Shown piece by piece: positions 1-43,118 of a stretch of 43,118 nt of DNA (position 1 is the stretch's first letter; every line of letters starts with the position of its first letter). The notes below the pieces were generated by a model. The model saw only the letters and a list, made by a program, of their open reading frames with translations. It made no database searches and was not told where the DNA came from. The DNA comes from Oscillospiraceae bacterium (GTDB lineage: Bacteria > Bacillota > Clostridia > Oscillospirales > Ruminococcaceae): the NCBI GenBank assembly GCA_017465665.1, contig JAFTVU010000012.1, forward strand, positions 1 to 43,118, read 5' to 3'. The position numbers and the translations under genes are program-made.

Positions 1-2
1 GG

Positions 3-89
3 TACGAAAAATTCGGCTTCATCCATATCGGCACACAAAAATTCGATTTCTTTCCATTCACATGCGGATATATGGAAAAGCAGTTATAA
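3..89 (+). CDS. C-terminal end of a GNAT-like acetyltransferase (partial)
   Basis: An open frame enters from the left edge and ends at TAA 87-89, giving 28 residues. It begins YEKFGFIHIG, which resembles the last strands of GNAT N-acetyltransferases, where a Y-x-x-x-GF motif follows the acetyl-CoA site. Only the tail is visible, so substrate and start are unknown. The next gene begins 19 bases later with its own ribosome binding site, so the two are probably cotranscribed. Confidence 0.5.
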   Translation, partial: YEKFGFIHIGTQKFDFFPFTCGYMEKQL

Positions 90-108
90 CTCAGAAAGGA
101 GCACCGCC

Positions 109-435
109 ATGTTCGGCTTCGGCAAGAAAAAGAAAAAGCACAAGGACAGCATGCCGCTGGAATCCATATTTGCGCTCAACTATAAGCGCATACAGTACGC
201 ATCCATGCGCGACCCCGATACATACAAGGAGATACGCCTCGGCACAGACGGCGCACTGAACATCCTCGGAGATAAAATGCACATAGTCTGCTCGGGCGAG
301 AGCGTATTTGCCTGCACACTGGACGAGCTCTCCGCAGGTGAGCTGATGTCCCACGATGGAGTTGTGCTGAAAGGCTTCGACCACGTTTCCGGAGAGGAAC
401 GCACAGTCACTGCATTCTATCTGAAAAAAGACTGA
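109..435 (+). CDS. Small hypothetical protein with lysine-rich N-terminus
   Basis: 108 residues. AGAAAGGAG lies about 8 bases before the ATG, which supports this start. After MFGFG comes a lysine/histidine-rich patch (residues 6-13), then a compact mixed alpha/beta region with no signal peptide or membrane segment, so it is probably cytosolic. I recognise no family. It follows the GNAT fragment closely and is followed by a strong hairpin. Confidence 0.7.
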   Translation: MFGFGKKKKKHKDSMPLESIFALNYKRIQYASMRDPDTYKEIRLGTDGALNILGDKMHIVCSGESVFACTLDELSAGELMSHDGVVLKGFDHVSGEERTVTAFYLKKD

Positions 436-448
436 TACACAGAAATAT

Positions 449-475
449 CCCCCGATATCCGAAAGATATCGGGGG
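449..475. terminator. Hairpin between convergent genes
   Basis: An 11-bp perfect stem (CCCCCGATATC / GATATCGGGGG) with a 5-base loop sits between the + strand gene ending at 435 and the - strand gene ending at 511. The T-tract is modest on both sides, so it probably serves as a shared terminator. Confidence 0.7.
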
Positions 476-510
476 AATTCTCTTAGGAGAGGCATATATC
501 ATAGCTGAGC

Positions 511-2613
511 TTAATCAGCAAGATAATCATATACCATTTCGATCATATCAGCGTATGTGAACGCATCCGCCGCACCAAGGGTCTTGTCCTCCAGACCGAG
601 CAGTGCATACGCGATCGCATAGTAACCGATATTCTTGTCATTGTCCTTTACATCGGCATAGGGAGACTTGAAGATGCCTGCAAGGGACGGTACGGCAGTG
701 CCGCATTCTGCCGCAGTCAGCATTACCATCGCGTCACCCCTTGTAATATCAGCCTCGCTGTCATATTTTCCGCCGCCCATCGGCAGCTCGTCATACTGAC
801 CGTACAAGCCCATTACCGATATGCGGTTAAGGATATCCGCATATACACCTGCGCTTACGCTGTCGGTCTGCTCATCCATGCCCGCCGTTACGGAAAGACC
901 GTGCATCTCAAGCACCTCAGTCTTTTCCCTGAGAGACTTATCAGTAACAGCCTTGATATTGCTTTCCTCGGTTGTGCCGTAAGAATAAACAGGCTCGCCC
1001 GTGAACGCGTCACGGTATACATTGCCGTCTGTACCATATACCAGAACGGTCTTTGTTATCTTATCATGTACCCTTGCAAGATAATACAGCTCCAGCTCGT
1101 TATCCTGCCAGAACTTCTCCATTATCTCGTCCTCGGTCAGCATACCCTCAGGAGACACGAACTCCACATCGGAATAGTTGATGTTATACTCCGTCATAAC
1201 GCCGTTTGCATTGATACCTATACCAATAAAATCGCCGCTGACATCAAGACCGTTGACCTCTCTGTCCCAATCAAAATAGCTGCCGTAATAGGTGGTCTTA
1301 CCCTGCTTATCGGTGTAGCTTGTGACATCGCCGCGGTCAAAGACATATTCGCTGTACATATCGCTTGCGTACTTCTCTGCGATATCCTCCGCTAAAGCCT
1401 TTGTCTTAGCCTCATCATAGGTGTCACTGCTGCATTCATCCGAGCTGTAGTAGCTGTAGCTCATAAGCTCGCCTGTTTCGGCATTTACAGTAATATTGAG
1501 ATACTCATAATAATAACTGTCCTCCCAGACGGGCTCCTCATATTCATATATATCCTCGATGACCTTTTCGGCGGTGTTGCTCTCAGCACTGAAGCTTGCA
1601 GTGTAGACATAGGTCTCGGTATCGTTGTACTCGGTCTTATACAGACGGGAATAGTCAAGCTGCATATCATCGCTGTATGACATATATTCGTCAGCCTTCA
1701 TCAGCTTGATGATATCCTTCTCGCTGGCGTACGGCAGCTCCTTGGTTATCTCCTTAAGCTCTGTTTCAGAGAAGAACTTGTTCGCACCGCCCTCCTCCAT
1801 ATCAGCAGCAGAATCCTCGGTAACGATATCGTCGCCGCCGTAGTAACCATCCGCAGCAAAATCGCTCTTTCTGCCTGTGAAAGCGTTTATCTCGCCCCAG
1901 TCATCCTGTCGATAAACTATTCTTGAGGTATAAGCCTTGTTCTCACTGTCGAAATATATCTCATATTCGGGATAGATGGATATCATATCCGCATAAGCGT
2001 CCTTTGCCTTTGCTTCTGTGAGTATCTTCTCGGGCGCTCTGAAAGAAGCGTTCGGGTGCCAGCTGATATTAAAGGAGATAAGCTCACCTGTGTTCTTATC
2101 AATTACGATACGTCCGCTGTCGTTGTCAACAGGTATATCGTTCTTGGTACGGGTAAGACGGAATGTCGCCCTATCCCCCGAAAGAGCCACGGAAAGGCTG
2201 TCCTTGTCTATCTCAATGCTGCCCGCAACAGTTGGATTGAGCATCTTCACGGCCTTTACCGCCTTGCTGTAGAGTTCATCCGCGGAAAGCTCAGCCAGAG
2301 AAAACTCATTATTGTAGCTGTAGCCGCGTCCGCTGTTGTAATTTGTGATAACAGTACTGCATATCGTGCAGGAAAGGGACTTGTACTCCTCCGCGTCATT
2401 CGGTGTGCTCCATGTAAAGGTGTATTCCTCCTTGGGAGTGTATGTGGATACCCTGTAGCTGAACTCCTCCAGCTCCGCAGGGATCTCTATCCTGCTCTTC
2501 ACGCGGGACAGCATGGTGCGAAGCTCCGCTTCATCCCTGCCCTCAGCATACGCGCAGACAGAGCTCGATAGCGCCATCAGCACCGCCATTGAAAATGATA
2601 ATGCTCTTTTCAT
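511..2613 (-). CDS. Secreted YcdB/YcdC-PepSY-like repeat protein with SLH-like C-terminus
   Basis: 700 residues with a clear signal peptide (MKRALSFSMAVLMALSSSVCAYA). Repeated blocks of the form 'NTGELISF...W' followed by 'A...A' and an acidic/aromatic strand resemble the YcdB/YcdC (PepSY-type) repeats of Firmicute exported proteins. These are thought to act as protease-inhibitor or propeptide-like modules. The last 120 or so residues (ITRGDAMVML ... YADMIEMVYDYLA) look like degenerate S-layer-homology repeats, suggesting a cell-wall location. ACCTCCTT (read on + at 2621-2628) gives a strong ribosome binding site for this ATG. It is transcribed from the ECF-like leader at 2630-2685. Family assignment is from memory of motifs; the exact role is unknown. 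Confidence 0.75.
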   Translation of the reverse strand: MKRALSFSMAVLMALSSSVCAYAEGRDEAELRTMLSRVKSRIEIPAELEEFSYRVSTYTPKEEYTFTWSTPNDAEEYKSLSCTICSTVITNYNSGRGYSYNNEFSLAELSADELYSKAVKAVKMLNPTVAGSIEIDKDSLSVALSGDRATFRLTRTKNDIPVDNDSGRIVIDKNTGELISFNISWHPNASFRAPEKILTEAKAKDAYADMISIYPEYEIYFDSENKAYTSRIVYRQDDWGEINAFTGRKSDFAADGYYGGDDIVTEDSAADMEEGGANKFFSETELKEITKELPYASEKDIIKLMKADEYMSYSDDMQLDYSRLYKTEYNDTETYVYTASFSAESNTAEKVIEDIYEYEEPVWEDSYYYEYLNITVNAETGELMSYSYYSSDECSSDTYDEAKTKALAEDIAEKYASDMYSEYVFDRGDVTSYTDKQGKTTYYGSYFDWDREVNGLDVSGDFIGIGINANGVMTEYNINYSDVEFVSPEGMLTEDEIMEKFWQDNELELYYLARVHDKITKTVLVYGTDGNVYRDAFTGEPVYSYGTTEESNIKAVTDKSLREKTEVLEMHGLSVTAGMDEQTDSVSAGVYADILNRISVMGLYGQYDELPMGGGKYDSEADITRGDAMVMLTAAECGTAVPSLAGIFKSPYADVKDNDKNIGYYAIAYALLGLEDKTLGAADAFTYADMIEMVYDYLAD

Positions 2614-2629
2614 AACATCTACCTCCTTG

Positions 2630-2685
2630 TTAGTGTGCTAAAGTGTCTTTGTATATAAAACCGCTCATTATTGGAAAAGGTTGCA
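2630..2685 (-). promoter_or_regulatory. ECF-like promoter/leader, copy 1
   Basis: On the - strand it reads TGCAACCTTTT, then 11 bases, then CGGTTTTATATAC, directly upstream of the 511-2613 gene. An AAC-type -35 with a CGG/CGT-type -10 about 15-16 bases later is the usual layout of extracytoplasmic-function sigma promoters. A near-copy stands at 3311-3366; about 47 of 56 bases agree by hand alignment. Confidence 0.55.
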
Positions 2686-2727
2686 TACATAAAGATTTTT
2701 TCTTTTATGTCAGTATCGCATCGAAGA

Positions 2728-3294
2728 TCAATACCTAAAATCTGCCACAACCTGAAAATATCTGTTTTCAATCATCCAATTCACAAAGTCCCGTACACTG
2801 TCTTTATCGATACATTGTGTTGTTCCTCCATATCGGCACAATTGCTTATACACAACATCTCCATTGCTATTTATGTATATCACATATAGGGCATCATTTC
2901 CATAATCCCAAACAGTGTGTTCATATACCTTTATGCCATAACCGGCAGATACCTCAAATTCATTTACAAATCGCCGCATTCTGTCCAGATGCCTTTGATC
3001 TACGCGGTTTTTCGCAGTTAAATCTATTGCATCAGATACTATCTGCTGCCAATCATCCGCAAACTTAAAATCATCGGGCAAAGGATGATAGCCGCCGTCG
3101 CTATCGATAACGCTCGCAGTAAAATCTCCTTCATGAGGAACTGTGCGAATTTTAACGAACATAGCTTCACAGACCCGATCGTATCCATCCATAGCAATAT
3201 CGTCCTTGATATCTTCTGATACCGTATCGCTTATCCCACACGATACGATCAACAACAACGACAACATGAAAAATACAGCAAATACCCGCTTCAT
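2728..3294 (-). CDS. Hypothetical lipoprotein
   Basis: 188 residues from the ATG at 3294 (MKRVFAVFF...). I chose this start because GGAGGG sits 7 bases upstream; an in-frame ATG at 3309 would place five residues before the signal peptide and lacks such spacing. The hydrophobic leader ends in LLIVSC, a lipobox, so the mature protein would begin at that Cys and be lipid-anchored outside the membrane. The rest is a soluble alpha/beta domain with no family I recognise. Its leader repeats that of the neighbouring YcdB-like gene, so the two probably share a regulator. Confidence 0.75.
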   Translation of the reverse strand: MKRVFAVFFMLSLLLIVSCGISDTVSEDIKDDIAMDGYDRVCEAMFVKIRTVPHEGDFTASVIDSDGGYHPLPDDFKFADDWQQIVSDAIDLTAKNRVDQRHLDRMRRFVNEFEVSAGYGIKVYEHTVWDYGNDALYVIYINSNGDVVYKQLCRYGGTTQCIDKDSVRDFVNWMIENRYFQVVADFRY

Positions 3295-3310
3295 CGTATC
3301 GCCCTCCATA

Positions 3311-3366
3311 TTAGCGTGCTAAAGTGCTTTCGTATATAAAACCGCTTTGCTTTGGAAAAGGTTGCA
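3311..3366 (-). promoter_or_regulatory. ECF-like promoter/leader, copy 2
   Basis: Same layout as 2630-2685: TGCAACCTTTT-N11-CGGTTTTATATAC on the - strand, here upstream of the lipoprotein gene. The -35-like and -10-like blocks are identical in both copies, and the changes fall in the spacer and leader. This is what a conserved promoter would show. Confidence 0.55.
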
Positions 3367-3382
3367 CCCAAAGGGGAATTTT

Positions 3383-3949
3383 TTATTCTTTCATCATTCT
3401 TATCCCACAAAGTATATCGGTATTGGGATAAAACTCTATCTCTACTGCATAGATATGCGGATGAGTCTTTTCGTCCAGCGCCTCGTCGATCGCCTCCTCA
3501 TTCTCGTTATACGGATTTGCAGACAATATTGCATACATTTCCTCGCTTATGTACAGGGAACGATATTTCCCCTCGCAGGAAAAATGAACATACGGAATAT
3601 CCTCATAGTACTCCGCCACAGGTACTTTATAAACATCTGTAACACAGACAGTGCTTCCGCCGAAAATATCCTTGCAGCAATCTACAGCGTTCGCGCCGAA
3701 GAGAAACACAGGAATGCTCAGCAGATATATTATCAGCAGTCCCCAGCTATCAGTCTTTTTTGCTCCTGCAAAAAACAGCACGATATACGATACCACCGCT
3801 GCAAACACCATTATATACGCGCCAGCCATCGCATACAGATACCATGCTCCCTCTGCCCTGTTATTAAGCAGCGTTACCAACACAAATGCACTCAGCCCGA
3901 AAACTACGGATATGATCCTGGAAAGTATTTTTGACGTTTTTTCTTTCAT
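3383..3949 (-). CDS. Hypothetical membrane protein
   Basis: 188 residues. Three hydrophobic stretches (about 8-26, 38-60 and 69-85) are followed by a soluble domain of about 100 residues (GGSTVCVTDVYKVPVAEYYE onward) with a strand-rich pattern and acidic patches. A purine-rich GGGGGAAG precedes the ATG. No family recognised. It lies upstream of the lipoprotein gene on the same strand, but the ECF-like promoter stands between them. Confidence 0.65.
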   Translation of the reverse strand: MKEKTSKILSRIISVVFGLSAFVLVTLLNNRAEGAWYLYAMAGAYIMVFAAVVSYIVLFFAGAKKTDSWGLLIIYLLSIPVFLFGANAVDCCKDIFGGSTVCVTDVYKVPVAEYYEDIPYVHFSCEGKYRSLYISEEMYAILSANPYNENEEAIDEALDEKTHPHIYAVEIEFYPNTDILCGIRMMKE

Positions 3950-4005
3950 ATCACTTCCCCCTCCCTGTTGTTCCTATTTTACCATCAAACAAATAAAAAA
4001 GCAAC

Positions 4006-4036
4006 AAAAAGATCCGCTCTCTCACGAAAGCGGATC
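4006..4036 (-). terminator. Rho-independent terminator downstream of glyS
   Basis: An 8-bp GATCCGCT/AGCGGATC stem is followed by TTTTT on the - strand. It lies downstream of the 4173-5549 gene. Confidence 0.75.
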
Positions 4037-4095
4037 CCTATCTGTCAAAAAAACAATTTCACAGGCGAACGAGAAAGTGCCAAATGCTAGGAAAC

Positions 4096-4131
4096 CACAC
4101 AACGACTAGGCTTTGTGCCTGTCGTTGTGTG
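4096..4131. other. Perfect 11-bp inverted repeat after glyS
   Basis: CACACAACGAC and GTCGTTGTGTG flank a 14-base loop. There is no adjacent T-run, so it is not a classical terminator by itself. It may stabilise the 3' end of the glyS message. Confidence 0.5.
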
Positions 4132-4172
4132 AAGAGACGACGCAGATGGCGCTTTATCGGCAGCCTGCATTA

Positions 4173-5549
4173 TCAGAAACGGATTCTTTCCTCAATGTAA
4201 GCTCTAACCTCGGAGATCGGGATTCTAACCTGCTCCATAGTGTCGCGCTCACGAACTGTTACGCAGTTATCCTTCTCAACAGTATCGAAATCAATGGTAA
4301 CACAGAAAGGTGTACCGATCTCGTCCTGTCTGCGGTAACGCTTACCGATAGCGCCTGCGTCATCAAAGTCTACAGGGAAGTACTTAGCAAGCTCGTCATA
4401 AAGCTCGCCTGCCTTTTCGCTCAGCTTCTTGGAAAGAGGCAGAACAGCAGCCTTGATGGGTGCAATTCCGGGATGCAGATGCATTACTGTTCTGGTTGTG
4501 CCGTCCTCAAGAGCCTCCTCATCGTATGCGTCGCATACAACAGCAAGGAACAGACGCTCAACGCCGAGAGAGGGCTCTACAACGTAGGGCACATACTTCT
4601 CATTGGTCTCAGGATCGAAGTATTCAAGGCTCTTGCCGCTGGTCTTGATGTGCTGAGTCAGGTCGTAGTCTGTTCTGTCAGCAACGCCCCACAGCTCGCC
4701 CCATCCGAACGGATACAGGAACTCGAAGTCTGTAGTAGCCTTGGAGTAGAAGCAAAGCTCCTCGGGAGAGTGATCTCTCAGACGGAGGTTCTCCTCCTTC
4801 AGACCGAGATCAAGCAGGAACTTCTTGCAGTAGCTTCTCCAGTACTCGAACCACTCAAGGTCTGTACCGGGCTTGCAGAAGAACTCCAGCTCCATCTGCT
4901 CGAACTCACGCACACGGAAGATGAACTGTCCGGGAGTGATCTCGTTACGGAAAGACTTACCCACCTGAGCAACGCCAAAGGGAACCTTTTTACGGCTGGT
5001 TCTCTGGATGTTTGCAAAGTTTACGAAGATACCCTGAGCAGTCTCGGGACGGAGATATATCTCATTCTTGCTGTCCTCTGTAACGCCCTGGAATGTCTTG
5101 AACATCAGGTTGAACTGACGGATATCGGTGAAGTTCTTGCTTCCGCAGTTGGGGCAGCAGATCTCCTTCTCCTTGATAAAATCGAGCATCTGTGCATTAT
5201 CCCAGCCATTGCACTCCTGACCGAAATCCTCGATAAGCTTGTCTGCTCTGTGACGTGTCTTACAGTCCTTGCAGTCCATCAGAGGATCGGAGAAGCCGCC
5301 AACGTGACCCGAAGCCACCCATGTCTGGGGATTCATCAGGATAGCGGAATCCAGACCTACATTGTACTTGTTTTCCTGAATGAACTTCTTCTTCCAAGCG
5401 TTCTTCAGGTTGTCCTTGAGCACTGCACCGAGAGGGCCGTAATCCCATGTGTTTGCGAGACCGCCATAGATCTCACTTCCGGGATAAACGAAGCCTCTGC
5501 CCTTGCAGAGCGCAACGATCTTTTCAAGTGTCTTTTCTGTGTTTAACAT
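4173..5549 (-). CDS. glyS: Glycyl-tRNA synthetase (dimer type)
   Basis: 458 residues, the usual length of the alpha2 class II GlyRS of Gram-positive bacteria. It charges tRNA-Gly with glycine in the cytosol. C93/C96 and C132/C135 form a zinc-ribbon-like insert. RPETAQGIF (168-176) and the FRNEI...[12 protein letters not shown] block (200-222) are the class II motif 2 region. The C-terminal 100 residues are the anticodon-binding fold. GAAAGGAAA precedes the ATG. There are only 55 bases to the upstream lipoprotein gene, with a small CCCCTC/GAGGGG hairpin (5570-5588). No glycine T-box is present, so regulation of this copy is unclear. Confidence 0.95.
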
Positions 5550-5604
5550 AGTTTATATTTCCTTTCTTGCCCCTCGTGGCTTGAGGGGACGTAGTACTGA
5601 TTTA

Positions 5605-6579
5605 TTATCCCGCCTGTGCATCCGCATAGTCAATGGCGGCACACACTGCGTTATATAACGTATCCCATTCGATGTTATCTTCACTATAATAAGCGTCAAT
5701 CGTTTTCTGACGTTCCTGTATCTTCTTCTGTGCATCAGCAGGCATATCTTCAGCTTTCAGCCCCGAATACTCGTTAAAAGTTTCCAATATATCTACTATC
5801 GCCTGACAGAATTCACGCTCCATCGTGATCGCTTCCGATATATCGTTATGATACGGCTCCATTTGTTCAGGCACATCCATGTCTTCGATCGAAGACAATG
5901 TCGATAAACAGCTGTCGGCAAGAGACTGAAGGTCGCCCGAAGCACCGTCATAGAAAACACCTGCGATCAGTTCTCCGTTCACGACATAATCATTCCATAA
6001 ATATTCCAGCTTTGAGGAATAGGACTTATATTCGCCATTTGGCAAACGGGAGAATGCCTCACTCAGGACATTGAACCACGCCGCACTTATTTTTTCGCCT
6101 TCATCCATTTTTGTCCTGATGGCGTTAAGCTCAGCGATCAGGGCCTCAACTTCAGGAGAATTGTAATCGCCTTTCTCGATGTAACCGAGATAATCTATAT
6201 AACATTCATCGAATTCTTTTGAAAGTCCGACGGCATCGATAAATTTGCTGTGAACATCTTCAAGATCAGACGGACTGACCGTTTTTCCCAGTTCGCCAAG
6301 AGCTTCGATCGAACTGTCAACATATTCTTTTGCAGCTGCTGTATCCTGATATGCCAAAGCGTATCTTGCTGAGTAATAGCCCGTCAAATACTTATCCATA
6401 GAATAATTGATCTCTTCGATATAGAGTTCATATTCCCACGCTTCAGCCTGCCCCGCAACCACGGTGGCTGTCGTGCCGTCAGCGCCGCCAACAACACTTA
6501 CGGCTGTATCATCCTTGCCACAGCCTGCGGATAACAACATCATAACGATCAGAGAAATGATCGGGAGTGCCTTTTTCAT
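5605..6579 (-). CDS. Helical lipoprotein with GGADG motif, two-repeat form
   Basis: 324 residues. Signal peptide and lipobox LLSAGC point to a lipid-anchored extracellular protein. After the Cys comes a VVGGADGTTATVV strand motif that is almost repeated in the next gene (VIGGADGPTAVVV), then AWEYELY/PWEYDMY, so the two are paralogues. The remainder is helical and seems to hold two similar helical units (about 45-170 and 200-300), each with an A-L-x-x-L ... P ... H pattern. GGAGG precedes the start. Last gene of a five-gene cluster; function unknown. Confidence 0.75.
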   Translation of the reverse strand: MKKALPIISLIVMMLLSAGCGKDDTAVSVVGGADGTTATVVAGQAEAWEYELYIEEINYSMDKYLTGYYSARYALAYQDTAAAKEYVDSSIEALGELGKTVSPSDLEDVHSKFIDAVGLSKEFDECYIDYLGYIEKGDYNSPEVEALIAELNAIRTKMDEGEKISAAWFNVLSEAFSRLPNGEYKSYSSKLEYLWNDYVVNGELIAGVFYDGASGDLQSLADSCLSTLSSIEDMDVPEQMEPYHNDISEAITMEREFCQAIVDILETFNEYSGLKAEDMPADAQKKIQERQKTIDAYYSEDNIEWDTLYNAVCAAIDYADAQAG

Positions 6580-6589
6580 AAAACCTCCG

Positions 6590-7168
6590 TCAGTTCAGAG
6601 TTTCAACAAACACACCGTTAGCATCTTTAGTTGCCGCTTCAATTGCCGCAATCCATGCATCGCTCAGCGAATATGTAGGCTGTTCGTAATATTCTGCTAT
6701 AACAGCACCTATACGTTCAGCCTCCGCGTTTTCTTCAGCAGTAAGACTGTCTGCACGCTTCGAGAACTCCGCAAGCATCTTTGCACCGCTGTAAACTTCC
6801 TTTTCATACTCTGCTGCCGCGATAAGCTCCTCATGATACTGTGCGACCGTAGCGGGGGGCACTACTGCAATAAGCCCATCCAGTGCTGCGATGCAATTCT
6901 TGCTTGCCGCAATGGTGCCATCAGCATCGGCGCCGAAATATTCTATGTCGAATTCTTCGCGAGCCGCAACATACAGATCGTAATTATACACAAGCTCATC
7001 CGCATACATATCGTATTCCCACGGCTCGACCTGCTCTCCGACAACTACCGCTGTCGGGCCGTCTGCACCGCCGATAACGCCTACAGCTGCATTTTCCTTA
7101 CCGCAGCCCGAAAGCATGCTCACCGCCGCAGCCAAAACTACTGACAAAGCTATACGAAGCATTTTCAT
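6590..7168 (-). CDS. Helical lipoprotein with GGADG motif
   Basis: 192 residues from the ATG at 7168, chosen because AAAGGAG lies 8 bases upstream and the hydrophobic signal (MKMLRIALSV...) begins there; the longer open frame to 7432 overlaps the neighbouring gene. Lipobox MLSGC, then VIGGADGPTAVVV and PWEYDMY as in the gene downstream. The C-terminus DANGVFVETLN resembles DTDGAFLETLR at the end of the 7639-8112 product. It is a small helical surface lipoprotein of unknown role, 10 bases from the next gene. Confidence 0.75.
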   Translation of the reverse strand: MKMLRIALSVVLAAAVSMLSGCGKENAAVGVIGGADGPTAVVVGEQVEPWEYDMYADELVYNYDLYVAAREEFDIEYFGADADGTIAASKNCIAALDGLIAVVPPATVAQYHEELIAAAEYEKEVYSGAKMLAEFSKRADSLTAEENAEAERIGAVIAEYYEQPTYSLSDAWIAAIEAATKDANGVFVETLN

Positions 7169-7181
7169 ACCAATTCTCCTT

Positions 7182-7631
7182 TCAACTCTCCCGCACATCG
7201 ATGATAGCGGAAAGCATATCCGAATATGCCGTTCCGATACGATTTTCACTGAGATATTCCTTATTGATCTCAGCAAGCTCATTGAGTCTGTCTGTATTTT
7301 TGCCCTCAGCGCGCAGCACGATGAATTCGCAGGTGCGCTCGATATACTCCATCTCAGCGTTAAGCGCTTCATCAAAACGTTCCTCAGCCTTTGAAAGCTC
7401 ACGGGGAGCATCCAGTGCCTCCATGCGTTCAAGCACCTTTATGCAAGCGATCGCCGCCTTTTCCGCCGCCTGTGCGTCCACAGCGGTCATTGCATCATAC
7501 AGCTGATGCTCTGCTCCCAGATAATCAACGAAGCCCGCATCCACCTCTGCCGCATACTCGTCAAGCGAAAGAGCGCTATCTGAACAGCCGCACAGCAGCA
7601 TACAACAAAGCACTGCAATAAAACGTTTCAT
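7182..7631 (-). CDS. Helical lipoprotein
   Basis: 149 residues; lipobox MLLCGC after a short hydrophobic leader. The mature part is a helical bundle with an ALDAPRELSKAEERFDEALN segment that matches the layout of its neighbours (a helix, a Pro, then a helix rich in E and A). A GAGGT lies upstream, somewhat far. Spacing to the flanking genes is 7 and 13 bases, so it is clearly in the operon. Function unknown. Confidence 0.7.
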   Translation of the reverse strand: MKRFIAVLCCMLLCGCSDSALSLDEYAAEVDAGFVDYLGAEHQLYDAMTAVDAQAAEKAAIACIKVLERMEALDAPRELSKAEERFDEALNAEMEYIERTCEFIVLRAEGKNTDRLNELAEINKEYLSENRIGTAYSDMLSAIIDVRES

Positions 7632-7638
7632 AGCTCTT

Positions 7639-8112
7639 TTACCTCAGCGTTTCAAGAAATGCGCCGTCAGTATCCTTATCCACAGCCCTGCCTATCTCCA
7701 GAACAGTCATCGGAAAGACAGGATCGCTGACAAGCTGCTCTATCTCTGCAGAAAGCTCATCCATCTTGTCGTCATCGGAATAGCACAGCTTTTCTGCAAG
7801 CTCGAGCCATTCAAGCTCACGCTCCACACCGTCACAAAGCTGCTCATGCAGCTCGGAATACTCCTCAGGAGCAGAAAGCCTCCTTATTGTTTTAAGAACA
7901 GCCTCCGCTTCCTTTCTGATCGCCTTGAACTCCGAACGCTCCAGTCCGTTTTCCACTGCGTCATAAGTAAGCTGCCGCTGCATATCAAAATATTCCTGAC
8001 CGCTCTCCATCACAGCCTGCGCGTATTCAACAGGCTCCATCCGTTCACCCGAACAGCCTGTCAGCAGCACAAGCGCAGAAAGCGCCGCACACATGATTCT
8101 TTTCATATTCAT
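7639..8112 (-). CDS. Helical lipoprotein
   Basis: 157 residues; lipobox LLTGC. Helical mature part with LSAPEEYSELHEQLCDGVERE, which parallels VVPPATVAQYHEELIAAAEYE in the 6590-7168 product; the two also share the C-terminal ending. Its ATG overlaps the TGA of the preceding gene (ATGA), suggesting translational coupling. Function unknown. Confidence 0.7.
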   Translation of the reverse strand: MNMKRIMCAALSALVLLTGCSGERMEPVEYAQAVMESGQEYFDMQRQLTYDAVENGLERSEFKAIRKEAEAVLKTIRRLSAPEEYSELHEQLCDGVERELEWLELAEKLCYSDDDKMDELSAEIEQLVSDPVFPMTVLEIGRAVDKDTDGAFLETLR

Positions 8113-8711
8113 CTTTTCCCCGAAACGACCGCGCCTATCTCCTCACGGAAACGGTAAAGCTTATTGCCCTCGCGCATATCCGCGGTGAAAGCCTCCACCC
8201 ACTCCGCTTCGGCACGGGTGATATCTTCACGGGTATCCAGTATCTCACAGCACCTTGAAAGGTCCGTAAGGAACTGCTTTTCCTCAGCCACGAGCTGTTC
8301 CACCCTGCGCTCCGTTTCAGCGTTTGGTATCTCCACCGCCGCTATCTTATCCAGTGCAGAAACAGCACCTGCCAGAAGCAGTGAAGTATCAGCGGTCTCA
8401 TTGTCGCTTCGCAGCTGCTCCACAAGCGCCGTCTGAGCGGTCCTGTATTCACCGTACAGCAGATCGCTTATCTCGGATCTGTAGGAATTGTGAGAAACAT
8501 AGTTCCATATCGGTCCGATAACGCCTGCAACTGCAGCAATTATTCCCAGTGCCTTAAACAGCTTTCTTCGCCATACTATCTTCTTTATATCCGCAATTAG
8601 CTCTTCCAGCTCTCTTGCGGCTTCTTCAGAACGCGCGCTGTCCTCCGCGGATACTTCTTCCGTATCCGCTTCGGTCACATCAGCACTCGTCTGCTTTTCT
8701 TCATCAGCCAT
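8109..8711 (-). CDS. Membrane-anchored member of the helical lipoprotein group
   Basis: 200 residues. The N-terminal 50 residues are acidic (E/D-rich), then comes one membrane span (about 52-70, LGIIAAVAGVIGPIWNYV), then a helical domain of about 120 residues with the same A-L-x-x-I ... P ... E pattern as the four lipoproteins downstream. It therefore looks like the membrane-anchored member of the set, with a cytosolic acidic tail. It overlaps ilvE by 8 bases and the next gene by 4. Confidence 0.7.
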   Translation of the reverse strand: MADEEKQTSADVTEADTEEVSAEDSARSEEAARELEELIADIKKIVWRRKLFKALGIIAAVAGVIGPIWNYVSHNSYRSEISDLLYGEYRTAQTALVEQLRSDNETADTSLLLAGAVSALDKIAAVEIPNAETERRVEQLVAEEKQFLTDLSRCCEILDTREDITRAEAEWVEAFTADMREGNKLYRFREEIGAVVSGKR

Positions 8712-9774
8712 TCAGCTTTACGATCCAGCCCATCTCATCAGCGAGCTTGCCGTACTGCATACCTGTCATGGTATCATACAGCTTCTGAGAGATAGCACCA
8801 ATCTTGTTGCCGTTGATCTCCATTACCTTATCGCCCCACTTGAGGTGACCTACGGGAGAGATAACAGCCGCTGTACCTGTACCGAATACCTCCTGCAGCT
8901 TGCCTGCATCGTAAGCGTCGGAGACCTCCTGAATGGAGATGCGGCGCTCGGATACCTTCATGCCCCACTTCTTGCACAGCTCCAGAACAGACTTTCTGGT
9001 GATACCGGGCAGGATAGAGCCCTGCAGCTCGGGAGTTACTACCTCGTTGTCGATGATGAACATGATGTTCATAGCGCCAACCTCTTCGATGTACTTGCGC
9101 TCAACGCCGTCAAGCCACAGCACCTGAGAGTAATTCTGCTTGTGAGCCTCATCCTGACCTGCAAGAGAAGCAGCATAGTTACCACCTGTCTTGGTGTAAC
9201 CCATACCGCCCTTTACTGCACGTACATAATTTGTCTCAACATAGATATCAACAGGGTTAAGACCTGTGCTATAGTAAGCTCCGGAGGGAGAGAGGATGAT
9301 CATGAACAGATACTTGTCGCCGGGGCGAACACCGAGGAACGGGTCAACAGCGATGATAAAGGGACGGATGTACAGAGAAGCGCCGTCATTGTGGGGAACC
9401 CAATCCTTATCGACCTCTACCAGAGCGTGCAGAGCCTGAAGTGCATCCTCAACGGGAAGCTCAGGGATAACAAGACGCTCAGCAGACTGATTGAGACGCT
9501 TGAAGTTCTCCTCGGGACGGAAGAACTGGATCTCGCCGTCGGGAGTTCTGTAAGCCTTCATGCCCTCGAAGATCTCCTGACCATAGTGGAATACCATAGC
9601 TGCGGGAGAAAGAGATATCTCACCGTAGGGTACGATCCTTGCATCATGCCAGCCCATGCCTGTATCATATTCCATGATGAACATGTGGTCGGTAAACACC
9701 TTACCGAAGCCGAGTGCGGACTCGTCTGTGGGCTTTGCCTTAGGGGCAGTTGTCTTTTCGATTCTGATATTCAT
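8704..9774 (-). CDS. ilvE: Branched-chain amino acid aminotransferase
   Basis: 356 residues from the ATG at 9774, chosen because AGGAAAGGAAA stands just upstream; an earlier in-frame ATG at 9834 would add 20 residues inside a leader hairpin. It is a fold-type IV PLP enzyme that interconverts leucine, isoleucine and valine with their 2-oxo acids. K195 in YTKTGGNYAAS is the expected PLP lysine. FHYGQEIFEGMKAYR and the ELQGSILPGITRKSVLEL block are family signatures. Length fits the larger BCAT group. The stop overlaps the next gene, so the helical-protein cluster is probably read from the ilvE promoter. Confidence 0.95.
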   Translation of the reverse strand: MNIRIEKTTAPKAKPTDESALGFGKVFTDHMFIMEYDTGMGWHDARIVPYGEISLSPAAMVFHYGQEIFEGMKAYRTPDGEIQFFRPEENFKRLNQSAERLVIPELPVEDALQALHALVEVDKDWVPHNDGASLYIRPFIIAVDPFLGVRPGDKYLFMIILSPSGAYYSTGLNPVDIYVETNYVRAVKGGMGYTKTGGNYAASLAGQDEAHKQNYSQVLWLDGVERKYIEEVGAMNIMFIIDNEVVTPELQGSILPGITRKSVLELCKKWGMKVSERRISIQEVSDAYDAGKLQEVFGTGTAAVISPVGHLKWGDKVMEINGNKIGAISQKLYDTMTGMQYGKLADEMGWIVKLNG

Positions 9775-9789
9775 AATTGTTTCCTTTCC

Positions 9790-9833
9790 TGTCCGCGGAA
9801 GTGTGATTTGGAATACTTCCGAAATTACGGACA
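9790..9833 (-). promoter_or_regulatory. Structured leader hairpin upstream of ilvE
   Basis: TGTCCG and CGGACA enclose CGGAAGT/ACTTCCG, a two-part stem in the 5' untranslated region just before the ilvE ribosome binding site. It has no T-box sequence. It could influence translation or message stability. Confidence 0.4.
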
Positions 9834-9854
9834 TCTGCTAGTAATACATAATAC

Positions 9855-9883
9855 ATTATATCACTATTCTTTATAAAAGTAAA
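9855..9883 (-). promoter_or_regulatory. Promoter of ilvE
   Basis: On the - strand: TTTACT-N17-TATAAT, about 80 bases upstream of the start codon. Confidence 0.6.
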
Positions 9884-9918
9884 GTTTTTCCGCGCAAAAA
9901 ATCCGCTCAAATACAAAC

Positions 9919-9947
9919 AAAAAAGCGGCTTTGTTAAAAGCCGCTTT
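9919..9947 (-). terminator. Terminator after the anti-sigma gene
   Basis: An AAAGCGGCTTT/AAAGCCGCTTT stem with a TTTTTT tract on the - strand, between the anti-sigma gene and the ilvE promoter. Confidence 0.85.
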
Positions 9948-9994
9948 GCAGTATTTTTACTATTTAGAGCAGAATACCGGGGCATTGCGTGTGA

Positions 9995-10975
9995 TTATTT
10001 CAGCTCAATCGTATTTATGATAGCGTATACCTCTTCCATCGTTTCCGCAGTGATCAGAAAACCAACAGGGTGGTTGAGGTCGTCTGCACGGTACATATCC
10101 GCCACCACATGATAATAATCCTGCTCCTCAGTGGGGCTCTGTATGGTAAGGATACCGCACATCTCACCGGTTTCATAGATCAGCACTGTATCCCCTAAGG
10201 TTACCAATGTAGATTTCACTATACCCATTATACCATAACCGATGTTCCTTCCGATATCCCAGAAGCCGCGGTCATCCTCATCCAGCAGATACATACATTT
10301 GAGCGTGCCGTAAGCGGAATCGGGCATTCCGTTGCCGAGCCTGCCGACCCACTTCTCCAGCACAGAAGTCACCGCCTCATACTGTTCATCGGAAAGCTCC
10401 TCATAATTTCCGCGATAGAAAAGGCTCATGTCGCTGAAATCGCTCTGCGAATGTATCACAAGCACATGAATACGCTCGTCTGCGGGATGACGGTACAGAT
10501 CGGCTTTGACATCTCCGTCAAGCTCTTCCTTGTAATAATCCGCAGGCACACCGATGCTTCCATAAATACCATCCTTGATGACCAGATTGTCACCCGTCAC
10601 ATCATGCGCCGTGTAATATTCAGTATGCACGTTATCCCATGTATCATCGGGCACGAACATATTAAGCGCCGCCACTATACCGATGCGCGGCAGCAGCACC
10701 CAGAACAACACCATAGCAAAAATTATAGCTGCTGCAACTATCAGCACTATCCTGAGCTTTTTATTCTGCTTTTTCCTATGCTTGCCGATGATATTCTCTG
10801 CCTGTTCAGCAATATTGTTTTCGATCTCTGTATCTTCAAGCTGCTTAGCCACTGCTCTGCACTTGCCGCACTCCGTCATGTGTTCTTCTACCGCTTTGCG
10901 GCTCTCCTCGCTGCACACTCCGTCATGATACAGCGCCAGCAGATCCTGTATTACACCGCAATTATATTTGCTCAT
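9995..10975 (-). CDS. Anti-sigma factor with zinc-finger (zf-HC2) domain
   Basis: 326 residues. H32-x3-C36-x2-C39 (HMTECGKC) forms the zf-HC2 motif of the ZAS anti-sigma domain. A membrane span at about 74-94 separates it from an extracytoplasmic sensor domain of 230 residues with no family I recognise. The gene overlaps the sigma gene by 14 bases. Expected role: bind and silence the ECF sigma factor encoded just upstream until an envelope signal is sensed. Confidence 0.85.
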   Translation of the reverse strand: MSKYNCGVIQDLLALYHDGVCSEESRKAVEEHMTECGKCRAVAKQLEDTEIENNIAEQAENIIGKHRKKQNKKLRIVLIVAAAIIFAMVLFWVLLPRIGIVAALNMFVPDDTWDNVHTEYYTAHDVTGDNLVIKDGIYGSIGVPADYYKEELDGDVKADLYRHPADERIHVLVIHSQSDFSDMSLFYRGNYEELSDEQYEAVTSVLEKWVGRLGNGMPDSAYGTLKCMYLLDEDDRGFWDIGRNIGYGIMGIVKSTLVTLGDTVLIYETGEMCGILTIQSPTEEQDYYHVVADMYRADDLNHPVGFLITAETMEEVYAIINTIELK

Positions 10976-11444
10976 ATTCCCTCATCCTTTCCTGAAGCTT
11001 CAGCCTTGCTCTGTGGTAGGTAACTCGTGCCCACGATTCGGTCTTGCCAAAGATCCTTGCGATATCCTCAAACGCAAGCTCTCCGAAAACGCGCAGCTGA
11101 AACACCTCTTTATATGGCTCCTCCATCACATGAAGCGCTCTGTGTATCTGAAGCAGGGTATCCTTATCCTCCAGCTTTTCCGTGAAGCCATTATCTGCTT
11201 CGATATCATCCTCAAGAGGCGAGAGCCTGTTCTGCCTGCGAAGCTCATCCATGCAGGCATTTTTAGCAATAGCGCATAGCCATGTAAGCTCTTTCGAGCG
11301 ACCCTCGAACCGCTTTTTGCTGTTCATCGCACGGAAAAACACATCCTGCGTTATCTCCTCCGCCATCTGCCTGTCCTTAAGCAGAGTTACTGCATAGGAG
11401 AAGACATCCATATAATAAGTTCTGTACAGCTTTTCGTAATCCAT
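10962..11444 (-). CDS. ECF-type RNA polymerase sigma factor
   Basis: 160 residues, typical ECF length, with only sigma regions 2 and 4. Region 2 is around LYRTYYMDVFSYAVTLLKDR...AEEITQDVFFRAM (6-40); region 4 is around PYKEVFQLRVFGELAFEDIA...WARVTYHRARLKL (107-153). It directs polymerase to envelope-stress-type promoters. The promoter upstream has ECF-type elements, suggesting self-activation, and the partner anti-sigma gene is coupled downstream. Confidence 0.92.
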   Translation of the reverse strand: MDYEKLYRTYYMDVFSYAVTLLKDRQMAEEITQDVFFRAMNSKKRFEGRSKELTWLCAIAKNACMDELRRQNRLSPLEDDIEADNGFTEKLEDKDTLLQIHRALHVMEEPYKEVFQLRVFGELAFEDIARIFGKTESWARVTYHRARLKLQERMREYEQI

Positions 11445-11476
11445 AGGGTCTCACCTCTTTTCTGTCGCTTTCATAG

Positions 11477-11506
11477 ATTAGACAAGAGCAATTGCGTTTC
11501 GTTACA
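11477..11506 (-). promoter_or_regulatory. Probable autoregulated ECF promoter
   Basis: On the - strand: TGTAACGAAAC, then GTCTAAT about 17 bases after the TGTAAC. AAC-type -35 and GTC-type -10 elements are the hallmark of ECF promoters. It lies 30-60 bases upstream of the sigma gene. Confidence 0.65.
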
Positions 11507-11566
11507 AATTTTCAGGAAAAATTTTCACGAATATATAATATCACATCACACAAACGTTTGCAATCA

Positions 11567-11598
11567 AAAACAAAGCGCGGAGAAAAACTCCGCGCTTT
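11567..11598 (-). terminator. Terminator after purL
   Basis: An 11-bp AAAGCGCGGAG/CTCCGCGCTTT stem followed by GTTTTTG on the - strand, 19 bases beyond the purL stop. Confidence 0.8.
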
Positions 11599-11616
11599 TG
11601 ATTTATAAATGTGGGA

Positions 11617-14600
11617 TCAGCCTCTGAAGTAATCCACGCCGCCCTTGAACAGCAGCTGCTCCTTGTTGCCGTCAACATTCTTAGCAACATTGGGAGTAAG
11701 ACGCTCGGTATGACCCATCTTACCCAGTACACGTCCATCGGGAGAAATGATACCCTCGATAGCGTACATAGAGCTGTTGGGATTGTAAGCAACGTCCATT
11801 GTGGGATTGCCCTTGAGATCAACATACTGAGTAGCAACCTGACCGTTAGCGATGAGCTCCTTGATAACAGCCTCGGGAGCTACGAAACGACCCTCACCGT
11901 GGGAGATCGGGATGTTATGCAGATCGCCTACCTTTGTATGCATCAGCCAGGGAGACTTGTTTGTGCATATTCTTGTCATAGTCAGCTGAGACTGGTGACG
12001 TCCGATGGTGTTGTATGTCAGAGTGGGGCTTTCCTCGGTCAGAGGAACGATCTTTCCGAAAGGAACAAGACCCAGCTTGATGAGCGCCTGGAAGCCGTTA
12101 CAGATACCGATCATCAGACCGTCTCTTGTATACAGCATCTCCTCCACCGCTTCCTTGACAGCAGGATTGCGGAAGAATGCATTGATGAACTTTGCAGAAC
12201 CCTCAGGCTCGTCACCGCCGCTGAAGCCGCCGGGGATAGCAATCATCTGAGACTGCTTGATAAGACGTGTGAACTCAGCAACGCTCTCCTCCATATCCTT
12301 TGCGGAAAGGTTGCGGATAACGAAGATCTCGCTGTCGCCGCCGTAGCGGTTGAATGCGTTAGCCATATCGTATTCACAGTTTGTACCTGGGAATACAGGA
12401 ATGAGCACCTTAGGCTTTGCGATCTTGGGGCAGGTGTGAGTTGCAAGCAGCTCGCAGCCCTCGTTGTATGCAATGATCTCGGGAGCAGGCATCTCAGGAA
12501 GCTGTGCCTTGAAGATAGGCTCCAGAACGTCGTTCCATTTCTTTTCGAGGGAAGCAATGTCGAGCTTTACACCGCCGCAGGTGATCTCATAATCGGATGT
12601 GGTCTCACCAATGGTACGGATACCGTCGATATCGCCGTCCATCTCAAGAACGAATGCGCCATATACAGGTGTAAACAGCTCGTCATCCGTGAGAGCGTTC
12701 AGCTTAGCACCTACACGGTTACCCAGAGTCATCTTGAATACACCCTCTGCAAGACCACCGTTAGCAACGGACCATGCGGAAAGGATCTTCTTCTCCTTGA
12801 TGAGCTTTGTGATCTTTCTGAATACAGCCTTTACGCTGTCAAACTTAGGCAGACCGTTCTCATCATACTCGGGAGCGATATATCCGATCTTGCTCATGGG
12901 GCACTTGAACTCTGCAGAGATGATATCCTCAGCCTTAGCTGTGGATACTGCAAAGGAGACCAGTGTGGGAGGTACGTCGATATCCTCGAATGTACCGCTC
13001 ATGGAGTCCTTACCGCCGATAGCGCCGCAGCCCATCTCGAGCTGTGCCTTGTAAGCACCAAGCAGTGCAGAGAAAGGCTTGCCCCAACGCTCTGCCTTGC
13101 CCTGTGTTCTCTCAAAATACTCCTGGAATGTCAGCCAGCACTTCTCGCTGTCGCCGCCAGCTGCAACTACCTTTGCAATACTCTCAACTACAGCGCATAC
13201 AGCACCGTGATAGGGAGACTGCTCGGAAATCGCAGGGTTGAAGCCCCATGCCATTACAGAAGCGGTGCTTGTGGTAGCGTTGATCATGGGGATTTTCGCA
13301 GCCATTGCCTGTACGGGAGTCTGCTGTGTTCTTCCCGAGAAAGGCATCAGCACTGTTGCGCCGCCGATAGTGGAGTCAAATCTCTGTACCAGTCCTCTCT
13401 GAGAACATATGTTCAGATCTGTAACAAGGCTCTCCCAATCCTTTTCGGTATTGGTCCTGCCTGTGGAGTAGGAAACATTTACTGCAGGAACTGCAACATT
13501 AGTGTGCTTCTCTGCGCCGTTGGAATTCAGGAACTCTCTGCTGATATCGCAGATGGTCTTGCCGTTCCAGTTCATGCGGAGTCTGGGCTCTGCCTTTACA
13601 ACAGCAACAGGAGTGGACTCAAGGTTCTCCTGAGAAGCCAGTGCACGGAACTTGTCAGCGTCCTCTGCAGCTACTACAACAGCCATTCTCTCCTGAGATT
13701 CGGAGATAGCAAGCTCTGTACCGTCCAGACCATCATACTTCTTGGGAACTGCGTTCAGGTCTATCTCAAGGCCGTCAGCCAGCTCACCGATAGCAACGGA
13801 AACACCGCCTGCACCGAAGTCGTTGCAGCGCTTGATAAGGCGTGTAGCCTCGGGATTTCTGAACAGACGCTGCAGCTTTCTCTCCTCGGGGGCATTGCCC
13901 TTCTGAACCTCTGCACCGCAGGATTCAAGGGACTGCACGCTGTGGGACTTGGAAGAACCTGTTGCACCGCCGCAGCCATCACGTCCTGTACGTCCGCCGA
14001 GCAGGATGATAACATCGCCGGGAGCGGGTCTTTCACGTCTTACATTATCAATAGGAGCAGCGCCTACAACAGCACCGATCTCCATTCTCTTAGCCATATA
14101 GCCGGGGTGATAGATCTCTGCAACGTGACCTGTTGCCAGACCGATCTGGTTACCGTAGGAGGAATAACCTGCCGCAGCAGTAGTTGTGATCTTTCTGGGA
14201 GGCAGCTTGCCCTTGATGGTCTTCTCAACGGGAAGCAGAGGATCGGATGCACCTGTTACACGCATTGCCTGATATACATAGGAACGACCGGAAAGCGGGT
14301 CACGGATAGCACCGCCAAGACATGTGGCAGCTCCACCGAAAGGCTCGATCTCTGTGGGATGGTTGTGAGTCTCGTTCTTGAACATCAGCAGCCATTCCTC
14401 GTCCTTGCCGTCAACGTCTACTGTGATCTTAACGGAGCACGCATTGATCTCCTCGGATTCGTCCAGATCCTTCAGCAGACCATCCTTCTTCAGCTTCTTT
14501 GCAGCAAGAGTAGCAATATCCATCAGGCAGATAGGCTTGTTGCCTCTGCCAAGCTCTTCGCGGTCAGCCTTGTATTCTGCGTATGTATCGGCAATATATG

Positions 14601-15324
14601 CGGGAGCGATATCAGCGTTATCGATGATAGTGCCGAATGTGGTATGACGGCAGTGGTCAGACCAGTAGGTATCTATCATGCGGATTTCTGTGATTGTAGG
14701 ATTTCTGTTCTCGCTCTTGAAATAATCCTGACAGAACTTGATATCGTCATTATCCATAGCAAGGCCATACTTCACAACGAAATCAGCCAGCTCTGCATCT
14801 GTCTTGTCAATAAAGCCGTCCAGAGTCTCTACGGATGTGGGGATATCATACTGTACTTCAAGGGTCTGGTACTCCTCAAAGCCGCACTCTCTGGATTCAA
14901 CAGCGTTGATAAGGTAGTGCTTGATCTTGTCAAACTCCTCATCTGTGATCTTACCCTTGAGGATATAGATCTTTGCATACTTTACAACAGGTCTGTCACC
15001 CTTACACAGCATCTGGATGCACTGTGCCGCAGAGTCAGCACGCTGATCGAACTGTCCGGGCAGGAACTCCACTGCAAACATACGCTCGTCCGCTGCAAGC
15101 GCAGGAAGCTCGCTGAACACCTCGTCAACGGGCGGCTCAGAAAATACTGTAGGGATAGCCTTGTCAAAATTCTCCTTGGGAAGCTTCTCAGCGTCATAAC
15201 GGTTGATGATGCGGACATCCTCAACAGACTTGATGCCGAGCGCAACGGTAAGGTCAGAAAGAGTAGCCTTTCCGTCAACCGCAAACTGCGGCTTCTTCTC
15301 AACATAGATACGATAAACTGCCAT
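11617..15324 (-). CDS. purL: Phosphoribosylformylglycinamidine synthase (single chain)
   Basis: 1235 residues, the single-polypeptide form in which PurS-like, PurL and PurQ parts are fused. It converts FGAR and glutamine to FGAM in purine synthesis. In order: N-terminal PurS-like region; linker with the DTYWSDHCRHTTF motif; two PurM-like ATP-binding halves (KNETHNHPTEIEPFGGAATC; GRDGCGGATGSS; FGAGGVSVAIGEL); C-terminal class I glutaminase with nucleophile Cys in GICNGFQAL (about residue 1070) and the HGEGR segment. GGAGG precedes the ATG. Only 54 bases separate it from mtaB upstream, so the two may be cotranscribed. No purine riboswitch is visible. Confidence 0.96.
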   Translation of the reverse strand: MAVYRIYVEKKPQFAVDGKATLSDLTVALGIKSVEDVRIINRYDAEKLPKENFDKAIPTVFSEPPVDEVFSELPALAADERMFAVEFLPGQFDQRADSAAQCIQMLCKGDRPVVKYAKIYILKGKITDEEFDKIKHYLINAVESRECGFEEYQTLEVQYDIPTSVETLDGFIDKTDAELADFVVKYGLAMDNDDIKFCQDYFKSENRNPTITEIRMIDTYWSDHCRHTTFGTIIDNADIAPAYIADTYAEYKADREELGRGNKPICLMDIATLAAKKLKKDGLLKDLDESEEINACSVKITVDVDGKDEEWLLMFKNETHNHPTEIEPFGGAATCLGGAIRDPLSGRSYVYQAMRVTGASDPLLPVEKTIKGKLPPRKITTTAAAGYSSYGNQIGLATGHVAEIYHPGYMAKRMEIGAVVGAAPIDNVRRERPAPGDVIILLGGRTGRDGCGGATGSSKSHSVQSLESCGAEVQKGNAPEERKLQRLFRNPEATRLIKRCNDFGAGGVSVAIGELADGLEIDLNAVPKKYDGLDGTELAISESQERMAVVVAAEDADKFRALASQENLESTPVAVVKAEPRLRMNWNGKTICDISREFLNSNGAEKHTNVAVPAVNVSYSTGRTNTEKDWESLVTDLNICSQRGLVQRFDSTIGGATVLMPFSGRTQQTPVQAMAAKIPMINATTSTASVMAWGFNPAISEQSPYHGAVCAVVESIAKVVAAGGDSEKCWLTFQEYFERTQGKAERWGKPFSALLGAYKAQLEMGCGAIGGKDSMSGTFEDIDVPPTLVSFAVSTAKAEDIISAEFKCPMSKIGYIAPEYDENGLPKFDSVKAVFRKITKLIKEKKILSAWSVANGGLAEGVFKMTLGNRVGAKLNALTDDELFTPVYGAFVLEMDGDIDGIRTIGETTSDYEITCGGVKLDIASLEKKWNDVLEPIFKAQLPEMPAPEIIAYNEGCELLATHTCPKIAKPKVLIPVFPGTNCEYDMANAFNRYGGDSEIFVIRNLSAKDMEESVAEFTRLIKQSQMIAIPGGFSGGDEPEGSAKFINAFFRNPAVKEAVEEMLYTRDGLMIGICNGFQALIKLGLVPFGKIVPLTEESPTLTYNTIGRHQSQLTMTRICTNKSPWLMHTKVGDLHNIPISHGEGRFVAPEAVIKELIANGQVATQYVDLKGNPTMDVAYNPNSSMYAIEGIISPDGRVLGKMGHTERLTPNVAKNVDGNKEQLLFKGGVDYFRG

Positions 15325-15378
15325 GTCTTTGTTTCCTCCATATGTTCTAAAAAGGTATATATACCATTTTATAATTAA

Positions 15379-16656
15379 CTAGATCAATTCTGCCGTACAG
15401 TGATCTGCACAGGCATCGGTCAGCCTGACCTTGACAAGCGAGTGCCTTTCGATCTGCTTACCGTATATTTTTACAGGGATATAACTTTCGGTATATCCAT
15501 TGCTGTATTCATCGCTTTGCGGCTTTTCAATAAGTACAGTATGCTCCGTGCCGATCTGCGCTTTAAGATACTGCTCTTCAAGCTGCTTAGCCAGCGCTCC
15601 CATACGCTTTGCCCTGTCTGATTTGATATGCGGCAGCACCTGCTCGCTTCTCATCGCTGCAAGCGTACCCTTTCGTATGGAATACGGAAATACATGTATC
15701 TTCGCAAAACCGACTTTTTTCGCAAACTCCATGCTTTCGAGGAACTCCTCCTCGGTCTCGCCCGTAAAGCCGACCATTATATCGGTAGTTATCGAGCAAC
15801 CCGGGAAATTAGCCCTCAGCTTTTCACACACTTCAAGATACTGCGCTGTATCATAACGGCGGCGCATACGCACCAGCACCTCATCGCTTCCGCTCTGCAG
15901 AGAAAGATGAAAATGCGGACAAAGCTTTCTGACCTCACGGAGCTTTGCTATCTCCTCATCAGTCATCATATCAGGCTCCAGCGAACCAAGCCTTATGCGC
16001 TCAATACCATCGACATCCGCTGCCTTGACCGCGTCCCCGAGCGTGAGCCCGAGCTCCTGCCCGTAACAGCTGAGATTTATACCTGTCAGCACTACTTCCT
16101 TGTTGCCGCTCTTTGCCGCAAGCTGAGCCTGCTTTGTTATCTCCTTTATCGGCATGGAACGCACACGGCCTCTTGCCACAGGAATTATGCAGTATGCACA
16201 GAATCTGTCACACCCATCCTCTACCTTGATAAAAGCACGGGTGCGGTCAATATCCGCCCCTGCACATTTCATATCAAACTCCCTCGGGAGTGAGTTGATA
16301 TACACCCTTTTTTCGGGCTTTTCAAGGTATTCGTTAAGCAAAAAAGGAATATATGATTTTGCGCCGTTTCCGATGATTATATCAGCGTCGGTCTGACTTG
16401 CATCCTCCGGATAGCTTTGCGGAAAGCAGCCACACAGCACTGTTATTCCTTCGGGATTATCCTTCTTGCAGCGGGATACCAGCTGCCTTGCCTTTTTAAC
16501 GCTCATACTTGTTACCGCACAGGAGTTTATCACCGCAATATCGGCAACCTCTCCATCAGGGACGATCTCAAAGCCTGCAGCGAGCATACTGTCATTTATA
16601 GCGGCGCTCTCACAGGAGTTCACCTTGCATCCCAGCGTATAAATAATAAAGGTCAT
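15379..16656 (-). CDS. mtaB: tRNA ms2t6A methylthiotransferase
   Basis: 425 residues. It is a radical-SAM enzyme that adds the methylthio group to t6A at position 37 of ANN-decoding tRNAs. Cluster-binding cysteines in the N-terminal UPF0004 domain: C10, C46, C75. Radical-SAM motif C149-x3-C153-x2-C156 (CDRFCAYC). The C-terminal 60 residues form a TRAM RNA-binding domain. The CxxxCxxC context and overall length fit MtaB better than MiaB or RimO. AAGGAGC precedes the ATG. Directly upstream of purL on the same strand. Confidence 0.93.
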   Translation of the reverse strand: MTFIIYTLGCKVNSCESAAINDSMLAAGFEIVPDGEVADIAVINSCAVTSMSVKKARQLVSRCKKDNPEGITVLCGCFPQSYPEDASQTDADIIIGNGAKSYIPFLLNEYLEKPEKRVYINSLPREFDMKCAGADIDRTRAFIKVEDGCDRFCAYCIIPVARGRVRSMPIKEITKQAQLAAKSGNKEVVLTGINLSCYGQELGLTLGDAVKAADVDGIERIRLGSLEPDMMTDEEIAKLREVRKLCPHFHLSLQSGSDEVLVRMRRRYDTAQYLEVCEKLRANFPGCSITTDIMVGFTGETEEEFLESMEFAKKVGFAKIHVFPYSIRKGTLAAMRSEQVLPHIKSDRAKRMGALAKQLEEQYLKAQIGTEHTVLIEKPQSDEYSNGYTESYIPVKIYGKQIERHSLVKVRLTDACADHCTAELI

Positions 16657-16809
16657 CCCAAGCTCCTTACATGATATAACTAAAAGATAACAAAAGCCAA
16701 GTTTTGTGCATAGTGTATATTATACACAGCGTTGTTTAGGCAAAATTACCAAATGTTTTTTTGATACAATTATATTATACTTGATTATTCCGAATTTTGC
16801 AATAAGCTA

Positions 16810-16838
16810 TTGACTAATTTCTGAATTGTTGCTATATT
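16810..16838 (+). promoter_or_regulatory. Promoter of the first HPr-like gene
   Basis: TTGACT-N17-TATATT, about 100 bases before the start codon. A long untranslated leader follows. Confidence 0.6.
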
Positions 16839-16938
16839 TATATTGAGGTTAGCAAAAAACACCTCAAAACAGATAGAAACACTTGTACACAAAGACAACA
16901 GACAAAACGATTTCAAACAATGAAAGGCGGCGATTTTA

Positions 16939-17175
16939 ATGAAGGAACTCAAGATTCTGCTTGGCACGATCGAAGATGTAAAGGAATTTGTGAACATCAC
17001 CAACAAGTATGAGTTTGACTGCGATCTCGTTTCGGGAAGATATGCAGTTGACGCAAAGTCCATTATGGGTATCTTCAGTCTGGACCTGTCCAAGTCGCTG
17101 AACATGGTCATCAGGGGCGAGGGAAAGAACGCAGAGGAGCTCGCGGAAGAGCTTGAAAAATTCACAGCAAAGTAA
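16939..17175 (+). CDS. HPr-like protein lacking the active histidine
   Basis: 78 residues. The middle of the protein (about 31-52: VSGRYAVDAKSIMGIFSLDL) matches the Ser46 region of HPr, with Ser41 in the KSIMG context, the site phosphorylated by HPr kinase in Gram-positive bacteria. The GIHARPA segment that carries His15 in true HPr is replaced by GTIEDVKEF, so it cannot accept phosphate from enzyme I. This resembles the logic of Bacillus Crh, a regulatory HPr homologue. AAAGGCGG precedes the ATG. A paralogue follows at 17269. Confidence 0.8.
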   Translation: MKELKILLGTIEDVKEFVNITNKYEFDCDLVSGRYAVDAKSIMGIFSLDLSKSLNMVIRGEGKNAEELAEELEKFTAK

Positions 17176-17200
17176 AAAGAAGTATTCGACAAAAATCCCA

Positions 17201-17229
17201 TTGACAAAACGCGCAGGGTATGTTATCAT
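17201..17229 (+). promoter_or_regulatory. Promoter of the second HPr-like gene
   Basis: A strong match: TTGACA-N17-TATCAT. It shows that the second gene has its own start of transcription. Confidence 0.75.
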
Positions 17230-17268
17230 ACATGAAACCCTGCTGAATGAAGAAAGGAAGTAAAAGTT

Positions 17269-17499
17269 ATGACAACAGCTACAATTTGCATCAACACAAT
17301 CAATGACGTTAAGAATTTCGTAAACATCGTAACAAAGTGCGATTACGACGTAGACATCGTTTCCGGCAGATACGCTATCGACGCTAAGTCCATCATGGGT
17401 ATCTTCAGCCTGGACCTCTCCAAGGAGCTGACACTGAATATCCACAGCGATAACTGTGCTGAATTTCTTGATGAGATCAAGAGCTACATCGTAAAGTAA
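17269..17499 (+). CDS. HPr-like protein lacking the active histidine, paralogue
   Basis: 76 residues. VSGRYAIDAKSIMGIFSLDL is nearly the same as in the preceding gene, with Ser41 again in KSIMG. Its N-terminal segment INDVKNFVNI replaces the His15 loop. The two genes are a tandem duplication that has diverged mostly in the last third. GAAAGGAAG precedes the ATG. Codon use here (many AAG, GAC, ATC) looks like that of a highly expressed gene. Likely a regulatory, not transport, member of the family. Confidence 0.8.
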   Translation: MTTATICINTINDVKNFVNIVTKCDYDVDIVSGRYAIDAKSIMGIFSLDLSKELTLNIHSDNCAEFLDEIKSYIVK

Positions 17500-17519
17500 G
17501 ATCAACTGAACACAGAGAG

Positions 17520-17547
17520 CAGGCTGCTTCGGCAGCCTGTTTTTTTG
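17520..17547 (+). terminator. Terminator after HPr-like genes
   Basis: An AGGCTGC/GCAGCCT stem with a TTCG tetraloop, followed by seven T residues. Confidence 0.9.
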
Positions 17548-17631
17548 TTAGGGGTTGTAATTTATTTAATAATAGTATATAATAAAGGAAAATCGATTTA
17601 GTTCAATAATGTAATGAAAGGAAGATGTGTT

Positions 17632-19905
17632 TTGGATCAGATAAATACCACCATTACAGCTCCTGAAGCACCAACAGCTCCTGCTGCCGCGCCAGTACAG
17701 ACTGCACAGCCGCAGCCGCAATACAACGTGCCCCCTCAGCAGCCGCAAGTATATTACACGCCACCAAATCAACAGGGCGGCTATACTGCTCCCTATACAT
17801 ATCAGCAGCCGCAGCCCATGAATAACGCATATATGCCTGCACAGCCTCAGATGAGCAAACGCGAGTCTTTCATAGGCATAAATCTGCTTAGCAAGATAGG
17901 CGTTATATTTATTATAATAGGTGTAATAGCGTTCTCGGCGGTTTCGGAGGATTTCCTTGCCCCGGGCATCCGCACTGTGATTATTTTCGCGCTCGGTATA
18001 GTAATGGCAGCGCTCGGAGAGGTGTTCTACCGCACCAGCTCCGTTATATTCGCACGAGCTTTGACGATAGGCGGAATAGCCGAGCTTGCTGTATCGATCC
18101 TGATAGGCTACCATGGATACGGCTCGATCAACGAGCTCTTCAGCCTTATAATAGGAGTTATTCTTGCCGCAGGAGCGGTGCTGCTATCCATCCGATACAA
18201 TTCCCAGACCATAATGGCAGTTACCGCTGTATGTGGATTTATCCCCTGCTTTGCCACTCTCAACGCAGAGCTTCCGATGTACGCTTCGCTGGTATATTTC
18301 ATCCTGCTCCAGACGGCCATTGTAATGATCTGTGGCAAAAAAAGCTGGTATATCGCACCGTTCTTTATGATAGCAGGAAATCTTATTACCGCGATATGTG
18401 TATATATTGCCACAGATGAGCTTCTGGATGCTACCGCAGCAGGGCTCATTGCTACAGTTTATATAGTGGCAAGCACATTGGTGCCTGCTGTAAACGCTCT
18501 TATCATCTCTTTCCGAAACGGCGGAGCGCTTCACGCTTACGAAGCGGCAAGCTTCATTTCATCCTCTGTGATCCAGCTGCTGCTTTCCCTGATATTCCTT
18601 GCACTGATCGATTCTGTCACCGCCTTTGGTTTCCTTGCTATGTTTGTGGGATTGGCTTATCTGGCGATCTCCGTTGTAGCCAAGACCACTTTTGATAACT
18701 GTCCCTTGCTCACCGTCCTGCTGAACAGCACGATGATATGTCTTAGCTGCACGATACTTACACTCCTGCCTGAAACGCTTATATATGTTGTGTTCCATAT
18801 ATACGCCGCTGCGCTCTATATTATCGGCAGCATAAAGGATATTAAGCTCGTCAGAGTGTGGGGTATAGTTACCTGCGGCATTTCCGAATATATCTTCGTA
18901 AATTTCTGTCTGTTCAATCTGGCTGAGGATATCTTCTTCCTGCATTTCGGAGCAAATGCACTTATCTGGCTGATCATAATGACGATACAGGCTATGCGTA
19001 AAAAACGCAGCGCAGGTATAACTGCTTTTTCAATAGCAGCTATCTCAAATGCCGTTGTTTACTGCCTGTATCTTGTCCTGCGCCTTATCATCCTTTTTGA
19101 GGACGAAGCCATTCTCGATACATTCGGCGAATGCATAGCGATATTTATGCTGTTCAGCGCTTTTGTCTGGATGATAGCCGCATTCGTAACAGGCAAGCTG
19201 AAATTCCTCGGAAAAGCCGCCCCGGTGACCTCGATCGTATTCTATGGAATGAGCCTCTGTGGTCTCGGTATCACAAATCTTATATCCTGCTTCGCATCGC
19301 CGTCAGAAAACATTCTGTGCCTTGTCACTTCGATCATTGTGAACGCTATATCCGTTGCGGCTGTGTGGGATATCACCAACAGCATCTCCGCCCTTTCTCC
19401 AAAGTTCACCGGAACAATGGGACTTATCGTTGCGATATACGCGCTCTTTTGTGTCACCTTTACACTCGGCGCTAATGATATCGTCGCATTCACCAACTGT
19501 ATAATCAGTATAGTATATCTAGTAGCTTCGTTGATCTGGATAATATGGGGCTTTATGCGCCGCAATGCCGCACTGCGCCGATTTGGCCTTGCTTTGGCAC
19601 TGCTTGCTTCAGCAAAGCTCTTTCTGCTGGATTTCATGGGAATAGGCGCCGTAGGAAGAACACTGATGTTCATCATCTTCGGTATCGTGCTGCTTGCAGT
19701 ATCCTTTATCTATGCAATATTTGAAAGCAAGCTGAAAAAGCAGACTCAGGAAGAGCTCATGCGTCAGCAGCAGCTTCAGTATCAGCAGCAGATGGCACTT
19801 TATCAGCAGCAAATGGCATTGTACCAGCAGCAGATGCAGCAATACCAGCAGCAACAGATGGTATATAACAATAGTATAAGTAACCAGAATAACGATCAGC
19901 AATAA
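17632..19905 (+). CDS. DUF2339-type polytopic membrane protein
   Basis: 757 residues from a TTG at 17632. I prefer this to the ATG at 17614 because AAAGGAAG lies about 8 bases before the TTG, while the ATG has no ribosome binding site. The N-terminal 80 residues are Pro/Gln/Ala-rich and disordered. Then NLLSKIGVIFIIIGVIAFSA opens about 20 membrane spans, with GEVFYRTSS and FARALTIGGIAEL motifs like DUF2339 proteins. The C-terminal tail is a run of MALYQQQ-type Gln-rich repeats on the cytosolic side. Role unknown; the family is often linked to envelope functions. Confidence 0.8.
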   Translation: MDQINTTITAPEAPTAPAAAPVQTAQPQPQYNVPPQQPQVYYTPPNQQGGYTAPYTYQQPQPMNNAYMPAQPQMSKRESFIGINLLSKIGVIFIIIGVIAFSAVSEDFLAPGIRTVIIFALGIVMAALGEVFYRTSSVIFARALTIGGIAELAVSILIGYHGYGSINELFSLIIGVILAAGAVLLSIRYNSQTIMAVTAVCGFIPCFATLNAELPMYASLVYFILLQTAIVMICGKKSWYIAPFFMIAGNLITAICVYIATDELLDATAAGLIATVYIVASTLVPAVNALIISFRNGGALHAYEAASFISSSVIQLLLSLIFLALIDSVTAFGFLAMFVGLAYLAISVVAKTTFDNCPLLTVLLNSTMICLSCTILTLLPETLIYVVFHIYAAALYIIGSIKDIKLVRVWGIVTCGISEYIFVNFCLFNLAEDIFFLHFGANALIWLIIMTIQAMRKKRSAGITAFSIAAISNAVVYCLYLVLRLIILFEDEAILDTFGECIAIFMLFSAFVWMIAAFVTGKLKFLGKAAPVTSIVFYGMSLCGLGITNLISCFASPSENILCLVTSIIVNAISVAAVWDITNSISALSPKFTGTMGLIVAIYALFCVTFTLGANDIVAFTNCIISIVYLVASLIWIIWGFMRRNAALRRFGLALALLASAKLFLLDFMGIGAVGRTLMFIIFGIVLLAVSFIYAIFESKLKKQTQEELMRQQQLQYQQQMALYQQQMALYQQQMQQYQQQQMVYNNSISNQNNDQQ

Positions 19906-19908
19906 AAA

Positions 19909-19941
19909 AACAAGGGAGCTTAAAAGCTCCCTTGTTTTTTT
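19909..19941. terminator. Bidirectional terminator
   Basis: AACAAGGGAGCTT pairs with AAGCTCCCTTGTT, with A-runs on the left and T-runs on the right. It can therefore end both the membrane-protein message and the Nudix message arriving from the other side. Confidence 0.88.
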
Positions 19942-19945
19942 GTGT

Positions 19946-20365
19946 TCAGATCTTGGACATTGCAAGAAACGCACGTACCTTGTTGACGATCAGCTTGTCA
20001 TTGTCATAGGCAAGATGAGACGCAGCCTGACTTATCTCCACCCAGCGTATCTCGGATATCTCCTCCTCCTGCGGAACGCAGTCGAAGCTGGTGGCTCTGG
20101 CAACGAAATAGACTACCTCCTTGCGGGTGTCACGGCGGGGATTGAACACCACCGTTTCACGGAACGAGGAATCATCAATAGAGATATCGATATTCGTCTC
20201 CTCCTTTATCTCGCGCACAGCAGTCTCGGTCTCGCTCTCTCCGTCCTCCATGTGCCCTTTAGGAAAAGACCAGTAGCCCGATTTGATATGCTTTATCAAC
20301 AGGATCTCTGTGTTTCCGTAATGCTTACGGTAAACGATCGCACCGCATGACTTTTCATAATTCAT
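19946..20365 (-). CDS. Nudix hydrolase, Ap4A-hydrolase-like
   Basis: 139 residues from the ATG at 20365, chosen because GGAAAG stands 7 bases upstream and YEKSCGAIVYR is the usual N-terminus; the longer frame to 20500 has no such signal and runs through the promoter. The Nudix box spans about residues 37-59 (G-x5-E-x7-REIKEE-x2-NI), the magnesium-binding catalytic motif. SGYWSFPKGH is typical of bis(5'-nucleosyl)-tetraphosphatases, which hydrolyse Ap4A-like dinucleotides. Substrate is inferred only from similarity. Confidence 0.85.
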   Translation of the reverse strand: MNYEKSCGAIVYRKHYGNTEILLIKHIKSGYWSFPKGHMEDGESETETAVREIKEETNIDISIDDSSFRETVVFNPRRDTRKEVVYFVARATSFDCVPQEEEISEIRWVEISQAASHLAYDNDKLIVNKVRAFLAMSKI

Positions 20366-20399
20366 GCCAGCTTTCCTTTCATAATGATATATTAATCTT

Positions 20400-20428
20400 A
20401 TTATAACACACATTTCAGTGTTTGTCAC
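20400..20428 (-). promoter_or_regulatory. Promoter of the Nudix gene
   Basis: On the - strand: GTGACA-N17-TATAAT, 35 bases upstream of the start codon. Confidence 0.65.
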
Positions 20429-20690
20429 GCTTTTTTTGAAAACTGTTACATTTTTTGTGTACCATACCCTCAACATATCCTTTTGAAAGCGCATTGCCAT
20501 GCGAAAGATCAGATCACTGCGATTTAACGCAATAAAATTTCATAGTGATTTCGCCCAAGCGACAAGATGGTTAAAAGCACAGTTTTGTTAACTTTGCCGT
20601 GAGTTTTTCAAACCTGTTTTTTAGTTAATTTTACAAAAAGACAAGTCGGATTTTACATAATTTTACAAGTAATCGTTGAGAAATGAAAAG
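20429..20690. other. AT-rich intergenic region without a gene
   Basis: No convincing reading frame. It holds several TTTTACA and GTTAAC-like words near 20580-20670, upstream of the better-defined GTTACA pair at 20691. It may contain further regulator sites for the cell-wall gene. Confidence 0.35.
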
Positions 20691-20707
20691 GTTACAAAAC
20701 GGTTACA
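20691..20707 (+). promoter_or_regulatory. WalR-box-like site upstream of the cell-wall gene
   Basis: GTTACA-N5-GTTACA, the reverse of the known WalR/YycF pattern TGTWAH-N5-TGTWAH. It ends 45 bases before the -35 element, a position suited to activation. WalRK in Firmicutes controls cell-wall hydrolases, including proteins with a 3D domain, which fits the gene downstream. Confidence 0.5.
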
Positions 20708-20752
20708 AATTTCATTTATGCACTTTTCACAAAAACGGGTATGCGTTTTCGG

Positions 20753-20781
20753 TTGACATTTACGAAACAAAAGTGTATAAT
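20753..20781 (+). promoter_or_regulatory. Promoter of the YabE-like gene
   Basis: A consensus match: TTGACA-N17-TATAAT. Transcription would begin near 20788, leaving a leader of about 95 bases. Confidence 0.85.
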
Positions 20782-20843
20782 AGCCAACGGAAACCAAAAG
20801 GGCGGCAGTATACTAACTGTACAAGAGAAAAAATGCCCTTAAC

Positions 20844-20862
20844 GGCAGTAAATACTACTGCC
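20844..20862 (+). other. Leader hairpin before the YabE-like gene
   Basis: GGCAGTA/TACTGCC with a 5-base loop, ending 11 bases before the AGGAGG ribosome binding site. It may tune translation or stability. Confidence 0.4.
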
Positions 20863-20882
20863 TTGGAACATCAGGAGGAAGA

Positions 20883-21965
20883 ATGAAACCACAAATAGTT
20901 AATACCAGGATGAACAGGCTCTTCAGACAGAGCAAGCTCATCAAGGCGGTACTGTTCGTGACAACTATCATGATCGTTGCGATGATGAGCGGTTCGCTGT
21001 ATTTCCGCGACCGAGTATACATCACCGATAACGGCGTTACCAGAGAGCTTATGACCTCTGAAACAAATGTGAGCGCGATACTCAGCTACGGCGAGTATAC
21101 TATCGGCGAGCACGACCGCGTATCCTACCGTATGGAGGATGAAAACACAGCCTATATCACTATCCTGCGCGCGTTTGATGTGAATGTCAGCGTTGATGGC
21201 AGGAACATCACCGTCCCTGCGATCGATGAAACAGTACAGGAGCTGCTTGAAAAGGCAAACATAACCCTTTCAGAGCACGACCTTATTGACAGAGAGCTTG
21301 ACGAGCAGGTAAGCGAGGGAATGACAATAAGCATCACCCGCATAAATTACCAGCTCCGTGCAAACACCTCAGAGATCCCCTACGAGACCATTTATATTGA
21401 TAACTCCAATATGGTCATCGGGGAGGAGAACATCGTAACGCAGGGCGAAAACGGTGTAAGAACATACGTTGTAAAGGAAAAGTATGTGGACGGCGTACTC
21501 AGCGGGCAGGAGCTCAGCTCCGATAACATCGCCAAGGAACCTGTCACAATGGTCATCGAGCGTGGTACAGCTCTTGCAGAGCCCTACGCAAAGATGGACG
21601 ATCCCACAGCGCTGACGCTTGTAAACGGTCTGCCTGCTGATTATACAAGAATAGTATCAGGCAAGGCCACCGCATACACCGCAGGCTATACAGCCAAAAC
21701 AGCCAGCGGCAGAAAGGCTGAGATCGGCACAGTTGCAGTAAACCCCAATGTCATCCCCTACGGCAGCGAGCTTTATATCGTTGCACAGGACGGCAGCAAG
21801 GCTTACGGATACGCTATCGCGGCAGATACAGGCATCGCTCTGATGGATGGCACTGTCGCTGTTGACCTTTACTTCGGAAACAAATACGATCACTATTACG
21901 ACAGCTGCCGCTGGGGCGCTGTTCAGGTAGATATCTATGTTCTCTCCGAGGGCGAGGGATATTAA
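20883..21965 (+). CDS. YabE-like cell-wall protein with DUF348, G5 and 3D domains
   Basis: 360 residues. A membrane span or uncleaved signal lies at about 22-42. Two or three DUF348 units follow (YITDNGVTRELMTSETNVSAIL; VNVSVDGRNITVPAIDETVQELL), then a G5 domain (about 170-245), then a C-terminal 3D domain (about 258-355) with the conserved acidic residues in AADTGIA and VDLYF. The domain order is that of YabE/Rpf-type peptidoglycan-cleaving proteins, where the 3D domain has a lytic-transglycosylase-like barrel. It would act at the cell surface. AGGAGG sits 6 bases before the ATG. Upstream WalR-like box and strong promoter as listed. Confidence 0.85.
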   Translation: MKPQIVNTRMNRLFRQSKLIKAVLFVTTIMIVAMMSGSLYFRDRVYITDNGVTRELMTSETNVSAILSYGEYTIGEHDRVSYRMEDENTAYITILRAFDVNVSVDGRNITVPAIDETVQELLEKANITLSEHDLIDRELDEQVSEGMTISITRINYQLRANTSEIPYETIYIDNSNMVIGEENIVTQGENGVRTYVVKEKYVDGVLSGQELSSDNIAKEPVTMVIERGTALAEPYAKMDDPTALTLVNGLPADYTRIVSGKATAYTAGYTAKTASGRKAEIGTVAVNPNVIPYGSELYIVAQDGSKAYGYAIAADTGIALMDGTVAVDLYFGNKYDHYYDSCRWGAVQVDIYVLSEGEGY

Positions 21966-21974
21966 TTAATACAC

Positions 21975-22010
21975 AACAACCCGCACGGATCGATGCGGGT
22001 TGTTCTTTTT
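21975..22010 (+). terminator. Terminator after the YabE-like gene
   Basis: An AACAACCCGCA/TGCGGGTTGTT stem followed by CTTTTTT. Confidence 0.9.
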
Positions 22011-22096
22011 TCGATCTCACCACTTTAAACGGCTCTGCAAAACGCTTCAGCGCTATCCCACAGAGCGGAACGGCACCGTTCTTTATCACTTTTTTC

Positions 22097-22135
22097 AGCA
22101 GATCGACAGTTTTTTAGCTGCGATCTGCTTTTTTG
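22097..22135 (+). terminator. Second terminator-like hairpin upstream of cas5
   Basis: AGCAGATCG/CGATCTGCT encloses an inner CAG/CTG pair and is followed by TTTTTT. It lies 90 bases after the first terminator with no gene between, so it may end a short transcript or insulate the cas genes. Confidence 0.65.
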
Positions 22136-22386
22136 TCTTTTATATACCGAAAATGCACGCTTTTTTCTGTAAATCAGCAGAAAATACAATCGTTTTATTC
22201 TCTGCACCAACAAAAAACTCGTCTTGTTTTTGTGTATTATAACGGCGCTTGTGAATGTCACAGAATGCTTGTTTCGTACAAATGTGCACTTTCAACCGCC
22301 AAACCCCATAAAAACAGCACAAAAATCTCCCCCTGCTTTCTTCCTACTTCTCTCCCCCGACAAAAGTAAAATCAGCGCTTTGTCAA
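22136..22386. other. Gene-free, AT-rich stretch before the cas operon
   Basis: I see no credible reading frame, no direct repeats of CRISPR size and no cas3 remnant here, although a cas3 gene would normally lie at this position in a type I-C operon. Confidence 0.5.
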
Positions 22387-22415
22387 TTGCGATAAATGCA
22401 GTTTTAAGTTATACT
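22387..22415 (+). promoter_or_regulatory. Likely promoter of the cas operon
   Basis: TTGCGA-N17-TATACT, 28 bases upstream of the cas5 start codon. The match is moderate, suggesting weak or regulated expression. Confidence 0.45.
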
Positions 22416-22443
22416 TTTGCTATCACCCTGAACGGAGGAAACA

Positions 22444-23094
22444 ATGAGATACCGGAACATCATCCAACTGGAAGCAAGCGGCAGATACGCATTGTTCACC
22501 GACCCACTGACGAGAAGCGGCGGCGAAAAATGCTCCTATCCCGTCCCGACCTATGAGGCCCTGAAAGGGATGCTCTCTTCAATATACTGGCTGCCCGATA
22601 TAACATGGATCGTGGATTCGGTACGGATAATGGAGCCCATACGCACCGAATCGCGCTCAGTGGTCACCCGCGGCTATTTCAAACAGGGCTGCGATCTTTC
22701 CATATACACATATCTCACAAATGTACGTTACAGGATAAAAGCTCATTTCGTTCCGCGAAACGGACAAGAGCTGACGCCTGCTGCCGAGCACAGACATTTC
22801 CGCGTTGCTCTGCGAATGCTGGAAAGAGGCGGCAGAAGAGCGGTATATCTGGGCACAAAGGATTGTCCCTGTGATATCAGCCCGTGTGTGTTCTCCTCAG
22901 ACATCGGCCATTATGACAACATCACTGCCGATCTGGGAATGATGTTCCACAGCTTCAGCTACAGCAATGGTGATCTGCCATCGGCCGCACATTATTTCAG
23001 ATGCCGCATGGAAAACGGGATCATCATATTTCCCCAGCCGCACGAATGTGATATCACACAGGTCTGTCGGGAGAGTCACAGTGCATTGGTTTGA
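22444..23094 (+). CDS. cas5c: Type I-C CRISPR protein Cas5c (Cas5d)
   Basis: 216 residues, close to the usual 220-240. In type I-C, Cas5 both caps the crRNA 5' handle and cuts the pre-crRNA, replacing Cas6. PVPTYEALKGML (34-44) and RGGRRAVYLGTKDC (128-141) are family signatures. Tyr37 lies where the catalytic Tyr is expected. The usual Lys-His pair before the RGGRR block reads R117-H118, so the Lys seems changed to Arg (hand alignment). GGAGG precedes the ATG. Its stop lies 11 bases inside the cas8c frame, suggesting coupled translation. Confidence 0.9.
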   Translation: MRYRNIIQLEASGRYALFTDPLTRSGGEKCSYPVPTYEALKGMLSSIYWLPDITWIVDSVRIMEPIRTESRSVVTRGYFKQGCDLSIYTYLTNVRYRIKAHFVPRNGQELTPAAEHRHFRVALRMLERGGRRAVYLGTKDCPCDISPCVFSSDIGHYDNITADLGMMFHSFSYSNGDLPSAAHYFRCRMENGIIIFPQPHECDITQVCRESHSALV

Positions 23095-24217
23095 ACAGCT
23101 TGCCGCTATGTATAATGAGGATGATATCCCTTTATATCACGCGGTAATATATACAGATATCGAGCTTCATCTCAGCTTGGAAGGACGGCTCCTCCGAATA
23201 CGGAACGAGCGTATGCCGACTCTGATCCCTGTGACCGCAGCTTCGCTGCACCGCACCTCAGCCATAGAGCCCCACCCGCTTTCAGATAAGCTGCGTTATA
23301 TGACTAACGACTATTCCAAGCCGCATCATGATGCATATATAAAAGAACTGGTCAGCTGGGCGGATTCAAATTACTCAGATCACAGGCTGTGCGCCGTAAG
23401 AAACTACATGATACGCGGAACTCTTTCATCCGATATATCACACATATCCGCACATCAGGATACCGCAGTGCGCTTTGTAGTGGACGATATGCCGCTCTGG
23501 CAGGACAATGAGCTGATCCGCCTGCATATAGAACGAATGTCCGCACGCGCCGAAAGCTATGGTGTTTGCTGCCTGACAGGGGAATATACTGTTCTCAGCC
23601 GCTGCCATCCCAAGCAGGTCCTTTCTTCATCGGGCAGCGGTAAGCTGATATCCTACGAGCACCGAAGCCGTATCCTGCACCAGGGCAGACACCTCTCGCC
23701 GTTTGATGTGTTTCCGATAGGACAGGAGCTGTCACTCAAGGCTCATACGGTCCTCAGGCGGATAATACACGAAAACGGATTCGCTATCGGCAGCCGCACG
23801 TTTGCCGCATGGGACGGGAGAAGCTCGCTCCCTCTTCCGTTTTCCCTGAAGCTGGTTAAGCCGCAAGGTCAGGTGACCGTGGCAGGCTTCACGGAGGCGA
23901 CCAAGGGCAGAGTTTCCGTAACATTCCTGAGATATGTTTCAGCGGAGTGCTACGCGAGGATCACATTAAAATGGGGTGAGCTCGGAATATCGGTACGAGA
24001 TATCATCGATTACGCATTCGGTCATCACAGCAGGAACGGACTACTCTGTTCCGACAGCCTTTACGGCAGTACCGCGGAGCGTCTGCTGGGCTGCATTATA
24101 GACAACACCGCGTTTCCGTCCGATATAATGCGTGCACTGAACTATAAAGCTCCCCATATCGCGCAGCGGCTCACAGAATACAGTACAGGAGAAAGCTATG
24201 CACAAACAGAATTATAA
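23081..24217 (+). CDS. cas8c: Short type I-C large subunit Cas8c (Csd1) lacking the Cas11-like C-terminus
   Basis: 378 residues from a GTG at 23081 (MHWFEQLAAMYN...), chosen because GGGAGAG lies about 6 bases upstream and this matches the Cas8c N-terminus. Family features: EPHPLSDKLRYM (near 66), CCLTGEYTVLSRCHPKQV, LSLKAHTVLRRIIHENGF and ERLLGCIIDNTAFPSDIMRAL near the end. Typical Cas8c has about 550-620 residues. This one stops just after the last of these blocks, so the C-terminal 150-200 residues, which in type I-C are also made separately as Cas11c by internal translation, are missing. The gene overlaps cas5 by 14 bases and cas7 by 20. Confidence 0.85.
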   Translation: MHWFEQLAAMYNEDDIPLYHAVIYTDIELHLSLEGRLLRIRNERMPTLIPVTAASLHRTSAIEPHPLSDKLRYMTNDYSKPHHDAYIKELVSWADSNYSDHRLCAVRNYMIRGTLSSDISHISAHQDTAVRFVVDDMPLWQDNELIRLHIERMSARAESYGVCCLTGEYTVLSRCHPKQVLSSSGSGKLISYEHRSRILHQGRHLSPFDVFPIGQELSLKAHTVLRRIIHENGFAIGSRTFAAWDGRSSLPLPFSLKLVKPQGQVTVAGFTEATKGRVSVTFLRYVSAECYARITLKWGELGISVRDIIDYAFGHHSRNGLLCSDSLYGSTAERLLGCIIDNTAFPSDIMRALNYKAPHIAQRLTEYSTGESYAQTEL

Positions 24218-25052
24218 GGTAGATTTCATGGGTCTGATATCGGTATCTCACGCCAACCCCAACGGCGATCCGCTGTGCGGCGGCAGACCGCGCATAGATA
24301 GCGCAGGATATGGTCTGATAACCGATGTCTGTCTGAAACGCAAGCTAAGAAACAGGCTGCTGGAGATGAATACTCCCATATTTGTCAGCCCTCCCGATCA
24401 CGATACCGATACACTGGAGCACCGCGCTTCTGAAATATCCTGCACTGATAAGCATGAATATGCACGCGCCGCCTGCAAGCGCTGGTTTGATGTGCGCGGC
24501 TTCGGTCAGTTGTTCTCTTTTGCAGGCAGACGCAGTACTGTAAGTGTGAGAGGGCCTGTTACGATACAGCACGCATTCAGCGTCGATCCCATAGTAATTG
24601 AGGAACTGCCGATCACACGCTGCATAAACAGTTCTTCACCAAAAAAGCGAGCACCCGATACCCTCGGCTTCAGAAGCTATGTGCAGTATGGACTGTATAT
24701 TATGAAAGGCTCGGTCTGCGCCGGTCTCGCAGAAAAAACAGGCTTTTCCGAGCAGGACTGCATAAGGTTCAGAAATGCACTGCTGGATATATTCACAAAC
24801 GACGCAAGCTCTGCCCGTCCCGATGGAAGTATGACGCTGGAACGGCTATACTGGTGGAATCATCATTCCGCCTGCGGAGACTATTCCTCTGCCTCTGTCT
24901 TCAACACCATACATATCAGGAAAAAGGTCGGGATCGATACGCCCATGCGCTTTTCCGATTACGATATAACAGAAACGCACCTGGCAGGGCTTACCCCAAG
25001 AATATTCGCTAATGTCATTCCCGAGCAAGCTCAGGAATGTGGGTCTGAATAA
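24198..25052 (+). CDS. cas7c: Type I-C CRISPR backbone protein Cas7c (Csd2)
   Basis: 284 residues, full length for Cas7c. It forms the filament along the crRNA. Hallmarks: SHANPNGDPLCGGRPRID (17-34), GLITDVCLKRKLRNRL, FDVRGFGQLFSF (97-108), VRGPVTIQHAFSVDPI and a TRCINSS-like loop, then YVQYGLYIMKGSV and GFSEQDCIRFRNAL. GGAGA lies 6 bases before the ATG. The gene begins inside the end of cas8c. A hairpin follows, where cas4-cas1-cas2 would be expected in a complete system. Confidence 0.92.
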   Translation: MHKQNYKVDFMGLISVSHANPNGDPLCGGRPRIDSAGYGLITDVCLKRKLRNRLLEMNTPIFVSPPDHDTDTLEHRASEISCTDKHEYARAACKRWFDVRGFGQLFSFAGRRSTVSVRGPVTIQHAFSVDPIVIEELPITRCINSSSPKKRAPDTLGFRSYVQYGLYIMKGSVCAGLAEKTGFSEQDCIRFRNALLDIFTNDASSARPDGSMTLERLYWWNHHSACGDYSSASVFNTIHIRKKVGIDTPMRFSDYDITETHLAGLTPRIFANVIPEQAQECGSE

Positions 25053-25067
25053 GTTATAAAGAAACAG

Positions 25068-25094
25068 AAAGGCGCATCGTTACGGTGCGCCTTT
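25068..25094 (+). terminator. Hairpin closing the cas operon
   Basis: AAAGGCGCA/TGCGCCTTT with a 9-base loop. There is no long T-run beyond the stem, so it is a weak terminator. Confidence 0.6.
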
Positions 25095-25102
25095 CACCCT
25101 AT

Positions 25103-25131
25103 TTGACAACAGCAGGAAAATATGCTACAAT
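25103..25131 (+). promoter_or_regulatory. Promoter of the RRXRR-like gene
   Basis: TTGACA-N17-TACAAT, a strong match, 66 bases before the start codon. The gene is thus independent of the cas operon. Confidence 0.8.
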
Positions 25132-25144
25132 ATCTTCGGGGACG

Positions 25145-25225
25145 GCACCCATAACAAAAAACAGCACATAGGTTTCGCACCGAGGGGAGGACACCCATGA
25201 CAAAAAACGATGCACAGGCGAAACA
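25145..25225 (+). repeat. Imperfect direct duplication across the start codon
   Basis: A segment of about 35 bases beginning GCACCCATAACAAAAAAC (25145) recurs 45 bases downstream as ACACCCATGACAAAAAAC (25191). The second copy carries the real ATG; the first has ATA at the same place. After a few mismatches both continue with GCACA-x-GG. Confidence 0.55.
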
Positions 25226-26354
25226 GACGATCCGCGTTTTTTCGGCGGACGGAGAAGAGATCGGCTCTACTTACCCAAAACGGGCAAAAGGGCTGGTAAA
25301 ACAAGGTCGGGCACGGTATGTGAACGACTCGGAAATTCGTCTTATCGTGTCCGAAGTAACACAGATTACGGAGGAAACCAAGATGGATAACAATATCAAT
25401 ACAAACACCCCTGCAGCACAGACAGAGCCTGTAAACAGGCTGTATTTTTCCGCACGGGAATGGAGCTTCAACAAGGAATGCAGCGATAATGTCGGCAGCC
25501 GTTCTTTCATGCAGGGCCCCGATGGCATCATAAACGAAGCCTACATGATAGGCGACTGGGGCTGGCGCTGGACTGAGATAGTATCAAAAACGCTCCTGCT
25601 TCCTAAAAATACTCTGCACACCTTTACATTCTGGCTCAACGGTGGCGAAAACGACAACAATGATGAGACCTGTCGCTTTGAAGTAATCTATAACAACGAT
25701 CACGAAAGCCGCTACACCTATAATCTCAACCGCAACTTCATAAAGCCGCTGAAAAAGGTGAACGGCTGGGAGTTGTACGAGATCCCTTTCCGCACGGGTG
25801 ATAATGAGTATACCCAGTTAAAATTCGCAGCGCAGAGAGCATATATGACGGTGCTTACAGCAAAGGACGCTTCGGAATATGCCGATCTGGCAGATACTGT
25901 CGATCAATATGAACAGTACCGCCCTCAAAGACACAACATTGTGTTCAACGACGGCTGGCCCACCAACAAGAATTACAGCACCATGCATCTTCAGGCAATG
26001 TACGGTCAGCAGAACAGCAATGCACAGACGACTCCCTCTCAGAACTCCGACGTTCAGCAGAGTATCGCAAATGCCTATCAGCAAAGCTTCGGCAACTCTC
26101 CCGTGGATGATATCGCGGCCTCCATCGCAGGTATTCACGATAGTATCGATGCATTGAACAGCTTCGACTTCGTCGAGTTACGCGAGCAGCTTAAAAGCGC
26201 ACTAGCAAGCAATCCTTATCTCTCGGCAGAGGATGCGGAAGAAATAATCCAAAGCTCAATGGAAAACGCGCAGGAAAGTATTTCCGATGCAATGGAAACG
26301 CTCACAGATACTCTTATGGAGCTGAATGATTCTTTGCGTGAAATGCAGGAGTAA
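25197..26354 (+). CDS. Protein with RRXRR/PLMP-like N-terminus, no nuclease domain
   Basis: 385 residues; GGGGAGGA precedes the ATG. Residues 12-50 (RVFSADGEEIGSTYPKRAK, then GLVKQGRARYV) follow the pattern of the RRXRR (PLMP) domain that opens IscB proteins: a short strand, P-x-R-A-x-x-L-x-x-x-GRA, a strand. The RuvC and HNH parts of IscB are absent. Instead there is a Trp-rich globular domain (about 80-265; REWSFNKECSDN, FWLNGGENDNNDETC, RPQRHNIVFNDGWPTNKNY), a Gln/Asn-rich linker and a C-terminal coiled coil (about 330-385). I know similar hypothetical proteins in Clostridia but no function. It may be a nucleic-acid-binding protein, but this is inference. Confidence 0.7.
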   Translation: MTKNDAQAKQTIRVFSADGEEIGSTYPKRAKGLVKQGRARYVNDSEIRLIVSEVTQITEETKMDNNINTNTPAAQTEPVNRLYFSAREWSFNKECSDNVGSRSFMQGPDGIINEAYMIGDWGWRWTEIVSKTLLLPKNTLHTFTFWLNGGENDNNDETCRFEVIYNNDHESRYTYNLNRNFIKPLKKVNGWELYEIPFRTGDNEYTQLKFAAQRAYMTVLTAKDASEYADLADTVDQYEQYRPQRHNIVFNDGWPTNKNYSTMHLQAMYGQQNSNAQTTPSQNSDVQQSIANAYQQSFGNSPVDDIAASIAGIHDSIDALNSFDFVELREQLKSALASNPYLSAEDAEEIIQSSMENAQESISDAMETLTDTLMELNDSLREMQE

Positions 26355-26388
26355 TATCCATCAGACCAAATAATACAACACAATAACG

Positions 26389-26424
26389 AGTCCTGTATCT
26401 GACAATGTCGGATACAGGACTTTT
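26389..26424. terminator. Terminator between convergent genes
   Basis: AGTCCTGTATC/GATACAGGACT with a TTTT tail on the + strand. It ends the RRXRR-like gene and faces the GNAT gene. Confidence 0.8.
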
Positions 26425-26441
26425 ACATTTCATTAATAAAA

Positions 26442-27410
26442 TTACATATTGCCGCCTATGCGTTCGTCTATCCTTCTGGCAAAAGAATAAGTGTACGGCA
26501 CAAAATACTTGCCCCAGAAATTAAGGGCGGTAGGATTAAGTGTTTCGCAATCTACACCGAGGTGAGTTACGCCCTCGGCTTTAAGAGTGTCTGCAATAAA
26601 CGAAAGCAGGTTTTGTGCAATACCACTACCGCGATAATTCTCGTCGAAATAAGCACCGCAGATATTTTTCATTGTATCGTGTTCGGTAATAAAGTTCTCT
26701 GCGTTATCATCTATCGAAATAAATCCGATAATTCTGCCTTCTGTTTCTGCAACAAAAATACGCATAGTTTCACGCTCTATCCAGTTTTTAAACCAGTCCT
26801 CAAAATTTTCACTTGGAAAGAACACAGGCGCACCTGCCAAATGCTTGTGAAGTCCTTTTTGCAGATGTTCAACCGCAGCAAACTTATCTGCAGACAACTC
26901 TTTAAATACAACGCCCCCTGAATTGTTCTGCATTTTTAGTGCTGATGTTTTACTCACAGCGTCTGAACAGCGTATTCCAAACCCGTTCAGTATAAATGAT
27001 TTGACAACTTCCTCATCGTGAGCATATCGGCTCAAAGCACAACTGAAAACACCTTGTTCCACAAATTCCTCTGCTACGCTTGCAAACAGCATTGAGGCCA
27101 ACCTGCCACGATTTTTATAATCGTATGAAAAAGCACTTCCGCCAAGAGGCGAAAATACACCCTTTACATCTCCGAAAAATCCGTCCCAAGGACCTGCAAA
27201 AATCAGATATCCCACAAGTTTTCCCTCGATAATTGCTGCTTTTCCGAACGGCTGACTGCTTAACCAATGCAGAACACCTGTCAGGTGTTCGCTGAAATCC
27301 TCGCGAGGTAAATCGGGGCAATATTTCCTTTCGTTTTCAAGCTCCGCAAGCGCCAGCTTAACAGCTTCGTCAATATGTTTTTCGGTGAATTTTTCAAATA
27401 TCATATTCAT
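26442..27410 (-). CDS. Two-domain GNAT acetyltransferase
   Basis: 322 residues with two GNAT-like halves. The N-terminal half (about 5-160) has GKLVGYLIF and a KNRGRLASMLF segment; the C-terminal half (about 165-315) has EGRIIGFISID and ENYRGSGIAQNLLSFI, the acetyl-CoA pyrophosphate loop. The second half looks catalytically intact; the first has a weaker loop. The ATG overlaps the rsgA stop (ATGA), so translation is coupled. Shared control with a ribosome GTPase behind an attenuator suggests a ribosome-stress or drug-response role; the substrate is unknown. Confidence 0.8.
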   Translation of the reverse strand: MNMIFEKFTEKHIDEAVKLALAELENERKYCPDLPREDFSEHLTGVLHWLSSQPFGKAAIIEGKLVGYLIFAGPWDGFFGDVKGVFSPLGGSAFSYDYKNRGRLASMLFASVAEEFVEQGVFSCALSRYAHDEEVVKSFILNGFGIRCSDAVSKTSALKMQNNSGGVVFKELSADKFAAVEHLQKGLHKHLAGAPVFFPSENFEDWFKNWIERETMRIFVAETEGRIIGFISIDDNAENFITEHDTMKNICGAYFDENYRGSGIAQNLLSFIADTLKAEGVTHLGVDCETLNPTALNFWGKYFVPYTYSFARRIDERIGGNM

Positions 27411-28360
27411 TTTCTGTACCCCGCTTTCATCCTGTTCGCCTTGAAATTTTCATCATAAAGCCGTTGGTACAATCGCCAGCGTTTTTCGCTGAGCTCGCCT
27501 GTTTCAAGCGCCTTTTTTATTGCGCAGTCCGGCTCGGTATCGTGTCGGCAATTATTGAAACGGCACTGTGAAAACAGCTCGGTTATATCGGAAAATGTAT
27601 CGTCGATACCCTCGTCGATTCCACATACGCCGATCTCTCTCATTCCGGGAGTATCGATTATAGTAACGCCGTTATCAAGCACGAAAAGATGCCTGTATGT
27701 GGTCGTATGCCTGCCTTTTCCGTCGTCCTCTCTGATGTTGCTCGTTTTCATAATCTCTTTGCCTGCAACAGCATTCAGCATGGTGGATTTACCAACTCCC
27801 GACGAACCGATGAGAGCAATAGTTACACCACTTTTGAAATACTTTTGTAGATCCGACATACCCATGCCTGTAAGAGAGCTTACAGCAATTATATCAGTCT
27901 TGTCAGAAACGCTTTTCACTTCTGCGATAGATTTATCCACATCATCACACAGATCTGCTTTGCTGAGAATTACCACAGGAACACCGCCGCCCTGAACCGT
28001 TACTGCAATATATCGTGCTATTCTTCCTGCGCTGAAATTCTGATTTAGAGAGGTAACAATAAACACATAGTCAAAATTTGCCGCCATAGGCTGTTCAACC
28101 AGTGTTTTTACATATCCGTCTGCGTGGCCGCTTCGGTCAGGACGGGAAAGATATGTTCTTCTTTCGAGTATTTTCTCTATGAGTGAATCGCCATAGGGGT
28201 TGAAAATAACCTCAACATAATCTCCCACTACAGGAAAATCACCGCTGTTGTAGAGATTGCCTTTCAGCTTTGCTCCGATCTCACCCATTTCACCGATCAA
28301 GGTATAGCGTTCACGCTGTACCTCTGATACTCGCATAATGTTTTTTTCGTTAGTAATCAT
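27407..28360 (-). CDS. rsgA: Ribosome small-subunit GTPase RsgA (paralogue-like)
   Basis: 317 residues from the ATG at 28360, preferred because GAAAGGA lies about 12 bases upstream; a nearer ATG at 28372 directly abuts that site and an upstream frame to 28480 runs through the leader structures. It is a circularly permuted GTPase: OB-fold first (about 15-70), then G4-like SKAD (133-136), G1 GSSGVGKS (185-192), G3 DTPG (236-239), and zinc ligands C266, C271, H273, C279. RsgA assists maturation of the 30S subunit. This copy is somewhat divergent and more AT-rich than most of the window, and it is controlled by a leader-peptide attenuator, unlike a housekeeping rsgA. Probably a second copy. Confidence 0.88.
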   Translation of the reverse strand: MITNEKNIMRVSEVQRERYTLIGEMGEIGAKLKGNLYNSGDFPVVGDYVEVIFNPYGDSLIEKILERRTYLSRPDRSGHADGYVKTLVEQPMAANFDYVFIVTSLNQNFSAGRIARYIAVTVQGGGVPVVILSKADLCDDVDKSIAEVKSVSDKTDIIAVSSLTGMGMSDLQKYFKSGVTIALIGSSGVGKSTMLNAVAGKEIMKTSNIREDDGKGRHTTTYRHLFVLDNGVTIIDTPGMREIGVCGIDEGIDDTFSDITELFSQCRFNNCRHDTEPDCAIKKALETGELSEKRWRLYQRLYDENFKANRMKAGYRK

Positions 28361-28408
28361 TGTAATAACCATTCCTTTCAAATTAAGCCTGTTTTTCTTT
28401 GAGCATAA

Positions 28409-28441
28409 CCTCGGCAATACCCGAGAAAAAAGCTGCGGCAG
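28409..28441 (-). promoter_or_regulatory. Distal leader segment able to pair with the leader-peptide region
   Basis: The + strand CCTCGGCAATA (28409-28419) is the exact reverse complement of TATTGCCGAGG inside the leader-peptide gene (28540-28550). The neighbouring GCTGCGG (28432-28438) is complementary to the CCGCAGC terminator arm at 28485. Alternative folds of the leader RNA are therefore possible. Confidence 0.5.
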
Positions 28442-28456
28442 AGAAAAGAAAGGACA

Positions 28457-28476
28457 GCCCAAATCTGATTTTGGGC
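28457..28476 (-). other. Second leader hairpin
   Basis: GCCCAAA/TTTGGGC with a 6-base loop, next to the attenuator terminator. Confidence 0.5.
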
Positions 28477-28478
28477 GC

Positions 28479-28505
28479 AAAAAACCGCAGCAAAATTCGC
28501 TGCGG
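28479..28505 (-). terminator. Attenuator terminator upstream of rsgA
   Basis: On the - strand, CCGCAGC-N7-GCTGCGG is followed by TTTTTT. It lies between the leader peptide and rsgA, well before the gene it would control, which is the mark of an attenuator. Confidence 0.78.
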
Positions 28506-28530
28506 CATAATCATTTTCACACAAAAATGG

Positions 28531-28596
28531 TTACTTCAATATTGCCGAGGTAATTCTGCCCATTCTGTTTTCGTTTTTCATCATTGTGTATGTCAT
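28531..28596 (-). CDS. Leader peptide of the rsgA-GNAT attenuator
   Basis: 21 codons: MTYTMMKNENRMGR..., ending ITSAILK and TAA. GAGAGG lies 8 bases before the ATG. Its 3' end overlaps the segment that can pair with 28409-28419, and its stop lies 25 bases before the terminator stem. A ribosome stalled on it would therefore change the downstream fold. It resembles in arrangement the leader peptides of ribosome-targeting-drug resistance genes; I do not recognise this particular peptide. Confidence 0.65.
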   Translation of the reverse strand: MTYTMMKNENRMGRITSAILK

Positions 28597-28622
28597 CTTA
28601 ATTACCTCTCTTTCTTTGGTAT

Positions 28623-28660
28623 TTCAGCCTAACTAAAACGCTTGCTTTAGTTAGGCTGAA
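28623..28660 (-). promoter_or_regulatory. Perfect 15-bp inverted repeat at the transcription start
   Basis: TTCAGCCTAACTAAA and TTTAGTTAGGCTGAA are separated by 8 bases and lie just downstream of the -10 element. It could be a repressor operator, a 5' stem protecting the RNA, or (without T-run) a weak end for the ATPase message. Confidence 0.6.
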
Positions 28661-28663
28661 TTC

Positions 28664-28692
28664 AGTATACCACCTATTTACAGTTTTGTCAA
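28664..28692 (-). promoter_or_regulatory. Promoter of the rsgA-GNAT operon
   Basis: On the - strand: TTGACA-N17-TATACT, consensus quality. Transcription would begin near 28657, giving a leader of about 300 bases. Confidence 0.85.
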
Positions 28693-28702
28693 TAGTATTT
28701 CA

Positions 28703-30574
28703 TCATGTCCTCATAGCCCTCATGGCATTGAGTATCGCCAGCACTGATACTCCCACATCCGCAAACACCGCAGCCCACATATTCGCAAAGCCCAGCGCTG
28801 TAAGGAGCAGCACCAGTATCTTCACACCAAGAGCGAACACGATGTTCTGGATAACGATGTTGTGAGTCTTTCTCGCTATCTTCACAGCTACTGGCAGCTT
28901 TTCGATGTTATCGTTCATCAGCACGATATCCGCCGCCTCGATGGCTGCATCCGAACCAAGACCGCCCATTGCAATGCCGACATCCGCCCTCGCCAGAGCA
29001 GGAGCGTCATTCATTCCGTCACCAACGAATACCAGCGACGTACCCTCGCGCTTTGTATCGTACAGCTCCTCCACAAGCGCCACCTTGCCATCAGGCAGAA
29101 GCTCGGTATGCACCTCGTCTATACCCACGCTTGCCGCTACGCTCTCACCTGTAAGCTTTCTGTCCCCTGTCAGCATGACAGTTTTTGCTCCGCACTGCTT
29201 TTTCAGTTCTGACAGAGCCTCTGCTGCGCCGCTCTTTATCTCGTCCGAGATCACCAGATAACCCGCATAACTGCCGTCAACCGCACAGTGAACAACTGTT
29301 CCTGCGCTCTCGGGAGAGATAAACTCCGCACCGCACCGCTTCATAAGACGCTCGTTGCCAACGCAGACTTCTCTTCCGCCAACTGTTGCGCGTACGCCAA
29401 GACCTGCAAGCTCCTCTGCGTTTTCTGCAGTCTGAACTCTCCTTGCCGCTTTTACTATCGAAGCTGCGATTGGATGCGTGGAGAACGTTTCCGCCGCAGC
29501 GCAGATATCCAGAAGCTCCTCCTCGCTCATACCTGCAGGATGTACCTCAGTTACCGCAAAGCTGCCCTTTGTAAGCGTTCCTGTCTTATCGAACACGAAC
29601 ACCTCAGCCTTATTCAGTGCCTCAAGAAAATTCGCGCCCTTTACCATGATTCCATGCTTTGATGCACCGCCAATACCGCCGAAATAGGAAAGCGGCACAG
29701 ATATCACCAGCGCACAGGGGCAGGAGACTACAAGGAAAGTCAGCGCCCTGTATACCCATTCGTTCCACTGCGGCTCGCTGCCGATGATCAGCTGGAGCAA
29801 CGGCGGTATCACCGCCAGAACCACTGCCGCAATAACAACGATGGGTGTGTATACTCTGGCAAACTTCGTGATGAAATTCTCTGCCTTTGCCTTGTTTTCT
29901 GTGGAGCTCTCCACAAGCTCCAGTATTCTTGCAACAGTGGAATCGGAATAGGGTCTGCTTACCCTGACGCGCAGAAGCCCTGTTGTATTTAGACATCCGC
30001 TGATGACCTCGTCGCCCTCCGTCACATCTCGCAAAGCGCTCTCACCCGTCAGCGCGGATGTATTCAGACCTGAGCTGCCCGACACCACCACACCATCAAG
30101 CGGAATACGTTCACCAGGACGTATCACGATGATATCGCCGCACTGCACATCCTCGGGATCCACTTTCTCGACCTCTCCGTCACGCTCAAGATTAGCGTAC
30201 TCAGGATTGATATCCACCATCTCTGCAATGGAACGTCTGGATCTTCCCACAGCCACAGATTCAAACAGCTCTCCCACACGGTAGAACAGCATTACCGCTG
30301 CACCCTCCATGTGTTCACCGACTATCATCGCACCAATGGAAGCTATCGTCATAAGGAAGTTCTCATCAAACACCTGACCATGAGCGATATTCCGCACAGC
30401 TTTCCATATAACATCCCAGCCGACAAGCAGGTATGCAGCACCGAATACCGCAAGCTGCACCAGCCATTCGCATTCAATGTCCTCAGGCAGCAGCACCGAT
30501 GTCACTATACCCGCCGCAAATATCACCGTTGCTATGATTATCCTTGCAAGCAGCTTCTTTTGTTTAGTTGTCAT
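28703..30574 (-). CDS. Zn/Cd/Pb-type P1B-ATPase without its own HMA domain
   Basis: 623 residues. It exports heavy-metal ions through the cytoplasmic membrane. TGES at 176-179 (actuator), CPC at 285-287 in the metal-binding membrane helix, phosphorylated Asp329 in DKTGTLT, and VGDGMNDAPAL in the hinge. The Asp in the last helices (AAVFADVGVSVLAILNAMR) together with CPC points to the Zn/Cd/Pb subgroup (CadA/ZntA-like). The N-terminal metal-binding domain of CadA is missing here and instead encoded by the separate gene 7 bases upstream. GAGGAAG precedes the ATG. Confidence 0.92.
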   Translation of the reverse strand: MTTKQKKLLARIIIATVIFAAGIVTSVLLPEDIECEWLVQLAVFGAAYLLVGWDVIWKAVRNIAHGQVFDENFLMTIASIGAMIVGEHMEGAAVMLFYRVGELFESVAVGRSRRSIAEMVDINPEYANLERDGEVEKVDPEDVQCGDIIVIRPGERIPLDGVVVSGSSGLNTSALTGESALRDVTEGDEVISGCLNTTGLLRVRVSRPYSDSTVARILELVESSTENKAKAENFITKFARVYTPIVVIAAVVLAVIPPLLQLIIGSEPQWNEWVYRALTFLVVSCPCALVISVPLSYFGGIGGASKHGIMVKGANFLEALNKAEVFVFDKTGTLTKGSFAVTEVHPAGMSEEELLDICAAAETFSTHPIAASIVKAARRVQTAENAEELAGLGVRATVGGREVCVGNERLMKRCGAEFISPESAGTVVHCAVDGSYAGYLVISDEIKSGAAEALSELKKQCGAKTVMLTGDRKLTGESVAASVGIDEVHTELLPDGKVALVEELYDTKREGTSLVFVGDGMNDAPALARADVGIAMGGLGSDAAIEAADIVLMNDNIEKLPVAVKIARKTHNIVIQNIVFALGVKILVLLLTALGFANMWAAVFADVGVSVLAILNAMRAMRT

Positions 30575-30581
30575 ATCTTCC

Positions 30582-30800
30582 TCACAGCTTTATCTTACAA
30601 TCAGGCTCTACCTTTTTGATACAGTCAGCAGCCTTTTTCAATATCTCTTCAAAGCGCTCTTCGTCCGCGTCAAGAGTCAGCTTCTGCGTCATGAAGTTTA
30701 CGCTGGCAGAGTGTACTCCATCCAGCTTTTCAATGGCAGCCTGCATTTTTGCAGCGCAGTTGGCGCACTCAAGATCTATCAGCTTATATGTCTTTTTCAT
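30582..30800 (-). CDS. Free-standing heavy-metal-associated (HMA) domain protein
   Basis: 72 residues, a single ferredoxin-like HMA domain. Metal ligands are in LECANCAAKM (C-x2-C at 12 and 15). Normally this domain is fused to the N-terminus of a CadA/CopA-type ATPase, or it is a copper chaperone. Here it precedes an ATPase that lacks it, so it probably works as a separate metal donor or regulator of that pump. Additional Cys at residues 60 and 68 could add ligands. Confidence 0.88.
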   Translation of the reverse strand: MKKTYKLIDLECANCAAKMQAAIEKLDGVHSASVNFMTQKLTLDADEERFEEILKKAADCIKKVEPDCKIKL

Positions 30801-30820
30801 GATGGTTGTTTCCTTTCACG

Positions 30821-31432
30821 TTAATCTTTCTTTATTACCGCAAAGCAGCAGGGCACCATACCCTTTATAAGCCTTGCCTTTACCCTGCCAACACCGCACT
30901 CCTCAAGCATCACCTTGTAGGATGTAGGAGTATAATCCTGCTCCTGCTTAAAGCCCAGCTTCTTGTACAGCTTTATAGAAACAGAATCATGGATATTCAC
31001 ATATGTGGGGAGTATCAGCAGACCGCCTCGCTTTGTTACTCTCGCAAGCTCTTTCACTGCGCTTTGTGGGTCTGTCAGCAGGTGCAGCACGTTGCCTGCC
31101 ATGACCGCATCATAGGCCCCATCCTCATCCTCCAGATGAAAGATGTTCCGTTCCTCAAAACGGATGTTGGTAAGACCACCGCGCCGCGCCTTTGCCCTTG
31201 CCTGCTCCAGCATCGGGGACGACATATCGGTGCAGACTACCTCTGCCGCCTTTTTAGCCGCCGCCATAGTCAGAATGCCCGTGCCTGCCGCGGTATCCAG
31301 TACCACTGCGCCCTCTGGAATAAGCTCCGCCGCAAGCCTTGCCATCTCGCCCTGTACCTTTCCGTTTATGGACTGCCCTATATCGTACAGCCCTGCAAAT
31401 CTGTCCCAGAAATCCATATTGCCCTCCGTCAT
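30821..31432 (-). CDS. SAM-dependent methyltransferase in the metal operon
   Basis: 203 residues, class I Rossmann fold. LDTAAGTGILTMAAAKKAA (about 45-63) is the SAM-binding glycine loop; CTDMSSPMLEQAR carries the acidic ribose ligand; LARVTKRGGLLIL is motif post-III. It resembles UbiE/Methyltransf_11-type enzymes seen next to ArsR regulators. The start overlaps the arsR-type stop by 4 bases (ATGA). Substrate unknown; arsenite methylation is possible in this context, but the conserved Cys set of ArsM is not evident. Confidence 0.82.
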   Translation of the reverse strand: MTEGNMDFWDRFAGLYDIGQSINGKVQGEMARLAAELIPEGAVVLDTAAGTGILTMAAAKKAAEVVCTDMSSPMLEQARAKARRGGLTNIRFEERNIFHLEDEDGAYDAVMAGNVLHLLTDPQSAVKELARVTKRGGLLILPTYVNIHDSVSIKLYKKLGFKQEQDYTPTSYKVMLEECGVGRVKARLIKGMVPCCFAVIKKD

Positions 31433-31785
31433 TCGTTGATATGCTCAAGACCCATCCTCAGTATCGTCATAACATGGTCGTCAGCCAGCGAATAGAAAGC
31501 CGCCTTTCCCTCTCTGCGAACGCCCACTAGCTTCGCAGTTTTAAGTATCTTAAGCTGGTGGGATACTGCAGACATCGTCATGCCTACCACCGTTGCAAGA
31601 TCGCACACACAAAGCTCTGCTCCGCTCAGTGCGGTAAGTATCTTTATACGCGTGGAATCACCGAACACCTTGAAAAGCTCCGCAAGATCGATAAGAGAAT
31701 CCTCATCAGGCATTGCCGCGGTTATCTCTCCTATATCGTCGGGATGAGCGTGCAGAAGATCGCATTCGTGTTTTTCGTACTCCAT
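31429..31785 (-). CDS. ArsR/SmtB-family metal-sensing repressor
   Basis: 118 residues. Winged helix with the ELCVCDLA motif (C59, C61), the alpha3N thiolate pair of CadC/ArsR. Cys8 near the N-terminus could complete a CadC-type Cd/Pb site. The last helix has D102, H104, H115, E118, spaced exactly as the alpha5 zinc ligands of SmtB (104, 106, 117, 120). It should therefore sense Zn and Cd/Pb, releasing DNA on binding. First gene of the operon, behind an inverted-repeat operator. Confidence 0.92.
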   Translation of the reverse strand: MEYEKHECDLLHAHPDDIGEITAAMPDEDSLIDLAELFKVFGDSTRIKILTALSGAELCVCDLATVVGMTMSAVSHQLKILKTAKLVGVRREGKAAFYSLADDHVMTILRMGLEHINE

Positions 31786-31811
31786 ATCTGCCTCCTGTTT
31801 TTATTAATCAT

Positions 31812-31868
31812 TTGAACAACCGTTCAATCGTTTGATTGTATTATACACCCATGTTTGGATTTTGTCAA
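31812..31868 (-). promoter_or_regulatory. Promoter and ArsR-type operator of the metal operon
   Basis: On the - strand: TTGACA-N17-TATAAT (31840-31868). TTGAAC-N4-GTTCAA (31812-31827) and CAATC-N4-GATTG (31825-31838) cover the start of transcription. TGAACA-like inverted repeats are the usual binding sites of CadC/CzrA-type repressors, so autoregulation is likely. Confidence 0.8.
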
Positions 31869-31879
31869 GGGGTAAATAT

Positions 31880-31909
31880 AAAAATCTCCCAAGAAATTTC
31901 TTGGGAGAT
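31880..31909 (-). terminator. Terminator of the cdd operon
   Basis: A perfect 13-bp self-complementary stem, ATCTCCCAAGAAA/TTTCTTGGGAGAT, followed by TTTTA on the - strand. Confidence 0.85.
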
Positions 31910-31929
31910 CATATATAGTTAAATCGCGA

Positions 31930-32499
31930 TCAATTATCTCTTGGAATATTCATGCGTTCGTTTCCTTTCCCTATCTGAAAGCCCGTAACGAACAGCATAC
32001 CATCATACCGCCACACCTCGCACTTCTTGCCGCACAGCACCTTGTTGGGATTGCGTGCAAAGCCTCCCGCATGGCAGTAATGCTCCTTATTTACCGTATA
32101 TCTGATCTTCAGGGTGATATTCCTGTGTCGGTTTCTGCGCGGAAGCTCCGTCCCCTTGTATACTCCATACATAGAAAATGATGATATCTCTCCATCATAA
32201 CATTTTCCACGCTTCATGATAATAGTGATCTTACATATCTGCACAAAAATATAAACAGCCCAAACTAAGAACGGAACAGCACACAACATAGCACATCCGT
32301 GCAGCGCCACCTTTTGCAGCACAGTCACATTATAACCACCGCCGATATGATCGGCAAAAATAAACTCCATCAACGCGAACGCTACCAAGCCTGCTGCCAA
32401 GATAACAGCTCCGATCACAACATTTAATATAGTGCTGTAAAAGTATGTCCTTGATGGATTTTGTATCTCTTTCAGATAATACATTTTTCGTCTGCTCAT
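31930..32499 (-). CDS. Hypothetical membrane protein downstream of cdd
   Basis: 189 residues from the ATG at 32499 (MSRRKMYYLKE), chosen because GGGGTGAT stands just upstream and the longer frame would overlap cdd. Two hydrophobic hairpin segments (about 20-45 and 65-90) are followed by a basic cytosolic or surface domain with KCYDGEISSFSMYGVYKG and several Cys/His. One base separates it from the cdd stop, so they are cotranscribed. No family recognised. Confidence 0.68.
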   Translation of the reverse strand: MSRRKMYYLKEIQNPSRTYFYSTILNVVIGAVILAAGLVAFALMEFIFADHIGGGYNVTVLQKVALHGCAMLCAVPFLVWAVYIFVQICKITIIMKRGKCYDGEISSFSMYGVYKGTELPRRNRHRNITLKIRYTVNKEHYCHAGGFARNPNKVLCGKKCEVWRYDGMLFVTGFQIGKGNERMNIPRDN

Positions 32500-32500
32500 A

Positions 32501-32926
32501 TCACCCCAGATTTTCAGGCCCGAACGAACACGGCAGCAGCTCCGCAAGCGTCATCTGCTTATAGTCATCTCTGCTCCTGCAAACGATGACTATCATATCT
32601 TCAGGCACGCAGAATTCCCTCAGCACCTGCCTGCAAACTCCGCAGGGATATGCGTAATCGCTTGCCTGTTCCCTTTCTTTTCCGCCTGCTATAGCGATCG
32701 CAGTGAAACGCTGCTTCCCCTCGCTGACTGCCTTGAATACCGCAGTTCGTTCCGCACAGTTTGTCGCTCCGTACGAGGCATTCTCCACATTGCAGCCCGT
32801 GACGATATCTCCGCCACTGCAAAGCAGAGCTGCTCCGACATAATATCCCGAATACGGCGCATAGGCATTCTTTCTTGCTTCAAGCGCTGAATCGATCAGC
32901 CTGTTTCTGAGTTCGTTATCAAGCAT
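32501..32926 (-). CDS. cdd: Cytidine deaminase
   Basis: 141 residues, the tetrameric Gram-positive type. It deaminates cytidine and deoxycytidine in pyrimidine salvage. Zinc and catalysis: C57-A-E59 (NCAERTAV) and P94-C95-G-V-C98. AAAGGAG precedes the ATG. Together with dcd at 35544 the window holds two cytosine-deaminating nucleotide enzymes. Confidence 0.94.
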   Translation of the reverse strand: MLDNELRNRLIDSALEARKNAYAPYSGYYVGAALLCSGGDIVTGCNVENASYGATNCAERTAVFKAVSEGKQRFTAIAIAGGKEREQASDYAYPCGVCRQVLREFCVPEDMIVIVCRSRDDYKQMTLAELLPCSFGPENLG

Positions 32927-32956
32927 GGCGTTGCTCCTTTTATTGGACTTTATCTA

Positions 32957-32985
32957 ATTATACCGCCGACTGCTGTGAAAATCAA
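32957..32985 (-). promoter_or_regulatory. Promoter of cdd
   Basis: On the - strand: TTGATT-N17-TATAAT. Confidence 0.75.
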
Positions 32986-33040
32986 GCATATTTTGTCCGC
33001 GCGTGAAATAAAATCGTACTGATACAAAGGAGGTCACAGC

Positions 33041-34174
33041 ATGAAAAAGCTACTGTGTTTTATTATAACTCTCGGCATTGCTCTTGCTATGCCCATATCA
33101 CCGACAGCCCGCGCGGAGAGCTCTGCAAAAGCCTCGATACTGATAGAAGCCTCATCCATGCAGGTGCTGGCTTCCTCCAATCCCGATGAGAAGCTTCCAA
33201 TGGCGTCAGTCACCAAGACCATGTCCCTGCTGCTGTGGGCGGAAATGCTGGAGGAGGGCACTCTCGCACTGGACGAAACGGTCAAAGCGACCTCTGCCGT
33301 GCAGGATACCGACGGCTCGATAATCTGGCTCGTCCCGGGCGAGGAGATGACCGTCGCAGAGCTGCTGGAGGCAGTCATCATAGCCTCTGCAAATGATGCC
33401 TGTGTTGCTCTTGCGGAGCACACCGCAGGCAGCGAGGCGCAGTTCGTGAAGCAGATGAATCTGCGCGCAAAAGCCCTCGGCATGAACGACACCCACTACG
33501 CAAACTGCGTCGGATATGACGAAAGCGGCCACTACACCACAGCAAGAGATGTGGCAGTAGTAACCGCGGAGCTTATGAAGCATGTGGTCTACCGCGGCTG
33601 GTTCCTCACATGGATGGATTATCTGCGCGGCGGAGATACCCAGCTGGTAAACACCAACAAGATGATACGCTGGTACGATGGCATCCTCGGCGGCAAGACA
33701 GGCACCACAGACAACGCAGGCTGCTGCCTTTCCGTCTGCGCCGAGCGCGGAGATATGCGGCTTATCGCAGTGGTACTTGGCTGTACGGATGACGACTCAC
33801 GCTTCAACGAGGCAGAAGCGCTGCTGGACTACGGCTTCCAGAGCTTCGAAAAGTTCACCCCTGTGACCGATCCTGCTCAGCTTGCGCCGATCCCCGTAGA
33901 AAAAGGACAGCAAAGCAGCGTTCTCCCTGTTGTCGCCATGAGCAGCAGCGAATGTGTTATACGCAAGGGCAGTTCCGCCGAAGTAGAATATGAATATACC
34001 TTCGTGGAGCAGGCAGAAGCACCCGTAAAGCAGGGGCAGTTTCTGGGCGAATATCTGGTGCTGGTGGACGGAGTGGCAGTGTTTCGCTCGGATATAGTTG
34101 CCGCCGCCGAGGTCAGGCGCGTTTCGTTCTGGTACTGCTTTACCGAGATACTTTCACAGCTTATTAATATGTAA
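33041..34174 (+). CDS. D-alanyl-D-alanine carboxypeptidase (PBP5/DacF type)
   Basis: 377 residues with signal peptide (cleavage near ARAES, about 25). It trims the terminal D-Ala of peptidoglycan stem peptides. Active-site motifs: S56-x2-K59 (SVTK), S116-A-N118, K219-T-G221. The C-terminal 100 residues form the PBP5-type beta domain, ending in a hydrophobic-aromatic segment (FWYCFTEILSQLINM) that could be an amphipathic membrane anchor. AAAGGAGG precedes the ATG. No spore genes adjoin, so the choice between DacA and DacF is open. Confidence 0.92.
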   Translation: MKKLLCFIITLGIALAMPISPTARAESSAKASILIEASSMQVLASSNPDEKLPMASVTKTMSLLLWAEMLEEGTLALDETVKATSAVQDTDGSIIWLVPGEEMTVAELLEAVIIASANDACVALAEHTAGSEAQFVKQMNLRAKALGMNDTHYANCVGYDESGHYTTARDVAVVTAELMKHVVYRGWFLTWMDYLRGGDTQLVNTNKMIRWYDGILGGKTGTTDNAGCCLSVCAERGDMRLIAVVLGCTDDDSRFNEAEALLDYGFQSFEKFTPVTDPAQLAPIPVEKGQQSSVLPVVAMSSSECVIRKGSSAEVEYEYTFVEQAEAPVKQGQFLGEYLVLVDGVAVFRSDIVAAAEVRRVSFWYCFTEILSQLINM

Positions 34175-34204
34175 AAAAACAGGGCGATGTGATAACACCG
34201 CCCT
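34173..34204. terminator. Terminator between dac and the immunity-gene operon
   Basis: AGGGCG-x-TGT/ACA-x-CGCCCT hairpin. The T-run follows on the - strand, so it mainly ends the 34212-36077 operon. Confidence 0.75.
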
Positions 34205-34211
34205 TAAGCTT

Positions 34212-34679
34212 TTATCCGTAAAGCTCCTGCCTCAATTCAGCTATAAGCTCCGCCATCTCAGCAAGCTCGTCCTCGTCCATCATCTCACTGATATCGTATT
34301 CTGTCGGAGCTTCCGCAAACAACTTCAGTGCCGCATTGATGATTTCGTTTTCCTCTGCGGTGGCAGTGAGTGTAAGCTCACCATCAAGCTCCTCCCACAA
34401 CTCGTTAAGATCAACACTGCCGTTCACTTTGCATTCAAGCAGCAGTGCCGCGAGATCCGCTATAATGCTGATGGCATATTGAATCTCGACCTCCATATCA
34501 TCTATCTCTACTGAAAGATCATCCGTCTGTCTGAGATCGCCGTCAAACTTATCTAGCCCGATATCGGTGAATATATCTGCCAGTGTGAGCTCCAACGATT
34601 TGTGAGCAAAATACTCCATCAGCGTCAAGCTGTCGTCGCTGCCGCCGATATAATCGCCCCAGTATTTTTCAATATACAT
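34212..34679 (-). CDS. Imm68-like immunity protein
   Basis: 155 residues, acidic, helical, no signal peptide. The N-terminus MYIEKYWGDYIGGSDDSLTL and the inner DIGLDKFDGDLRQ and ISIIADLAALLLECKVNGSVDL blocks match my memory of the Imm68 family of polymorphic-toxin immunity proteins. Such proteins neutralise a partner toxin in the cytosol. No toxin gene is adjacent. An A-run/GGAGGAATT precedes the ATG. Family name from memory, moderate certainty. Confidence 0.6.
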   Translation of the reverse strand: MYIEKYWGDYIGGSDDSLTLMEYFAHKSLELTLADIFTDIGLDKFDGDLRQTDDLSVEIDDMEVEIQYAISIIADLAALLLECKVNGSVDLNELWEELDGELTLTATAEENEIINAALKLFAEAPTEYDISEMMDEDELAEMAELIAELRQELYG

Positions 34680-34714
34680 TTTAATTCCTCCTCTATTCCT
34701 TTATATTTTTCCCA

Positions 34715-35203
34715 TTATGTATTGAACTTCCTGATCGAGCTTTCCAGCATTTCCTGCATGTAATCACCATCAGACATCGTCGCAAAAAATTTAATATTCT
34801 CCCTACAGCATCCGTACTTCTGAAAAAGCTCATCAGGAAGCGCTTTGATATTTTCCCCGAGCACCGTCATAAGTGCTTCTGCAAAGCCCCATTTTTCGTC
34901 CGATTTTCTCAGCAGATCGATATCCTTACTATTATCCACCACATCCACAAGCGGCTGATACAGGAACGCCGGATAAAGTGCGTTTGTCCAATCGTAGTAA
35001 TTGTTTATATCGTCCTTCTTATAGCTCCACGCAAGATAAAAGCCGTAAAAATCATCCGTTGTAATAAAGCCGATGGCGCAGACCTTGTTTCCTCTTCCGC
35101 CAAACAAACCCTGGTGTATGCCCTTTTCCAGTATCTCTCCCACAGCGCCTTCAAGATTTTCTTTCAGCGCCTTATCGAAGTCGGCAAATCTCTCAAGCTC
35201 CAT
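34715..35203 (-). CDS. DUF4303-like protein
   Basis: 162 residues. VCAIGFITTDDFYGFYLAWSY and DWTNALYPAFLYQPLVDVV recall DUF4303, a SUKH/immunity-linked family found in toxin-immunity clusters. Soluble, cytosolic. Separated by 3 bases from the gene upstream and 35 from the Imm68-like gene. Assignment from memory of sequence pattern. Confidence 0.55.
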   Translation of the reverse strand: MELERFADFDKALKENLEGAVGEILEKGIHQGLFGGRGNKVCAIGFITTDDFYGFYLAWSYKKDDINNYYDWTNALYPAFLYQPLVDVVDNSKDIDLLRKSDEKWGFAEALMTVLGENIKALPDELFQKYGCCRENIKFFATMSDGDYMQEMLESSIRKFNT

Positions 35204-35206
35204 ACG

Positions 35207-35533
35207 TTACCAATCCCTTTCGGCTATTGCAGTTTCGATATCTATATCGATATCAAACCATTTCAGTACATATTCCACTGTTTCACCGATGCTGTCCCTT
35301 GCAGCGGTCTCGATCTCGCTGTCGTTCTCCTCGAACTCTTCCTGAAGATCATTGATCCCAATCGTCATTCTGTCCAGCGCCGCCTGTACCTTGCCGAGCT
35401 CGCTCTCACCGCTTTCAAGCAAAGCAATGACCTCTTTTATGAGCGCTTCTATTTTATCCACAAGAAACACAGGGAAATATTCATCGTTCCTCATATCGGA
35501 AAGAAGTGTGTAGCTTTCGTCAAATCTCTTCAT
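35207..35533 (-). CDS. DUF5713 family protein
   Basis: 108 residues from the ATG at 35533, chosen because AAGGAGG lies 5 bases upstream; the longer frame would run into dcd. FDESYTLLSDMRNDEYFPVF near the start and INDLQEEFEENDSEIETAAR in the middle are features of DUF5713, a short helical family commonly found near immunity genes. No known activity. Confidence 0.65.
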   Translation of the reverse strand: MKRFDESYTLLSDMRNDEYFPVFLVDKIEALIKEVIALLESGESELGKVQAALDRMTIGINDLQEEFEENDSEIETAARDSIGETVEYVLKWFDIDIDIETAIAERDW

Positions 35534-35543
35534 AGCAACCTCC

Positions 35544-36077
35544 TTATTTATCGCCATCCATGAAAACTCTTGAGCCTGTAGCGCCTGTCTGTCCCTGATA
35601 CTTGCCGCGATAGGGATTCTTCGCCTCTCTGTCCATCTTTGCAAACACGAGCTGACCTACTCGTCTGCCCGCTCTGAGCTCAATAGCGCAACGGTTTGCA
35701 TTGAACAGCTCCAGTGTTATCTCGCCCTTGAAACCCGGATCGACCCATCCTGCATTCTGGATGAAAAGCCCCATTCTGCCGAGAGAGCTCCTGCCCTCCA
35801 CAAACGCTGTGAGATCATCAGGAAGCTCGATATACTCCATCGTAGTGGCCAGAACAAACTGTCCGGGAAGCAGCAGATAGGTATCCGTTTTGATGGTCTT
35901 GTAGCTTATCTCGCTGTCAAGCGTGATTATGCCCGAGGACGAATCCTCCACTATGCTGAAAGTATCGCCAAGGCGTATATCAATACTTGCAGGTTGTATC
36001 TGAGCCTCTGTCAGCGGGGACATCTTAAGCTCGCCCGTTTTAAGCATTTCTGTAAGTGTAATATCAGATAATATCAT
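35544..36077 (-). CDS. dcd: dCTP deaminase
   Basis: 177 residues. Trimeric dUTPase-fold enzyme acting on dCTP, feeding dUTP/dUMP synthesis. EGRSSLGRMGLFIQNAGWVD (about 94-113) holds the conserved Ser/Arg and the water-activating region; FKGEITLELFNAN carries the catalytic Glu; QTGATGS near the end is the flexible C-terminal lid. Whether it is mono- or bifunctional (dCTP deaminase/dUTPase) cannot be told from this. First gene of the operon with the three immunity-type genes; GGGAGGA precedes the ATG. Confidence 0.92.
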   Translation of the reverse strand: MILSDITLTEMLKTGELKMSPLTEAQIQPASIDIRLGDTFSIVEDSSSGIITLDSEISYKTIKTDTYLLLPGQFVLATTMEYIELPDDLTAFVEGRSSLGRMGLFIQNAGWVDPGFKGEITLELFNANRCAIELRAGRRVGQLVFAKMDREAKNPYRGKYQGQTGATGSRVFMDGDK

Positions 36078-36105
36078 AATAGTCCTCCCAAATAAGTATA
36101 ATTTA

Positions 36106-36134
36106 ATTCTAACACAACTTTATGTAATAGTCAA
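36106..36134 (-). promoter_or_regulatory. Promoter of dcd
   Basis: On the - strand: TTGACT-N17-TAGAAT. It diverges from the RNA-gene promoter at 36210. Confidence 0.75.
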
Positions 36135-36209
36135 TTCGTCATATTGCCCCATTACGCGTCCACAAAACTAATCAAATGCCCAAATATTTCTTATTTTTCG
36201 GCAAAGCTC

Positions 36210-36238
36210 TTGACAAGTTTGTTAAAATAAGTTACAAT
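36210..36238 (+). promoter_or_regulatory. Promoter of the free-standing RNA
   Basis: TTGACA-N17-TACAAT, consensus quality. No ribosome binding site or plausible protein gene follows for 600 bases. Confidence 0.85.
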
Positions 36239-36244
36239 AAAGTC

Positions 36245-36723
36245 GGATAAATCTGTAAAGCAGAATGCTTCGCGCATTATCGGGAATGTCGCAGAACAGG
36301 AAGCTGCACGGAAGCATCCGCAAACTTTCGCCCCGCTCTTTTGAATGCGGCGGAAATGTTATCACATTAAGCGCCGAAAATCAATCTTGATTTTCAGCTA
36401 TCACAACCTTAGTGCAAAGCCCCGTACATAAGGCTCAGGCGCAGGGCGTGTGAAAACAGGACTGCCAAAGGATATCGAAACGGGCACAATTCTTTACGTC
36501 ACTCTTGTTAGAGCTGATCAATTAAACGCAAAGAAATTGGTCTCTAGCGCAGCACGACGCGGTAAGCCAGGCGGCTTTCGTCGAAGTTCACCGTATCGGT
36601 TGGGTAAAACCGCTGATTTACGGCGTTTTATTTCCTCAGCATAGATAACTAAGATCAAGTGACCTCTTCATTTTGAGAGAGGCTGTATGACGCCACCTAG
36701 GGTCGTGATACAGCCTCTTTTTT
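36245..36723 (+). ncRNA. Structured RNA of about 480 nt, HEARO/omega-RNA-like core
   Basis: A transcription unit with promoter and strong terminator but no protein gene. Local stems: AATGC/GCATT (36265 region), GAAAATCA/TGATTTTC (36376-36395), CCTTA/TAAGG (36410-36435), CTCT/AGAG, GATCAATT/AATTGGTC and CGACG/CGTCG (36550 region). The core from GCCCCGTAC (36418) through AAACGGGCAC, TTTACGTCACTCTTGTTAG and GATCAATTAAACGC to CTCTAGCGC (36550) matches my memory of HEARO, the RNA that IscB uses as guide scaffold (omega RNA). I cannot run the covariance model. It does not match tmRNA, RNase P, SRP or 6S RNA. No iscB gene is in the window, so if correct it would be a stand-alone, trans-acting copy. 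Confidence 0.6.
36663..36723 (+). terminator. Terminator of the RNA gene, with competing hairpin
   Basis: GAGGCTGTAT-x-ACG (36679-36692) pairs with CGT-x-ATACAGCCTC (36704-36717), followed by TTTTTT. A shorter CCTCT/AGAGG hairpin (36663-36682) overlaps its left arm. Confidence 0.9.
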
Positions 36724-36788
36724 CCGTCCATATAAACGAATGCTGTTGTGCAATATCAACAAAAACCATCTTGCGCCTGCAAAAACTA

Positions 36789-36817
36789 TTGTATATTTAG
36801 TTTTGATGTGCTATAAT
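36789..36817 (+). promoter_or_regulatory. Promoter of the STAS-like gene
   Basis: TTGTAT-N17-TATAAT, 46 bases upstream of the start codon. Confidence 0.7.
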
Positions 36818-36862
36818 GCTATTAAGCAAATATCCTCAAAACACATCAAAGGAGTTGTTACT

Positions 36863-37258
36863 ATGATCCAGAAAATGGGCGCACAGACAGTTGAAACTAT
36901 TGCAGGCAAGAAGTACATCAAATCGGGCGCAGTGGGCGCTACTACTCTTGACGAGATCAAATGGCTGACCAAAACTCTTTCCTCTGCGTCTGCCGCATGG
37001 AAGCTCAGCGGCTGGGGCTACATCTCCGATATCAGCAAGATGTCGCCTGTAACTCCCGATATCAGCGCAGAGCTCGTAAATCTGCATAAGGCACTTGAAG
37101 CCTCAAACTGCAAAGCGATGGCTTTTGTTGTGGGCAGCTCGATATTTACCGACGCTCAGGCTAAAAACCATCAGAAGCAATCACAGGCAGGTATTCAGGA
37201 GGGCCATTTCAAGACCGAGGCTGAGGCTATTGCCTGGTTGGATACTATAGTAAAATAA
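36863..37258 (+). CDS. SpoIIAA/STAS-like protein
   Basis: 131 residues from the ATG at 36863, chosen because AAAGGAG lies 8 bases upstream. Small alpha/beta protein: a strand-helix N-terminal part, GWGYISDISKMSPVTPDISAELVNLHKALEASNC in the middle, then CKAMAFVVGSS and HFKTEAEAIAWLDTIV at the end. The alternation and the closing 'F-x-T-x-x-E-A-x-x-W-L' segment are typical of SpoIIAA-like/STAS-like proteins. No phosphorylatable Ser context is obvious. Single-gene unit with its own promoter and terminator; role unknown. Confidence 0.65.
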   Translation: MIQKMGAQTVETIAGKKYIKSGAVGATTLDEIKWLTKTLSSASAAWKLSGWGYISDISKMSPVTPDISAELVNLHKALEASNCKAMAFVVGSSIFTDAQAKNHQKQSQAGIQEGHFKTEAEAIAWLDTIVK

Positions 37259-37273
37259 TCGCCAAATACACAA

Positions 37274-37310
37274 ACAGACCCGTGAAGCAATTCACGGGTC
37301 TGTTTTTTTA
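37274..37310 (+). terminator. Terminator of the STAS-like gene
   Basis: A perfect 13-bp ACAGACCCGTGAA/TTCACGGGTCTGT stem with a 4-base loop and T7. Confidence 0.92.
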
Positions 37311-37356
37311 CAGCAATCAGTTGGCAGTCTGCCCACAAAGCAACCCGAGGTTAATC

Positions 37357-37608
37357 TTATCCAATGTGTTTTTTCTTTAACGCACTCGGTCGCGAATAAG
37401 GAACAGACTCATTTGTCAACTCTGCAATATAATCTATCGGAACATTGTAAAATTTCGCAAGCTCTATTATCTGAAAAAATTTAATTTCTCTTTTGCCGCT
37501 TTCGTATAGCTGGTACTGCTGCCGCGTTATCCCCAGCACCTTTGCCACATCCTCTTGTTTAAGGTCTCTGTCCTCTCTCAAATCCTGAAGTCTTTGGTAT
37601 TTTTTCAT
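37357..37608 (-). CDS. XRE-family helix-turn-helix regulator
   Basis: 83 residues, a Cro/CI-type HTH over about 5-62: LREDRDLKQEDVAKVLGITRQQYQLYESGKREI is the recognition region, and FYNVPIDYI closes the domain. The short basic tail has no effector domain. CAGGAGG precedes the ATG. It diverges from the surface-protein gene; the twin palindromes in that promoter are its most likely targets. Confidence 0.9.
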   Translation of the reverse strand: MKKYQRLQDLREDRDLKQEDVAKVLGITRQQYQLYESGKREIKFFQIIELAKFYNVPIDYIAELTNESVPYSRPSALKKKHIG

Positions 37609-37669
37609 ACAATCCTCCTGTGAATTTGTTTGATTTTTACAATTGTATCACAGTTTATCGATTTTACTC

Positions 37670-37721
37670 TTGACAAGCATTCGTTTGAATGCTATAATAT
37701 GATTGGACATTCAAACGAATG
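37670..37721 (+). promoter_or_regulatory. Promoter of the surface protein with two identical palindromic operators
   Basis: TTGACA (37670-37675), N17, TATAAT (37693-37698). The spacer itself is the palindrome GCATTCGTTTGAATGC (37677-37692). A second palindrome, CATTCAAACGAATG (37708-37721), is the exact reverse complement of the first core. Centres are 30 bases apart, about three helical turns. Binding would block polymerase directly. Confidence 0.85.
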
Positions 37722-37754
37722 CACAAAACAAAAAATTGGAGGATAATCAAAATC

Positions 37755-38750
37755 ATGAAAAAACTGAAAAAAACACTTGCATTATTGCTCTGTGCTGCGA
37801 TGATATTTACGTTTCCTGCTATGACATATGCCGCTGACGGCGATACTTATGTTGATGGCTTCATGAACCAAGACGGACAGTATTGTATGCGTGTCGGCAA
37901 CTTTGGTATGGTAAATCTTGTGAATTACATTGCTGCACAAGCGCCCGGAGACGATACATGGCATATCAGAGTCCGCATTCTGGTCGATAATAGTACTGTA
38001 TTCCATTGTTCACTGGACAGCAATCTGAACGCAACTGTTGTACCATCAAAAGTCGGCAGCAGTGAAGTCTCCGAAACTACTTTCTATGATTGGGATTTCA
38101 GCGACAATGCTCCAATTGGAGCAAGGGTATATATAAACGATGACCAATTCTCAGATACTGGTATCGTTATTTTTTTCAATGATGATTCTATTTATCTGAA
38201 AGAATTAGCAAATGTTGATACGATATTGATACAGACAGAGCTTGAGAACGAAGATTCTTCCGTATTTGTAACAATTGGAGACCCTGGTGTATGGTACACC
38301 ATCAATGCAGAATTTAAGGGATTAGAAGCTTACAAGACAACTTCGGATACTAATGAACCCACAATCGAGACAGAAGAAGTACTTGTTGAAACAGAAGAAG
38401 TACTTGTTGAAACAGAAGAAATCATCGTAGAGACAGAAGAAATCTCAGCGGATACCGAAGAAACCGTAATTGAAACCGAGGAAGTAATCACTGCTGACGA
38501 AGAAACAGAGGAGATCATTGCTGAAACAGAAGAGCCTGCAACCGTTCCTGAAACAAAAGAACCTGTAACCACTCCCGAAACCGAAGATAACAGCGATACT
38601 GTCACCGAAACACCCGAGGAAAGCAAACCCATGGATACAGACACCAACGAAAAGACTAGCCCCGACACAGGAATAACAAGTGTTGCAGCAGGCTCTGCCG
38701 TAGCACTTCTCGCGCTCGGTACGTTCGTACTTTCCCGTAAAAAGAAATAA
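37755..38750 (+). CDS. Sortase-anchored surface protein (SPDTG)
   Basis: 331 residues from the ATG at 37755 (MKKLKKTLALLL), chosen because GGAGGA lies about 12 bases upstream and the signal peptide begins there. Signal peptide to about residue 27; a strand-rich domain of about 170 residues; a Thr/Glu repeat stalk (VETEEVL..., about 205-300); then SPDTG, a hydrophobic helix and RKKK, the classic cell-wall sorting signal with SPDTG in place of LPXTG. Controlled by the divergent HTH gene. The domain's ligand is unknown. Confidence 0.85.
   Translation: MKKLKKTLALLLCAAMIFTFPAMTYAADGDTYVDGFMNQDGQYCMRVGNFGMVNLVNYIAAQAPGDDTWHIRVRILVDNSTVFHCSLDSNLNATVVPSKVGSSEVSETTFYDWDFSDNAPIGARVYINDDQFSDTGIVIFFNDDSIYLKELANVDTILIQTELENEDSSVFVTIGDPGVWYTINAEFKGLEAYKTTSDTNEPTIETEEVLVETEEVLVETEEIIVETEEISADTEETVIETEEVITADEETEEIIAETEEPATVPETKEPVTTPETEDNSDTVTETPEESKPMDTDTNEKTSPDTGITSVAAGSAVALLALGTFVLSRKKK
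38370..38420 (+). repeat. 21-nt tandem repeat in the stalk of the surface protein
   Basis: ACAGAAGAAGTACTTGTTGA plus one A occurs twice in a row and a third time in part, encoding TEEVLVE units. Exact at DNA level, so it is a likely length-variable site. Confidence 0.8.
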
Positions 38751-38779
38751 TACTCCATAAGAAATCATCCATAACAGAA

Positions 38780-38808
38780 ATACGGAGCGTTTATGCTCCG
38801 TATTTTTC
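38780..38808 (+). terminator. Terminator of the surface-protein gene
   Basis: ATACGGAGC/GCTCCGTAT followed by TTTTTC. Confidence 0.88.
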
Positions 38809-38814
38809 TTATTG

Positions 38815-38845
38815 AAAACTCCCGTCGATATGGTCTCGATGGGAG
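38815..38845 (-). terminator. Terminator of fucI
   Basis: On the - strand: CTCCC-x-TCGA-N7-TCGA-x-GGGAG followed by TTTTC, 20 bases past the stop. Confidence 0.7.
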
Positions 38846-38864
38846 CAATTTTATTATGTCAATA

Positions 38865-40640
38865 TCAATACAGGCTTCCGTAAGCCGCGCAAGCTCTGTA
38901 ATCAGCACCCTCAAGATCCTTTGTGCCGAACGCAGACCATGCGTGGGGTCTGAACAGACGGTCATCGGAGATATTGTGCATGGAAACGGGTATTCTCAGC
39001 ATACTTGCAAGAGTGATAAGATCCTCGCCGATATGTCCGTAAACGAAAGCACCGTGGTTAGCGCCCCAGTTCGCCATTACGCTGTAAACATCGCCTGTTG
39101 CGCCCTCTGTGCAGATGGGAGCAAACCATGTGCTGGGCCATGTGGGATCTGTTCTGTCAAGCAGAGTTTTGTTTACATCTGCGGGAAGCTCTACTGTGTA
39201 GCCCTCGACAATCTGGATAGTCGGGCCAAGACCCTTTACAAGATTAACTCTTGCAAAGGTGCAGGGCATGATTCCCTGTGTGGAGAAGCTGGAGGAGAAT
39301 CCGCCGCCGCGGAAATAACCAAGGTTAGCACAGGGCCATGTGGTAGCGTTCAGGCAAGCATCGATATCCTTGTCTGTCATATCCCACCATGACTTCATAA
39401 CGCTCTCGCCGTTCTCGTCCTTAACTGCGCCTGTGCCGTCAAGAGCTGCCGCGCCGCTGTTGATAAGGTGAATAAAGCCGTTTTCAGCCTTGCCCTCAGG
39501 CTTCCAGCCTGTAACTCTCTCAACTGCATCGGGAGACCAGTATGTACGGACATCCGCGAACACCGCAGCCTTGCCTGTCAGCAGGTGCAGGAACATCAGA
39601 GTTACACCATTGAGACCATCGTTCTCTGTCGCAAAAGGAATGGGCTGACGAGCACCGTTCCAGTCAAAGGTGGAATTCAGGATAGCCTCTGTGAAATCAG
39701 CATTGGGCATGAAATCTGTCCAGTTTCTCTGACCCTGGAAGCCGCCGCCGATAGCGTTTCTGCCCTTAGCCTCCTCAAGCCAGCCCTTGTCAGCCAGCTT
39801 CTTGTTGCCGTGCAGGATATCACGGATGATACATGTCATCTTTGCGATGAACTCCCAGTTCTCCTCCTTTTCCTTTGCAGAGAGAACAGGGCGCATATAT
39901 GTCATACCCGGTGTGGGGTTGATATCAACACCCTCGGGGCACTTTTCCTTTATCCATGCGAGAGCCTTTTTGTACTCCTCTTCATCATAGATGCCCAGCT
40001 TCTCACGGCGGATTATCTCAGACATATCGCACCACTCAGGGTGGATGCCAAGATAGGAGCGGAAGAAGTCCTCGTTACAATAAGAGCCTGCAATACCCAT
40101 GGATACCGCACCGATATTTACATAGCTCTTGTTCTTCATCGCGCCTACAGCAACTGCACAGCGCGCAAAGCGCAGCAGCTTTTCTTCAACGTCTGTGGGG
40201 ATAGTCTTATCGTCTGCATCCTTTACGTCATGTCCATAGATAGAATAGCAGGGCATACCTATCTGTGCATAAGCAGAGTTTGCCGCTGCAAGGAATACTG
40301 CGCCGGGACGCTCTGTGCCGTTAAAGCCCCAGATAGCCTTGATGGTGTTTGGGTTCTCATCGATAACGGTAGTAACATAGCACCAGCAAGGAGTTACAGT
40401 AAGCGTTGCCACAACGTTCTCTGTCGCGAACTTATCTGCACAAGCAGCACTTTCGGCAATGCCGCCGATAGTGGAATCAGCGATAACGCACTCAACGGGC
40501 TCGCCGCTTGCATGGCGCACCTTAGAAGAGATGAGCTCTGCAGCAGCCTTTGCCATGTTCATGGTCTGCTCCTCAAGCCCCTCTCTGATACTGAACTGTC
40601 TGCCGTCAATAACAGGACGGATACCTATCTTTGGTAACAT
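38865..40640 (-). CDS. fucI: L-fucose isomerase
   Basis: 591 residues, the usual FucI length. It isomerises L-fucose to L-fuculose in the cytosol; it is manganese-dependent. E339 (FATENDGLNG) and D363 (VFADVRTYW) correspond to the metal ligands E337 and D361 of the E. coli enzyme, with the third His about residue 530 (SMHNISDD). AAAGGAAG precedes the ATG. No fucose kinase, aldolase or transporter is adjacent, so the rest of the pathway lies elsewhere or the gene acts alone on host or plant-derived fucose. Confidence 0.95.
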   Translation of the reverse strand: MLPKIGIRPVIDGRQFSIREGLEEQTMNMAKAAAELISSKVRHASGEPVECVIADSTIGGIAESAACADKFATENVVATLTVTPCWCYVTTVIDENPNTIKAIWGFNGTERPGAVFLAAANSAYAQIGMPCYSIYGHDVKDADDKTIPTDVEEKLLRFARCAVAVGAMKNKSYVNIGAVSMGIAGSYCNEDFFRSYLGIHPEWCDMSEIIRREKLGIYDEEEYKKALAWIKEKCPEGVDINPTPGMTYMRPVLSAKEKEENWEFIAKMTCIIRDILHGNKKLADKGWLEEAKGRNAIGGGFQGQRNWTDFMPNADFTEAILNSTFDWNGARQPIPFATENDGLNGVTLMFLHLLTGKAAVFADVRTYWSPDAVERVTGWKPEGKAENGFIHLINSGAAALDGTGAVKDENGESVMKSWWDMTDKDIDACLNATTWPCANLGYFRGGGFSSSFSTQGIMPCTFARVNLVKGLGPTIQIVEGYTVELPADVNKTLLDRTDPTWPSTWFAPICTEGATGDVYSVMANWGANHGAFVYGHIGEDLITLASMLRIPVSMHNISDDRLFRPHAWSAFGTKDLEGADYRACAAYGSLY

Positions 40641-40701
40641 AACGATACTTCCTTTCAGTAAAAAAATGTCAGTTAATCGATTTCACAGAAAATCTATAAT
40701 C

Positions 40702-40730
40702 ATTATAGCAAAAAAAGATCAAAAAATCAA
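40702..40730 (-). promoter_or_regulatory. Promoter of fucI
   Basis: On the - strand: TTGATT-N17-TATAAT, with a 60-base leader. Confidence 0.7.
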
Positions 40731-40751
40731 TACATTTAAACAAATCCAGAT

Positions 40752-40780
40752 AAAAAACGCCGCTGAAATTCAGCGGCGTT
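40752..40780 (-). terminator. Terminator after the large membrane-anchored protein gene
   Basis: An AACGCCGCTG/CAGCGGCGTT stem followed by TTTTTA on the - strand. Confidence 0.85.
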
Positions 40781-40798
40781 TCAAGCAAATTATCAGGA

Positions 40799-43118
40799 TC
40801 ACTTATTCAGGTAAATGGTGATACCCTCTGTCAGATATGTAAGCTGTCCATCCACATAATTGAACTCATAGTACCATTCCTCTTCAACAAGAGTAACGAT
40901 ACCATCAGCAACGGTCCATGTACCGGATGTTATTTCACCATCCCAGTTCCACATATATGTACCGTTATCATAGAACATAACGTTCATAACGAATTCTGCT
41001 TCCTCAGCGGTCATCTGCTCGCCGAAGCCCTCGATCATGTATGCGGTCCACATACCAACGAGATCGCCATCAGAAGCAGCCTGCTGCTCCTGTGCAGCCT
41101 CTGCCTCAGCACGGATACGATCACACAGCTCAGTGACCTTATTGCTGAGCTCGTTCACATCCGCAACGATCTCATCATACTCGGACTGCTCCATCTCGTA
41201 CTCGTAAGCAACGTCATAGTAGCAATCATTGAGCTCATCATATACATCGCTGCACTCGTCAAACAGCTCATCGGAAACATACGCACTGTTCTCGGAGTAT
41301 ACGCTGTCAAGCTGATCCATAAGATCGGAAATGCCCTCAGCCATCATAGTAAGCTGCTCGGAATCTACCTTAGGAGTAAGCAGCTCCTCAAAATAGATTA
41401 TGCCGTCGCCAACTGCGTCACCGATAAGGTTTGCAAAGGCGCTGTCAGGCTTAGCCTCGCACTTATCCATTATCTCATTCAGAGCGTCAAGAATATACTG
41501 TGCATTAGCCTTGGATTCATCCTCTGTCCAGCTGTCTGCTTCTGTGAAATCAACAGCGTCTGCAGGGATATCTGTCAAGCCGCGGCTCTCAGGGAATGTC
41601 TCGATATCAAGAGCGATAGTGCCCATCTCCTCAAATTCAAGAGAGAAGCTGTTCTTCAGCTTGCTGCCGTCAACGGAAGTCTCAACGGCGATATCCATCA
41701 CCTTGTCCTCTTCCTTGATCTCAATATCATACTTACCTGTAGCTACCTGTGTATTGAGATATTCTGTTGTCTGAACATTCTCATAAACAACGCTCGCTTT
41801 GATCTCTGTATCAGCGTCCTCGATAGTGATATCCATCTTACCGTTGGTCTCGTTCTCCTGAACTGCCTTTACAGTAAGCGCGTCCATATCATCGATCACC
41901 ATCACGAAGCCCTGCTCGCTCTCGCCGCCGACAAATGTAAAGGAAGCCTCACCCTCATCCTCGATATCCATACCGTAGGACTTTGCAAGGAGATTGCTGT
42001 TATTGTCTACCAGAGTTCTGATCTCAACGGTAAAGTTGATATCATCCTTGAGCTCTTCCATTTCCGTCTCAAGATCTTCCTTAAGCTCATCCTCGGAGAA
42101 CTCCTCGCCGATAAGCTCTGCAAACTCTGTAAACTTATCCATGAAATAATCATCCTCTACCATAAAGGTGATCATTTCCTCGATCATATCGCCAAGAAGA
42201 TCCTCATCCATCTCTGCTGTGATGAGTGTGCCCTCAGCCTCTACCTTGGCAGCCTTCATGCTGCCCTTTTCGATGGTGATATCAGCCATCTCGTAATACT
42301 TCAGGTAGATGTTTGCCATCTCACTGCCGATACGCTGTACCTCTGTCACATCGATGTCAAAATCAACTTCCTCTGCGGAGGTCACATTGCCCTCGGTATC
42401 AAAGGTCATCTTTATGCACTTATCTGTTGCAAAGGGAAGCATCAATGCAACTGTGCCATCCTTTGTAACAACACCGCGGCCGCTCAGCTCAAAGCCATCG
42501 GGATCAACAGCGGATATCTCCAGACCCAGAGCATCAGTAGCCGCCTGATAAGACAGCGTCAGCTCAGAGCCATTGATGATATCTATAATATCATCGGTTG
42601 CACCGAGATCGCTCTTCGCATCATCTGTGAGCTGAAGATCAGCGTTAAGATTCATAGTAATGCCATCGGCATTATATGTTTCTACAAAAGCGGCATTGTA
42701 TGTGGAAATGATATCCTCGAGATTGATGCCTGCAAAAGCCGATTCCACATCATCAGCGGAGCTGAAATCCTCTGAATTTGCGCTCTGGAAAGTAGTAAGT
42801 ACAGTGGAGAAATAATCCGAAACAAAAGTATTTGCCTCTTCGATGACCTCAGGATCAGTTTCTGTAACAGCCTCGAATACCTTACCCTCTACCATTGTGG
42901 CATACTTCGCATCGCCCATAAAGAGGTTAGCAATAGGGCCTCTGAAGAACAGACCACCAACAGCAGCTGCAGCAGCTACTACTCCGACTGCGCCCAGACC
43001 TATCCACAGGCCAAGCTTGCCCTTTTTCTTGACAGGCTTTACAGCAGAAACAGCAGCTGCGTCCATGTCAAGACCTGCAACGTCCATCTCAATACCGCTG
43101 GGAGCAGAGGGTGCTACA
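40799..43118 (-). CDS. Large membrane-anchored extracellular protein, N-terminus outside window
   Basis: 772 residues visible; the frame stays open to the right edge, so the start is missing. From the visible end: an Ala/Pro/Asp-rich cytosolic stretch, KPVKKKGKLG, one membrane span (LWIGLGAVGVVAAAAAVGGLFF), then a long extracytoplasmic part rich in Asp/Glu with mixed strands and a helical segment (about 560-680), ending in a lipocalin-like 'GMWTAYMIEGFG ... GTYMWNWDGEITSGTWTVADGIVTL' domain. Such proteins in Ruminococcus and relatives often begin with a zinc-ribbon, which could lie beyond the edge. Function unknown. Confidence 0.75.
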   Translation of the reverse strand, partial: VAPSAPSGIEMDVAGLDMDAAAVSAVKPVKKKGKLGLWIGLGAVGVVAAAAAVGGLFFRGPIANLFMGDAKYATMVEGKVFEAVTETDPEVIEEANTFVSDYFSTVLTTFQSANSEDFSSADDVESAFAGINLEDIISTYNAAFVETYNADGITMNLNADLQLTDDAKSDLGATDDIIDIINGSELTLSYQAATDALGLEISAVDPDGFELSGRGVVTKDGTVALMLPFATDKCIKMTFDTEGNVTSAEEVDFDIDVTEVQRIGSEMANIYLKYYEMADITIEKGSMKAAKVEAEGTLITAEMDEDLLGDMIEEMITFMVEDDYFMDKFTEFAELIGEEFSEDELKEDLETEMEELKDDINFTVEIRTLVDNNSNLLAKSYGMDIEDEGEASFTFVGGESEQGFVMVIDDMDALTVKAVQENETNGKMDITIEDADTEIKASVVYENVQTTEYLNTQVATGKYDIEIKEEDKVMDIAVETSVDGSKLKNSFSLEFEEMGTIALDIETFPESRGLTDIPADAVDFTEADSWTEDESKANAQYILDALNEIMDKCEAKPDSAFANLIGDAVGDGIIYFEELLTPKVDSEQLTMMAEGISDLMDQLDSVYSENSAYVSDELFDECSDVYDELNDCYYDVAYEYEMEQSEYDEIVADVNELSNKVTELCDRIRAEAEAAQEQQAASDGDLVGMWTAYMIEGFGEQMTAEEAEFVMNVMFYDNGTYMWNWDGEITSGTWTVADGIVTLVEEEWYYEFNYVDGQLTYLTEGITIYLNK

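Follow-up and report, generated by a model that had tools for sequence, protein, structure and literature searches.

Canonical type I-C loci consist of cas3-cas5-cas8-cas7-cas4-cas1-cas2 together with an array, and the Cas8 part of their effector is the sensor of PAM and DNA. CRISPR derivatives that lack an array or a nuclease have been described in type III and type IV lineages and in one Streptomyces type I-E system (PMC8730458, PMC12669027). There is also a partial type I-C system in which Cas8 and Cas5 are fused and Cas3 is lacking, and its authors suggest that it binds DNA (PMC10910872). The type IV-B complex has no nuclease and usually no array, and assembles on heterogeneous RNA, its Cas7-like filament binding RNA other than crRNA; its Csf proteins have type III affinity, and it contains a Cas11 filament, is usually accompanied by cysH (PMC7937560), and is located on mobile elements (PMC8730458). 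HRAMP and ARAMP are array-less Cas5 plus Cas7 derivatives confined to one group, and are type III-derived, archaeal and nuclease-associated (PMC8730458, PMC12669027). The Streptomyces I-E derivative is a cas5-cas6-cas7-cas8 module that has no cas3, adaptation genes or array and adjoins a STAND NTPase (PMC8730458).

The block analyzed here lies in a window of 43,118 bp (the whole stretch of DNA that was analyzed) and consists of cas5c, a short cas8c and cas7c; related blocks in one clade have either a short cas8 or cas5 and cas7 only (two-gene blocks). Its protein families and gene order are those of canonical type I-C, but it is without cas3, adaptation genes, array and the Cas11 part, its Cas5 and Cas7 sequences group on a branch of their own, and the short-cas8 blocks have lost the Cas5c processing pair. 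Like the Cas8-Cas5-fusion system it is an I-C derivative without Cas3, whereas cas5 and cas8 are separate in the clade and Cas8 is truncated or absent. The lack of an effector nuclease, of adaptation genes and mostly of an array recalls type IV-B, and neither nuclease nor array was found on the window contig; unlike IV-B, the block encodes I-C proteins on a chromosomal contig, with no Cas11 part and no linked cysH seen, and the window proteins match no Csf1, Csf2 or Csf3 family in three profile libraries. In contrast to HRAMP and ARAMP it is bacterial, of type I-C and has no shared linked nuclease, and in contrast to the Streptomyces derivative no STAND NTPase was seen beside it. By analogy, the block most likely resembles type IV-B or HRAMP in its logic but is of I-C descent. 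Our search of accessible article text showed no description of this clade or of an I-C core reduced to two genes; the closest system in it is the Cas3-less I-C with the Cas8-Cas5 fusion.

The locus and its missing genes

22444..23094, + strand: cas5c, 216 aa; Pfam, NCBIfam and PADLOC; TIGR01876 168.5 bits (cut-off 85)
23081..24217, + strand: short cas8c, 378 aa, GTG start at 23081; PF09709 positions 16-409 of 559
24198..25052, + strand: cas7c, 284 aa; Pfam, NCBIfam and PADLOC; TIGR02589 259.6 bits (cut-off 182.25)

The three frames are intact, successive genes overlap (22444-25052), and all three libraries, Pfam, NCBIfam and PADLOC, assign the products to I-C Cas5, Cas8c/Csd1 and Cas7, with weaker matches to I-B families, in the type I-C gene order. 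The GTG start of cas8c overlaps the cas5 stop, and its open frame reaches back to 22967. Identity between window Cas5c and four canonical Cas5c proteins is 44-47%. Among 82 canonical Cas7c proteins, 82 columns show at least 95% invariance, and window Cas7c keeps 67 of them.

Cas8c scores 84.5 bits, below the NCBIfam full-length cut-off of 218.65, and since its match to Pfam Cas_Csd1 stops at position 409 of 559, the end of the protein is missing; what is left is the N-terminal and middle part without the Cas11-like C-terminal domain, which in Desulfovibrio vulgaris Cas8c comprises residues 489-612 (PMC7684278). Across 70 loci with cas3, cas5, cas8 and cas7, the median length of the longest cas8 ORF is 634.5 aa (range 488-830). 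None of the four in-frame starts past codon 200 of the window cas8c has a Shine-Dalgarno-like word that would mark an internal Cas11c start.

Purpose-built HMMs found no match to cas3, cas4, cas1 or cas2 among ORFs of at least 60 aa on the 43-kb contig, and a k-mer scan found no CRISPR array on it. These results bear out what the earlier note had claimed for the locus, namely three overlapping intact genes in I-C order, a Cas8c without the Cas11-like region, and the absence of cas3, cas4-cas1-cas2 and array. Because the contig stops at both window ends, the region beyond can be tested only genome-wide: in the draft genome (G000; 97.9% complete, 8.8% contaminated), Cas5, Cas8c and Cas7 each have a single match, and neither a Cas1, nor a Cas3 above cut-off, nor an I-C repeat cluster was found. 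An I-C CAST would have Tn7-like transposition genes beside its effector; a Pfam scan of 19 window proteins, neighbors on both sides included, detected no transposase.

Distribution and divergence of the block

A stripped block related to that of the window is present in 9 of 43 genus genomes: in five it includes a short cas8 (the contig of one ends before cas7), and in four it consists of cas5 and cas7 alone. The nine carriers, which are uncultured Clostridia, form one clade (support 100/98) in a tree of 42 of the 43 genomes, built from a single gene, a Mur-ligase, that itself adjoins the block in two-gene species; the block is found in 9/9 clade members and 0/33 others, and requires one change on the tree (mean of 500 shuffles 8.3, none so low). 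Canonical I-C, in nine genomes (G020 counted with the clade), requires 8 changes, no better than shuffles. In the Cas5 tree (support 100/99) and the Cas7 tree (100/100) the clade is separated from 47 canonical I-C sequences; all trees are midpoint-rooted, and the Cas5 and Cas7 of the clade are flagged as long branches. All nine clade genomes are drafts, and G005, G006, G009 and G014 are less than 90% complete. The two-gene blocks lie directly downstream of the same Mur-ligase gene in 4/4 cases; tblastn found no cas remnant beside that gene in 26 other genomes, some of whose flanks end at contig ends. The length of cas8 also varies within the clade (398, 378, 334 and 315 aa), and the gene is absent in four species.

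Every gene seen in the nine species, at 31-75% identity, has an open frame, contig-end cuts aside; a TAA in G006 and G007 sits upstream of the cas8 start, not inside the gene. Divergence is greatest at third codon positions. By NG86, dN/dS is 0.17-0.50 in 10 cas5 pairs and 0.13-0.27 in 11 cas7 pairs, vs 0.08-0.22 in 6 pairs of two neighbor genes, values that are rough because dS is saturated, mostly above 1 (YN00 yielded estimates in 3 of 30 pairs, and NG86 lacked dS for 3). The top cas5 values, 0.41 and 0.50, both come from pairs with G021, which retains 38/58 Cas5 and 52/82 Cas7 canonical invariant columns, and would allow relaxed constraint. In two-gene species cas5 and cas7 have evolved faster than their neighbors (46-73% vs 62-90% identity). 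The reading of the earlier note, a distinct non-cutting system as opposed to a remnant, thus gains support from related cas3-less blocks with open frames across a nine-species clade, and the frame decay in close relatives that would speak for a remnant was not seen; its dN/dS comparison came out with cas5 and cas7 values below 1, qualified by the saturated dS and by cas5 values of up to 0.50.

The Cas5c catalytic triad used for residue comparison is Tyr-Lys-His (PMC3652601). Window Cas5c has the Tyr46 equivalent, and Arg-His in place of the Lys116-His117 pair. The full triad is present in 79/79 canonical proteins examined and is retained in the two-gene Cas5c; the Lys-His pair is found in 79/79 canonical proteins, 4/4 two-gene blocks and 0/5 short-cas8 blocks, so the loss of the processing pair is confined to the short-cas8 branch.

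Wider searches were read with regard to the fact that score alone does not separate divergent members, which is why the Cas7 and Cas8 match lists of 396 family genomes were compared by eye; the Cas7 of G021 scores within the canonical range although its block is stripped. Among the matches listed, those with Cas7 but no Cas8 match (G234, G279, G389) and those with short Cas8 frames (G041, G215, G350) were followed up, and all were rejected as stripped blocks: G041, G234 and G350 are canonical loci truncated by contig ends, G215 is a canonical locus with several broken genes, and G389 has a lone cas7 of canonical type, as has G279, where a 77-aa piece of cas8 is also present. Short Cas8 fragments also occur in G091, G259 and G341, outside the architecture comparison. 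No further Cas7 stood out among 394 order genomes at E 1e-90, where again score alone does not separate divergent members. From a scan of 84,980 species with two peptide patterns, which would miss a divergent two-gene Cas7, 80 of the 191 relatives were retained, and among these the stripped architecture was found only in L063, L064, L065 and L073, the same contigs as in G005, G007, G006 and G020. A mobile origin was rejected: scans with Cas7 and Cas8 alignments found no relative in viral contigs, and 59 plasmid records with a Cas7 match were all below 60% identity, and all eight of those listed are annotated I-C cas7c. Four unannotated fecal phage records contain a Cas7-like stretch at 28-37% identity.

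Flanking signals and possible function

A CRISPR core that has been inherited in readable form across species probably has a role other than ordinary CRISPR immunity, and our favored explanation, which we consider probable, is that the three genes encode a domesticated, vertically inherited, non-cutting I-C-derived Cas5-Cas7(-Cas8N) ribonucleoprotein that is independent of arrays. Cas7 would polymerize on RNA with Cas5 as a cap, a step that has its parallel in the D. vulgaris Cas5c-Cas7-crRNA complex, which is stable without Cas8c and Cas11c (PMC7684278). As there is no array, the bound RNA would be cellular or operon-encoded, and as there is no Cas3 the complex would not degrade DNA and would exert its effect through binding. 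The output of binding might be regulation, RNA sequestration or defense sensing; no accessory gene is common to the block flanks, and these therefore give no hint of it. The leftover N-terminal part of Cas8 may still make contact with DNA or serve as a docking site for a partner. Since Cas8 is gone in four species, RNA binding is the sole function left common to all nine, and since Cas8 is not conserved clade-wide, one common mechanism is an assumption.

A more specific version, tentative and less likely than not, is that the Cas5-Cas7 filament, with or without the Cas8 remnant, is a clade-fixed housekeeping ribonucleoprotein, and that the short-cas8 branch may use operon 3'-end RNA (the AATAAGTTAT-hairpin) instead of crRNA. 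The signals flanking the window block are as follows.

21975..22004, + strand: terminator-like hairpin after the upstream G5/3D-domain gene, the upstream bound of the block
22387..22415, + strand: sigma-70-like promoter TTGCGA-17-TATACT, 9/12 matches, 28 nt upstream of cas5c
25043..25095, + strand: candidate 3' RNA element with AATAAGTTAT motif, A-rich stretch and 12-bp hairpin GAA...UUC, overlapping the cas7c end

The putative promoter is weak alone, since the region holds 6 promoter-like sites vs 3.9 (sd 2.0) in shuffles, and another scan preferred a second 9/12 site, TTGTCA-17-TTTAAG. A TATAAT hexamer lies upstream of cas5 in seven sister loci, and the promoter score exceeds that of shuffles in the four two-gene loci but not in the short-cas8 loci (0.16-0.44). 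G005 and G007 likewise carry the 3' element where cas7 ends, and in the three sequences 4 of 10 counted hairpin pairs are changed on both sides, the identity percentages being uninformative owing to lenient gap costs; it was not found in G006, and its model R1 has no further strong match in 36 sources. As a sequence feature, the hairpin element is a candidate lead to an RNA partner. A guide RNA upstream of the block was sought as well, and neither an array-like repeat nor an Rfam match was found; two signals were rejected as too weak to mark a guide, namely TGCACAAA, which 5 of 8 upstream regions have in common (a level reached in 5 of 200 shuffles), and the GTTTCAAC-like sites that recur near -150; RNAalifold found little in the two-gene upstream regions.

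It is somewhat unlikely that the block is a defense or counter-defense part, acting either as a decoy that draws off anti-CRISPRs or Racr RNAs, or as a sensor with an unlinked effector. Phage Racr RNAs do sequester Cascade subunits (PMC10651486), the Streptomyces module with its STAND NTPase offers a precedent for the sensor, and rapid evolution of cas5 and cas7 fits an arms race; the flanks compared, however, share no effector gene, 7/9 genomes have neither Cas1 nor Cas3 above cut-off and hence little CRISPR for a decoy to protect, and the block is retained with no loss seen, vs the patchy canonical I-C.

Use of crRNAs from other arrays in trans, in a Cas3-less interference or silencing complex, we regard as improbable. 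Subtype III-G, for which no array was found, is thought to recruit crRNAs in this way (PMC12669027), the two-gene Cas5c proteins have Tyr-Lys-His, and G020 has a separate complete I-C locus, with its own Cas3 and with arrays whose crRNAs could be used by its two-gene block. The only other Cas3 above cut-off in the clade (G000 and six further genomes have none) is that of G014, which shares a contig with distant Cas5 and Cas7 matches, probably a different type I system. Against this, Cas1 is found in 0/8 clade genomes without canonical I-C, and these eight have no I-C repeat cluster: the I-C repeat tail has 58 matches in G020 and 0-2 scattered one-mismatch matches in each of the others, in a test that uses the tail only and detected no cluster in canonical G013, G017 and G041 either. 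(The tail was adopted because an earlier repeat pattern matched nothing in canonical G008, G013, G017, G020, G036 and G041.) The processing pair is moreover lost in 5/5 short-cas8 Cas5c, and Cas8, which would recognize the PAM, is absent from the two-gene blocks. The suggestion of the earlier note that crRNAs are borrowed from another locus is thus unsupported, and the I-C repeats or second complete I-C system that it had considered were found in G020 but not in the other eight clade genomes.

A decaying I-C remnant, with cas3, adaptation genes and array lost and frames open by chance, is highly improbable. It would fit the erosion-like loss of cas3, the adaptation genes and Cas11, joined in four species by that of Cas8, as well as the faster divergence of cas5 and cas7, the missing Lys-His pair of the short-cas8 branch and the few invariant columns of G021. 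Against it stand open frames in nine species at 31-75% identity, the block in 9/9 clade members, divergence greatest at third codon positions, and the different look of true remnants (a 466-aa cas3 piece plus a 61-aa cas7 tail in G037, a lone cas7 in G279 and G389).

The domesticated ribonucleoprotein that we favor would add to the known array-less derivatives a type I-C case in which the full locus, the short-cas8 block and the two-gene block survive together as stages. All nine sampled species of the clade keep the array-less core, and with two genes the question of what Cas5-Cas7 does without CRISPR becomes testable.

A cas5-cas8-cas7 block and its relatives

Pfam, NCBIfam and PADLOC agree on three mutually overlapping genes in the window, which is one entire contig from a 155-contig draft genome, confirming the cas5c-cas8c-cas7c block that the earlier note had read there.

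21975-22004: terminator-like hairpin, the upstream bound of the block
22444-23094: cas5c (Pfam, NCBIfam, PADLOC)
23081-24217: cas8c (Pfam, NCBIfam, PADLOC)
24198-25052: cas7c (Pfam, NCBIfam, PADLOC)
from 25197: unrelated gene, the downstream bound

The note's further claim that cas3, cas4-cas1-cas2 and an array are missing from the locus was borne out, since none of them was found anywhere on the contig; among 19 window proteins scanned against Pfam, the three Cas proteins included, the remaining matches are ordinary chromosomal genes, e.g. RsgA, an E1-E2 ATPase and fucose isomerase. The proposed loss of the Cas11-like end of Cas8c also holds, because the Pfam match stops at 409 of the 559 profile positions; in D. 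vulgaris this end is described as residues 489-612 (PMC7684278).

With the window Cas8c as query, the 43 genomes of the genus yielded four more short Cas8c proteins (38-43% identity to it; genomes G005, G006, G007 and G009), all adjoining cas5, and cas7 wherever the contig extends far enough; the flanks retrieved held no further cas genes. A Cas7 search added four species (G014, G019, G020 and G021) in which cas5 and cas7 are adjacent with no intervening cas8; the Cas8c search found none in G014, G019 or G021, and the sole Cas8c of G020 is full-length, this genome additionally holding a complete canonical type I-C locus with arrays. In these nine stripped blocks frames are open in every gene part seen, contig ends truncating cas5 in G006, cas8 in G009 (where cas7 is unseen) and cas7 in G019; the TAA counted in G006 and G007 is upstream of the cas8 start, not inside the gene. 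The two-gene contig of G020 (L073) stops 170 bp past cas7, and two near-identical copies of ~60 nt directly after cas7 at its end (10530-10689) may reflect an interspersed repeat at which assembly failed.

Descent and constraint

Midpoint-rooted trees of Cas7 (55 rows) and Cas5 (56 rows), where the stripped rows carry a long-branch flag, split the stripped blocks from 47 canonical sequences (40 randomly drawn and 7 from the genus) at 100/100 and 100/99, respectively. The two-gene set groups together in both (Cas7 100/99, Cas5 97/96); Cas7 does not recover the short-cas8 set as a group (24% of bootstraps), and Cas5 does so weakly (90/39). The species tree was built from one Mur-ligase gene (Pfam; a single match in each of 42 of the 43 genomes, none in G023), and on it the nine species form one clade (100/98), within which the two-gene species (100/99) are sister to the short-cas8 species (100/100). 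A single change suffices for the label 'stripped block', and the canonical I-C label (on nine genomes, with G020 assigned to the clade) takes eight, the same as shuffles. Each of the four two-gene blocks immediately follows the Mur-ligase gene on its downstream side, and the 26 other Mur-ligase loci examined held no cas remnant; short-cas8 blocks occupy differing genomic places, with nearby genes common to G005 and G007.

By NG86, dN/dS ranges over 0.17-0.50 across 10 pairs for cas5 and over 0.13-0.27 across 11 pairs for cas7; two neighbouring genes give 0.08-0.22 across 6 pairs. For the closest pair, G019/G020, it is 0.19 (cas5) and 0.13 (cas7). All these values are rough because dS is mostly >1. 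Most canonical invariant columns are retained, as in window Cas7 (67/82) and Cas5 (43/58), the fewest being in G021 (Cas7 52/82, Cas5 38/58) and in G006 Cas5 (22/42). Unlike the stripped blocks, I-C remnants (G037, and probably G279 and G389) are visibly broken. Contig L196 of G037 (3252-4713) carries a decayed canonical locus, a 466-aa cas3 piece then a 61-aa cas7 tail. In other genera of the family, L262 of G389 (462-1163) and L263 of G279 (3229-4399) carry a lone canonical-type cas7, accompanied in G279 by a 77-aa cas8 piece; both are probably I-C remnants.

Missing type I-C parts

Cas1 was found in 16 of the 43 genomes and is missing in eight of the nine clade genomes, and Cas3 above the cut-off is missing in seven. 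The Cas3 of G020 is part of its canonical locus; that of G014 shares its contig with distant Cas5 and Cas7 matches, probably another type I system. The repeat consensus ends in GTGGATTGAAAT in all 16 loci that yielded one (17 tried), and arrays were sought as the tail GCGTGGATTGAAAT with one mismatch allowed. This gave 58 matches in G020 and 0-2 scattered one-mismatch matches in each of the other eight clade genomes, in a search that found 25-95 in canonical G008, G030 and G036 and 4-36 in G031, G033 and G042, and that missed the arrays of canonical G013, G017 and G041 (0-2 matches).

The Cas5c catalytic triad, described as Tyr46-Lys116-His117 (PMC3652601), is complete in 79/79 canonical proteins (picked by ORF length) and 4/4 two-gene proteins; in the five short-cas8 proteins the Lys-His pair reads RH, MH, KY, EA and RC, the G006 alignment being gappy around the pair with the Tyr position cut off. 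Complete short Cas8 proteins are 398, 378, 334 or 315 aa long, and the Pfam match ends at 271 of 559 for G005 and G006. The stripped block descends from type I-C and is outside that type as defined, falling short on Cas3, Cas1, array, Cas11 and processing residues alike.

Other unusual I-C loci were seen. An I-C repeat array of about nine units (G027:C38 19058-19625, L203), in a genome of the genus with no Cas1 or Cas8c match, is perhaps an orphan. In Centipeda periodontii (L108 8077-10001) a canonical cas8c appears as two ORFs (488 and 158 aa) that overlap, which would fit a Cas11c part turned into a separate gene, or a frameshift; L091 cas8c is likewise two ORFs (521 and 63 aa). Locus L139 (1294-4780, Desulfovibrionaceae UBA930) holds cas5-cas8-cas7 at full length, and neither cas3 nor cas1 was detected on its 5.3-kb contig, which may be a contig-end effect. 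A Cas8-Cas5 fusion is reported in an incomplete I-C system that lacks Cas3 (PMC10910872).

A candidate RNA element and the proposed complex

A candidate element of 52-53 nt lies at the cas7 end of three short-cas8 blocks (window, G005, G007).

Window 25043-25095: candidate element
L023 8377-8429 (-): candidate element
L024 11496-11547: candidate element

Each has AATAAGTTAT, then an A-rich stretch, then a 12-13-bp hairpin closed by GAA...UUC, with a fold much more stable than that of shuffles (z -4.9 to -6.6). With three sequences only, both sides changed in 4 of 10 counted pairs, and the five measures used were reached by 3 to 24 of 500 shuffles. The RNA model R1 matches all three (67-72 bits) because it was built from them; 579 kb from 36 sources gave no other strong match, the next best being the reverse strand of one of the three (27 bits), then 21 bits. 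The element was looked for and not found in G006, and G014 has a faint match (19 bits) after cas7. One of 200,000 random triples had a 10-mer in common, as the three elements do; this test was run after the motif was seen, and in both the window and G005 the 10-mer overlaps the cas7 stop. The plain reading is a transcription terminator, which leaves the invariant motif unexplained; a long T-run is absent. TGCACAAA and words like GTTTCAAC turn up repeatedly upstream of cas5 across eight loci of the clade, barely more than in shuffles; those like GTTTCAAC sit near position -150 in several of them.

Common to all nine blocks is Cas5 and, where seen, Cas7, i.e. the RNA-holding core. The D. vulgaris Cas5c-Cas7 core with crRNA is described as stable without Cas8c and Cas11c (PMC7684278), and type IV-B, with no nuclease and usually no array, is described as assembling on heterogeneous RNA (PMC7937560). 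In its mode of action the stripped block would resemble type IV-B, HRAMP or a Streptomyces I-E derivative (PMC8730458, PMC12669027), but its proteins are I-C. It is possible that an unlinked nuclease assists the complex. From the shared core, its stability in D. vulgaris and the type IV-B precedent, we infer by analogy that the stripped block would form a non-cutting ribonucleoprotein, one whose RNA would come from a source other than an array.
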